Shown here one piece after another: positions 1 to 64,000 of a DNA stretch of 64,000 nucleotides. The translations under genes and the position numbers were made by a program. Under the pieces are notes generated by a model. That model had not been told where the DNA came from and ran no database searches. It worked only from the letters and a program-made list of their open reading frames with translations. How positions within the stretch are numbered: position 1 is the stretch's first letter; each line of letters starts with the position of its first letter. Source of the stretch: Sipunculus nudus (taxonomy: Eukaryota > Annelida > Sipuncula > Golfingiida > Sipunculidae); assembly GCA_026874595.1 (NCBI GenBank), contig CM049309.1:29453033-29517032 (forward strand), written 5' to 3'.

Positions 1-920
1 GTGGCACCACAAAATCTGCAACTTATAAATATGAGTCATGTGACAAACATTTGCACAGTACTTGGTAATCCTAGCTTCTGTCATTTCTGTGATTACTATG
101 TCAGTATGCTTAATTGGCCAAATAACTGTTCAAATTTGTGTAACTCCACCAAAAAACATCAAATGCAAACCATTTGAACAAACTAAGAGGGCTTGCCTCA
201 CGGATCATTTCTGTAAAATATTGAAAAATTTGGCTGGACTGTTTAAAAGAAGAATACTTTTAAAGGTTTTTCAGCTTTTTCCCTAAAAACCTAAGTACAT
301 GCAGATTGCAAAAAATAAGCTAATTCCCACAATATTTGATATGTGAGAGATTATTGCATAAAATCTGGGGATGGTAGCTCCTGTTATTCCTGAGAAATTA
401 TGGGTTAATGTACAGATGACCAATGACCTCCGTACAAAAAAAGGTCAATGCAGGTGGCGACACCAATACATGAATTTCATATATGACTCATGTGACCAAC
501 ACTGGCATAAAATTTGGTGATGATAGCTCCGGCCTTTTCTGAGATTGTAATTTTAGTATGCTTTTATGGACAGATGACTAAGTTCAATTTCCTGTAACTC
601 GGCCAAAAATCACCGAACTTAAACCATTCGAACAAACTTGGGAAAGATTATTCCAGGAATCATTTCTGTGAAATATTGGACAATTTGGCTGAGCAGTTTT
701 GGAGAAGAAGATTTTTAAAGCTTTTTTAGCTTTTTACCTATAAAATCTAAGAAAATGCAGTTAGCCAAAAAATGAGCAAAATCCGATTTAGTTTTTTAGA
801 TGACTAATTTTTTGCATAAAATTTCGTTATGCTACCTCTTGCCATTTTCAAGATAGTATGGGTTAACGTACAGACGACGGCCGACGCCACACCATCGCAT
901 AAGCTCACAGGTTCGCTAAT
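1..920 (+). repeat. Two copies of the CACAGGTTCGCTAA-ended repeat family
   Basis: Two diverged copies lie head to tail, the second starting near 430. They share blocks such as atgagtcatgtgac, tttggctgga and agaagaagattttt, and the second ends near 920 with gctcacaggttcgctaa. The same block order and end recur at 4890-5310 and 57795-58250, with fragments near 45540-45660 and 48000-48140. I see no coding sequence; the short reading frames are not conserved between copies. The family is non-autonomous and its class is unknown. Confidence 0.7.
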
Positions 921-1500
921 AATGGACATAAGCTAAACCATTTAGTGATGCGCCAAGGGAACAAATAGGCCTACGGTAAGTGTAACAAATAATGTGTGAA
1001 GTTAATAATTAAGTTTTCAAAAGTTAAATATATGGCCATATGAGTTAAAAATTAATACCACAAAGTTTGACCAATATTCCTTATTTTAATTCTAAGTTAA
1101 CAGTGTTATTTACAACTAGGCGCCACCAACTTTAGGAGATATGAATGAAATGCTACAAAGTATTTATATCTTCTTAAATCTTGTCAGTTAGCACTTACAT
1201 TAGATCCTAATATTTTATCACATTTGAATATTAGGATTAAATTCCTGAAATCTTTTTCTTTAAAAAAAAAATCAAAATTGTCCAAGTCTCATAAAAAAGA
1301 ATTTATTTCACATTAAAATTATAAGATTCATTTTGTTTATTAGTCCTGTGTATTGAAGGGGTGGGTGGGGTCTCCGTTGTTACTGCTCCTTGCTGAAAAA
1401 AAAGTTAATTTTAAGATTCATCTAGTTCATAGTACAGGTCTGTCAACAGAATGGGGGGGGGGGGGGGGTGGAGAGAAAAAGGCTCCCTGTGGTATGGTAT
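921..1500. other. AT-rich intronic sequence with a poly-G tract
   Basis: I see no gene or intact repeat from 921 to 1330. A run of 16 G lies at 1453-1468, and its flanks resemble the poly-G module found at 11091, 36813 and 48845. Confidence 0.5.
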
Positions 1501-3590
1501 TAACTGCAGACAGCCTGATCAAGCTCAACTAAGTGGAGAGAAGCCTGGAAGCATAGAGCGCTGCACTGAATGACCTACAGTGACCAAAGTGGACTGCTTG
1601 ACAATATAAGGGAATACAACAAGAGCCTCCAAAAAATTTCAATAACTAGCCTAATTTTGCAGCTTTTATTTTCAAATTTCAGATTTTAACAGATTAAATC
1701 CTTATGTGCACATGCTGTGAAAATTAAATCCACAGTACTTACAGGAAACAAATGAGCCGTGGCCAAAGTTGGGCAAAATTTAAGGTACCAATTTTTTATT
1801 TTTGCTAATATTTTAAAAAATTTAAAAGATTTTGATCTAATTTTGGGTATACAATTTAATTTTGATTAATTAAAGTTATATTACTGGAAAAAAGTCCTTA
1901 GCTTTAACAAGTTTTGTTTTAAAAGATCAAATATCTTTCCTGATTTTTTATAAAATGCAATATGTTTGAGACCATAACTTTTTTAAATTATATAATACAG
2001 ACCTTATTTCTGGCATGTACATAGGAACTATATAGAGGAATATTTATGGTAAAAAACAGATGAGTGGTTTTGATTTTAGGCAGTCCTGAAGTGTGAAAAT
2101 AGGTTTTTAATTTTTTTTAATAATATGATTGAAATAATTGATTATTAAAATAATATTATAGAATATATTCATGCATGCTTTCATTAATCAATTTTGGAAG
2201 TATTTGCATTCATATTCAAATGCTTTCATTTTACCTATATTCCTATTCTTATGCATGAAATTATGGAGTATATATTCAGACTGGTATTCAAATACATTTG
2301 CAAAGTATTGAATGTATGCAGAATATACAAAATTCACAAATTTAAATAATGATCATAAAACTAATATATTCACTTTGGACTACTTTTACATCAAGCTTCA
2401 CACTGGACTCGGCAAGAATCTTAAGACAATTTTTAACACTACAGAAATCATAATGATAACTTGTCTAATGCCCGTTTTCCATGTACGCTTCCAAGTAGAG
2501 ACAGTTCAAACAATGAGCTGGGTTGGACACCTGGATCAACTGTGGCTGGCCATAAGCTGCCTGGCTGCCAAGTATATGCCCCTCCTCAAGAGTGCATACC
2601 GGTAATTAGCCTGAAAGGTCAACAAGGTGACATACAGGTGACTAAAGAGGGGCTGGGTAGAGCCTGGGTCTGACATGGTCTCATAAAAACGTTAATAAAA
2701 GCTACAGTTTTTGACCTATTTCTTTCAACTTTAAATATGAAATCCTTATGTGTGAATGATATGAAAATTATATCAACATTGCTTTCAGGAAACAAGCGAG
2801 ATATGGTCAAAATTTAAGGTACTGATTTTATATTTATGCTAATAACTTATAAAATTTGAAAAATTTTGGGTATATAAATGAATATTGATTAAATAATGTT
2901 ATATCTCTGACAAAAAATCACTAGTTTCAGCAATTCTAAAGTTAAGGGAGTAAATATATTTCTTGATTTTTTTTCAAAGTGCATTATTTTCAGGCCCATT
3001 ACTTAAAAAATTACGCAATACTGACATTATTTATGTCATGTTCATACCAAATGTATAGAAAAATATGTATATTATATATGTCAAAGTCAGATCCGTGGTT
3101 TTGATATTAGGCAGTCTTATAGTGTAACAATGGGTTTTTATGGAAAATTGAAGTTTTTCCTTAATATCTCAAAGGAATAGTCCTAGTGACCAAATTCTTG
3201 GTACGGTAGGGGAATTTGGGGACATCTAACTGTAGGCCAAATTTTGGGAGCTTAGAACTGGCCTGGGAAGCTGGGGAGCCAAGCTCTAGCAAACTGCATA
3301 ACACTAGCTTGATGTAAACAATACTTGACATGGTGCTTGAAAACATGAATAAAATCCACAATTTTTGATCATTTTGATTCAAATTTCAGATTTTAACATA
3401 TGAAATGATCATGCAAACATGCTGTGAAAATTAAATCCACAGCCCTTACAGAAAAAAAAAAACATGCCATAGTTAAATTTGGGCAAAATTTAAGGTACTG
3501 ATTTTATATTTATACTAATAACTTAACAAATTTTCAATATACAGATCTAATTTTCATTATACTATCTTGATTATATTGTATAATGTGAAT
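1501..3590 (+). repeat. Internal/3' modules of the hairpin-ended family, several copies
   Basis: Three stretches (about 1540-2110, 2610-3160 and 3160-3590) carry the 3' module shared with 14380-16478 and 24950-26743. Shared phrases include gggcaaaatttaaggta, tttcctgatttttta, cataactt and attaggcagtcctgaagtg. The copy at 1540-2110 closely matches 15650-16215. None reaches the terminal hairpin. The 2290-2680 part recurs near 40300-40480. Confidence 0.7.
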
Positions 3591-3960
3591 GAGAAAGCCA
3601 TCAAAGATGCATAGACATGTCAAAATATCAGGCTAATACATCAAACTTCTCTTGAGTTTGATGCACTGGGCTGACCATGCTCAGTTGAGAAAGGCAGTTG
3701 CCCAGAGAGAACAGTGACAAATTGCTGGCTCAAGCTACTGCACTGAGTGAACTCTTGACCTGCACCTGGCTGCACTGAATGAACTCAGTGACTGTTGCAC
3801 AATCTGACACAGTTGGCAGTCTGCCAAAGCTATAAATAGGTCCAGACTGAGCTCTGACTATTTACAGATACAGACGCAATCTTTGCCTGTTGCTGAATCT
3901 TTTACACATATTGAAAGACTACAATGCTTTTTTTAAGCTGACATATCCATAAGATTTTTT
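3591..3960 (+). repeat. TTGGCAGTCTGCC family copy
   Basis: This copy contains gagaaagccatcaaagatgc, a gatgcactgggctgacc block, repeated gtgaactcttgacctg-type phrases and ttggcagtctgccaaagc. The same series appears at 7620-7853 plus 9745-9850, 44700-45240, 50300-51170 and 56600-57600. It is non-coding and its class is unknown. Confidence 0.7.
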
Positions 3961-4885
3961 TTCTTATCAAAATGTTTACAATAATTAAAATATGTAATCC
4001 TTCCATAGGTAAAGGTCCAATAATTCTGCCAAAAATCATTTAAGTAAACTTGAACAAAGGCCTCCTAAGAATAATTTTTGTGGAATTTCACAGAATTTGA
4101 AACAACAGTTTTGCAGAAGAAGACTACTGCAGCCCTCAGCTTAAAATAGGCTTACTAATGACCACAAGACCAACTTTAGCTTTTTATGACTCTATCAAAA
4201 TCAACAAACCTGATCTATTCTTATACAAATGAATGAACCATACCCTTGAATAATACTTGTAAACTAGATATGGTTGAATTTACAAGCAAATTCAAGCCTC
4301 CCCTGCAGACGGCCAGGGAATAGTGACCTGTGGGAAATCTGTCAGAGACATTTTAAGAGACATTGGGCAAAATATAATCAGGGTAAGTAATTAATATGCA
4401 ACACAGGCATAAACATGCAAATTATGCATAAATATGCAAAAGAGTTCATTAGTATTCATTAGAATCATGTCCACAGTGAAAAAGTGTTACATGTTCAAAC
4501 ATGTAATGGGTAGACTTGAGAATTTGAAAAAATTGACCAATTTACACATGGCTGATTTACATAATTATGCAAATGACCTACTTAATATGCACAGACTCCC
4601 CAAAAGTTAATCAACTTCTTAGAGTAATACTCTCAATGGTATCAACAAAGTTTAGTACAAATCACATTAACAGTCATGTTTTGAACATGAGCGCAAAGAA
4701 AACTGCTCAATAAGCTAATTAGCACAATTAAGCTGTTTGGACAACTCTCAAAATCTAATTGGGTGTTACCGCTTACCTGGTTAGGAGAGGCTTAAAAATT
4801 TAAAGATTCAGCTTGACAGTTTCACCAAAAAAACATTTTTAAAACGTAAGTGGCTAAAATAATGACTTTTTGTCTGTAAAAAAAA
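3961..4885. other. Intronic sequence without a recognised gene
   Basis: 4000-4160 resembles 57460-57600, so it is probably an extension of the neighbouring repeat. From 4380 to 4620 the sequence is rich in atgcaaat/atatgca words. I see no exon or RNA gene. Confidence 0.5.
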
Positions 4886-5310
4886 AACCAGATTAATGAA
4901 GGTGGCACCACTAATTGCAATTTCAAATATGAGTCATGTGACCAACATTTGCACAAAGCTTGGTGTTGCTAGCTCCTGTCGTTTATGAGATTGTAATGTC
5001 AGTATACTTACTTGGAGAAATCACTAAGTTCAAATTCCTGTAACTCAGCCAAAATTCATCAATCCTAGACCTTTGAACAAACTTAAGAGAGCTTATTAAG
5101 TTCTAAGAGTTTGTAAGGTTTTTTTTTTTAATTTATCCCTATAAAATTCAGATAGCAAACAATAGGCAAAATCCGATAGAGTATTTTAGATGACTGATTT
5201 TTTGCATAAAGTTTGGTGATCTTAGCTCCTGCCATTTTCGAGATAGAATGGGTTAATGTACAGATGACGCATGATGCCACAACATCACACCAGCTCACAG
5301 GTTCGCTAAA
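4886..5310 (+). repeat. CACAGGTTCGCTAA-ended repeat copy
   Basis: This is a near full copy, from gaaggtggcaccac to cacaggttcgctaaa at 5310. It is colinear with 57795-58250 and with the two copies at the window start. Confidence 0.75.
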
Positions 5311-5466
5311 AATTCCAGTTTTGAAATTTCAACTAATTTTGGCGGATATGATAAGAAGTTTCTAGATCCTACTGATACAATTTGTGCAAATTTGATTTAT
5401 TGGGTGCTCAAACTATGTTCTTTCATATACAGAATAAGTCACAGTAACCTTATTTCAGATTGGCAT

Positions 5467-5900
5467 GACACTTGACTGGTGACTGTGATTGACAGGTTCT
5501 TACCTTGACTGGTAGCTGTGATTGACAGGTTCTTACCTTGACTGGTGACTGTGATTGACAGGTTCTTACCTTGACTGGTGGCTGTGATTGACAGGTTCTT
5601 ACCTTGATTGGTGACTGTGATTGACAGGTTCTTACCTTGACTGGTGGCTGTGATTGACAGGTTCTTAACTTGACTGGTGGCTGTGATTGACAGGTTCTTA
5701 CCTTGACTAGTGGCTGTGATTGACAGGTTCTTACCTTGCCTGGCGGCTGTGATTGACAGGTTCTTACCTTGACTGGTGGCTGTGATTGACAGGTTCTTAC
5801 CTTGACTGGTGACTGTGATTGACAGGTTCTTACCTTGACTGGTGGCTGTGATTGACAGGTTCTTACCTTGACTTGTGGCTGTGATTGACAGGTTCTTACC
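5467..5900 (-). repeat. 33-bp tandem array built on a TPR 5' splice site
   Basis: About 13 full units of 33 bp plus a partial one follow the end of the last TPR exon in the window. Each unit on the minus strand holds CCAGTCAAG, the donor-like GTAAGAACC, then CTGTCAATCACAG, so the exon end and intron start have been copied together. One unit (near 5671) reads GTTAAG and has lost the donor GT, and the last partial unit reads AAGTGTCA. Because 33 is a multiple of three and the units have no stop, the array continues the exon's frame as an 11-residue repeat (QPPVKVRTCQS and variants) to a stop at about 5450. Whether it is spliced out or sometimes translated cannot be told from sequence. Confidence 0.9.
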
Positions 5901-6330
5901 TTGACTGGTGGCTGTGAAGCTGCTGTAGTTGCAGACTGCTGCTGCATCTCTACCTCCTGTCTGACTTCAGCCCGAATTTGCTGTAGGGGAGAGGTGAGCT
6001 GTGAAAAGCTTCCTCTTGGAACTTTGGCTTCCTGAGGCTGTCCAGTGGCTGTATCAGCCTCTAAAGACAGTGGTTCCTTGGGCACTGGCTGTATCTCCAC
6101 TTCTTGAAGCCTTGATCTTTTCTGCTGTGGATGCTCTTCCTCTGATTTCACTACCACACTCTCTTCCTCTCTCTGTCGTTTTGATGCTTGCAGTCCAGAA
6201 GGCCCTGGCTCAGGTGCTGGGGCAGCTGAAGTATCTTGTTCTGGTTCTGTGTGAGGAGATAGTGGCTGGACTTGTTGGCGAGGTCGACTGGCAGTCTGTG
6301 CAGCAGACACACTGACAGTGGTAGCAGTTG
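5900..6330 (-). CDS. TPR: TPR nuclear basket protein, tail exon with basic NLS-like segment (most 3' exon in window)
   Basis: The exon runs from acceptor TTGTTTTAG|CA to donor GTCAAG|GTAAGA. Its first two bases complete an Ala codon split with the 18119-17893 exon, and it ends in phase 0 (143 codons; residues 364-506 of the part visible here). It is a low-complexity tail: Pro/Glu/Ser-rich, then SKRQREEE and QQKRSRLQ about 20 residues apart, then Gln-rich ending ASQPPVK. The two basic clusters sit where vertebrate TPR has its nuclear localisation region, of similar make-up (KRTREEE ... PKKLK), so I infer an NLS. The donor is the first of a row of near-identical donors in the 33-bp array. If that array were read through, about 150 extra residues and a stop would replace the acidic tail. 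The next exon is outside the window. Confidence 0.85.
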
Positions 6331-6840
6331 CTAAAACAATGACCAGGACCATATAAATGTTGTATATATTTTATTTGAAAGCACATTTGAACAGAACAGC
6401 TCAGAGAAGATATATTGTAATATGATATAAACAAGTGACTCATGGGTGCTGACACTCAGCAGACATGCATGACCTATGACATGACTGGCATACTTCACAA
6501 CTTTTGGTCCAATTTTAACAAATGTTTACCAATTTTGTAGAATGACAGAAATTTATATATCAGGTATAAGTAAATACTTTATAGACAACTATGAATATAT
6601 ATGTACTGAAGTATTAATGTGACATGACTTATATGATTACTGAGCACATATGGAGCTTATACTGTTAAATGGTATCATTTGTGCCCTGCTTACAGATAGC
6701 TGACTGGACAGTGGAAAACCAATCACTATATTTAAGCATGACTGAAAGTTAGCTGAGCTTAAACAATCCATGGTCAAAGGTTTTAGGGCAATACTGACCC
6801 AATTACTGTTATTATGCAGTCATCCATGTACTCTATCCAA
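6331..6840. other. Intron, no recognised feature
   Basis: AT-rich sequence next to the acceptor of the 6330-5900 exon. I recognise no repeat family, exon or RNA gene. Confidence 0.5.
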
Positions 6841-7400
6841 AAACAAGTGGTCCCTGGGCCACGATGCTCAGCTGAATTCAATGAACCTTGAACAGTGGGA
6901 AACATGACTCCCAGCATGCTCAAATCATGCATTTTGCCACAGACCTTAGATATAGGTTACAATGACCATATACTACATCCAGCTGCTACCATTTGTTCCT
7001 ATCTGACCAATAAAAAGATATAATCATGTTCTTTCACACAGTTTGCAGTACATAGGTCACAGTGACATTATTTCAGGTTTCCAAGAAATTGTTTTCAGGA
7101 ACCTCCCTGATCTTAATAAAGTTAGAAGTTTCAAGGTACAACTGTATTAAATCATGCAAATCTGTCCCATAGGGTGCTCAAATCATGTTCATTTACATAT
7201 TTTGCAGAATATAGGTCACTGTTACCTAATTTCAGGTTTCCAAGGAGATTTTTCATGGACCTTCCAGGATGTAAAGTTAGAAGATTCCAGGTCCAACAGT
7301 TACGATTTGTGCCCTGTTAACTCACAGACAGACATACAAAGTACAAAGAGTGATCACTATAGCTCAGATGACTTTCAGTCAGCTGAGCTAATGATTGTAG
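6841..7400 (+). mobile_element. Short hairpin-ended (HINE-like) element, both ends present
   Basis: It starts with aaacaagtggtccctgggcc and gctcagctga, and ends with agctcagatgact ttc agtcagctgagctaa, an almost perfect hairpin at 7369-7397. The interior holds the ggtcac-tgacctaatttcagg / gattctaggtcca module also present at 18788-22365 and 27690-28940. At about 560 bp it is one of the shortest copies with both ends. It has no coding capacity. Confidence 0.7.
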
Positions 7401-7853
7401 GTAGTGCCACCAGTCTTGTATACAAGAAAGCCATCTAAGATATATGCATGGACAACCAGAATTTCATGTAGATATGTCAAACCACTCTTAAGTTATCAGC
7501 ACAGATGAATGCAATGCAAAAACAATTGTAGGTGATGCCATCAATTTTGTAAATGATAAAGGTGAGGTGTAGATATGCACAGTTTCAGGCTGATATATCA
7601 AATCCCTCCATAGAAATGAGCAGGAATATACACTTCGAAAGTGACATCAGTCTTGTGTATGAGAAAGCCATCAAGGATGCATGGACATGCCAAAATTTAA
7701 GGATGTTACATCAAACTTCTCTTGAGATAGGTGCACTGGGCTGACCAAAAACAGCTGACCAAAGCAGTTGCCCCCCCCCCCCCCTTCCAAAGTCAAGCGG
7801 AGCTGATGTACCAGGTTTGGCTACTGCACAGACTGTTGCAAAATCTGATACAG
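7401..7853 (+). repeat. TTGGCAGTCTGCC family copy, left part, split by a LINE
   Basis: This part matches the start of 3591-3960 and 50300-50820 as far as aaatctgatacag, where a LINE interrupts it. The family resumes at 9745 with cacagttggcagtctgcc. A 14-C tract lies at 7771-7784. Confidence 0.7.
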
Positions 7854-9744
7854 TTTTTTGTTTTTATTCAAGATACAACATAGACATTTCGAAACATAGA
7901 TACATCCCAAACACCAACATAAGTACATCACCAACTCGGTTTCGAAACAATATGACAAAATTTCCAAGTCAAATTCAAAACATATACAAAACATATACAA
8001 ACAAAAAGCAAGACAGCTGTATCAGCCTCATTGATCTTGGTTTTCATGCATATATAAACATATATGCATAAATAAACATACATATTTATATCTATATTTC
8101 TCTGTTACCACTTGTTTCATCAATTTCCATCTGGTACAACTGTTCCTTTCTTCACTTCCCATTTCATATTGTGTTGGCTTAATTTATTTTTCCTGGAATT
8201 TTCTCTACATTTAGTAATAAAGACTTAAATCTACTAAGGGACAATAATTTGCTCTCTCGTGATTTATACACCAATTGTTTAAAAATATTTAAAATATGAT
8301 TAACAATACTTTTTTTGCCTCCATTTTCAAATATACCATATAATATAGTGACTTCTGATATCTCTGGGAGCACTACGCCTGCTCTTTGTAACCAGTCTTT
8401 TACGTTTAAATATAGCGTGATTACAACATGACATCACAAAATATATGTGCAATTGTTTCTGGCTCTGAGAAACGGTAAGAACAAAGTCGGGTTTCTGACA
8501 GGCCCCATCTGGACAGTATCTGGTTAACTGAAATGTAATTATGAATTTTCTTAAACTGGAAATAACAAGAATAGGTGTGGATAGAGGTTTTATATACAGA
8601 TTCGCATATATCCTTCTAACTAAGCTCTTTATATTTATTTTCAAATTTACATTGTGACAATGAGAGTTTTTTCACATAATTTGTGAAGCCCTTATAAATT
8701 TCTCGTGACTTTTATTTTGTTTATTTCTTTTAACCCTTCTACTGTAAAGACATGGTTTTGGTAGTCTGTGTCACAGTCTACCCCTTCTCTCTCTAACAAA
8801 TGTGTCCATTTCTTTGGAATTGATTTCACAAGACTGTGTCAGTTTAAATATTGTCTATTGTATACTTCTTCATTTTTGACCACTTCACAGAGATTTTTAA
8901 ATCTTCCTGTACTCATAACCAAATCCCCGACCAATCTAATCCCAAATTCTGACAGTTCTCTATTGTACATTCCCTGACCTCTCACTGTAATGAATTGATT
9001 GTGCCATAATGGTTGTACTATCATGTGTTCTACTTCAAATGGATTTCCATTAACATATTCTGCCCAAATTTTTAGGATAAAGGTAATCTTTTTGGCAGCC
9101 ATTTAATGTCAAAATTAGATCTTATTAAATTTGGTCCTCCTATTGATTTTATGTATTTGTATGGTAGGGTTTTCCATTTTGAGTTACTCTCATTTATTAG
9201 CTGAAATACCCAACTAACTTTTTGTGATTTTATTTTGCTCTTAATATCAATCAAATTGATTCCACCTTCTTCATAAATTGTTACAAGAACTGAATATTTT
9301 ATTTTGGGTCTCCTCCCATTTCATATAAAATCTGTCAGTAATTGTTTTAGTTTGGGTATAAGTTTCTCTGGTATATCTATCAAATTACTAACATATAATA
9401 TCTTTGAAACAGCCAATGTATTAACTATTTCCTTTCTTCTATATATTGTAAGTGTTCGTTGTTTCAAGACTGTTTTTAAGTTATTTTCAATTTTGCCAAA
9501 ATTTAAAGTCTCATGCAAAGTTTTATTGTATGTAAAGTACATACCTAATATTTTAATAGCTTCATGGTTGAAGTCTTTCCATTTTAATTCCTCAATTATT
9601 TTTTCTCTGTTGCTACTTTGTCCAATCCATGATGCTTCAGATTTAGTTAAGTTTAATTTTAAAGATGAAATTTTAGTAAATTTATTAACAAGTTAAATGA
9701 GAAATTTAAGTGACTGGAGATCGCTCAAGAAAAATGTTGAGTCG
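7854..9744 (-). mobile_element. L1-like non-LTR retrotransposon, 5'-truncated and decayed
   Basis: Read on the minus strand, the element opens at a reverse transcriptase active-site-like ADDSTFFL (about 9749-9726). It continues with KLNLTKSEASWIG, a WKD...IKILGMYF block, the thumb-like YRRKEIVNTLAVSKILYV, EEGGINLIDI and WKTLPYKYI, and near 8480 the C-terminal Cys/His-type block LCSYRFSEPETIAHIF. This order is typical of L1/Tx1-type ORF2. The frame is broken by a stop after LTDFI (about 9321) and by shifts, so it is dead. It ends in an AATAAA and an A-rich tail at 7854-7875. Its flanks, tctgatacag (7844-7853) and tctgcacag (9745-9753), look like a target-site duplication inside a TTGGCAGTCTGCC repeat. 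Confidence 0.85.
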
Positions 9745-10085
9745 TCTGCACAGTTGGCAGTCTGCCAAAATCTGTAAACAGATAGACTCAACTTGGCCTG
9801 TTGCCAAATCTTGGCTGCAATGTTTTTTTCAAGCTAACATATTCATAACATTATTTTTATCAAATATTTAGTAAATTAACAGATGCCTATTGAAAGCTAA
9901 ATCAGAATACAAATATATTTTATTCATGGATTTATCTTACACATCAAATGGATATGGACATCTATTATTTTATATTGCTTGTACAGCTCTGCTTATATAA
10001 CCACAGAGCTCAGTCTTTTACTACAATACTGCAATAAATCTGAATTGAGTAAACTTGAACAAAAGCCACCTAAGAATTTGCTTGT
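9745..10085 (+). repeat. TTGGCAGTCTGCC family copy, right part
   Basis: Resumes the repeat interrupted by the LINE. It includes cagttggcagtctgcc, the agctaacatattcataa block and a tail matching 45180-45480. Confidence 0.65.
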
Positions 10086-10099
10086 GCAATGTTGCTGAC

Positions 10100-11260
10100 T
10101 TTGGAAAAAATAAGGGACCCATGGGTCAATGTGCTCAGCTGAAGTTGACCTTGAAGGTAAAATCTTAAATAATATCCATTGGAGATAAAGAGTAGGAGGA
10201 GGTTGGTTTATATGATTGGTTTGTATTGATAAGCAAGAAATTGTTGCAAATAATATTTTGTGACCTGACCATGTGTTTCCTAATGTTGAAACTAAAGCAT
10301 GTGAGCAGTTTGTGAACAAATGATCTGTACTATTACCATGATCATTACTTGGCTTTTTGATTAACTGTTGACATTTCAGTAGTTTACACATTTGTTCAAT
10401 TGAATCTATTTTTTTGTATAATATTATAAGTATTAAATAAATATGTATTTTTTTATTTTATGAAATGTATATAGTTGAAATATAACTAATTAACAACATC
10501 ATACAGGGCAAACAAAGCCTGATATCAAATTCTGCTGAGGCAGGAAATTAATGAACAAATGTTTGTATTTGATCCTCATTTTTTTATAAAATCAATTTTA
10601 TTATTTTATATTTCTATACATTTCCAATATAACATATATATCCGAATATAAAAGTTGATTCATAATTCTCAATTACATCATCATAAGTCTCAATCTTGTC
10701 AGATAACACCACATTATGCATACAAATGTTTATTTATTTTTTACCACAAAAATATATCTTTTAAACCTGCAAAACAATAAATACCTAAAAATAATACTTG
10801 ATTTAGATTTCACAATTTTAAATTGTGCCTTTATGTATCCATAATTTGCTTCATATTTTATAAATTAATGCATACTGATGGGTTTAATTATATTTGTTAA
10901 AATCATTCAATAGAAAATTGATTTCTTTAAAAATGCTACATTAACACAACATGGCATCTTCTGGATTACACCTTGAATTACTTTTCAAGGAAAGGTTTTG
11001 TATATTGGAGTGGAAACAGCATTACAATTAGGAAGATACAGTGAAAACAATAACAATTACTGCTTAACACTTGGTGGGTTGGATTTGGGAGGGGGGGGGG
11101 GGGCTTTGGGTGGTGATATGAGAATAACTGTACACCTGTCACGGCAGGGGATCTCCCCCAGTGACTGTAACAAATCAGAAACCCTGGCACAGCTGACTTC
11201 CAGTGACCTGGAGTGGGACCCAGCATATGGACATGCAAATGTCTACAATAGAGCCTAAAG
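10100..11260 (+). repeat. Hairpin-ended family: 5' end with internal modules and poly-G
   Basis: It starts aataagggacccatgggtc ... gctcagctgaag, followed by the gttgaccttgaaggtaaaa module shared with 12950, 28316, 35485 and 54672. A second module (10490-11050) matches 35650-36230 and 48270-48840. Thirteen G lie at 11091-11103, followed by gagaataactgtacacctgtcac, which is the seed sequence of the 79-bp array at 60890. Confidence 0.65.
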
Positions 11261-11262
11261 AA

Positions 11263-11960
11263 AACAAGGGACCTATGGGTCACGGCGCTCAGCTGATCAT
11301 GATTGAACTATAAATGTATCACCATTGTGATAATATATTTAGTCGACAAACCTTATGAATATCATGGACCTATTAGGCTACTATAAAGAAATATAATGTA
11401 ATATGCGAGTAAATCATGTATGAAATTACTTGACTGATGGATTAATATGGAGTAAATATAGTGGTTTATTTTCTATTTATTTGGGAGCTGTTGAAAATAG
11501 CAATATATTTGAGCAAATATGAATGCAATGACAGTACACTAAGCAGTGGTAGAATGATGATAAGGCTATTTGTTGAAGGATCTATAGTGTATAGAAGTCT
11601 GCAAGATTTCAATTTGACATATATAATGTTATTATTAACTATGCTGAAGAGTGGATTTATGAATTGTGACTGTATGACATGATATCTCTTAGGTCTTGAC
11701 AAGGTACATTATATTGATGCCCACCACATCTACATATTACACAATATTGACATAATTTCTGGCACGTACATAGGCAACAAACAGTTATACAATATATAAA
11801 AATATGAATATATCTGATTCAACTTGTTCTCGTTTACTGAGGCTGACATTGGGATGGGGTTCGGAGAAGGAAACAGTGTGGGCAGCAAGGAGGGTTGGAT
11901 GTAGAGAGAAAAGGAGATAGAGAGAGAGGGAGGGAGCATTCAACAGTACTTAAACACCTG
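11263..11960 (+). repeat. Hairpin-ended family 5' end, module paired with 23039-23690
   Basis: It starts aaacaagggacctatgggtc and gctcagctgatc. The following ~650 bp are colinear with 23039-23690, including gactgatggattaata, tttgttgaaggatct and ggatggggttcggagaagg. The short reading frames here are not conserved in the other copy. Confidence 0.75.
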
Positions 11961-11984
11961 GAAGGTTAAAATCTAAAATATTAT

Positions 11985-14370
11985 GAAATGTAGATAAAGT
12001 CTGAGAGAAAGAGGTAATCTAGGCTATGGTTGGTTGATATGATTGAAGAAATTGTTGCAAATAATATTTTTAGATCTGACCTTGCGCTTTCATTAGATAC
12101 CTTTTTGACAGGCTGTTGACAGTTCAACATTTTACACATTTGTCTAATGAGATCCAATTTTTTTAATTTAAACTTTAATTAAACTGTTTTTTCTATTTTA
12201 TGATATGTATACAGTTGCTATAAAATCCCCACTCCACAGGCGGAAGGACTTGATGGAGGGGGGGGGGGGTTACGATGGGAGTTACAACGCCTCTGTCTCT
12301 CTGTATATATTTTCTTCAAATTATTAAATTTTATGCTATAGCAATAGCACTATTGTTGACAGTGCGAAGGAGCAAAGACTTAGTGGGGTGGGGGAAGGGG
12401 ATGGTGGGAGTTACAATACCCTTGCATATACGTACAGGATATGAAATTTAATTAATCAGAGCTTACAAGAAAAAAAAGTTTATTCATAATTATTGAATAT
12501 TTAAAACAGGCAAGAAAGCTAGAAAAACAAAGCAAATAATTTTAATTCCCATTCTTTTGAGCCAGGAAATTATGACATATATATAACATATATATGTAAA
12601 ATAATATGAAAGTATAACATATATATGTGAATATTTCAGTTGATTCACATTTCTTAATTGCATCAACATATATATCTAATAAATTAGGTTTATAGTACCT
12701 GTCAACATAATGGGGTGGAGGGAGGAAGGGAGGCATAGGGGTGAGAGAGACAGAAAGAGAGAGAGAGAAAGAGAGCTAGAAAGAGAGAAAGGGAAAGAGA
12801 GAGAGGAGAAAGGCTCTCTGGTAATTACTGCCTGACCCAGCCTGACCCAGACACTCACAGAAGCAGTAGGCAAGGAGTGAAGGTGTTATGTAACAGCCTG
12901 GAACACTGTTAACCAATGACTTGATGTAAACATTCAAGACATGGTGCTATAAATATGGGTCACTGTGCTCAGCTGAAGTTGGCCTTGAAGGTAAAAATCT
13001 AAAATAATAATGGAGATCAAGTCTAAGATGAAAAGGTAATATATGCCATGGCTGGTTGACATGATTGGTTTGTATTGATGAGTGAGAAATTGTTGCAAAT
13101 AATATTTTGTGACCAAACCATGCATTCTCTAATGTCAAAATTGAAGCATGTGAGCAGTTTGTGAACATAAGATGTATATTATTACCATGATCATTGGCTG
13201 GCTTTTTGATAGTTTGTTGACAGTTCAGTAGTTTACACATTTGCTCAATTGGATCTATTTTACATAATATATATTATTAAATATATGTATTTTTATTTTA
13301 TAAAATGTATACAGTTGAAATATAACTGATGTCTCCAGTCCCCAGATGCAAGAACCTGGTGGTGGTGGTTGGGGGGGGGGGGGGGGGGAGGGCTGGAATG
13401 ATGGGAGTTACAACATCTCTGTATTAACATAGTGTATATACATATAGGATTTCCACTTAATTCAACAATACTTACAGGATTAAATAGTCCATTCACAATT
13501 ACATAATATTTAAAAAAGGACAGACAGACTGTTAGACAAACAAAGCTGATAATATATTTTAATATTTTAAAGTTTTTCATCTGCAATATTACACATCTGA
13601 ATACATAAGTTGCTTTCAAATTTCAGACTTTAATGGCTTAAATCCATACACATACAGCATATGAAAGTTATTTCAACAGTGCTTAAAGGAAAAATTTCAT
13701 AATTAGTATATATATTTAATGATAATTGAGAGATGATGGACAGACAAGAGCTGATCACTTTATGTTCCATTCTCCTGGGGCAAGAATATGTTTCAATATT
13801 AGATCTTAATTTTTTCTAATCCAATTATCTTTCAAATTGAAAAAATTGTACACATTTGCAATAATAACTAATGTCCCAGTGCACAGGTGACGGTGAGGTG
13901 CTAAGGATCAATGACAGCCGGGGGGGGGGGGGGGGGGGGGGGGAAGAGATGGGATTAACAACACTTTTGCATAAACATTCAGGGCAAACAAAGCCTGATC
14001 TCCAATTCTGCTGAGGCTCGAAAATAATGAACACATGTTTGTATTAGATCCTCATTTTTTTATTTTAAGTTTGATTTGTATACATTTCCAATATAACATA
14101 TATTTCTGAATATAAACGTTGATTCATAATTCTAAATTGCATCATCATAAATCTCAATCTTGTCATGTAACACCACATCATGCATACAAATGTATATTTA
14201 TATATTCATGGGGGGGGGGGGGGAGGGGATGTGATATGAGAACAATTGTACACCTGTCACAGCAGGGTATCTCCCCCAGTGACTGAAACAAATCAGGAAC
14301 CCTGGCATAGCTGACTTCCAGTGACCTGGAGTGGCCTACCTGCATCTGGAACAAAGCAAGTGACTACAAT
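11985..14370 (+). repeat. Mosaic of hairpin-family internal modules with four poly-G tracts
   Basis: Diverged modules recur: 12000-12170 and 12950-13260 match the 10100-10400 module, and 12190-12560, 13300-13680 and 13850-14230 match the poly-G module. G tracts are at 12258-12269, 13371-13388, 13920-13943 and 14210-14223. A GA-rich stretch spans about 12730-12812. After the last tract, the gtacacctgtcacagcaggg block repeats that of 11110. Confidence 0.65.
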
Positions 14371-16478
14371 AGACCCTCAAGATAAAATTCAATAACTAGC
14401 CTAATTTTCATCCTTTTAGTTTTAAATTTCAGATTTAAACACATTAAATATTTATGTTTACATTCTGAGAAAATTAAATCAACAGTACTCACAGGGAAAA
14501 AATGTGCCATGGTCAAAGTTGGGTAAAATTTCAGGTACTGATTTTATGTTTATGCTTATAACTTATAAAATTTACAAAATACAGATCTAATTTTGGGTAT
14601 ACAATTGAATCTTAATTAAACAAAGTTATATACTTAAAAAAAATTCTCTAGCTTCAATAATTTTCCTGAAACCTGAGTAAATATTTTTCCTGATTTTTTA
14701 CAAAGTCAATTTTGTTTGGGCACATAACTTAAAACAATTACGCAATACTGACATCATTTCTGGCATGTGCATAGCGAATGTATAGAAAAATATGTATATT
14801 ATATATGATCAAAGTCAGATCAGTGGTTTTGATACTAGGCAGTCCTGAAGTGTAACAAAGGGTTTTTAATGAAAAAATGAAGTTTTTCATTAATATCTCG
14901 AAGGAATTAAGTTCTGGTGACCAAATTCTTGGCATGGTAGGGGATTTTGGAGACATCTTACTGTATGCCTAATTTAAGGAACTTAGAGCTGAAGCTGGGG
15001 AGCTGAGCTCTAGAAAACTGCATAACACTAGGTTGATGTAAACAATATGTGACATGGTGCTTGAAAACTTGAATAAAATCTACAGTTTTTGATCAACTGG
15101 TTTCAAATTTTAAATGTTATTAGTTGAAATGCTAACAAAAACATGCTTTGAAAATTAAATCCACAGCAGTTACAGGAAAAAAACGTGCCATGGTCAAAGT
15201 TGGGCAAAGATTAAGGTACCAATTTTTTATTTTTGTTAATATTTAAAAAAATTTGAAAGATTTTGATCAAATTTTGGGTATACAATTTAATTTTGATTAA
15301 TAAAAGTTATATTACTGGAAAAAAAGTGCTTAGCTTTAACAAGTTTTGTGTTAAGTGATCAAATTTTTTTCCTGATTATTTACAAAATGCATTATGTTTG
15401 GGCCCATAACTTTTTTAAATTATATAATACAGACCCAATTTCTGGCAGGTACATAGGAACCATATAGAGGATTATTTATGGTAAACATGAGGAAAAACAG
15501 ATGAGTGGTTTTGATATTAGGCAGTCCTGAAGTGTGAAAATAGGATTTTAATAAAAAATTGAGGTTTTTCCTTAATTTCTCAAAGGAACAAAGTCGCAAA
15601 GACCCAGTTTTCGGCTTGGTAGGAGATCTTGGGGACATCTAACATTATGCCAATAGCCTGGAAGCATAGAGCGCTGCACTGAATGACCTACAGTGACCAA
15701 AGTTGACTGCTTGACAATGTAAGGGAATACAACAAGAGCTTAAAAAAATTCAATAACTAGCCTAATTTTGCAGCTTTTATTTTCAATTTCAGATTTTAAC
15801 ATATTAAATCCTTATGTGTACATGCTGTGAAAATTAAATCCACAGTACTTACAGGAAAAAAATATGTTGTGGCCAAAGTTGGGCAAAATTTAAGGTACCA
15901 ATTTTTTATTTTTGCTAATATTTTAAAAAATTTAAAAGATTTTGATCTAATTTTGGTTATACAATTTAATTTTGATTAATTAAAGTTATATTACTGGAAA
16001 AATGTCCTTAGTTTTAACATGTTTTGTGTTAAGTGATCAAATATCTTTCCTGATTTTTTACAAAATGCATTATGTTTGAGACCATAACTTTTTCAGATTA
16101 TATAATACAGACCTAATTTCTGGCATGTACATAGGAACTATATAGAGGAATATTTATGGCAAATATCAGGAAAAACAGATGAGTGGTTTTGATATTAGGC
16201 GGTCCTGAAGTGTGAAAATAGGTTTTAAATAAAAAATTGAGGTTTTTCCTTAATTTCTCAAAGGAACAAAGTCGCAAAGACCCAGTTTTCGGCTTGGTAG
16301 GAGATCTTGGGGACATCTAACATTATGCCAAATTTTGGATTCCTAGGTCTTACAGTTTCAAAACGTGCCACATCTACGGACGGATGGACGGCCAGACGGA
16401 CGGACGGACAGACGGACGGACGAGGGACAATGGACCATGACTATAGCTCAGATGACTTATAGTCAGCTGAGCTAAAAA
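14371..16478 (+). repeat. Three copies of the hairpin-family 3' module, the last with terminal hairpin
   Basis: Copies start near 14380, 15060 and 15655. Only the last continues through an acgg-rich stretch (16376-16425) to the terminal hairpin agctcagatgact tat agtcagctgagct (16445-16473). The third copy closely matches 1541-2110 and 25470-26060. Confidence 0.75.
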
Positions 16479-16983
16479 TGACAAAATTCAGATCTAATTT
16501 TGGGTAAACATTTGAATCTTAATTAAACAAAGTTATATACATGGGAAAATAGTCTCTTGTTTCAAAATTTTTCATGTTAAGTGAGTAAATATTTTTCCTG
16601 ATTTTTTTACAAAATCCATTATGTTCGGGCCCATAACTTAAAGAAATTATACTGAACAAATTTAATTTCTGGCATGTATATAGGAAATATATATGAGATT
16701 ACTTCTGGTAAATATTAAGAAAAACAGATAAGTAGTTTTGATATTAGGCAGTCCTGAAGTGTGATAATAGGTTTTTAATGGAAATTTGAGGTTTTTCCTA
16801 AATATCTCAAAGGAACGAAGTCATATTGACCCAATTTCGGTATGGTAGGAGATTTTGGGGACATCTAACAGTTTCAAAACGTACCAGTCTAACGGACGGA
16901 CAGACTGACAGACGGATGGGCAGACGACGGACAATGGACCACGACTATAGCTCAGATGACTTACAGTCAGCTGAGCTAAAAAG
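16479..16983 (+). repeat. Hairpin-family 3' module, near-identical to 26300-26735
   Basis: The stretch from about 16479 to 16909 matches 26299-26729 with no difference that I could see by eye, and is followed here by the normal acgg-rich tail and terminal hairpin. In the other copy the tail is deleted just after cagactga. Confidence 0.8.
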
Positions 16984-17024
16984 GCATTAATTTATTCTAC
17001 AAAAACAGGAGGGTAAATGGCGCC

Positions 17025-17892
17025 ACCTGTCTTGCTTACAAGATACATGCCAAATATCAGACCAATACTTTGAACAACTCCTGAGATATGAGCAATTTTC
17101 ACCCATACCACTTACATGCAGAAACTGCAGAGGTTACATGATTTTGGGAAAGTGTACAGCAGAGGAATAAACCATTATAACTGGTGATGAACTGGCATCT
17201 TGTTGACGCATGTCTTCTGATTCAAATTTATTCTGTTTTCCTCATTGAAAATACTCTGCAGGTGCCCCCCATGGTCATGAGACCCACAGTAGTCTAAACA
17301 TGCAGAAGGTGTCTGAAGTGCAGTTAAGTACTGGAACAAGCTTTGAAAAAGTAGCTACTTTCAGGTTTATGTTATCCATTTGTTTGCCTCCTCTATAACT
17401 CAAAACTGAAATAAAATTAATTCAGTTTCTGTGAAACAAATAATAGGACTTTTATAAGACCTATCCTCTAAAATGTAAAAAATGTCAGGCTTTTAAGGCC
17501 TTATTTTTGCAAAATGTAAAGTAAGACTTTGTAAGACCACGCACAAACCCTGATGTTGTTCATATTTGTCTGCCAACAGTGAGACATGTGTAACAGAGCT
17601 ACATTTTTAAAATTCTGGAATCTCATGGAAAATGTTTGTTCTACAGTCCCCAATGCTGAGAAGAGTCAACTTTCATGGTGATCAAGACATGATTCACTGC
17701 ATAACTAGCAAAATGCAAGTTACTGTCTTCATCTTTGGTTTCATGAAGATTTTCAAAGAATCTCCATTGATATTAAGTAAAAAGTCTGGATAAATTCAGA
17801 ATACAAACCTTCAGTTACAAATTCAAAATTCTTAACCAGCATAGGACATGCTCTGTGTCAAAATTTGTGTCATATAATTAATTAGAAGTTAC
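17025..17892. other. Intron; small repeat fragment then unassigned sequence
   Basis: 17025-17160 is a fragment of the GGTGGCGCCACC-bearing repeats (tggcgccacctgtctt...). From 17190 to 17892 I see nothing recognisable apart from the intron start after the donor of the 18119-17893 exon. Confidence 0.5.
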
Positions 17893-18119
17893 CTTCTTGT
17901 GTGGTGACCGTGGTAGGCATAACTGTAGCAGTCGGAGTGGCGGCACTGCTTGTGGTTGTGGCAGTAGCAACTGCCATGGGTCTGATGCTAGCTAGAGCCC
18001 TGGCCTCAGCACTACTGGCTCGCTGTGTGGGGCGCTGGCTCCCACTGTGTGGCTGTGTGGATGGGCTGGCCATGGGACGGATGCTGGCAGTCTTGGGAGC
18101 TTCTGAGGTACTGGCCAGG
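17893..18119 (-). CDS. TPR: TPR nuclear basket protein, Ser/Thr/Ala-rich tail exon
   Basis: The exon runs from acceptor TTTCTAG|C to donor CAAGAAG|GTAACT. Its first base completes a Gly codon begun in the 29277-29174 exon and its last base begins the Ala codon finished at 6330. It encodes residues 288-362 of the visible part. Two ASIRPM motifs flank a Ser/Gln-rich stretch, and the exon ends TPTATVMPTT-VTTQE. Vertebrate TPR has the same pairing, ASIRPMV followed by TPTATVMPTT and ESQE, just after its coiled coil. This is the strongest single piece of evidence for the gene call. The region is expected to be unstructured. Confidence 0.95.
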
Positions 18120-18787
18120 CTAGAAATACAATGTAAAAGTGAGTCAATGTTCTTTTCATAAACAAGCATGCTTCAGATAAATATTAACTTAAACAGTCAT
18201 GCAGTTTTAACACATGTCACTGTTTTGCTATTCCCCTTTCTGAAAAGTTAAGGCTTTTTGGATAATATATAAATCTGCAGATATCTGACCGTGAGGATCA
18301 AGGTCAAGGTCACCAGTTTTCAAACACATCCAAGAACTTCGTTAAAAAAAGTTGTGTGTCAAATTCAAGGACAAAATGTGCAATTCTTCCAGAGTTATGG
18401 GGTTCTGAAAAATGTTACATTTCTCAGATTTGACCTTGAAGATCATGTGGATGATATTTAATTATTTATTTATTAAGAATTTATATATTATTAAGAATAA
18501 TATGAAAACATCTTAATAAGTGAAAAAAATGGGTTTCTTTTTTTTTAAAATAATCAGTAACTATTCTATGAAATATACTCATGATACATCATTAATCAGA
18601 TATTTTATTAATAAATGAACAGGATCTTCAAGGGCTCTTTAAAAAAGGTGTGAAAGGATCTGCTTCCTTGTATTAAAATGTCCATATGAATTTTGTTTTC
18701 ATATTTTACAGAATATAAACAATTCATTTTATCTACGAACTGGAATGTGATTCTTTATTTTATAATTGTTGAATGTATCTCTTTATA
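18120..18787. other. Intron, mostly unassigned
   Basis: A fragment at 18285-18440 (gatcaaggtcaaggtcacc ...) resembles the tgacc-rich repeats near 35300 and 52480. The rest is AT-rich with no recognised feature. Confidence 0.45.
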
Positions 18788-19795
18788 GTAACAAGTGGTC
18801 CATGGGCCACGCTGCTCAGCTGTATTCTAGGGACCTTGAACAATGGGTAAAATGACTCCCAGAGCGCTCAAAATCATGCATTTTGCCAATAATCCTAAGA
18901 AACAAGTTACAGTAAGGCCAAAAAAAAATAAAAGGTATGGTTCTCAGGCATCGCCTGCATCAGTTTTAATCCCCCGATCAAACATTTTTATTTTGATTTT
19001 CATCTTTCAAGAAGATAAAATAATACAATTTTGATACAATTTCCTTTGTTATTTAGTACTTTACCTGTTTAGCAAAAAAACCTTGTTATTTTCATGCTTT
19101 TCCCTGATCATATGACATTTTTATGGAAACATACAAAAAAAGGTAAAAAATAAAATACCGCCCAACCGCATTGATTTCTGAAAAAAAGTGCCTGAGAACC
19201 ATACCTTTTTATTTTTTTGGCCTAACCTTATTTAGGCTTTCTGGAAAGATTTTACCAGGAACTCCTGAGATGATAAGTTAGAAGTTTCTAATCATCCAAC
19301 TGCTACAATCAGAATGCTAAAATCATGTTCTTTCACACTGCTTGCAGAGTGTAGGTCACAGTGACATTATTGCAGATTTCTAAGAAATTTTTACAGGTAT
19401 CTCCCTGGATCTTTATCAAATCAGAAGTTTCTTGGACCAACTGTAACCAACCATGCAAATCTTTGTTAAAGGGTGCTCAAATCTTGTTCTCCCACATATC
19501 TTGCAAATTATAGGTCACCATGGCCTAATTTCAGGTTTCCACAGAGATTTAGCAAGGACCTCCATGAATGTTAAGCTGAAAGATTCTAGGCCAAATGTAC
19601 ACATCTGTGCTCAAATTTATGTTTTCTGCCCATAGTTTGCACAATATAGGTCAACATGACCTAATCTCAGGTTTCCAAGGGAATTAGCCTAGGACCTCCC
19701 TAAATGTACAGTTATAAGTTTCAAGGTTTAACCATCATGTTTTGTGCCCTGGTAACAGATAGGCTACTTGTTTTTAAGGTCTTAAAATAGAGAAT
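18788..19795 (+). repeat. Hairpin-ended family copy, interrupted by a Harbinger-like MITE
   Basis: It begins aacaagtggtccatgggcc ... gctcagctg, as at 6841, and carries the tgaccta-atttcaggtttcc module. The module is split at acagtaa|cctta by the insertion at 18916-19222. The copy ends without the terminal hairpin. Confidence 0.65.
18916..19222. mobile_element. PIF/Harbinger-like MITE, 307 bp, with TAA target duplication
   Basis: Terminal inverted repeats of about 34 bp begin GGCCAAAAAA and include AAAGGTATGGTTCTCAGGCA at both ends. TAA occurs directly outside each end (18913-18915 and 19223-19225). Removing the element with one TAA restores acagtaacctta, the expected host repeat sequence. 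A 3-bp TWA duplication with GG-starting termini is typical of PIF/Harbinger. There is no transposase. The reading frame starting at 18843 only crosses the element. Confidence 0.8.
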
Positions 19796-20110
19796 ACTAG
19801 AAAAGCAATCAGAAGGCGGTGACCTCCACCAAGGCAGCTTGATCATTACCCCATATGGAATTGTCAGAAAAGCAGCAATATTCCCATAAAATATTCCTGG
19901 ATCAAGATTGTTATCTGTACCAAAATGTCATTAATTTTTCCTTTTTGAGCTATCATGAAAATTTCATTAAAATTTGTCAATCAATAACTTTTTGACTAAT
20001 GCTGCTAACAGATTAACAAACAAACCAACACTAGCAAAAAGTCAAATATATATGCAGACTACAGCTAAGATTTCTTATGAAGGCCTACAGAATGCAGGAT
20101 GTGTATAAAA
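19796..20110 (+). repeat. Fragment of an unassigned repeat (gcggtgacctccaccaagg type)
   Basis: The segment contains ggcggtgacctccaccaagg, then tttttgagctatcatgaaaa and ctaacagattaacaaacaaa. A similar series ending in aaactaacagacaaacata occurs at 27535-27650, so it is probably dispersed. It is non-coding. Confidence 0.4.
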
Positions 20111-20136
20111 TGGGTACATGTATTTAGAAACAAGTG

Positions 20137-22365
20137 ACCCAGGGGTCATGACGCTCAGCTGACCAGGAAGACATTGACAAAAGTAATTTTATCATCTGAA
20201 TGTCAAATTTGAATGAAATACTTTTTCCAAACTTGACCTTTTGTATAAAATCATCCAATATTCATTGGGGTACTATGGAGCTCTGTAGCATGAAGGATAT
20301 GGGTAACAGACACCTATTTTCAAGGTTTACAAGATGACTTTTCAGGGGTCTCCCAGCATGTCAAAAAATAAAATTCTAGGTCCAGTTATTATGATTTGTG
20401 CCCTGTTAACAGATGACCAAATGTTTATTCTGGGGGGTATTTCAAAGCCGCATAGGATAAAGGATATGGGTAACAGAGATGTAATATTAGGTGCACAAGG
20501 AGACTTTTCAGGGGCCTCTCAGCATATCAAGAAAGGAGATTCTAGGTCAAGTCATTATAATTTGTGCTCTGTTAACAGATGACCAAATCTTTATTCTCGG
20601 AGCCATAGCATGAAGGATATGGGTAACAGAGACCTAATTTCAGATTTCCAAAGAGACTTTCCAAAGGCCTCCCTGCATGTCAAGAAAGAAGATTCTAGGT
20701 CCAGTCATTATGATTTGTGCCCTGTTATTATATGACCAAATCTTTATTCTGGGGGGTACTTCAGAGCCCCATAGCTCACAGAATATGGGTAACAGGGACC
20801 TTATTTCGGGTTTCCATGTAGACCTTTTATGGGCTTCCCTGGAGGTGAGGACAGAAGATTCTAGGTCCAGTCATTATGATTTGTGCCCTGTTTACAGATG
20901 ACCAAATGTTTAAAGATCACAAAAGTAGAGAAAAAAAATCGAAAAAAATAAAAAAAATATAGCTGGCGCCACCAATCTCCAGAAATTGATGAAACACTCC
21001 ATGATCAATATCCATGCAAAGAATCATGGTGATTAATGCATTAGTTGTTCAGATACTTGAGCTTTTGTATTAAATTTTGCATTATTCTGGGGGGTACTTC
21101 AGAACCCCATAGCTCGAAGAATATAGGTCACAGTGACCTAATTTCATGTTTACAAGGAGAATTTCCATAGACCTCCCAGGATGTCAAGTGAGAAGATTCC
21201 AGGTCTAGCGGTTACGATTTGTGCCCTGTTAACAGACAGACGCCTGGATGGCCGGACGGACGACGGACAAAAGGTGATCTCTAAAGCTCAGATGACTTTC
21301 AGTCAGCTGAGCTAAAAATTGAAAAAATACAGGTGGCGCCACCAGAATGCAGAAACTGATGAAACATTTCATGATCAATATCCATGCAAAGAATCATGGT
21401 GATCAATATAATAATTGTTCAGATACTTGAGCTTTTGTATCAAATTTTCCATTATTCTGGGGGGTACTTCGGAGCCCCATAGCTCAGAGGTTATGGGTAA
21501 CAGAGACCTAATTTCAAGTTTTTAAGGAGACTTTTCATGGGCCTCTCAGCATGTCAAGAGAGACGATTCTAGGTCCAGTTGTTACGATTTGTGCCATGTA
21601 AACAGATGACCGCATCTTATGAGGTCTCAAAAATAGAGAAAAAAATTCGTAAAAATAAAATAAAATACAGGTGGCGCCACCATACTGCAGAAACTGATGA
21701 CACATTCCATGATCAATATCCATGCAAAGAATCATGGTGATCACTGCAATAGTTGTTTAGATACTTGAGCTTTTGTATCAAATTTTCCATTATTCTGGGG
21801 GGTACTTCGGAGCCCCATAGCTCAAAGGTTATGGGTAACAGAGACCTGATTTCAGGTTTCCAAAGAGACTTTTTATGGGCCTCCTTGCATGTCAAGAGAG
21901 AAGATTCTAGGTGTAGTCGTTACGATTTGTGCCCTGTTAACAGATGGCCGCATCTTAAGAGGTCTCAAAAATAGAGAAAAATATTGGTAAAAATTGAAAA
22001 AATACAGGTGGCGCCACCAGTCTGCAGAAACTGATGAAACACTCCATGATCAATATCCATGCAAAAAATCATGATGATCAATGCATTAGTTGTTCAGATA
22101 CTTGAGCTTTTGTATCAAATTTTCCATTATTCTGGGGGGTACTTCGGAACCCCATAGCTCGAAGAATATAGGTCACAGTGACCTAATTTCAGGTTTACAA
22201 GGAGAATTTCCATAGACCTCCCAGGATATCAAGTAAGAAGATTCCAGTTCTAGCAGTTACGATTTGTGCCCTGTTAACGGACAGACGCCCGGACGGCTGG
22301 ACGGACGACGGACAAAAGGTGATCCCTATAGCTCAGATGACTTACAGTCAGCTGAGCTAAAAAAA
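20137..22365 (+). repeat. Hairpin-ended family copy with nested tandem modules
   Basis: It starts aaacaagtgacccaggggtc ... gctcagctgacc. The ctggggggtacttc module repeats with a period near 160 bp at 20430, 20600 and 20750. It then recurs with a longer period (about 335-370 bp) in four units beginning near 20960, 21330, 21668 and 22005, each led by ggtggcgccacc or a close variant. Terminal hairpins with acgg-rich tails occur twice, at about 21287-21318 and 22325-22363. It is non-coding. Confidence 0.7.
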
Positions 22366-22990
22366 GAAGGTGAGATTACTCATGCCCGGATCTGGCATGC
22401 AAATGCATATCCGGCAGGACAATTACCAAATGTAGCGATTTTTTTAAAGTTTCCAGATGGTATCCAGGGACAACACATCTACATTAAAAAAAGTATGCTT
22501 CCCTGCAGGTTCATATGAAATCTCTCAACACGCATTCCCACTTCTGTACATGTATAAGGAATCTTACATATTACAACTGAAAAAAAATAGCCCAGGAAAC
22601 TTGCTAAATTCGGGTTTTCGGGACCATCTCCTGTGGGGGTGGGGGAGCTTAACACATTCCTGCAGTGCCTACATCATACTGGTACCTCCTTTATAATGAT
22701 TCACCCAGTGCCTGCGACGTACAGGTACGTCCTATATTTTTTATGGATTAACATAAGAATTTTCATTAATTACTCAATATACAGTCCACAGTAACTGCAT
22801 TATATGCGGCGTATTTATCCAGGGTCCTACTCTCGCACAGCTTAGTGTAGTAAGAGAGCAAAGAAGCCAGGGCTAGTCCACAGATGTATGGTAATACACC
22901 TTGATTGTTGGCCCGAAACTGTACGCTTTTATGTGCATGGCCACAAGCTGTTAGTATTTATAAATAGCAGACAGAATTTATATTACAGTT
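22366..22990. other. Intron, unassigned sequence
   Basis: This stretch is less repetitive than its surroundings, with a short palindromic gacgtacaggtacgtc at about 22713-22728. I see no exon-like stretch with flanking splice signals. Confidence 0.4.
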
Positions 22991-25900
22991 AGTAACAAGG
23001 GACCTATGGGTCACGGCGCTCAGCTGTGATATATGATAAACAAGGGACCCATGGGTCACGGCGCTCAGCTGATCGTGATTGGACCATAAATGTTTCTCAA
23101 CTGTGATACTATATCGAGTTGATAAAGCTTATGAATATCATGGACATGTTGGGCTATTATAAAGGAATGCAATGTAATATGTGAGTAAATGATAAATGAA
23201 ATAACCTGACTGATGGATTAATAGAGTCATATATAGTGGTTTATTTTTTATTTATTAAAGAGGTGTAGAAAATTGTGATAAATTTGAGCAAATATGAATG
23301 CAATGACAGCAGTAATAAGCAGTAGTAGAATGATGATAAGGCTATTTGTTGAAGGATCTAAAGTGTATGGTAGTCTGCAAGCTTTCAATTTGACAGATAT
23401 GATGTTATGATTAACTATGATGATGAAGTGATTTATGAATTTGTGACTGTATGACACAATATCTCTTTAGTCTTGACAAGGTACATTATTGTGATGCCCA
23501 CTATGTCTACATATTACACAATATTGACATAATTTCTGGCATGTACATAGGTACCTATGGACGAATAGTTATACAAAATATTAAAGTATGAATATATCTG
23601 ATTCATCTTGTTCTTGCTTACTGAGGCTGACTTTGGGATGGGGTTCGGAGAAGGGAAAAGTGAGGGCAGCACGAAGGTGGATGTAGAAATATTCTATTGT
23701 AATGTTTTTCATTTATATAAGAATATGAAAAGCTAAGAGGAAAGGGGCCCTCCTACTTGGTTATAGTAAAGTTCTAAATATATGATTGCAAACTAATACT
23801 CTGACAAGACTGTCATGAAGAAAAACAGTAAAAGTTTTGAGATACTGTAATGTATGAAAATTTACAGATGGAAAATTTACAGATGGACAGGCTAGTGGAC
23901 AGAATGGACTAATACCTTTATTTCACTTTCAAGGGAATAATGCATTTAAGTTTATATATAAGCCCATTTTTTTTAAGCATATCCACTTTTTCCATTAAGA
24001 AGTTTTTATCTGAATCATTTTTTTTATTTACAGGTTTTATAAATTTTAAATGAAAAAACCTGAAAATATAAGTTAAAATATTAGAATTGTTGCAAAAGTT
24101 GCAATCATTATATATACAGAGTAAAAAACTGAAACTATAAGTTAAAATATTAGAATTGTTGCAAAAGTTGCAATCATCATATATCCAGAGTGTAGCTCAT
24201 ATTGGGTCATATTATGCATACACATATATTTAATTATTTTTAAATCATAAATGTTTAAACTGAATTTAAAAGAAAATAATGCCACAACATGGCATCTACA
24301 AGAATATTCCTTGAATCACTATTAAAAAGTTTTGCACATTGGAGTTTTCAGTACCTGCTTAATTTTACTCACCAAAATAAAATAAAAGATTCAGTAAATT
24401 TGATAAAATAAAACATTTTTTTTTAAATAAAGTATACACACTGTTGGTTGAATGAGAAACAAACAATATCATTGTGCTAATTACTTTCCAAGTTTTAATT
24501 AATTACTGAAATTAATAGTCAATTTCACACCTGGTGAAGTTTTTACTCCTCTGAAGTAAGGAATTACTTATCTCATGAACATCCACACTTTCATAGCAAT
24601 ACACCACTTTGTGGACACAATTAAATGTACACTTTAATCATTGTAACCCTGGTGGTACAATACAAAATCTAAAATGTAGCATAGCCTAGAATAAGAATGA
24701 ATCACATACAGAAAATAATAACATTCATCTAGTTTATGCACCATCGGGGGGGGGGGGGGGGGGGGGGGGGAGTGCAGAGCAGAGGGGAAGCCTGCTGGTA
24801 GTGGCCAAGCTGACCCAAGGCAAGCTGCCTGGGGTGGGTTACATAATGCAAGTGAAGGCTGTACTACTAGGTGGGCTAGATGTAAACAACACTTGACATG
24901 GTGTATGAAAACATGAATATTCTTTCCAATCAATTTCTTTGAAATTTCAGATTTTAAAAGATTAAATCCTTATGTATATATGCTGTGAAAATTAAATCAA
25001 CAGTGCCAAAGTTGGACAAAATTTAAGGTATTGATTTTTTATTTATGCTAATAACTTGAAAAATTTGCAAAATTCAGATCTAATTTTGGGTAAACAATTG
25101 AATCTTGATTAAATAAAGTTATATTCCTGAAAAAAAGTCTCTAGGTTCAGCAATTCTCATGTGAGTAAATATATTTCCTGATTTTTTAACAAATTGCATT
25201 ATGTTTTGGCCCATAACTTCAAAATAATACCCAATACTAACCTAATTTTTGGTATGTTCATAGAAAATGTATAAAAGAATGTGAATCCTAAATACGATCA
25301 AAAACAGATCAGTGGTTTTGATATTAGGCAGCCCTGAAGTGTAACAATGGCTTTTTTTTATGGAAAACAGAGTTTTTTTTCCCTTAATATCTCTAAGTCC
25401 TGAACAAAGTCCTAATGACCCAATTTTCGGTATGGTAGGAGATTTTGGGGACATCTAAAATTATGTCAACAGCCTGGGGAGCATAGAGATGTGCACTGAA
25501 TGACCTACAGTCATCAAAGTGGACTGCTTGACAATGTAAGGGAATTCAACAAGAGCCTCCAAAAAAATTCAATAACTAGCCTAATTTTGCAGCTTTTATT
25601 TTTAAATTTCAGATTTTTACAGATTAAATCCTTATGTATACATGGTGTGAAAATTAAATCAACAGTACTTACAGGAAAAAAACGTGCCATGGCCAAAGTT
25701 GGGCAAAATTTAAGGTACCAATTTTATATTTTTGCCAATATTTAAAAAAATTTAACAAATTTTGATCTAATTTTTGGTATACAATTAAATTTTGATTAAT
25801 ATAAGTTGTATTACTGGAAAAAAGTCCCTACCTTTAACACTTTTGGTCTTAAGTGACCAAATATCTTCCTGATTTTTTTACAAAGTCCATTATGTTTGGG

Positions 25901-26305
25901 CCCATAACTTTTTTAAATTATATAATACTGACTTAACATCTGGCATGTACATAGGAACTATATAGAGGAATATTTATGGTAAATATGAAGAAAACCAGAT
26001 GAGTGGTTTTGATTTTAGGCAGTCCTGAAGTGTGAAAATAGATTTTTAATAAAAAATTGAGGTTTTTCCTTAATATCTCAGGGGAACAAAGTCCTATTGA
26101 CCCAATTTTTGGCATGGTAGGAGATTATGGGGACATCTAACTGTATGCCGAAATTCAGATTCGTAGGTCCAACGGTGTCGAAACGTGCCAGTCTTACGGA
26201 CGGACATCCAGACGGACGGACGGACGGACGGACGGACAGACGGACAGACGACGGACAATGGACCATGACTATAGCTCAGATGACTTATAGTCAGCTGAGC
26301 TAAAA
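22991..26305 (+). mobile_element. Long hairpin-ended (HINE-like) element, about 3.3 kb
   Basis: Two tandem 5' starts (aacaagggaccta/ccatgggtc) lie at 22994 and 23040. Then follow the module shared with 11263-11960, a module at 23688-25400 shared with 40906-42510, a 25-G tract at 24746-24770, a 3' module at 25470-26180, an acgg-rich stretch at 26195-26255 and the terminal hairpin ending near 26303. This is the most complete long copy in the window. It has no coding region that I can recognise. Confidence 0.65.
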
Positions 26306-26743
26306 ATGACAAAATTCAGATCTAATTTTGGGTAAACATTTGAATCTTAATTAAACAAAGTTATATACATGGGAAAATAGTCTCTTGTTTCAAAATTTTT
26401 CATGTTAAGTGAGTAAATATTTTTCCTGATTTTTTTACAAAATCCATTATGTTCGGGCCCATAACTTAAAGAAATTATACTGAACAAATTTAATTTCTGG
26501 CATGTATATAGGAAATATATATGAGATTACTTCTGGTAAATATTAAGAAAAACAGATAAGTAGTTTTGATATTAGGCAGTCCTGAAGTGTGATAATAGGT
26601 TTTTAATGGAAATTTGAGGTTTTTCCTAAATATCTCAAAGGAACGAAGTCATATTGACCCAATTTCGGTATGGTAGGAGATTTTGGGGACATCTAACAGT
26701 TTCAAAACGTACCAGTCTAACGGACGGACAGACTGAGCTAAAA
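26306..26743 (+). repeat. Hairpin-family 3' module with deleted tail, twin of 16479-16909
   Basis: It matches 16479-16909 by eye to cagactga, then jumps straight to gctaaaaatt, losing the acgg tail and the hairpin arm. Confidence 0.8.
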
Positions 26744-27480
26744 ATTAATTTTTTTTTACTTAGCAGCACATTGAAAAAGTACTCATATATTCTGATATTA
26801 CACTGCAGTAAATGAATATACATATTTGTGTGGCACAATAAAAAGTTACGAGAACGGAAAGATGTCTGTGTCAGTTGTAAAGTGTAGGCTATTATTGGAT
26901 CAAACAGCGTCAAGACTGGTTGATCTAGTGGTAGCGTGTCGGACTTCTACCATACCATATATGTTAGACTCCAAAATATTGCGAGTTTTTTTCCTGTTTA
27001 TACCATTCTGCAGAGTAAATATTTGTTATTCATATGAATTTTTATTTTGGTTATGATGTAAACCTATTGATTGTTGGTATCATATAAAATTAGGTTATTA
27101 TGTATACTCTGTAATGTGTAGGCCTGTTTTTGATACAGATGGTCAATGAGCAATTTCTGTTTGCAGAACAGTGTTGTCACAACATTGTCCTTATTCCTTA
27201 CATTACAATGATTAGTTGCTCATAATTAGATGTGTTATTTAATGTCAATTTAGGTGTGTGTGTGTGTGTGGGTAGGGGGGGGGGATATCACTGCACGGTT
27301 GCACTCCCATGACCCATCCAAATGCCCATTTCGTCGTCATGCTTGACCTGTGGTGCCCTGGTCCACTGGCTGACCCTGACTCCTGAAGAAAGTTGCTGAC
27401 TGCTGTATAGGCCTATTATGCTGAATATTATGCTGGACAGTGAACGTGTTAAGTCATTTACTTATACTCTTACTTACTCC
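26744..27480. other. Intron, unassigned; small tRNA-like fragment and a TG run
   Basis: Apart from the tRNA-like stretch at 26908-26975 and a short TG/GGG run at 27252-27285, I recognise nothing. The sequence is not a copy of the main families. Confidence 0.4.
26908..26975 (+). other. tRNA-like fragment (possible SINE head or tRNA pseudogene)
   Basis: ttgatctagtggtagcg resembles a tRNA D-arm/A box, and tgttagactcc some 40 bases later is a weak B box. I cannot close an acceptor stem, so a functional tRNA is unlikely. Confidence 0.25.
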
Positions 27481-27655
27481 AGGGCCCAGGACTATAAAAA
27501 CAACGAAAAAATAGAACGCCCCCAAAATTAAACATTTGTTCCTTGAACCACTGCTGAGCTATCCTGAAAATTTTATCAAACCCCGTTGTTATCAAACTAA
27601 CAGACAAACATACACACCCAAAAACAAAACTCCCTGCCGCTAGACTTGGCAGGGA
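27481..27655 (+). repeat. Fragment of an unassigned repeat
   Basis: It shares ctgagctatcctgaaaat and aaactaacagacaaacata with 19930-20030, ending in ctagacttggcaggg. It is non-coding. Confidence 0.35.
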
Positions 27656-28940
27656 AAAAATGTGTAAATTTAGAAAAAAATTCAGGTGGGATCACCAGTC
27701 TTCAGGAACTGCTCATTTCCTCATGCATAAGAAAGAATCATGGCAACAAATGCATTAGTAATTCAGATACTGGACCTTTAGTGTCAAATTTTTAATTATT
27801 CTGAGGTGCAATAACAGGCCCTATAGCTTGGAGGATATAGGTTACAGTAACCTATTTTCAAGTGTCCAGGGAGATTTTCACGTATCCTCTATAGAAGCTA
27901 AATAAGAAGATTCTAGGTGCAACAGTAAAGTTTTGTGCCTCTTCTGTCTCAGAGTGTTTGAAATCATGTTTTTAGCCAGTCACAGAATATAGGTCACTGT
28001 GACTTCATTTCAGGTTTCCAAGGAGATTTGCCCATAACTTCCCTAGATATTATGTTAGAATATTCTAGGGTGAGTGGATACAATTAATGCCCCGTCTGAC
28101 TTACTGGGTGCTTAAAATCATGTTTTTGGCCCGTAGTTCACAAAATAAAGGTAACTAAGACCTAATTTCAGGTTTCTCAGGAGATTAAACTAGAACTTCC
28201 CTGGATGTACAGTGAGAAGTTTCTAGGTCTAACGGTTATGGTTTCTGCCCTATTAATGGCCAGACTGCTTTATCTGAAGGTCTAAAAAATAAAGAAAAAA
28301 ATGTGTAAAATTCAGAAACAAGGGACCCATGGGTCATTATGCTCAGCTGAAGTTGACCAAGAAGGTTATAATCTAAAATAATATCAAATGGAGATAAAGT
28401 CCGAGAGGAAGAGGCAATATTGACCATGGATGTTTGTTATGATTGGTTTGTACTGATAAGTAAGAAATTGTTGCAAATATTATTTTTTGGTCTGACCATG
28501 TGTTCCCTAATGTTGAAACGGAAGCATGTGAGCAGTTTGTGAACATAAGATCTATACTTACAGTCAGCTGAGCTAAAAATACAGGAGGCACCACCAATCT
28601 TTAGGAAATAATGAAACTCTCCATGATCAATATGCATGGACAGAATCATGGCAATCAAAACATTAATTATTCATATACTCAAGGTTTGTATCATATTTTT
28701 AATGATCCCTGGGGGGGGGGTACTTACATGCCCCATAGCTAGGAGAATATAGGTCACAGTGACCGAATTCCAGGTTTCCAAGAAGATTTTTCTTGGACCT
28801 TCATGGATATTCAGTTGGAAGTTATTCAGTTGGAAGTTTATAGGTCCAGTGGTTACGTTTTATGCCCTGTTTTCGGCCAGATGGCAGGATGGCTAGACAA
28901 AGAGTGATGGCTATAAATTTCAGTCAATTTAGATAAAATT
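27656..28940 (+). repeat. Hairpin-family modules (three partial copies)
   Basis: 27690-28300 and 28590-28940 carry the ggtcactgtgac / tttcaggtttcc / gattctagg module. 28316-28580 is a short copy that begins aacaagggacccatgggtc and ends with the second hairpin arm, cagtcagctgagctaaaa. A run of 10 G lies at 28711-28720. Confidence 0.65.
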
Positions 28941-29173
28941 ATCCTCACTGCCATTTGGCACTACCCCTAATGAAGGGACACCTGCAAAGTAGGGACACTT
29001 TGACAATATCCAACATGTGTCCTCTCACAACAGGTACTTCTGTACTTTAAAAATCCTTAATTTGAGCTGATTTGCTGATGGGTCTACTTTTTTTCAGGCC
29101 AGACAGATTATGCAGAAAGGGTGAATCACTATGTTTCAGTCATTTAAGTTAATAAAACACAAAAGCTCCTTAC

Positions 29174-29277
29174 CCTGCTCTCTCTGTGGGCACAGCTGTC
29201 ATCCTTGGCCTTGCAGTTTGCTGTGAAAGGCTGGGCTTCTGTTGTTGTCCTTCCAATGCTCTCTCTAACAGGCTTGC
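29174..29277 (-). CDS. TPR: TPR nuclear basket protein, exon joining coiled coil to tail
   Basis: The exon runs from acceptor GGTTTACAG|GCA to donor GAGCAGG|GTAAGG. It starts in phase 0 directly after the 32047-31881 exon and ends two bases into a Gly codon completed at 18119. It encodes residues 253-286, starting ASLLERALEGQQQKP and turning Ser/Thr/Pro-rich at ...PRMTAVPTERA. This is where coiled coil gives way to disordered tail, as in the family. The sequence alone would not identify TPR; the phase fit and its neighbours do. Confidence 0.85.
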
Positions 29278-29501
29278 CTGTAAACCAGTAAATACTGATG
29301 CAGCACTGATCTACAGCAAATTACACCAAGATCAAAATATATCTAACTGGGAGGATTGTGAAAAAAAATTGGATATTCTAAGGGTTACGGATATATTCAA
29401 CAGACTATCCCTCTTAAAATCTATATCACAGCATGTTATTTGTATTGAAAACAACCCATATTTAACATAAGAAGTGCCAGAGGTAGGTTTACATAAAAAA
29501 A

Positions 29502-31040
29502 CTAGATGTGTCGGAACGACACGAATGCCCCCGCCTGGGGCAAATTAGAAACATTTGTAAAATTTTGAAAAATTTTTTAAGTTAAGGAGGTGTCGTATGG
29601 TCAAAAGTAGGTCAACAAGGGCAAAATGCAAACTCGATCTGTAACGGGTCATTATCAAGCAACACACCAAAAATCATGCCAGTATATGCAGGCATTGTGA
29701 AAAAAAGTCCATACATGTGCATTTTCCATAAAAATTTCTGTCTTTCATGAAATTTTTTATGTTTAGGAGCCGTAAAACAATCAAAAGTAGGTCAACCAGG
29801 ACGAAACGCGAACTTGATCTGTAACTGTCATTATCTGCCCACACATAAAAAATCAGGGTGGTATCTGCAGGCATTGAGGAAAAAAAGTCAGTACATATAA
29901 GCATTTGTTATGAAAATTTCTATTTTTCATGAAACTTTCTATGTTCAGGAGCAGTCAAATGGTCAAAAGTAGGTCAACTGGGACCAAACAAGAACTCGAT
30001 CTGTAACTGGTCATTATCTGCCTACACACCAAAAATCAGGCCCGTATCTGCAGGCACTGCGAAAAAAAGTCCATACATGTGCACTTTTTTATGAAATTTT
30101 CTATGTTAGAGCACCGTCAAATAGTCAAAAGTAGGTCAACTGGGACAAAACGCGAATTCGATCTGTAACTGGTCATTATCTGCCCACACACCAAAAATCA
30201 GGCCAATATCTGCAGGTATTGCGAAGAAAAGTCTGTACAAGTGTATTTGTCATGAAAATTTATATTTAACATGAAATTTTCTATCTTCAGGAGCCGTAAA
30301 ACAATCAAAAGTAGGTCAACTGGGACGAAACGCGAACTCGATCTGTAACTGGTCAATATCTGCCCACACACCAAAAATCAGGCCAATATCTGCAGGCATT
30401 GCGAAAAAAAGTCTGTACATGTGTATTTGTCATGAAATTTCATATTTTTCATGAAATTTTTTAAGTTCAGGAGCCGTAAAACGGTCAAAAGTAGGTCAAC
30501 CAGGACGAAACGCGAACTCGATCTGTAACTGTCTATATCTGCCCACACACCAAAAATCAGGCCAATATCTGCAGGCATTTCGAAAAAAAGTCCGTACATG
30601 TGTATCTGTCATGAATATTTCTATTTTTCATGAAATTTTTTAAGTTAAGGAGGCGTAAAACGTTCAAAAGTAGGTCAACCGGGACGAAACGCGAACTCCA
30701 TCTGTAACTGGTCATTATCTGCCCACACACAAAAAATCAGGCCAATATCTGCAGGCTTTGCGAAAAAAAGTCCGTACATGTGTACATTTGTCTCTTAAAA
30801 TTTCTATTTTTCATGAAATTTTTTAAGTTTAGGAGCTGTAAAACAGTCAAAAGTAGGTCAACCGGGACGAAACGCGAACTCGATCTGTAACTGGTCTATA
30901 TCTGCCCACACACCAAAAATCAGGCCAATATCTGCAGGCATTGCGAAAAAAAGTCTGTACAACTGTTTGATTTCAGAAGGACGGAATGACGGACATGGGT
31001 AAAACTATATGCCCCAGCCACATTGTGGCGGGGGCATAAA
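29502..31040 (+). mobile_element. ACTAGA-hairpin element carrying eight ~181-bp tandem units
   Basis: It begins actagat, a small hairpin (gtgtcg-gaa-cgacac) and atgcccccgcc. It ends with ggcgggggcataaaa, an inverted copy of the atgcccccgcc block. Between them, about eight units of ~181 bp repeat (aaaagtaggtcaac near 29602, 29784, 29964, 30126, 30307, 30487, 30665 and 30849). Each unit also carries tgtaactggtcattatctgc and tctgcaggcattgcgaaa. A start with the same layout (actagac, hairpin ggcacc-gca-ggtgcc, then gcccccc) is at 51172. It is non-coding and its class is unknown. Confidence 0.75.
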
Positions 31041-31880
31041 AATTCTTAATCTGACATGCCTGCTACCAGGCATACATCTGTGATAATAAGCAGTTTACAA
31101 TTTTGCCATGGCTACAATGTGATTTAAGTCTTCATCAATTTTCCTTGATAGTTCTGAGAAATATCTGGACAGACATCTCAAACTTTGCACAGCTAAAGAA
31201 ATATTATTGGGTAAGGTGAACACTTTTACAATACAGACGAAATGCACAATTCTTGTACACAAGGTGGACACACTTTAATGACTAAGCTGAACATGGATAA
31301 AATCTGTCATAAGATTACATACATGGCCTACAGCTTAAAATCTTGTGATGCTAGCTCCTGCCTATCCTGAGATGGTATGGGTTAATGGAAGTACTATAAA
31401 CAACAGACAATGTTCTGCCATAGTATGTCTAAGGTTGGCTACAGTGACAGACCCTGCCACATTAATCATTTAACAGAAGTCAGTCAGGAAAACACAGCAG
31501 AATTAGATATATAATCGTGAATTATTGATTCTGATTTTTTTTGTGTCAATTATAAGGGGGTAAACACTGCTACACAGTGTCTTGAAACATCCATCTTTCT
31601 GTCATTTTATTCCTGCTCACCATGGCCATTTGAACATGTTTCTAATCTGTGATATCACAGCATTTATGAATATTCAGAAGGGGACTCAACTTAAGGCAAG
31701 TGGCTTATGACCATACCGAAAGTGGACATGGAGGTTCAGATACACATGCACAGATAGTGTCAGTCTGGGGATAAAATCACTGCAGCTGGCATATCTTTGG
31801 GTGCAACACACCAGGTAAGTAGCTTCTATCTGGAACCTGATGGTGGGAGTGCCTATCTTTTACAGATCATATGACCCTAC
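31041..31880. other. Intron, no recognised feature
   Basis: Low-repeat sequence between the 181-bp element and the 32047-31881 exon. I saw no further exon on either strand. Confidence 0.5.
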
Positions 31881-32047
31881 CCTAGCAGCCATCTCATCTC
31901 GTTCCTTCATCAGCTGCAGGACCTGCTGCTGCAGCTGCTGTGTGGAAGAATTCTGTGATTGCTGCAACTCAGTTTTCTCCTTTTCCAGACGTGCCACTTT
32001 GGCATCATACTGAGACTTAAGGGATGCAAATCTTAGCTCCGATTCAT
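31881..32047 (-). CDS. TPR: TPR nuclear basket protein, end of the coiled coil
   Basis: The exon runs from acceptor GATTTACAG|AT to donor GCTAGG|GTAGGG. Its first two bases complete an Asp codon split with the 38596-38398 exon and it ends in phase 0 (residues 198-252). It is a heptad-rich coiled coil. ESELRFASLKSQYDAKVARL matches the vertebrate TPR block that contains ALKSQYEGRISRLERE near the end of its rod. A Gln-rich run and KERDEMAAR follow. It contributes to the rod that anchors the nuclear basket at the pore. Confidence 0.93.
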
Positions 32048-32613
32048 CTGTAAATCACATCAGCTTTATCATCATCAACAAGAGATCTCAACTCTTACAT
32101 AATCAAGATGCAAGATTTAAAATCAGTATGTAAGACAAGGATGAACCATTGGTCATGACACACAGCTGACAAGCATGACTAATATGACATAATAGGCTAA
32201 AATTCACAACCATCAATCACACGTTTTAAGAACATCTCTGTTAACTTTGAAAAAACTGTAGGATGACAGAAATATTTGTCTGGTAAAGTACAAACACTTG
32301 CAATGGTATTCTAAGACAGCTAATACTGTGACCTCAAATAATGTCAATTTATCAGACACTTCTCAGTCTCCAAATAACCATGAATAAGCCAAAAATATGT
32401 TTTATATTGCACCAAAATGGATAACGGATGAAGCTTATCTTGGAATAATTTGTATAGCAAATTTCAAGGCAATAAGTCAATGAATTATTGGGATAATGCA
32501 GTGAAATTTCATCATAAGAATAAGTCATATTCTTGAAGACATGTTTGGGCCAATCTGATTTAAACATTAATATATATCTAATTAATCAACATAATCTCAC
32601 TTTAACATTCAAT

Positions 32614-32659
<46 letters not shown>

Positions 32660-33098
32660 GAAAAATTCAGGAATAATTGATATTTGTCAGACTCATAATA
32701 AGCATACCAATACAAGCGTGCATAACACCCCCAGCATAAATCCTGGCACCCATGAATTTATGACTGGTAAATATGCATAGATATGAACTCAGTGAGACCC
32801 TTTATTATTACACATTGATATAGAGTTTCATCAAAATTCATCAATATCCTGGTAAGTTATCATGGTGACCTCAGACACCATTAACAGTCAACTAACACAC
32901 AGACATAAGAATGGATGCTGCCCAAACCATAATTTAGGTAGGCATATCAAGTCTTTTTTAACTGATAAAATAAAGTAAGATCAATAAGCATTTCAAGGTT
33001 TAGGAAAATATGAATCAACAGCAGAAAAACTGACACAACTACTCTTATTTTGCAATCTAAAAAATACACATAAAATTTGAATGAATATATACTGTATA
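32048..33098. other. Intron; degenerate repeat start and a TA microsatellite
   Basis: A weak copy of the hairpin-family start lies near 32137-32170 (accattggtcatgac...cagctgac). A TA run of about 40 bp is at 32617-32657. Nothing else is recognised. Confidence 0.45.
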
Positions 33099-33100
33099 TA

Positions 33101-34876
33101 CTGTAAAAAGTCGCATATAAGTCGACCTTGCATATAAATCGAACATAAATTTTCAGGGTAAATATTAGGTAAAAATTTTTTCAAACCATTCTGGAGGTCA
33201 AAACAGGTCTGAAGCAGCAAACATGACCATTGAGAGTAGTTTGACAGGCCTCTGGGGAAAGGTGAACTGTATGACTGGCAACTCGTTTTTGACATTCATA
33301 CTACTCCAATTTTTTTTTTAAACTGTAAAAAATGTCATTTGTTTTGTTGTGCAATCTATTCAAAAGTTATTGGGCATCATAAAGACTCTAAGATTAATAA
33401 ATATAACAGGCCGATACTTGAAGTATTATGCAGAAATGAAGATCGTCTGACACCGAGAATTGGCAGGTGTGCGATAATAGAACAGCCAAGGATTTCTCAC
33501 ACTTTCCGTCATTGCTCATTTATTTTAAACTTCTAATGATTGTTTGTGTCAGATATCAATAAAAACATGACTATTTAAGTGTGTGACTTAAACAGGATTG
33601 TCGCGGACTTCTCTACATTTTATATAATCTAAATTGAAAAGAACACGCGAAGTTGGGACCAAGCGAGTTGCCTGAAAAGGCCACGTGACAGTGTAAGCTG
33701 TCCTCAGCTTGGTCATATACGTGCATCAAGGGCAGGAATTTTATTATCAGATATTTTTATGATACATTCTGAGAAAACACAAGGCCGTTAACGACAGTTT
33801 TATTCAAGTTTTAATTAACTTCCTGTCTTCCTTGCCTCCACAGACGGATGCACTAATGAACAATTACATGCAAATAATTGCATATATGCAGCGTAGGTAT
33901 CCAGCATAGCCAACCGCAGAGTGAGAGTGTGGAAGCCAGGGCAACACGTGGACAACACGTCAGTCGTTCTTTGACCAAACTCCGTTTTTCTATCTTTTTG
34001 ATGAAAGTTTTTGTGAATGAATCATATATTTAACATTCTGTGGAGTACTTATTTTGACTAAGTCTTGCAGGTTTTGTGTTCGTTTGTTCATAGCGATATC
34101 GATGTCAAGTTGAACTTCGGTCTATTTTTTTCCCCGAGCTCTGCTCAGGGACGCAGTCATTCACTACAATTTGGGGTGATTTTTGAGTAGGAATTTCCCC
34201 CGCGTGTTAGTACACAGGTGAACAGCGTGACCTAGTTTTGGGCTTCTTGGGACAGGCAGCCATTCCCCATAACGAGTGATCTCTAATAGGTGCTGTAATC
34301 AGCCATTTGTCACCTGTCTCTAGTTCCGATACCACGGCCCACAGGCTTTTACTGTTTACATGTTCGCAAACTTATGCAAGCACCAAATGTTTTTCTGGGA
34401 AAATACTGTAACATAATTGGATGTCAAATACACAGGGGATGATGCCCTAGATAAAATCCCAACTGGTTACGCAATACCCGTGCCTCTTGCACTCGTACTA
34501 TTCGCCTGTGAATGAAGCTCATTATAGCTAGACGCGGGTCATTTCCTGGTTGTCATCAACCATGTAAATTGCAAACATTTTAATATACTGCATTATCCAA
34601 ATGAAAGAACAGCGTAAATGGTCAAAATTTGAAAAAAAAAATATTCGGAAACCTTTTTAGACTGTATTTCTGGACTGAAAGGGGGACTTGTGTACCTGAC
34701 TTCACTGGAAACGGATATCTAGTTGTCGATCAGTTAAGACATTCAGGCCGGCAGTTTGACTAAGTTCGTGCAAAATTTTGCCTCTCAGGCTTAGACCCAC
34801 ACATAAGTCGACTCCCCTTTCTTGGATTAATTTTTTGGGAACAACTTTCTTTCGACATATATGCGTTTTTTTACGG
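33101..34876. mobile_element. TA-flanked terminal-inverted-repeat DNA element, 1.78 kb
   Basis: The left end starts CTGTAAAAAG then TCGCATATAAGTCGA. The right end, read inward, is CCGTAAAAAA then ACGCATATATGTCGA. That gives about 25 bp of terminal inverted repeat with few mismatches, directly flanked by TA (33099-33100 and 34877-34878). The TA duplication suggests an IS630/Tc1/mariner/pogo-type element. The interior is richer in CpG than its surroundings and has no transposase I can identify, so I treat it as non-autonomous or decayed. Confidence 0.7.
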
Positions 34877-34878
34877 TA

Positions 34879-35484
34879 TGTGGCATCATCAGCCTTATAT
34901 TCAACTCATCAAGGTATCCAAGATCAATAGACATACAAAGTTTTAAACAATACATAAACATCTTTCAGCATCTAAGAAAATTACATGACTGCTGTTACTT
35001 GTAAGTTTAAAAATTTCAAGTAAAATATGTGGTATGCATAAAAAAAATATTGATATAATCACCAATCTTATTCAACTACTGGAACTATTTGAAATCAACG
35101 AGTACACTAACTTTAAGGAAGAATATGACCTTACAGCTCAGAACAGGCCACAACTACTGTAACTTAGCAGTCTCAAAAACAGATGTAAAATGCATATTAA
35201 ATAAATAACCAGAAATTTTTGGCAAAGGATGGTATATTACCCCAGACTTTGTGCATAACCTATTTATGTTAGGCCTTCCTTTTCTGAAACGGATTAACAC
35301 TTTATCAGGTCAAGATCACCAGTGTTGGAACTTGTCTAAGAGCTTAAAGTCATCAATTTTCATTACTTGATTGCTGACAACTTGCTTTGAACTACTATTG
35401 TGGCGAATTTGAGGACAAAATATCCAGTACTTTAAAAGGTATGGTGTTCACTAAATTCTTGTATTTAGCTGATTTGACCTGGAA
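34879..35484. other. Intron, no recognised feature
   Basis: Only a short tgacc-rich fragment near 35300 (caggtcaagatcaccag) is recognisable. No exon or RNA gene seen. Confidence 0.45.
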
Positions 35485-36230
35485 ACAAGGGACCCATGGG
35501 TTACTGTGCTCAGCTTAAGTTGACCTTGAAGGTAAAAATCTTAAATAATATCAAATGGAGATAAAGTGTTAGAGAAAGAGGTTAAATAGGCCATGGTTGG
35601 TTTAAATGACTGGTTTGTTTTGATGATCAAGAATGGCGGGGATGAACAACACTTCTGCATTGACATACAGGGCAAACAAAGCCTGATCTCCAATTCTGCT
35701 GAGGCGGGAAAATAATTGACAAATGTTTGTATTAGATCCTCATTTTTTACCAATCAATTTTTTCTTATTATAAGTTTATATTTCTATATATTTCCAATAT
35801 AACATATATATCTAAATATAAAAGTTAATTCATAATTCTAAATTGCATCAACATAAATCTCAATCTTGTCAGAAAACACCACATCATGCATACAAATGTT
35901 TAATTATTTTTTACCACAAAAATATATCTTTTAAATCTGCAAAACAATAAATATCTAAAACTAATACTTGATTCAGATTTCACATTTTTAAATTGTGCCT
36001 TTATTAATCCATAATTTGCTTAATATTTAATAAATTTATGCTTACTGATGGGTTTAATTATATTTGTTAAAATTATTTGAAAGAAAACTGATTTCTTTAA
36101 AAATGCTACATTAACATAACATGGCATTTCTGGATTACACCTTGAATTAGTTTTTCAAGGAATGTTTTTTGTATATTGGAGTGGAAAAAGCATTACAATT
36201 AAGGAGATACATTGAAAATAATAATTATAA
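35485..36230 (+). repeat. Hairpin-ended family 5' end and poly-G module (without the tract)
   Basis: It starts aacaagggacccatgggtt ... gctcagcttaag. From 35650 it is colinear with 10490-11050 and 48270-48840, including caaacaaagcctgatctcc and aatttgcttaatattt. Confidence 0.7.
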
Positions 36231-36774
36231 AGAGCTATGTGAGATCCAAACACATGCAAATTTTCAGGAAGATAAATCAAACCAGTCCGGAGATATAAGC
36301 ATGGAAGTCTGCAGCGTGAACGTGAATGTAGGTGGCCACCTGTCATAAAATCAAGAAAGCTATCCAGGATGTATATGCATGCCAAAATTCAGGTGAATTA
36401 GTCAAACCACTGCAGAGATATGAGTGATTTTAACCCAAGGCAGACAAACAGATGGACAATGTGCAAACATGGTTGCAGGTGGTGCCACCATTTCTTGTGT
36501 ATGTTATAAAGCTATTACAGGGCTACATTTGTACAAAATTTTTTTCCTGATTGGTCAAACGAGTCCTAAGATATGTGGGTTAATGTGTCAAAACAGAGGT
36601 CAGAGGTCAATGCCAATTGGTTAGGCGTCAGTTCACATGTTATCGGATAATTGGTGTAAGTTTCGGAAAAATCTGTCCAGTAGTCTCAGAGGAGTTCTCC
36701 GGAAATGAACACGGCAGCGGCAACGGAACCTGGTAAAAAACACAGTATCCACAAAACTTAGTTTTGGCGGATAC
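36231..36774 (+). repeat. GTATCC-hairpin family copy, 3' part
   Basis: It carries blocks seen at 49550-50304 (atatgagtgattttaaccca, ggttgcaggtggtgccacc, aggtcagaggtca) and ends in the 30-base hairpin gtatccacaaaact / agttttggcggatac at 36745-36774. A GC-rich gcagcggcaacgg stretch precedes the hairpin, as in the other copies. Confidence 0.7.
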
Positions 36775-36782
36775 AATTACTG

Positions 36783-37605
36783 CATAACACTTGCTGGGAT
36801 GGGACAGGGGTTGGGGGGGGGGGGGGGAGGGGGTAATAACTGTACACCTATCACAGCAGGGAATCTCCCTCAGTGACTATAACCCTCACATAACTGACTT
36901 CCAGTGACCTCAAGTGGGACGCTGCATCTTGACAAAGCAAATGACTACAATAGAGCCTCAAGTAAAACATTAATAACTAGTCTAATTTTAAAGCTTTCAT
37001 TTTCAAATTTCAGAAAAAACGTGCCGTGGTCAAATTTGGGCAAAATTTAAGGTACTGATTTGATTTTTATGCTAATAACTTAAAAAATTTTCAAAATACA
37101 GATCTAATTTTTGGTATACAGTTGAATCTAAATTAAACAATGTTATGTACTTGGGGAAAAAAGTCTCTATTTTCAAAATTTTTCATGTTAAATGAGTTAA
37201 TATTTTTTCTGCTTTTTTACATTATGTTCGGGCCCATAATCTACTGAAATTACACTTAACAGTCTTAATTTCTGGCATGTATATAGGAAATATTATAGGA
37301 GATAACTTCTGCTAAATATAAAGAAAAACAGATAAGTAGTTTTTATATTAGGCAGTCCAGAAATGTGATAATAGGTTTTTAATGGAAATTTGAGGTTTTT
37401 CCTAAATATCTCGAAGGAACAAAGTCATATTGACCCAATTTTCGATATGGTAGGAGATTTTGGGGACATCTAACTGTATGCCGAATTTTAGATTCGTAGG
37501 TCTAACGGTTTCAAAACTGCCAGTCTAACGTACGGAAATAAGGACAGATGACGGACAATGGACCACGACTATAGCTCAGATGACTTATAGTCAGCTGAGC
37601 TTAAA
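36783..37605 (+). repeat. Poly-G module and hairpin-family 3' end
   Basis: A run of 15 G (36813-36827) is followed by the gtacacctatcacagcaggg block. The 3' module is at 36960-37530 and the terminal hairpin near 37572-37600. It matches 14230-14970 and 16479-16983. Confidence 0.7.
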
Positions 37606-38397
37606 ATCAAAGATTCAAAAACTCACTTGACAACTTACGGAGTTCATTCATTTTGATTTTTAGAATAACCCATTCTTGAGAAATCTATTGTTTTGTGTGA
37701 TTTTCATTAAATATGGAATTATCAAAGGTTGAGGCCACTCTCATATAATAGGTGATGACCCCAATTTAAATAGGCTCCATCCTGTGACGAATATCAGTGT
37801 CTTTTACCTTTTGAATCACAATGCTCAAACTCTTGTCAAATGGCAGTGATATGGGATTCAATGGCACAAAAACAGGAAAACAATTACCTTAGTAAAAATC
37901 TCCAATTCTGGGACTTGCATTTTATAGCTGTAGCATTGGACTGTATTACACACTCATTGTCGGCACACTAGCATGCTACAGCTACAAAATAGAAGGTTCC
38001 AAGTTTTTACAAAGGTTATTGGACAAACAATTCCAACATAAATAGTTTGAAGGAAACAACAGTTGGTGCCACCAGTCTCCTGTACAAGACAAACTCATCA
38101 AACAGAATTTGTCAACCTGATTGAAAGACAAATTCATCCAGCCTCTCTGAGATATTCAATGTTTTGTGCATTTTTCACCAAACCTTGACCCATTCAAGGT
38201 CACGTACATGTAAAATTTTAAAAAAGATCTATGAAATATTTTAGGATTATTCTCGCTAAGATTGACTGTCTGCGGGCAGTGGTGTGACTGTGCCAACAAT
38301 TATTGTATCCCTGACTTCCCTTTTGAGGATCCCATTCTTTTTGGCTGTGCAATGGACAAAGACCCACAGTTTCAGCTCAGCCAAACAAAATGCCCAC
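37606..38397. other. Intron with tgacc-type repeat fragments
   Basis: 37660-37800 and 38040-38230 resemble 52130-52230 and 52350-52590 (ggtgatgaccccaatttaaatag; ccaccagtctcc). No exon apart from the flanking one. Confidence 0.45.
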
Positions 38398-38596
38398 CTG
38401 TTGTTTGTTTGCCTAAGGCAGCCTGCTTATTCTTGAGCTCTGCATTCTCTGTATTTAGTTTTGCAAGCTCGTCTTTGTAATTAGTGATGCGGTTTTTAGC
38501 AGACTGCACTAGGTTCTTCAGCTGCGTCTGACGGCGATCCATCTCAGCTTTTGTCTCTGTAGCTTTGGTCAATTCTTCTTGCAGTTTATGTACTTC
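38398..38596 (-). CDS. TPR: TPR nuclear basket protein, coiled-coil exon
   Basis: The exon runs from acceptor TTACACAG|GAA to donor ACAACAG|GTGGGC. It starts in phase 0 and ends one base into an Asp codon completed at 32047 (residues 131-196). The sequence EVHKLQEELTKATETKAEMD then QSAKNRITNYKDELAKLNTE is a continuous coiled coil. Vertebrate TPR has the counterpart [20 protein letters not shown] followed by the ALKSQYE block, in the same order as these two exons. A reading frame continues past the donor into the intron; the following exon's phase and homology favour the donor used here. Confidence 0.93.
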
Positions 38597-40300
38597 CTGT
38601 GTAATGATAAAAAGCCTCATTTCAACTGGCTTGTAGTTAACCTTGTATACTAAGTTATATATAAAGGTATGCATATTATTTTTTTTTGTTCTGGTGTGAT
38701 ATTAGAACAAAAAAGTTCTTTTAGTGGTCCTATCAGTAGGTTTGTATTGTTTGTGCAATAGAACAGATAATTACCAAAAGCAAAGCATAACAGGGGCAGT
38801 CAGATGGAAACCACTTTAGTTGTCCCCCTCCCCCAAAGCATAAGACATCAAATCAAAAGCATCTCCAGAGCTAAGCTGCATTAATTATGACCTGTCAGAC
38901 AAGTTAAACAAGGGACACATGGGTCACAATGCTCAGCTGATTTTGAAGATGGGGGAGACAATTGCTATTTGTGTGGTAATACAATCTGTATTATGAGATG
39001 ATGTTGTTTAACTCAAGTTATGTATGATTTGGATAAAATACTGGGATTGGATTGATGTCATTTATATTATTTACATTTGGAAATGGTTGTGCTATTGTCA
39101 CACAGGTTTTGACTTTGCCTTGTAACTTTATCTACATTGCAATAGAAGTATTTGAAAAAAAAAATCCACTTTAAATCATGTAAATTACGGTTTTTACAAA
39201 CAAATTAACTGTTTTTCAATAATTACAAGTAAACCCTACCTAAAAGTAGCACTAGCACAAATAATATCAGAGTTTAACTATTTATTAAAAATTAAAAACA
39301 ATTATTCTGCCAAATATAATTTTAATTAAAAACAATACAGTATCATCTGAAGAGATTTTTTTAATAATTAAATTGAAATTACTTATAATATCCGGTATTT
39401 ATTCAGTTTCAGTAAAACAAAGTAAATGAGAATCCAGGATATACAAATTTAAATGATGATCATAAGTACCTGGAACTTTGGTTTTAATTTATATTTAAAA
39501 AAATAAAACTTTTATATTCTCTTTTGACTACTTTCACATCAATCTAAATACTAGACATAGCAAGATTCTTATGACTATTGTTAGCATTAATAGATATCAT
39601 AATAAGGACCTGTCAAAAATCTAATTTTTTATCACATTTGAATATTTTTATTTAAAAAAAAAGAATCAGAAAAAAAATTTAAGTAATCTCAGGAATGAAT
39701 CTAATACCTTTGTAAAAAATTACCCAAGGATCAGAACACCCAATCAATTATACAAGGAGCAAATTAGAGATGGGCATGTTTAATCTTTATTAAAAAGGAA
39801 TCAGTAATATAAATTTGATTATTTACATAGTATCATGTGACAGCTTACAAACCCACAAGTCTCAATGTCATTAGTCAAACATATTGACATCTTTAATGAG
39901 TACTTGCGGAGTAATATTTAAACTTTTTGAAAAGTTTAGATTTTTTAAAAAAAATTTGCAATAAATAAATTAACAAGCTAAAACACTTGGATAAAGACCT
40001 GAATTTTTAGATTAATTTAATATAATCATCTGCACCTTGGTTTATTAAAATTGTTAATTATTAAAATTGAAATGAAACATACCCAAAGGTGACTTCATAG
40101 TGTCATTTGGAATACATTTTCTGTCATCCATAAATGATCCATACCACATCAGTCATTGCAAGGTTACTCCATTACTCCCTGTTACTCATTTAACTATCAA
40201 ATTCCTTTTCCACTAAATTTTCTTGAAGTTGTGGTTATAAATCAATAAAAAAATTATTTTATTATTTTTTATTATTATGTTGTTGGCCAAAACAACTACT
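38597..40300. other. Intron, AT-rich, no gene
   Basis: A lone hairpin-family start (aacaagggacacatgggtc ... gctcagctga) lies at 38908-38940. 39420-39760 partly resembles 2300-2460. The rest is AT-rich with no recognised feature. Confidence 0.5.
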
Positions 40301-40850
40301 AGAGAATGGGGGTTGGACACCTGGAGCTGGCTGGCTGCCCATTATGCCCCATTTCAAGCATGTATAATTAGCCTGAAAGGTCAACAAGGGTGACATACAG
40401 GTGACTGAAGAGTGGGTATAGTAAGGCCTAGGTGTAAGTATGACATGGTCTCATAAAAACTTTAATAAAAGCTGCAGTTTTTGGTCAATTCCTTTCAAAT
40501 TTCAGAATTCAGAAGTGTGCATCATAAAAAAATATATCAACAGGAAAAAACTTGCCAGGGCCAAAGTTGAGCAAAATTTAAGGTACTGATTTTATTTTAT
40601 GCTAAAAACTTATTAAATTTGCAAAATTCAAATCGAATTTTCAGTATACAATTAGAACTTGATTAAATTAGGTAATATCCCTGAAAAAGGGTCTCTAGCT
40701 TCAACATTTCTCATTTTAAGTGAGTAAATATCTTTCCTGATTTTTTTTAATGTGTGCATTCTGTTCGGGCCCATAACTTCAAGAAAATACACAATACTAA
40801 CCTAATTTTTGGTATGTACATATATATATATGAATATTAGTATAAAATAT
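40301..40850 (+). repeat. Hairpin-family 3' module, truncated
   Basis: It matches 2500-3080 (gggttggacacctgga; tgacatggtctcataaaaac; gggcccataactt) and is cut near 40850, where a new 5' start begins. Confidence 0.65.
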
Positions 40851-40853
40851 TAA

Positions 40854-42535
40854 CAAGGGACCCATGGGTCACGGCGCTCAGCTTAAGTTTTAAAATTTTC
40901 GCAAATGCAAAATATTCTGTTGTAATGTTTTTCATTTATATAAGCTATATGAAGCTAAGAGGAAAGGGGCCCTCCTACTTGATTATAGTAAAGTTTTAAA
41001 TATATGATTGCAAACTAATACTCTGACAAGACTGTCATGAAGAAAAACAGTAAAAGTTTTGAGATACTGTGATGCATATGAAAAATTTACAGATGGACAG
41101 GCGAGAGGACAGAATGGACTAATACCTTTATTTCACCTTCAAGGGAATAATGCATTTAACTTTAAATATAAGCCTATTTTTTTTAGCATATCCACTTTTT
41201 CCATTAATAGTTTTATCTGATTCAATTTTTTTATTTACAAGTTTTATATATTTGTAATAAAAAACTGAAAATATAAGTTAAAATATTAGAATTCTAAGTT
41301 GCAATCATTATACATCCAGAGTGTAGCTCATATTGGGTCATATTATGCATACACATATATTTTATTATTTTTAAATCACAAATGTTTAAACTGAATTAAG
41401 AAAATAATGCCACACCATGGCATCTACAAGATTATTCCTTGAATCACTCTTAAAAAGTTTTGCACATTGGAGTTTTCAGTACATGCATAATTTTATTCAC
41501 TGAAATAAAATAAAAGATTCAGTAAATTTAATAAAATAAAAACATCTTTTCAAATAAAGTATACACACTGTTGGTTGAATGAGGGACAAACAATATCATT
41601 ATGCTAATTACAATCTCAGCTATAATTTATTCTGGAATTAATAGTCAATTTCACACCTGGTGAAGTTTTTACTCTTCTGAAGTAAGGAATTACTTATCTG
41701 ATGAACATCCACACTTTCATAGCAATACACCAATTTGCGGACACAATTAAATGTGCACTTTAATCATTGAACCCTGGGGGTACAATACAAAATCTAAAAT
41801 GTAGCAAATAAAATACAGAAAATTATAACATTCATCTAGTTAATGCACCCCCCCCCCCCCCCCCCCGGAGTGCAGAGCAGAGGGGAATCCTGGTAGTAGT
41901 GGCAAAGCTGAGCCAAGACAAGCTACCTGGGGTGGGCAAGCTGAGCCAAGGCAAGCTACCTGGGGTGGGTTAAATAATGCAAGTGAAGGCTGTACTACTA
42001 GGTGGGCTAGATGTAAACAACACTTGACATGGTGTATGAAAACTTGAATAAAAGCTACTCTTGTAAATCAATTCCTTTGAAATTTCAGATTTTAACAGAT
42101 TAAATCCTTATGTATATAGGCTGTGAAAATTACATCAATGTGCCATTGCCAAACTTGGACAAAATTTAAGGTATTGATTTTTTATTTATACTAATAACTT
42201 GAAAATTTGCAAAATTCAGATCTAGTTTTGGGTAGACAACTGAATCTTGATTAAATAAAGTTATATTCCTGAAAAAAGGTTTCAAGCTTCAGCAATTCTC
42301 ATATTAGGTGAGTTAATATATTTCCTGATTTTTTATAAATTGCATTATATTTGGGCCCATAACTTCAAAATAATACCCAATACTGACCTAATTTTTGGTA
42401 TGTTCATAGAAAATGTATGGAAAAATATGAATACTAAATATGATCAAAAACAGATCTGTGGTTTTGATATTAGGCAGGCTTGAAATGTAACAATGGCTTT
42501 TTTATGGAAAACGGATGTTTTTCCTTAATCACTCG
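40854..42535 (+). mobile_element. Hairpin-ended element, 3'-truncated, twin of 23688-25400
   Basis: It starts aacaagggacccatgggtc ... gctcagctt. From 40906 to about 42510 it is colinear with 23688-25380, including gaggaaaggggccctcctac, acttgacatggtgtatgaaaa and the 3' module. The homopolymer in the same place is 19 C (41848-41866), not G. A short direct duplication (aagctgagccaag...ctacctggggtggg) lies at 41905-41965. The copy stops where the 42-bp array begins, 250 bp from a TPR exon. Confidence 0.75.
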
Positions 42536-42563
42536 ATTAATCACTCAGTTTACACTAACCCTT

Positions 42564-42786
42564 GTGACTCATCTCTCTCCTATTTGTCAGTCTATTGTGA
42601 CCCTGGTGACTCACCTCTCTCCTATTTGTCAGTCTATTGTGACCCTGGTGACTCACTTCTATCCTCTTAGTCAGTCCTTTGTGACCCTAGTGACTCACCT
42701 CTCTCTTCATAGTCAAAGCCTAATGTGACCCTTGTGACTCACCTCTCTCTTCATAGTCAAAGCCTAATGTGACCCTGGGGACTCAC
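42564..42786 (-). repeat. 42-44-bp tandem copies of a TPR exon/intron boundary
   Basis: Five units lie immediately downstream (minus strand) of the 42966-42787 exon, starting near 42564, 42606, 42648, 42690 and 42734. On the minus strand each reads CTGACNAANAGGANAGANGTGAGTCAC or a close variant. This is a copy of the exon end CTGACCAAGAGGAGAGAG plus its donor GTGAGTC. Four units keep GTGAGT; the most distal has ATGAGT. The plus-strand reading frame here is only a shadow of the repeat. Confidence 0.88.
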
Positions 42787-42966
42787 CTCTCTCCTCTTGG
42801 TCAGCTCCTCCTCAGCCTTCTTGGTCCTGGCTTCCTCCTGTTGTACTCTCTTAGCTGCTTCAGTTTTCTCGGCATATGCAGACCCAAGTTGTTCTGATAT
42901 GTCATCTCTGCTCTTCTCTAGCACTTTCATTCTACTTTTCAGCTGTTCAACTTCATTTTGGGCTCC
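42787..42966 (-). CDS. TPR: TPR nuclear basket protein, coiled-coil exon
   Basis: The exon runs from acceptor TTATTACAG|GGA to donor GAGAGAG|GTGAGT. It is 180 bases, phase 0 at both ends (residues 71-130). GAQNEVEQLKSRMKVLEKSR then AAKRVQQEEARTKKAEEELTK is a highly charged, uninterrupted coiled coil with no Pro and one Gly after the first residue. It lies between the KYKSKSEE block and the KLQEELTK block and fills the expected part of the TPR rod. On its own it would look like any coiled coil. The intron-proximal end has been tandemly duplicated, so several equivalent donors follow the true one. Confidence 0.9.
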
Positions 42967-43134
42967 CTGTAATAAAAGCCTGTATAGTAGTGATTATAAT
43001 AACACTCAGGAGAGCATGTCTGTCAAACCAAGCCAGGAACATATATTTTCTACCTTTTAAATCATACTCCCATGGTTAACCTCTGAACCAAATTAACTCT
43101 CTCTTAGTGATATTAAATAACAACTATGATGATA
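42967..43134. other. Intron start region, no feature
   Basis: Short sequence upstream (gene sense) of the 42966 exon, with the acceptor tract; no repeat recognised. Confidence 0.4.
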
Positions 43135-43488
43135 AGATGGGCACTGTGCAAAAATGACTGCAGGTTCTACCACCAGTTTTGCATTTGATATAGAGCTATT
43201 CAAGAGCTACACTCAAGCATAATTTCTGCCCGATCTGTCTAACGAGTGCCAAGATATGTGGATTTATGTTTGAAAACAGATGCACAGATGGACGCTATGC
43301 AAAAATGAAAGGTCAGAGGTCAACCAAAAATGAAGGCCCAGCAGTTCACATGTGACCCAATCTTAATTCCAAGTTTCATAAAATTTCTACCGAGTGGTAA
43401 CGGAGGAGTTCTATGGTAACCTATCTGGTGGCAGCAGCGGCAGTGGGCTGAAAACACAGTATCTGCAAAACTCTGTTTTGGCAGATAC
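43135..43488 (+). repeat. GTATCC-hairpin family, 3' part
   Basis: It is colinear with 49960-50304 and 36460-36774. It holds aggtcagaggtca at 43310-43322, a gcagcagcggcag stretch, and the hairpin gtatctgcaaaactc / tgttttggcagatac at 43459-43488. Confidence 0.75.
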
Positions 43489-44690
43489 AATGACAGATAT
43501 TCTACTTAAAATGATCTTACAAAAGTTCATGGTCACGACAATATTTATTATGGGCTTTACCTGTTAATAGACACCTATGGACATGCAATGTCATGCATAA
43601 TGCCAAAGGTATGATCATGGAAACACTGATTTTATGGCAAAGGTACATGAGAACACAGCACAGAAATAACCATTAAATATCCGGGGCCCAACAAACCTGT
43701 GCACTGGATAAAGCTATCAATGATTAATGGCCTCAAAAATTCAAGGACAATACATGAAGGAAAGGTTAATTGAAATATGTTTAACCCTGGGTTACTTTGC
43801 TCTACTGAAAACATTGTCTTGTCTGATTCATGTAAGTTCTGTTGCGGAGGCACAACTGCACTGAAACTACCTTGGTTCAGGGGATACAGTGATCAAGGTA
43901 TCTTTATAACAGTGGTTGATACCACCTGACATGAGCCATTTATTCTGGATTCTGTTTGTTGCAAATGCTCAAGAAAAAGATTTTAGACATTCTTAAATGT
44001 CTAATAATCTAACAATTAAGTTTGTATTTTTTGTATTTTTTACTATTCTGATCCCTTCATTCTGCACTTGCTTCTATCTGCTTACACTCTTCACAAGCCT
44101 CTGCCTACCCTTACAGTTGAATGCATATAACCTATTAGCCTGATCAATTAATTCATACAGTAAGTGTAATTTCTTAATAACATTTCTAAAATTTCTTGAA
44201 AATGAATTCAATAATTTTCAAGTTTTGTATTGGTTAGTGGTTACTGCAATAATTATTGTCACTGATGCATTGCTTGATGTCACTTTTCGCAAATGTGTTT
44301 TAAGACACTGCTGGTCCACTGAATAAAAAGTATATCAAGGCCTACATGCCTAATGCAAACCTGTGCAATGGGATATATTTCAGGTATAATACTTCCATTA
44401 ATAACATGCTTGAGCATTATTGGCAAAGTACTTGATTACATTTCAAGTACATGTGTGACACATACATGTACAAAGCAAGTACTTAACTTTTTTAACCCAA
44501 ATACAAGCACCAATTACATAAACATCATTCCTGAAATACTCGTACAGATGTACACAAGCTAAAAATGATTGTAGATTGCAACACCAGTTTTTTTGTAGGA
44601 GAATAACAATTGAAGATGTATGAACATGCAAAATTTTAGGCACATACCTCTGTTGAGGTATGTGCACAGATAAATTATACCCCCTCAAAA
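43489..44690. other. Intron, mostly unassigned
   Basis: 44335-44560 resembles 49200-49385 and 56510-56600 (aggcctac-ggcctaatgc; aagcaccaa-acataaacatc; ggtataatgcttc). The rest, including several short reading frames, shows no recognisable feature. Confidence 0.4.
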
Positions 44691-45535
44691 AATTGTAGGT
44701 GGTGCGTTAAGTCTTGTATACAATGAAGCTATCCCAGATGTACAGATATGCACAATTTCAGGCTGATATATCAAATCCATCCTGAGAAAAAAGCAGGGAC
44801 ATGCAATGTGCAAAGATCATTGTGGGTGGCACCACCAGTTTTGTGTATGAGAAAGCAATCAATAATTTATGGACAAGCAATATATTTCAGGCTTATACAT
44901 CAAACTTCTCTTGAGTTGGGTCCACTCAGTTGACCAAGCTCAGCTGAGGAAGGCAGCTGCCCCGAAAGTCAATGGAGACTAAGTGTTAGGTGTAGCTACT
45001 ATACTGAGTGAGTGAACTCTTGACCTGTACATGGCTGCACTGACTGAAGTCTTGACCTGTTGCCTAATCTGATAAAGTTGGCAGTCTGCCAAAGCTATAA
45101 ATAGATACAGACAAAATCTTGGGCTGTTGCCAAATCTGTTGACACATACTGAAAGACTTTGGCTAGAATGCTTTTTCATGCTAACATATTCATAAGAGTT
45201 TTATTCATAAAAAATGTTTAGAATAATGAGAGATGTCTATTGAAAGCAAATTCAGAATAGATATATTTTATTCATGGATTTTTCAAACACATAAGTTGGA
45301 TATAGACACCAATAATTTGTGTTGCCTGTACAGCTATCCTTATATACCCACAGAGGTCACTTTGTTACCACAATAAATCTACTAGCTTTGTTTACCAAAC
45401 TTATCTCACAGTCCTTTTATTGTTAAAGGTCCAATAATTCAGCCAAAAATCATTGAAGTAATCTTGAACAAAGTCCACCAAAGTTCTAATCATTTTTGTG
45501 CAATATTACATAAGCTGAAACAAGAGCTTTGCAGA
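44691..45535 (+). repeat. TTGGCAGTCTGCC family copy
   Basis: It contains gtaggtggtgc, cacaatttcaggctgatat, gagctcttgacctg-type repeats, ttggcagtctgccaaagc and the agactttggctagaatgc block. It is colinear with 50300-51170 and 56600-57600. Confidence 0.7.
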
Positions 45536-45657
45536 AGCAGACTATTTCTGAGATTATGATGTTAGTACACTTACTTGGCAAAATGAGTAAGTTTGATATT
45601 CCTGTAATTCAGCTAAAATTCATCGGACCCAAACTATTTGTACAAACTTGAGAAAGC

Positions 45658-46347
45658 TTATGTCTGAGATCCTTTCTGCAGCAGCAGCAGAAACATTATG
45701 ATAGGGTTTGAGCTGATCATGTTATTCCAACAAAGTGGGCCCGCACTGGCTCTCTGACCAGTGGAAAGTCTGACAGCATGAAGGTAGAATATCTGGGCTT
45801 GTAAGGCGAAGTGGAGAAGAAATTGTTCGAGATAAATGTTGGTTATGGCTGGTCCAGGCTTGTATCCAAAAATGTGTTGGTGTGTTGATGAGTTGTTATG
45901 AAGTCTGCTGGAGTGGTGTTTGATGAAGATACCAAGGTGGCAACTGTGTTGTTTTACATCCTTACTCAAAATTTAAGTTTAAGCTGCCAGTGTCATGATC
46001 ATTATGGGAGTCCATATCCCATCCTGTCTCTTCCTGGGTTGAATCGGTGATTTTTCCGGTGTAGTAGGATCTATGAGTATATGAAGTGGTGTCTTGTTGA
46101 CATCCAACCTCTGGACAAAGCCCATCACTCTGTGGCAAGTTCTGTGTATTGTAGCTGTAAGTTGCTGGAGTAATTCTATGAACTGGAAGTTCATCTTTTT
46201 TCGATGTGTTACTCCGAATATGGTGCTCTCATACTGTTGAGTGAAGTCATGAATTTCTCTGTATGACAGTTTTAGTTTGAGAATCTCATTCAGGATGCAT
46301 GAGGAGTTTTTGATGAATTTTTTAAAGTAATTCTTTATGTATTGCTA
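45658..46347 (-). pseudogene. Decayed open frame of unknown identity
   Basis: On the minus strand one frame runs about 230 codons, broken only by two close stops (about 45981-45973). It opens with YFKKFIKNSSCILNEILKLK, continues through IELLQQLTATIHRTCHRV and PEKSPIQPRKRQDGIW, and after the stops reads a His-rich stretch and IFGYKPGPAITNIYLEQFLL. No splice-bounded TPR homology is evident and I recognise no family. The surrounding DNA is not one of the common repeats. It may be a decayed transposon gene or a retrocopy; chance openness is possible. Confidence 0.3.
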
Positions 46348-46507
46348 AAGTCTAAGTGCCAAACACCAAGATCAAATAAATGTTTGCATGCATGTTGTCG
46401 GCAAAAAGCAGATTCTCTGAGTTGTCTGTAGGTTGTAGTCTGGTCTGGATCCTATGCAATGTAGTTGCAAGCAGAGGTGGGGTTTGACTCTCTGTGCTAT
46501 TGTAATT

Positions 46508-47939
46508 GTATCCGCCAAAACAGAGTTTTGCGGATACTATGTTTTCGGCTGCACGCCGCCGCCGCCGCGGCGTAGGTGTCCGGAGAACTCCTCCGTAACC
46601 GCTGGGCGGAATTTTACGATACCCGGGATTATGTTCGGGTCACATGGGAACTGCTGCCCCCCGATTTTGTTTTGACCTCTGACCTTTCCTCTGTGCTCTG
46701 CGTCCGTTTGTGAGTCTGTTTCCACACATAAACCCACATATCTTGGGAACCGTTTGACGGATCAGGAAAATTTTTTTGCACAAATGTAGCCCTTGGAGAG
46801 CTTTATAACATACACAAGAAATGGTGGCAAACCTGTATCACTTGACAAACTCGAGGCAAATCAGAAAACGCTTTCATATGACCTATCACTAAGCAGTCGT
46901 ACACGAAGTGTGGGGATCATTTCTGTGAAATATTGAACAATGTGCTGTTTCTGAGATTGTAATTGTATCTGCCAAAACAGAGTTTTATGGATACTATGTT
47001 TTACATCCACCACGGCTGCACCAAATAGGGTTCTGGGGAACTCCTCCATAACCACTGGGAGGAATTTTACGAAATTTGGAATTATGTTCAGGTCAAATGT
47101 GAACATCTGTGCCCTCATTTTGGATTGACCTCTGACCTTTTCTCTCTACATAGTGTCCATCTGTGTGTCCATTTTCACACATAAACCCACATACCTTGGC
47201 ACTTATTTGACCAATCGGGCAGAAATTTTGCCAAGTGTAGCTTGATATCAAACAAACAACTGGTGGCGCCACCTGCAACCATTTTTTGTATAGCCTCCAT
47301 TTGTTCATCTCCCTTTCATTAAAATGACTCGCATCTCTGCAATGGTTTGACTTATCAGCCTGAAATTTTGCACGTGTATACATCTTGGATAGATCTCTTT
47401 TATATGAAAGGCTGGGCCACCCTGTTTATGGTGCAGACATCCATGCAAAAATCTTAGTACTGGTTTGATGTGTTGGCCTGAAATTTTGCATGTACACAGT
47501 TCCAACATAGCTCTTTATCATACACAAAACTGGTGGCGCCACCTTCAACTGTTTTTGCATGGTGTCAACCTGTTTGTCTGTCAGGTAAAAATCACTCATA
47601 CCTTGGCAGGGGCTTGACTTTTCTGACTGAATTTTTGCATCTGTTTACATCTCTGATAGATTTCTTTTTTCTATGACAGGTGGCGGCACCTATATTCATG
47701 TTTATGATGCAGACATCCATGCTATTATCTTAGGACTGGTTTGACTGATCGGCCTTGAAATTTAGCATGTGTACACATCTTAGATAGCTTATTTTCCTAT
47801 TCAAATGACAGGTGGCGCCATCTACAATCATGTTTACATGGCTGATATCTGTGTTAATATGCAACAAATCTCACTCTATTTCTGTTACCACTCAATCCAT
47901 GCCTCACTTCATCCATATCACTCTGATTTTGGCGGATAC
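46508..47939 (-). mobile_element. GTATCC-hairpin element, minus orientation, with a second nested 3' end
   Basis: The start at 47939 (minus) reads GTATCCGCCAAAATCAGAGT, as at 49428 on plus. There are two 3' hairpins: gtatctgccaaaaca / gagttttatggatac at 46965-46994 and gtatccgccaaaaca / gagttttgcggatac at 46508-46537, so two copies are joined. Four ggtggc-type palindromes and a perfect AGGTCA repeat lie inside. A gccgccgccgccgcgg stretch (46557-46572) sits next to the terminal hairpin. Confidence 0.75.
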
Positions 47940-47989
47940 ACATAGTCCATTGTGGACTACCTGTTTTCTAGTTTTAGTATTTTTTTGGC

Positions 47990-48145
47990 AAAATGACTAA
48001 GTTAAGAAATCACCAAGTGGAACCATTAAAATAACTTAAGATTGTTTCTGGGATTATTTCTATGAAATACTGAACGATTCGGCTAGAAATTTTTTGGAGA
48101 AGAAGAATTTTTAAGCGTTTCTAGCTTTTCCCCTATATAATTTTA
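47990..48145 (+). repeat. CACAGGTTCGCTAA family fragment
   Basis: It holds the atgactaagtt...ccattaaaa, ttctatgaaatactgaa and agaagaagaatttttaa blocks. It is truncated before the family's end. Confidence 0.55.
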
Positions 48146-48149
48146 GTCC

Positions 48150-49190
48150 ATGCAGAAAAAAATTTATTACAACAGTGCTTACAGGAAAAAAAGTTTATTC
48201 ATAATTATTAACTATTGAAAAACAGACAGAGAGATGGAAAACAAAGCAAATCACTTGAATTCCTATTCCAATGAGGCAGGAAAATAATGAACAAATGTTT
48301 GCATTATATCCTCATTTTTTATAACGTCAATTTTTTTTTCAAGTTTACATATTTAACTATACATTTACAGTGAACAAATATCTGAATGTTTAAGTTGATT
48401 CACAGTTATAAATTGCATCAACATTAATGGCTTATTTGGTCAGGTAACATAACATTATGCACATAGCTTTTTTTTTTATAAAATATATAAAAATTATAAA
48501 ATATATTTTTTTAATTTGCAAAAACTATAAATATCTGAAAATAACCCTTGAATCAGAATTAACAATTCTAAATTGCACCTTTATTTTATCCATGGTTTGG
48601 CTGATATATTATCAAATTATGCATACTGATGGGTTTAATTATATTTTAATTAAATTTTACACATGGAAATTAAATTAATTACTTTAAAAATGCTACAATA
48701 TTACAACAAGGCATATTTTGGATTACTCCTTGAATTAGTATTTCAATAAATGTTTTTTACATTGGAGCGGAAACAGCTTTACTGTACAATTAAAGAAATA
48801 CAGAGAAATACAGTTCAAACAATAACAATTAATAATAATACACAGGGGGGGGGGGGGGGGGGGGGGGCTACATGAGAATAACTGTACACCTGTGACAGCA
48901 GGGGTGCCTGACCAGTGTTGCATTACTAATAAGGTTACTAAGGCAGGGCTGTAGTGACAAGAAATTGGAGGCCTGAAATTTTTACAATGCAAATGAATAC
49001 AATATGGCCCCTGAAAAATACTTCAATAACTAGCCTAATTTTTCAGCTTTATTTCAAATTTCAGAATTTAACAGATTTTTCATACTGATGTGTACCTTCT
49101 CTGAAAATTAAATCAATTAATGTAGTTACAGGAAAAAATGTGCCATGGTCAAGTTGGGCAAAATTTTAGGTACTGATTTAATATTTATGC
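48150..49190 (+). repeat. Poly-G module and truncated hairpin-family 3' module
   Basis: 48160-48840 matches 10490-11050 and 35650-36230. A 23-G tract at 48845-48867 precedes gagaataactgtacacctgt. 49000-49190 is the start of the 3' module, broken off at ctaataac. Confidence 0.7.
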
Positions 49191-49420
49191 TAATAACTTT
49201 AACAAGGCCTACAGGCCTAATGCGAACCTGTGCAATGAGATTACACCAGGTATAATGCTTCAATGCTGGACCATAACTTTTAAAGAACATGTGTAACATG
49301 TATATGAACAATGCAAGTACTAAACACTTAGAACAAGAAACAATTAAACAAACCTCACTGCTTAAATTCTGGCACGGATGCACACAACACAAAAACTAGA
49401 ATATGGGTAGTTAACAAGCG
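49191..49420 (+). repeat. Copy of the 44335-44560 sequence
   Basis: It shares aaggcctacaggcctaatg, ggtataatgctt and acatgtgtaacatgtat-type blocks with 44335-44560. Its class is unknown. Confidence 0.45.
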
Positions 49421-49427
49421 ACTATGT

Positions 49428-50304
49428 GTATCCACCAAAATCAGAGTAGGACTGGTGAAGTGAGTGAATTGAGTGGCAAGAGGAAATAGAGTGAGGTGTG
49501 TTGCATAATAGCCAAGATGTCTGCAGCCAAAATGTGTATGTAGGTTGCACCACCTACCACAAAATCGAGAAAGCTGTCCAAGTTGTATACAGATGCAAAA
49601 TATTAGGCAGATAAGTCAAACAGCTACTGAGATATGAGTGATTTTAGCCCATGGCAGACAAACAGAAGGATGCTGTACAAAAATGGTGGCAGATGGCACC
49701 ACCAATTTTGTGTATGATTAAGAGCTATGTGAGATCTATACACATGCAAAATTTCTGGGGGGTTATGTCAAATCAGTCCTGAGATATAAGCCTGAATGTC
49801 TGCAGAGTATACATAAATGTAGGTGGCGCCACCTGCCTCAAAATCCAGAAAGCCATCCAGGATGTATACACATGCAAAATTTCAGGTGGATAAGTCCAAC
49901 CACTGCAGAGATATGAGTGATTTTATCCCAAGGCAGATGAACAGATGGATGCTGTGCAAAAATGGTTGCAGGTGGCGCCACCATTTTTAGTGTATGTTAT
50001 AAAGCTATCCAAGGGCTACATTTGTGCAAAATTTTAAGGCTGATCGGTCAAACGGTTCCTGAGATATGGGGGTTTATATGTGGAAACAGATGCACAAATG
50101 GACACTTGGCAGAGAGGAAAGGTCAGAGGTCAACCAAAAATGAGGGCGCAGCAGTTCTCATGTGACCTGATCATAATTCTGAATTTTAAAAAATTTTGCC
50201 ACATGGTTATTGAGGAGTTCTCCGGAAACCTATGCAGCGGTAGCAGTCGCGGTGGCAGCGGCGTCCGACTGAATACAAAGTATCTGCAAAACTCTGTATT
50301 GGCG
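49428..50304 (+). mobile_element. GTATCC-hairpin element with both ends, about 880 bp
   Basis: It starts gtatccaccaaaatcagagt and ends gtatctgcaaaactc / tgtattggcg (hairpin partly eroded). It contains two perfect ggtggcgccacc palindromes (49822 and 49971), aggtcagaggtca at 50120-50132 and a gcggtggcagcggcg stretch before the hairpin. It is non-coding. Confidence 0.75.
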
Positions 50305-51170
50305 CACCACCAGTCTTGTATACAATGAAGAGATATATACATATGCCCAATGTCAGAATGATATGTCAAACCCCTCCTTTGAAATAAGCAGGGACATACA
50401 CTGTGCAAAAATTATTGTAGGTGGCGCCACCAGTCTTGTACACTATAAAGCTACCCAATATGCATAAACATGCCCAATTCTAGGCTGACATATCAAATTC
50501 CTCTGTAGAAATAAGCAGGCGCATACACTGCAAAAGTAATATAGGTGGCACCACCTGTCTTGTAAATGAGAATACCATTAAAGACGCACAGACAGGTCAA
50601 AATATCAGGCCATTACATCAAACTTCCCTAGAGTTTGATGCACTGGGCTTACAAGGCTTAGGTGAGTAAGGCAGCTGCCCCGAGTGAACTGTGACAAATT
50701 GCGGCCTCAAGCTACTGCACTGAGTAAACTCTTGACCTGCACCTGGCTAGACTGAGTAAACCTTTGACCTTTACCTGGCTGCACTGAGTGAACTCTTGAA
50801 CTGTTGCATAATCTGACACAGTTGGCAGTCTGCCAAAGCTATAAATTGATCAAGGCTGAACTGTGGTGCCAAATCTGATGCAGTAAGCAGTCTGCCAAAG
50901 CTTTAAATAGAATGCAGCTACTACACTGAGTAAACTCTTGACCTATACCTGGCTTCCAATCCTGGCACTGTGCCAAAATTATTTATAGAGCTGACATCAT
51001 CTTGGCTAATGGCCAACATCAAGGCACTGGCATTTTGCCAATGGTAAACCAAGTGCTGCCATATGTACACAAAAGTGGTCCCTACTTGAAATACCTTTGA
51101 AATTAATTTTCCCAATACATAATGCTTTTCAGCTGACTTTTTATAAAAAGGAAATCAGGAATATATGTAA
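50305..51170 (+). repeat. TTGGCAGTCTGCC family copy
   Basis: It includes ggtggcgccacc at 50420, the gatgcactgggct block, several copies of the aactcttgacctg-type phrase, and ttggcagtctgccaaagc near 50822 with a diverged second copy near 50888. Confidence 0.7.
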
Positions 51171-52620
51171 AACTAGACATTTCTTGGCACCGCAGGTGCC
51201 AGAGTATCCCCAGACATAGTATGCCCCCCCCTTTAAGAATAGGCCCCCATTTTTAGCAGCATATACTGACACTTGGCAAGCAATTATTGTTTCTTCCATC
51301 TATCAATCCACAATCTTTTGGAAGATGTTGGTCCTGAGACCTTGACCTTTTGGCACATCACAAGGCTATTCAAGATCTTCTGTCACCTTGACTTTGGGAC
51401 CAATCCATGCAAATGACCTTGAGATACCAAAAATTGATATTGATCATCCACTTTTATATATAAATCAATAGAGGTCTAGATTTATTGATGGGCCATATAT
51501 AAGTCAGGTTTGAAATCCACATATTAATCTAAGCTTGAATCATCATCTTGGGAACAAATTTTTGGACAGATAGATTCTGTGACCTTCACATTTGACCTTG
51601 TGACCTCACAATTGACAGGCGTCTTCCTCTATTGGCAGGGGAATTGTATGTGCAAGATGAAATGGTTGAGATGAAATCTTGGCTAAAAATGCATCCACAG
51701 TCTTTTTAAAGATGTGTCCTGTGACCTTGACCTTTGACCTCATGACCCCAAAATCAATTGGGGTCTTGTTTTTCCAATGGGACATATACAAGTCAAGTTT
51801 GGAATCAATACATCAATAAAAGCAGGAATTATCATCCAGAAACTAATTTTTTGACAGATTGCTCCTGTGACCTTCAGCTTTGACCTTGTGACCCCAAAAT
51901 TGATATGGATCATCCACTATTGGCAAGTGAGCTATATATTCAAGATGGAAGACCTGGGATGAAAGTTTGGCTCAAAATGCATCCACAGTATCTTTTAAGA
52001 TGCGAGTCCAGTGACCTTGAGCTTTGACCTCATGACCCTAGAACCTATAGGGTTCTTACTTTAGTGGTGGGCCATACATAAGTCACGTTTGAAATCCATA
52101 TGGCTATCAACACTGGAGATATCATAAGAGGTGTGTGATTTTCACCAAATATGGACACATTAAAGGTCAAGGCCACTCTCATGGTAAAGGTCATGACCCA
52201 AATGTAAATAGACCTCATCCCATATCCCATCTCTCTATATGTGCATAATATGAAAGAAATCTGTCCATTAGTTTTGACTTATAATGCTTACCGTACTGTC
52301 AAGTGGCAATTATGGGGGTATTAAAAGGCGTAAAAACAAGAAAAGGAAAATAGGTGGCGCCACCAGTTTCCGGTATATCACAAGGCTATCCAAGATCTTC
52401 GGTCACCTTGATTTTTGGACCAGACCATGCAAGCTTACTTGAGATATTGTTATGTTTAGCCAAAATGGACGTATTCAAGGTCAAGGTCACTCTCCTAGCA
52501 TAGGTCATGACCCCATTTTAAATATGCTTCATCCCCTTACCTTTATCTATACAAATGTAAAGTTTGAAAAAGATCAGTGAAATATTTTTTGAGTTATCCC
52601 GATCACAAGGTTTTTCTGCA
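51171..52620 (+). repeat. ACTAGA-hairpin start followed by tgaccttgacc-rich modules
   Basis: It starts actagac with a hairpin (ggcacc-gca-ggtgcc) near 51187-51201. Modules of roughly 180-280 bp then repeat around gtgaccttgacctttgacctc, atgaccc...aaaatc and ggccatatataagtca. A perfect ggtggcgccacc lies at 52353-52364. Related modules occur at 55680-56480 and 37660-38230. It is non-coding. Confidence 0.6.
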
Positions 52621-52790
52621 TCTATGTTCAGTTTATTTTATTCACACAATCTGCTCAATGCAGGTGACTATCACCAGATCAAGGCAAAAGAAGGGCATCA
52701 CAGTTGTGAACTTAGCATTTGGCCCTTCATGGGAGCTTATGGGGATCTGCAGGAGTGAATAGAAATGTAGCCGTTAAAGGGAATTATGTT
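52621..52790. other. Intron, unassigned
   Basis: Short reading frames cross this stretch but lack splice context or homology. Confidence 0.4.
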
Positions 52791-52794
52791 AATT

Positions 52795-54036
52795 CAGTTA
52801 CCACCTCACAGGAGCATCATATATAATTCAGTGTACTGGTTATTCAGTTTTTCAGGTGATAGAGAAGTATTATATGTAATTCAGTCTACTAATTATTCAG
52901 CATTTCAGGTGGTAGAGGAGTATTATAAGTAATTCAGTGTACTAATTATTCAGCATTTCAGGTGGTAGAGGAGTATTATATGTAATTCACTGTACTAATT
53001 ATTGAGCACTTTAGGTGGTCGTATTATACGTAATTCAGTGTACTAATTATTAAGCATTTCAGGTGGTAGAGGAGTACCTAATTCAGTGTACTAATTATTC
53101 AGCATTTCAGGTGGAAGAGGAGTATTATATGTAATTCAGTGTACTAATTATTCAGCATTTCAGGTGGTAGAGGAGTATTATATGTAATTCAGTGTACTAA
53201 TTATTCAGCATTTCAGGTGGTAGAGGAGTATTATACGTAATTCAGTGTACTAATTATTCAGCATTTCAGGTGGTAGAGGAGTATTTTATGTAATTCAGTG
53301 TACTAATTATTCAGCATTTAAGGTGGAAGAGGAGTATTATATGTTATTCACTGTACTAATTACTGAGCACTTCAGGTGGTAGAGAAGTATAATACCTAAT
53401 TCATTGTACTAATTATTGAGCACTTCAGGTGGTAGAGGAGTATTATATGTAATTCAGTGTACTAATTATTCAGCATTTCAGGTGGTAGAGGAGTATTATA
53501 CGTAATTCAGTGTACTAATTATTCAGCATTTCAGGTGGTAGAGGAGTATTTTATGTAATTCAGTGTACTAATTATTCAGCATTTAAGGTGGTAGAGGAGT
53601 ATTATATGTAATTATGTGTACTAATTATTCAGCATTTCAGGTGGTAGAGGAGTATTATACCTAATTCAGTGTACTAATTATTCAGCATTTCAGGTGGTAG
53701 AGGAGTATTATATGAAATTCAGTGTACAAATTATTCAGCATTTCAGGTCGTAGAGGAGTATTATATGTAATTCAGTGTACTAATTATTCAGCATTTCAGG
53801 TGGTAGAGGAGTATAATACCTAATTCAGTGTACTTATTATTCAGCATTTCAGGTGGTAGAGGAGTATTAAACCTAATTCAGTGTACTAATTATTCAACAT
53901 TTCAGGTGGTAGAGGAGTATTATATGTAATTCAGTGTACTAATAATTCAGCATTTCAGGTGGTAGAGGAGTATGATATGTAATTTAGTGTACTAATTATT
54001 CAGCATTTTATGTAGTACACAAGTATCATATGTAAT
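52795..54036 (-). repeat. 53-bp minisatellite ending at a TPR splice donor
   Basis: About 23 units of 53 bp; each contains attcagtgtactaattattc and catttcaggtggtagagg on plus. Edge units are more diverged. Units starting near 53139, 53192, 53245 and 53298 carry the same variants as those at 53404, 53457, 53510 and 53563, so a 5-unit (265 bp) block was duplicated. A further partial unit (attcagtgtacgttatt) abuts the donor of the 54490-54359 exon, separated from the array only by the inserted element at 54038-54338. Confidence 0.92.
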
Positions 54037-54037
54037 A

Positions 54038-54338
54038 TGCGACGCCAGAGATCCCTGATCTTCTGTAGTGGAGGAGTGGAAGTGCTGCCTTACCAGCAGA
54101 CCTGTCTGACAGTATTATTACAGCAAACCGATTGTCACTACACTGTGCAACAGATTTTAGCGTTAACACTGTTGAACATATTGGGCTTGCCCAGCAGGCA
54201 GGGCATTTGGACATTGTCGCCCATCTTTGTTTTTGCCCCGAGTGACTCTCGCGATACGGGTGCACCTGCTGGCGATAGAGAGCAAACAGAGTGACATTTT
54301 GCCTCAACCACAGGAGATTGAGGATCTCCGGCGTCGCG
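54038..54338. mobile_element. 301-bp TA-flanked MITE
   Basis: The two ends form 37-bp inverted repeats (29 of 37 positions match, nearly all differences being transitions), starting tgcgacgcc / cgcgacgcc and reaching tggagg / ttgagg. TA flanks both ends (54036-54037 and 54339-54340). It interrupts the first unit of the 53-bp array, 20 bp from the donor of the TPR exon. No coding homology was seen, so the short reading frames inside are chance. Confidence 0.75.
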
Positions 54339-54358
54339 TATTCAGTGTACGTTATTAC

Positions 54359-54490
54359 CTGAAGCTGTTCCTTAAGTCCTTGTGCTGCTGTCTGTTGCTG
54401 TTGTTGCTCCTGTGTAGATGACTTCAGCTGTTCCAGTTCAATCTGGACTTCCTCTGATTTACTCTTGTACTTCCGTGCAATCTCTCTCAG
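54359..54490 (-). CDS. TPR: TPR nuclear basket protein, coiled-coil exon with ARKYK block
   Basis: The exon runs from acceptor TTTCACAG|CTG to donor CTTCAG|GTAATA. It is 132 bases, phase 0 at both ends (residues 27-70). It opens LREIARKYKSKSEEVQIELE, matching the vertebrate TPR block KKIGRRYKTQYEELKAQ, then becomes Gln-rich (QEQQQQQTAAQGLKEQLQ). This conserved block makes the family assignment secure independently of the tail exons. A minisatellite and a MITE begin just beyond the donor. Confidence 0.93.
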
Positions 54491-55343
54491 CTGTGAAACA
54501 AATGTTCACAATCTGTCAGACTGAACCGTTTTGCTGCTCTACAGTTCTTTCCCAAAGTATTTTTGTTTACCAGACTTACTGAAGATGACAAGTGTTCTTC
54601 TTGCACTATCCCTGATCAAAGCAGTGTAGTATTTTTTTTGTGAAAATATTACATTTAAGCTAATAAATTAAACAAGGGACCCATGGGTCACAGTGCTAAG
54701 CTGAAGTTGACCTTAAAGGTAATAATGTAAAAAAAAAATTTGAGATAAAATCTGAGAGAAAGAAATAATATATGAAATGGTCAGTTGATATGATTTGTTT
54801 GAATTGATAAGAAAGGAATTGTTGCAAATTAATATTTTGTGATCTGACAATGTGTTTTATAACTAAACCATGTGAGCAGTTTATAAACATAAGATCTGTT
54901 ACAAGTGCATACATGAGGCCTCATTGGTAGTTTGGATAAGACTTTCTCACAAGTAAATATAATATAAATCCGTTTTTGTTTAGTTATGAACTTTCAAGAT
55001 ATACAAATGCTTGGAGTATGGGCATTATAAATTCCTGATGCAACTGAAGGCCCGGGGGGGCAGGGATTATGCATTAAAATTTTGTATACACTTTCGGAAA
55101 ATTGGAGTGTTCGAATCTCTAACTGGATAACAAAGATGTGATCACAATGACTATAAAAGCTACATTCTGTTATTTATATCTTTCTGCATATTCTACTTTC
55201 CTTTCATTTTAAAAAATTTATTTTTTTTAAATTGATTAAATTTAAATTTTGAAGAAAAAAATGTTTGTTTATATCTGTGTACAGTGGAGATGTGATGGTG
55301 ATGAGACCAGAGTGGCCCAGCTTGTCCTTGGGGGTACAGCTAC
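54491..55343. other. Intron with one hairpin-family 5' fragment
   Basis: 54672-54920 is the 5' start (aacaagggacccatgggtc ... gctaagctgaag) with the 10100-type module. A run of 7 G lies near 55054. No other feature. Confidence 0.6.
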
Positions 55344-55422
55344 CTTGGTCATGGTCTTGTTCTTTTCTTCCAACTCTTTATTTTTCGCTTCAATAGACAC
55401 TGATGACTGAGAAAGTACTTGT
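55344..55422 (-). CDS. TPR: TPR nuclear basket protein, most 5' exon in window
   Basis: The exon runs from acceptor CTTTTTCAG|A to donor ACCAAG|GTAGCT. The first base completes a codon from an exon outside the window and the exon ends in phase 0 (residues 1-26). It encodes QVLSQSSVSIEAKNKELEEK then NKTMTK, a coiled coil leading straight into LREIARKYK. Vertebrate TPR likewise has a Lys/Glu/Thr-rich coil ending ITK-like just before its RRYK block. It is short, so the call leans on phase and position. Confidence 0.85.
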
Positions 55423-56480
55423 CTGAAAAAGAGAACAACATACAGAACATGTTAATAATTTTTATATGTGTTGTTGCAACTGTCCTTAGTTTTCAGTGGA
55501 AGCAATTTGTCTGCAATTGCATCCCCTGAGCATTTTGCCCACGGTTTGTACACTTTGAACAAATACAAATTTCATGACTTTTTTCATGACTTTCATGACA
55601 AGAATTCATGACCTATTCCCGATCACTTTGATATGTAATTGTTTAAAATAGTGACCAATGGGTCTCAACACTCAGCTGAATTTGTCAATATGGATATTTT
55701 ATGAGCTTTTTCAAAATTATGACCTTGACCCTTGAACATGTGAAAAAAAAATCTGAGAACTTACTTTTCATTACTTGCAGCATTTTGATTTTCATAACAA
55801 TCTTTTAAAAAATGTGGGTCCAGTGATCTTGACCTATGACCAAGTAACCTCAAAATCTACAGCTTTCTTCCACTTTGGGTAGGTATGCCATTTGTGAAAG
55901 ATAGAGAGGTTTGGGATGAAAAGTTTGGTTTACAATGCGCACACAAACTTTTTAAAGATGTGGGTCCTGTGACCTTCACCTTTGACCCCAGGACCCTGAA
56001 ATCAAAATGATTCTTACTTTTGTGGTGGGTCATTAATAAATCAAATTTGAAGCCATTCTGTCCGACCAAATCTGTCTATCATCCATAAACTAATCTGTGG
56101 ACGGGCCCCGTCCTCTTTGATCTTGTGAACCCAAAATCAAAAAGGACCTTCCCCTACAAGCAGATTAGCAATATCTGGAAGCTGGAAGGTTTGTGATGGC
56201 TTAAAATGCATCCACAATTAAAGAAATAGGTTCTGTGACTTTGACCTTTGACCTCATGACCCCAGAGTGGGTTCTTACTTTAGTGGCGGGCAATATATAA
56301 GTCAAGTTTGAAAGCATTATGTCAAACAAAACTAGAGTTATCATCTCATCTGAAAACTAATTTGTGGACAGATGGCCCCTATGACTTGGACCTTGTGATC
56401 AAAAATTAAATCAGGCTCTTCTCCTAATAGCAGTTATATGCACAAAATGGAAGGTTTGGGATGAAAATTTTTGCTTAACA
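55423..56480 (+). repeat. Hairpin-family start remnant and tgaccttgacc-rich modules
   Basis: 55423-55640 is unassigned. 55650-55682 is a diverged start (agtgaccaatgggtct...ctcagctgaa). 55730-56480 repeats the modules of 51290-52230 (gtgaccttgacctttgacc, catgacccc, gggttcttactttagtgg). Confidence 0.6.
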
Positions 56481-56499
56481 TGCATCTACAATCATTAAC

Positions 56500-57620
56500 T
56501 TTCAATAACATGCACATGTACATTCAAGTACTAAACATTTAAAGAGCAAGTCAAAGCACCAAATACACAAACATCACTCCTGATATACTGGCATGGATGT
56601 ACACAACAGAAAAATTATCATAGGTGTCGCCACCAGTCTTGTGTATGAAAAAGTCATTGAAGATGTATTGACAATTAAAATTTTAGACAGATACTTCAAA
56701 CCTCTCTTGAGCTATATGCACAGATGTATGAAATCCAAAACAATTGTAGGTGGGGCCACATGTCTCGTTTAAGTCAAAGCTATCCGAGATGTATACAGCA
56801 TTTGCCCAATTTCTAGCTGATATGTCAAATCTCTCATAAGAAATAAGCAGGGATATACACTGCAAAAAATTTTGTAGGTGGCGCCAACAGTCTTGTATAT
56901 GACGAAGCTATCTGAGATATAGAGATATGCACAATTTCAGGATGATCTACCAAATTCCTCTTGAAAATAAGCAGGGACATACACTTTGCAAAAATATTGT
57001 AGGTGGGACACCAGTCTAGTGTATATGAAAGCCATCAAAGATGCATGAACAAGTCAAAATGTCAGACCAATACATCAAATTTCAGGTGCACTGGGCTGAC
57101 CAAGCTTAGATGATGCAGTCAGTTGCCCAAGGGCTGAGTGAACTGTAACAATTTGGCAGCTGCAGCTACTGCATTGAGTGAACTCTTGACCTGTACCTGG
57201 CTGCACTGTGTGAATTTTTGACCGTAACCTAATCTGATACAGCTGGCAGTCTGCCAAAGCTATAATTAGATCCAGATTGACCTATGGCCTGTTGCCAATT
57301 CTGAAACAGTTGACAATATGCCAGCTATTTATAGATAATTCTTGGCCTGTTGGTAAATCTGTTTACACAGACTGAAAGACTTGGGATACAATGTTTTTTT
57401 TCAAGCTGACATATTCATAAGATTTTTTTAACAAAATGTTTAGAATAATAAAATATGCAGGTCCAATAATTCTGCCAAAAATCATTAAAGTAAACTTGAA
57501 CAAAGGACTTCTATGAATCATTTTTCTTGCAATGTTACAGGAGCTGACACAACAGTTTTGCAGAAGAAGACTATTGCAGCACTCAGTTTGAAATAGGCTT
57601 TCTTATGGCCACAAGACAAA
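56500..57620 (+). repeat. TTGGCAGTCTGCC family copy
   Basis: It is colinear with 44560-45560 and 50300-51170: three gtaggtgg-type units, then the actgggctgaccaagct and tgaactcttgacctg phrases, ctggcagtctgccaaagc and the gcagaagaagactattgcag block shared with 4095-4140. Confidence 0.7.
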
Positions 57621-57794
57621 CTTCTATAACTCTACAAAAAATCAAGGAACCCAGGATAATTATATACAACAGAAAGAACCATACACTAGGATAATTCTTG
57701 TGAAAAATTTAATGATTCAGCTTGACAATTTCATCATGAAACATTTTTAAGCTGAAAGAGGCTAAAATTATGAGGTTTTTGCTGTAAAAAACAG

Positions 57795-58250
57795 GTCAAT
57801 GAAGGTGGTGCCACAAAAACAGCAATTTCAAATATGAGTTATGTGACCAACATTTGCACAAAACTTTGTGATGCTAGCTTCTGTCATTTCTGAGATTTTT
57901 AGGTTAGTATGCTTAATTGTCCCAATGACTAGGTTCCCCCTTCTGTGACTCGGCCAAAAACCACCAAACTGGAACAAAATTGAGATCATTTCAGAAATAA
58001 TTTCTGTGAAATATTGAATAATTTGGCTGGACTGTTTCGGAGAAGAAGATTTTTTAATGTTTTTTAGCTTTCTCCCTATAAAATCTAAGTAAATGCAGAT
58101 AGCAGAAAAATAGGCAAAATCTGATAGTTTTTTAGATGACTTAATTTTTTGCTTAAAATTTAGTGACGCTAGCTCCTGCCATTTTTGAGAAAGTATGGAT
58201 TAACGTACAGACGACTGACACCATCGCATAAGCTCACAGGTTCGCTAAAA
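57795..58250 (+). repeat. CACAGGTTCGCTAA-ended repeat copy
   Basis: It is complete from caatgaaggtggtgccac to cacaggttcgctaaaa, and colinear with 4886-5310. Confidence 0.75.
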
Positions 58251-58797
58251 ATGGACAGACAAACAAAGCTGATCACTTTATCTCCAATTCTGCTGAGGTA
58301 GGATAATAAATGATGTTTCAATTAGATCTTAACTTTTTTTATTATTCTAATTTTCTATATTTAATGAAGTTTGACAGCTACAATAAATATAATGTCCCCA
58401 GTGCACATGTGCAAGGACTAAATGGTGCAGGGGGGGGGGGGGGCATGGGTGCAAGTTACAACACCTCTGTATATACATACAGGATGCGAAATTTAATTCT
58501 ACAGTGCTTGCAGGAAAAATAATTTATTCATGATCATCAAAAATTTAAAAATAGGCCGAGAGATGTAAAAACAAAGCAAATTACTTTATTTCCCATTCCA
58601 GCCTACTGAGGCAGGATCATAAGGAAGAAATAAATAAAATCTAGTTTTTGATCAAATGGTTGTAAATTTTTGAAGTTAACAGATGAAATGCTTATGAAAA
58701 CATGCTGTGAAAATTAAATCCACAGCAGTTACAGGAAAAAAACAAGCCATGTTCAAATTTGGGCTTAATTCAAGGTTCTGATTTTATATTTATTCTA
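58251..58797 (+). repeat. Poly-G module and left half of an interrupted hairpin-family 3' module
   Basis: A 14-G tract lies at 58430-58443. The 3' module runs from 58630 to tttatattta at 58797, where the element at 58798-60352 interrupts it. Confidence 0.7.
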
Positions 58798-60352
58798 CCG
58801 TAATGTCTACATCAGTTTGTACATTATAAATTTCCTGAAACATATTTTTCTATAATACATATATGAATTCGTACACCTTCATACTTTGCTGATATTAGCT
58901 ATTGCCGTTGACCACCAGCGGTCCATATGAACCATAATTGTTGCTATGTATAAAAAGGCTTTGCATGCCAGATGAATCAAATGTCGACGCTGTTCACCTG
59001 ATAACAACACATCTTTATGTCCCATTGCATGGGAGTATCATGATTTATCGGAACAATTTTATCAGATTTGCGACTTCATGTATGTAAATAGGAGAAACTG
59101 TCACTTAACTGATACTGATGGGCCATCTTTGCTTCAGACTTGTTACAACATGAATGTGATTTAAACAATAGATCTCGAGGTAAAAAATATTTGGGTTAAT
59201 CGATAATATTTTGTTTACTAAATAATTATAGAATAAGAAGGATTTGTAAGTTGGACAAAAATCACATTAGCTAGTTATCATATACTTGTAGTCCGCAGGG
59301 GACAAACCTTGTACGGACCACTAATCACAAGCATGACCTGGTGCTACAAGCTAATGGTTGAATGGAGATCGTCAGAGTGCTTTGAACCGCAGCTACAAAG
59401 GATATACTGCCGTTTTCTACAGTTTTTATTTGATAAATACCCGTATTGTCCGTGAAATAATTTATTTACCCCCCCCCCCCCCCCCCCGTGTATATATCTT
59501 ATTAAAAATTCCCAAATAAAAACTTCCATGTACTTTGTTGGCAACTGTAGCCATGAACTGTTTAAGAGCGAACCTTTTTTATGAATTAATCAGGTGAGAT
59601 TTCATATTCACGGCTGTAATAAGTTATCTTGCTGCCAGGTGAAACCCCGAATAAATTTCATTAAGGCACTTAGAGAATCACCATTACCTTTATTTTTAGG
59701 GCGAACACTGATATCCACACAAATAATGTTCGTAAATGAATTATATGTTGCCATGAATTATTACAAAACAATAGCCCGTTTTCTTACTGCTAATTATGCT
59801 ACGCATTGATGCACACCGTGAGAGACCCTTAGCTAATAATGTTTTCCTTTCATGTCCAAACTGTGAAACCCCTCGTTGCTTGTTTGTTTACCACTAATCT
59901 ATTTAATATGTAATATAAAGGTGATCAGTCACTCCTGTCATTTGTTTGCACCATAGCCATGATCAAATAAATTTGTTAACATACTTATGACATACTCTTT
60001 TGTGCCAGTCTGTGGGTTACAAATGTTTAGTTTGTTCCGGCCGGCAGTACAGCCCGTCCCGGTTACCCCCGACTGGCCTGGCTAAACACCAGTTTATAAA
60101 ATGACAGTTACGGGATATAACGGATATCTTTTTCATCACCAGCAGCGCTGACATATATTCCTGAACAAGTGTTAAATAATAATTAACATGAGGGTTGCCA
60201 TACATCCTCTATTATCGCCCATCACCGATTCTCGGGTGTCAGACGATCTTCTCTTCTGCAATATACTAATTTTTCCTATTTTACATATAATAATTAACAC
60301 ACTGAGGAAAATAATTATTTTTTTCCTGTACAAATTCAAGTAGACATTACTG
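58798..60352. mobile_element. TA-flanked terminal-inverted-repeat element, 1.56 kb
   Basis: The left end reads CCGTAATGTCTAC and the right end, read inward, CAGTAATGTCTAC; further in, both share TTTGTACA-type sequence. TA flanks each end (58796-58797 and 60353-60354). Taking out the element and one TA joins the two halves of a hairpin-family module at ttctaattactttaaa, equivalent to gctaataacttaaaaa in other copies. The interior includes a 19-C tract (59469-59487) and no transposase I can recognise. Confidence 0.78.
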
Positions 60353-60873
60353 TAATTACTTTAAACATTTTCAAAATTCAGATCAAATTTTCATAATACA
60401 ATTGAATCTTGATTACAAAAAGTTAAATCCCTGAAAAAAAGTGCAATTCTCATGATATGTGAGTTAATATGTTTCCCGTTTTTTATAAAGTGCATAATGT
60501 TCCCGCCCATTACTTAAAAAAAATTACACAATACTGACATAAATTCTTGTATGTATATAGGAAATATATGGTGGAATATGTATATCAGGTATGATCAAAA
60601 ACAGATCAGTGGTTTTTATATTAGGCAGCCTTGAAATGTAACAGTTGATTTTTAATGGAAAATTGAGGTTTTTCCTTACTATATCTCTAAGGAATGAAGT
60701 CCTGGTGACCTCATTTTTAGCATGAAAAGAGATTTTAGGGACATCAAACTGTTGCAAAAATTTAGACCAACAGTTTCAAAACGTGCCCTGTTAAGGGACG
60801 GGCAGCTGGACAGATGGTGGACAAAGCAGCATGACTATAGCTCAGATGACTTATAGTCAGCCGAGCTAACAAT
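60353..60873 (+). repeat. Right half of the interrupted hairpin-family 3' module with terminal hairpin
   Basis: It continues from 58797 with aattactttaaacattttc and runs to the terminal hairpin agctcagatgact / agtcagccgagct near 60839-60867. Confidence 0.75.
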
Positions 60874-60889
60874 AATGGAGGGGGGGTGG

Positions 60890-62910
60890 GGTGGTTGCGG
60901 TGTCATAAATATGACTGTACACCTGTCACAGCATGGGATCCATCCCCAGTGAACCACTGTCTGGGGTCAGGTGGGGGTTTGATATGAGAATAACTGTACA
61001 CATGTTACAGCAGGGGATCCATCCCCAGTGAACCACTGTCTGGGGTCAGGTGGGGGTTTGATATGAGAATAACTGTACACTGTTACAGCAGGGGATCCAT
61101 CCCCAGTGAACCACTGTCTGGGGTCAGGTGGGGGTTTGACACGAGAATAACTGTACACCTATTACAGCAGGGGATCCATCCCCAGTGAACCACTGTCTGG
61201 GGTCAGGTGGGGGTTTGATATGAGAATAACTGTACACCTGTTACAGCAGGGGATCCATCCCCAGTGAACCACTGTCTAGAGTCAGGTGGGGGTTTGACAC
61301 GAGAATAACTGTACACCTGTTACAGCAGGGGATCCATCCCCAGTGAACCACTGTCTGGGGTCAGGTGGGGGTTTGATATGAGAATAACTGTACACCTGTT
61401 ACAGCATGGGATCCATCCCCAGTGAACCACTGTCTGGGGTCAGGTGGGGGTTTGATATGAGAATAACTGTACACCTGTTACAGCAGGGGATCCATCCCCA
61501 GTGAACCACTGTCTGGGGTCAGGTGGGGGTTTGATATGAGAATAACTGTACACATGTTACAGCAGGGGATCCATCCCCAGTGAACCACTGTCTGGGGTCA
61601 GGTGGGGGTTTGATATGAGAATAACTGTACACCTGTTACAGCAGGGGATCCATCCCCAGTGAACCACTGTCTGGGGTCAGGTGGGGGTTTGACACGAGAA
61701 TAACTGTACACCTGTTACAGCAGGGGATCCATCCCCAGTGAACCACTGTCTAGGGTCAGGTGGGGGTTTGACACGAGAATAACTGTACACCTGTTACAGC
61801 AGGGGATCCATCCCCAGTGAACCACTGTCTGGGGTCAGGTGGGGGTTTGATATGAGAATAACTGTACACATGTTACAGCAGGGGATCCATCCCCAGTGAA
61901 CCACTGTCTGGGGTCAGGTGGGGGTTTGATATGAGAATAACTGTACACCTGTTACAGCAGGGGATCCATCCCCAGTGAACCACTGTCTAGGGTCAGGTGG
62001 GGGTTTGATATGAGAATAACTGTACACCTGTTACAGCATGGGATCCATCCCCAGTGAACCACTGTCTGGGGTCAGGTGGGGGTTTGATATGAGAATAACT
62101 GTACACCTGTTACAGCAGGGGATCCATCCCCAGTGAACCACTGTCTGGGGTCAGGTGGGGGTTTGATATGAGAATAACTGTACACCTGTTACAGCAGGGG
62201 ATCCATCCCCAGTGAACCACTGTCTAGGGTCAGGTGGGGGTTTGATATGAGAATAACTGTACACCTGTTACAGCATGGGATCCATCCCCAGTGAACCACT
62301 GTCTGGGGTCAGGTGGGGGTTTGATATGAGAATAACTGTACACCTGTTACAGCAGGGGATCCATCCCCAGTGAACCACTGTCTGGGGTCAGGTGGGGGTT
62401 TGATATGAGAATAACTGTACACCTGTTACAGCATGGGATCCATCCCCAGTGAACCACTGTCTGGGGTCAGGTGGGGGTTTGATATGAGAATAACTGTACA
62501 CCTGTTACAGCAGGGGATCCATCCCCAGTGAACCACTGTCTGGGGTCAGGTGGGGGTTTGATATGAGAATAACTGTACACCTGTTACAGCATGGGATCCA
62601 TCCCCAGTGAACCACTGTCTGGGGTCAGGTGGGGGTTTGATATGAGAATAACTGTACACCTGTTACAGCAGGGGATCCATCCCCAGTGAACCACTGTCTG
62701 GGGTCAGGTGGAGGTTTAATATGAGAATAACTGTACACCTGTTACAGCAGGGGATCCATCCCCAGTGAACCACTGTCTGGGGTCAGGTGGGGGTTTGATA
62801 TGAGAATAACTGTACACCTGTTACAGCAGGGGATCCATCCCCAGTGAACCACTGTCTAGGGTCAGGTGGGGGTTTGACACGAGAATAACTGTACACCTGT
62901 TACAGCAGGC
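60890..62910 (+). repeat. 79-bp minisatellite, about 25 units
   Basis: Each unit holds gggtcaggtgggggtttga, gagaataactgtacacctgt, the near-palindrome ggggatccatcccc, and cagtgaaccactgtct. Units differ at a few linked places (tatg or cacg; cagg or catg; ctgggg or ctaggg). These variants alternate in pairs and triplets, so the array grew partly by 2- and 3-unit blocks. One unit (about 61040) is shortened at gtacac-tgttac. The seed is the gagaataactgtacacctgtcacagcag block that follows poly-G tracts elsewhere. Confidence 0.95.
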
Positions 62911-63196
62911 GATCTCCCCAAGTGACCTGTTACAAATCAGGTACCCTGGCATAGCTTACTGGAAGTGACCAGAAGTGGCCTGCCTGTAGCTGGACATTAT
63001 GCAAGTGAATACATAGAGCCTCTGAAAAAAAAATTCAATAACTTGCCTTATTTTTAAGCTTTTCTTTTCAAATTAAAAAATTTAACAGATTTATTCAGAT
63101 TAACTGATGGACAGACAAATGGCACTATGGACAGACAGCTGACAGACAATGGACCATCGCTATAGCTCAGCTTACTTATAGTCAGCAGAGCTAAAA
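62911..63196 (+). repeat. Hairpin-family tail downstream of the 79-bp array
   Basis: After the array come the ccctggcatagc / agtgacc block, a short 3' module, and a degenerate terminal hairpin (agctcagcttact / agtcagcagagct) at about 63164-63192. Confidence 0.65.
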
Positions 63197-64000
63197 ATAA
63201 AATAGAGTAAGGAAAAGTTGGCCACCAAACTGAAATGAAGAAAAATTCAATCTTGATTCTGTTTTAACACAACGAATTGCCTTCGGTAATGACCGGAATG
63301 CATGCATTGTGGTCACTCAACCACACGTTTTAGGACTATTGTTAATATGAATAACGCTTGCTTTCAGGGAGGGATTAGAGAATGTCTGGTCCCTCATTGG
63401 ACCCAGGCTCTCACCCACATGCATGGTCAGTTAAAGTGAAAAACACATGTTTCTCGCTTAATGAAATGAAGGGTTCAACCCAGGATGATTAATGACAAAA
63501 CCTAATTCAAGATCTCAATGTCAGGAACAGGGGTGGTGGCGGGGGTTTCAGGCCTCAAAATTGGTCTGATGCGATGAAAAAAAAGGTTGCTGTGGCTGAA
63601 AATGGGATACAGACCCTCTGCACGAAGTCCAATTGGGAACGCTTCTGCTGCTTACGAGGTATGCATATTTTTGTTTATTTCTTCAGGAACAGTTTCCTTA
63701 CAACATAAATTTAATTAATCTTTCATGTGTTCCTCACATCAACCTATTCTTTATATGTCCAACAACAAAACCAGTCAAATATCATCGCAATGTAAACATG
63801 ACCAATGACTAGGTTTTCATCATCGGGGTATGATTTTTTTTTGCCACGAGCACAGTGCCACAAAATAAATGTAAAAACATTTGAACATTTCTTATTGAGA
63901 CAGTATCCCACTGAAAACCTATATTTCCTTTTAACTTTAAGAATAAAACATGAGCCAACATTCCACATATCAATTAATATATCTCCCCAACCCCGGTAAA
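63197..64000. other. Intron or upstream sequence, no recognised feature
   Basis: I found no splice-bounded coding segment on either strand and no match to the main repeat families. The missing 5' TPR exons must lie beyond 64000. Confidence 0.45.

Follow-up and report, generated by a model that had tools for sequence, protein, structure and literature searches.

The window, meaning the whole stretch of 64,000 nucleotides analysed here, carries on its minus strand an exon of a TPR-like gene whose 3' end has been amplified into a tandem array. The features at this exon end are the following (a slash in a motif marks the splice boundary).

5900-6330, minus strand: exon of the TPR-like gene, defined by the acceptor TTTTAG/CA, translation and coordinates; it ends in CCAGTCAAG, with a donor in phase 0
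5471-5917, minus strand: 33-bp array with the unit TCACAGCCACCAGTCAAG/GTAAGAACCTGTCAA, covering the exon end and running on into the intron (TRF, units listed)
5894-5899, minus strand: exon-proximal donor with the letters GTAAGA, probably the 5' splice site in use, judging from five sister arrays
5663-5668, minus strand: lost donor in a unit with CAAG/TTAAGA (GT to TT), the sole loss among 13 donor positions
5450-5452, minus strand: TAA that would end the frame if the array were read through, with an AATAAA then at 5401-5396

TRF describes the array with a period of 33, 13.5 copies, 94% matches and a score of 817, and such an array exceeds chance. A sequence-only reading of this DNA had proposed that an exon–intron boundary is amplified about 13 times, which the 13.5 copies on a real exon end bear out. 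It had placed the array at 5450-5900; the array itself is real, while TRF corrects its coordinates to 5471-5917. The unit combines the terminal 18 bases of the exon with 15 intronic bases; it had been described as the boundary with some 20 bases of intron. GTAAGA stands directly after the exon end, the first GT lying at 5899-5898, and donor positions then recur once per 33 bases down to 5503. CAAG/GTAAGA is intact at 12 of these 13 positions, so that the remark that nearly every unit retains GTAAGA was correct; in the partial last unit (5470) the donor is lost. The 12 intact donors share the same letters from -4 to +6, and each leaves the reading frame open. Past the exon this frame is open for 149 codons (292 minus 143 residues), up to the TAA at 5452-5450, in agreement with the earlier observation that the array is in phase with the exon and stop-free until about 5450. 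There are eight distinct changes between units, all in unit positions 7-19, and the other positions are invariant across the 13 full units. A search of the 1.43-Gb assembly with the array, by a method that skips simple repeats, returned four other matches of 65-72% identity and no closer copy.

Intronic polyadenylation after read-through, at the AATAAA at 5401, was considered and set aside; the 9.2-kb intron after the array holds five AATAAA motifs, and the one at 5401 is unremarkable. The sequence just past the array (5200-5460) resembles, by eye, dispersed repeat copies upstream in introns (6900-7330), and the terminal TAA and the AATAAA sit within this repeat-like stretch, a likeness likewise judged by eye.

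The gene is likely TPR. A long coiled coil is followed by an acidic tail, with coiled-coil exons upstream and acidic exons downstream, ordered on the minus strand, and the C-terminal exons resemble the C-terminal part of human TPR. This order agrees with the identification as TPR made from the sequence; the Pfam evidence falls short of it, as TPR_MLP1_2 (PF07926) matches two collinear pieces upstream, on the right strand, at E-values of 0.3 and 0.5, which do not reach the cut-off set for the family. One exon of the gene scores 15.7 bits against this model. The model has 50 matches in the genome, the best of them elsewhere than in this gene, and it also matches in 8 of the 14 prokaryote genomes used as controls. 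With exon 6330-5900 itself as query, neither Pfam nor PDB returned a match. The gene continues past the array: the next candidate exon, encoding acidic tail, lies 9,248 bases downstream, outside the window, and is preceded by an AG in phase 0 that matches the phase-0 donor of exon 6330-5900.

The array is not alone in its gene. TRF was run on 174 kb of the gene region (C4:29403033-29577032), and arrays with a period of 20-100 and at least 2.9 copies were counted. Six of the 13 such arrays span a splice junction (6 of 20 once longer periods are included), four at donors and two at acceptors, and all six contain letters of their own exon. Besides the 33-bp array these are, in window coordinates, the following; negative numbers lie before the first position of the window.

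42558-42805, minus strand: 42-bp donor array of 5.8 copies with GAGAGAG/GTGAGT, at the end of coiled-coil exon 42966-42787
42787-42966, minus strand: coiled-coil exon, its end amplified in the 42-bp array
-11590 to -10899: 43-bp acceptor array
-21790 to -18517: 69-bp acceptor array
-32654 to -32292: 38-bp donor array
-48764 to beyond -49999: 36-bp donor array

Junction spanning was not seen in the other seven arrays of period 20-100 in the gene, two of which (arrays A and J) are near an exon, and the seven arrays of period 143 or more were not found to overlap any exon. Long arrays also occur in the window at 60914-62914 (79 bp, 25 copies) and 52810-54036 (53 bp, 23 copies), with no junction spanning seen.

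A second sample was chosen without regard to repeats: Pfam models were used to locate 77 exons of dynein, covering 76,320 bases, and 37 of myosin, covering 37,727 bases. For dynein, 77 of 93 matches were used, namely those inside 20 regions. For myosin, 37 regions centred on matches were taken out of 75; matches inside very long open frames, overlaps with regions already taken and the weaker rest were left out. Five of the nine arrays counted here (period at least 20, at least 2.9 copies) span a junction, so that five of about 228 junctions bear an array, the latter number assuming two junctions per exon match. Two are donor arrays (L043 and L086) and three are acceptor arrays (L049, L050 and L059). 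The sample also yielded some observations of detail. In L049 (2505-4165) a dynein exon is flanked on one side by an array of its acceptor (56 bp, 18 copies) and on the other by a 22-bp array of 23 copies that starts just inside its donor. At 587-742 of L088, a single duplication of 83 bp (1.9 copies) covers the end of a myosin exon together with its donor; the second donor has decayed, and the duplication is perhaps an early stage of such arrays. Further, at G000:C2:44849337-44852248 the myosin head model matches four times in about 3 kb at near-identical model positions (about 109-153); these repeats resemble clusters of alternative exons, and two of the four are flagged with a 2,288-residue open frame.

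The explanation that we favour with fair confidence is that the 33-bp array is a splice-junction minisatellite of the kind called a 'mirage', an exon-end duplication that expanded into the intron, with the exon-proximal donor used most of the time and an open frame that is not selected. A short segment straddling the exon end of the TPR-like gene would have been duplicated in tandem and then expanded through slippage or unequal exchange. Growth would have been directed into the intron, so that additional units leave with the spliced-out intron. The exon-proximal donor would splice most transcripts, and the other 11 intact donors would be near-identical intronic decoys. The open 11-residue frame would be a by-product of the unit length of 33 bp and of the lack of stops in the intronic bases, rather than a protein repeat under selection. 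Since many arrays in this genome, this one included, lie on a donor or an acceptor and repeat letters of the adjoining exon, junctions would be either preferred origins of tandem duplications or the places where these survive best.

Junctions bear arrays more often than random seeding would predict. In the dynein and myosin sample the five junction arrays out of nine compare with 0.87 expected (P about 6e-4). In the TPR-like gene, with the given array left out, five of 12 compare with 0.35 expected (P about 1e-5) in a model with 102 junctions, a figure based on how many exons human TPR has; assuming 200 junctions, again without the given array, gives P 3e-4. When longer periods are counted, the comparison for this gene becomes five of 19 against 1.4 expected (P 0.008). 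Splice junctions may thus be favoured birthplaces of tandem repeats. In a stronger form, junctions would be hot spots of tandem-repeat birth, with the donor or acceptor arrayed at about 2% of them, a rate several times that under random seeding; birth would be tied to splice-site sequence or to co-transcriptional splicing, and the arrays would form a standing supply of spare sites for new introns or exons. We advance this form tentatively and would rate it at rather less than even, its chances being reduced by the longer-period arrays in the TPR-like gene.

The same recurrence could arise with no link to splicing. If duplications are commoner in or near exons, which are richer in GC, those internal to an exon would be purged, and those straddling a junction would survive with their extra units spliced out. 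Exon 6330-5900 has 52% GC in a window of 36% GC. Further, several arrays (A, J, the 22-bp array of L049, a 28-bp array of L050, and L030) have an exon at a distance of about 110 bases or less but do not span its junction, so that proximity to exons, rather than the splice site as such, may be responsible. Against this, in the dynein and myosin exons arrays that span a junction are more numerous than those only close to one (five of nine, small numbers). This account comes very near to an even chance and falls just short of it.

Which of the repeated sites are used bears on a further alternative, in which the array is a multi-donor coding minisatellite and alternative donors give rise to TPR forms with varying numbers, up to 12, of an 11-residue repeat. 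The 12 intact donors are identical, in frame and without a stop until 5450, and a precedent is claimed for a human interferon-induced gene (IFI6). Because every intact donor leaves the frame open, the donors may compete and the use of several would be tolerated here, and forms differing by 11 residues are possible at this array. The sister arrays speak against it. Among the sites that match the chosen motif, counting array K within 1,400 bases and leaving out units with decayed sites, none of 93 alternative sites across the five sister arrays preserves the frame: later donors fail in arrays D (0/4, one without GT), H (0/5) and K (0/26), and earlier acceptors fail in arrays F (0/15) and G (0/43). 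As none of these sites keeps the frame, the exon-proximal site must carry productive splicing in all five. By analogy, the donor at 5899 is probably the working site of the 33-bp array, and the earlier proposal of a dozen equivalent donors, or of partial translation of the array, is not supported as a general mechanism.

The repeat peptide shows no sign of selection either. The eight distinct changes between units comprise one synonymous and seven nonsynonymous changes, where neutrality predicts 0.27 and 0.67 of changes, and they give no sign of purifying selection. A coding repeat under selection was set aside, with only these eight changes to judge from. With seven of the eight unit changes predicted to alter a residue, the open frame looks accidental. 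By simple reckoning, five intronic codons are free of stops in roughly four cases out of five. Since 33 divides by three and stop-free runs of five intronic codons are common, an in-frame array is unremarkable, and one among the six in this gene is no surprise. Human internal tandem repeats at exon–intron boundaries are reported to be able to yield alternative splicing patterns (PMC2812944), which favours the use of several donors, and amphioxus arrays reportedly leave splicing undisturbed (PMC3087553), which does not. On balance we consider the multi-donor alternative unlikely.

An introner-like element, mobile or dispersed and inserting at splice sites, would account for the recurrence at many junctions. 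We regard it as highly improbable: unit lengths vary between 22 and 77 bp, each unit carries letters of its own exon, three of 55 unit pairs from 11 junction arrays beat 60 shuffles where about one is expected, and in the search that skips simple repeats the 33-bp array matched nothing else at more than 72%. The arrays presumably arose independently.

Splice-junction minisatellites of the favoured kind have been described in amphioxus as 'mirages', with reported unit lengths of 10 to 160 bp, regular splicing, and length instability at Adh3 and a globin gene (PMC3087553, PMC3902484). Several features are shared. Tandem units there combine exonic with adjacent intronic sequence (here 18 + 15 bases), many units retain AG/GT signals (here 12 of 13 donors are intact), the arrays lie at real exons and span a donor or an acceptor, and both 5' and 3' boundaries are affected (here four donor and two acceptor arrays in one gene, with others elsewhere). 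The loss of frame in the sister arrays points towards the same undisturbed, regular splicing. The present case differs in that a TPR-like gene in a 1.43-Gb genome has six arrays and a per-junction rate is estimated. Further, length instability and undisturbed splicing are reported for amphioxus, while here the arrays are known from the sequence of one assembly. The 33-bp array therefore belongs to an already known kind, and its frequency is the part worth following.

Earlier reports concern single junction-spanning minisatellites from amphioxus and human genes. A 1995 paper in Nucleic Acids Res. is said, by its title, to describe a minisatellite that gives rise to multiple splice donors in a human interferon-induced transcript. 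Judged by that title, a donor is repeated there as it is here, the donors being used in the human transcript and putative in the present array; the human unit reportedly also leaves the exon frame open, like the 33-bp unit. Variable internal tandem repeats with an average unit of 30 bp have been reported at exon–intron boundaries of recently duplicated human genes (PMC2812944). They too are minisatellite units at boundaries and able to change splicing, and they come from 27 intron modifications among young human paralogues, in contrast to the conserved genes found here (among them dynein, myosin, DOCK and IDE). Tandem GYNGYN donors are likewise repeated donors at one exon end (PMC1779574); as described there, they lie a few bases apart and form no minisatellite, unlike the 33-bp array.

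We found no report of genome-wide junction arrays with a per-junction rate in the open-licence literature, which is weak evidence of absence. A genome in which junction arrays are common in ordinary conserved genes would be a natural experiment: at many exons, donors or acceptors of almost the same sequence would compete, and the choice of the spliceosome among equal sites could be read off RNA. If the host is not a cephalochordate, the trait is wider than reported; if it is one, a known trait of that group is extended. Searches for GFP and for mollusc haemocyanin gave no match anywhere and are uninformative on this point, and a myosin exon scores about equally against the myosin chains 3i5f (squid, 194.1 bits) and 8zbn (vertebrate, 193 bits). 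The findings also bear on the origin of tandem repeats and on the birth of introns through duplication of AG/GT boundaries, which has been discussed as a source of new introns (PMC3087553).

The frequency of such arrays was approached genome-wide by counting motif triples at a spacing of 22-52 bases, a count that gives long arrays more weight. The donor core AGGTAAG yielded 2,781 triples against 1,100 for the reversed motif. The dinucleotide-matched control AGTAAGG yielded 1,742, and its own reverse 1,305, so that the donor excess over this control is only 1.6-fold. The acceptor core TTTTCAGG yielded 1,273 triples against 216 reversed. Three of the six donor arrays among the matches listed, all on C1, abut a coding-like exon: L015 (SLC22, with weak PDB support), and L016 and L017, recognised by eye with no family-level Pfam match. 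Half of the eight acceptor arrays among the matches listed, on C1-C3, do so too, two with database-supported exons (L020, MMS19; L021, DOCK) and two by eye (L023 and L024, neither with a Pfam match and L024 with no PDB match); L025 is longer than the stretch fetched. No exon was seen at the other three donor arrays (L012, L013 and L014) or at the acceptor arrays L018, L019 and L022. Among the nine AGTAAGG 'control' arrays in the matches listed, seven show no exon by eye, L030 abuts a coiled-coil exon with the donor not clearly included, and L038 is itself a donor array, on an exon of insulin-degrading enzyme (IDE). For DOCK, MMS19 and IDE the PDB alignment reaches the residue adjoining the arrayed site, where the queries were cut; homology thus extends up to the junction, without showing that it ends there. 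In L012 (C1:1647500-1649200, the array starting from C1:1645403) the period is 30 bp, and in many units three bases separate a T-rich, acceptor-like ATAG from a donor-like GTAAG that follows it.
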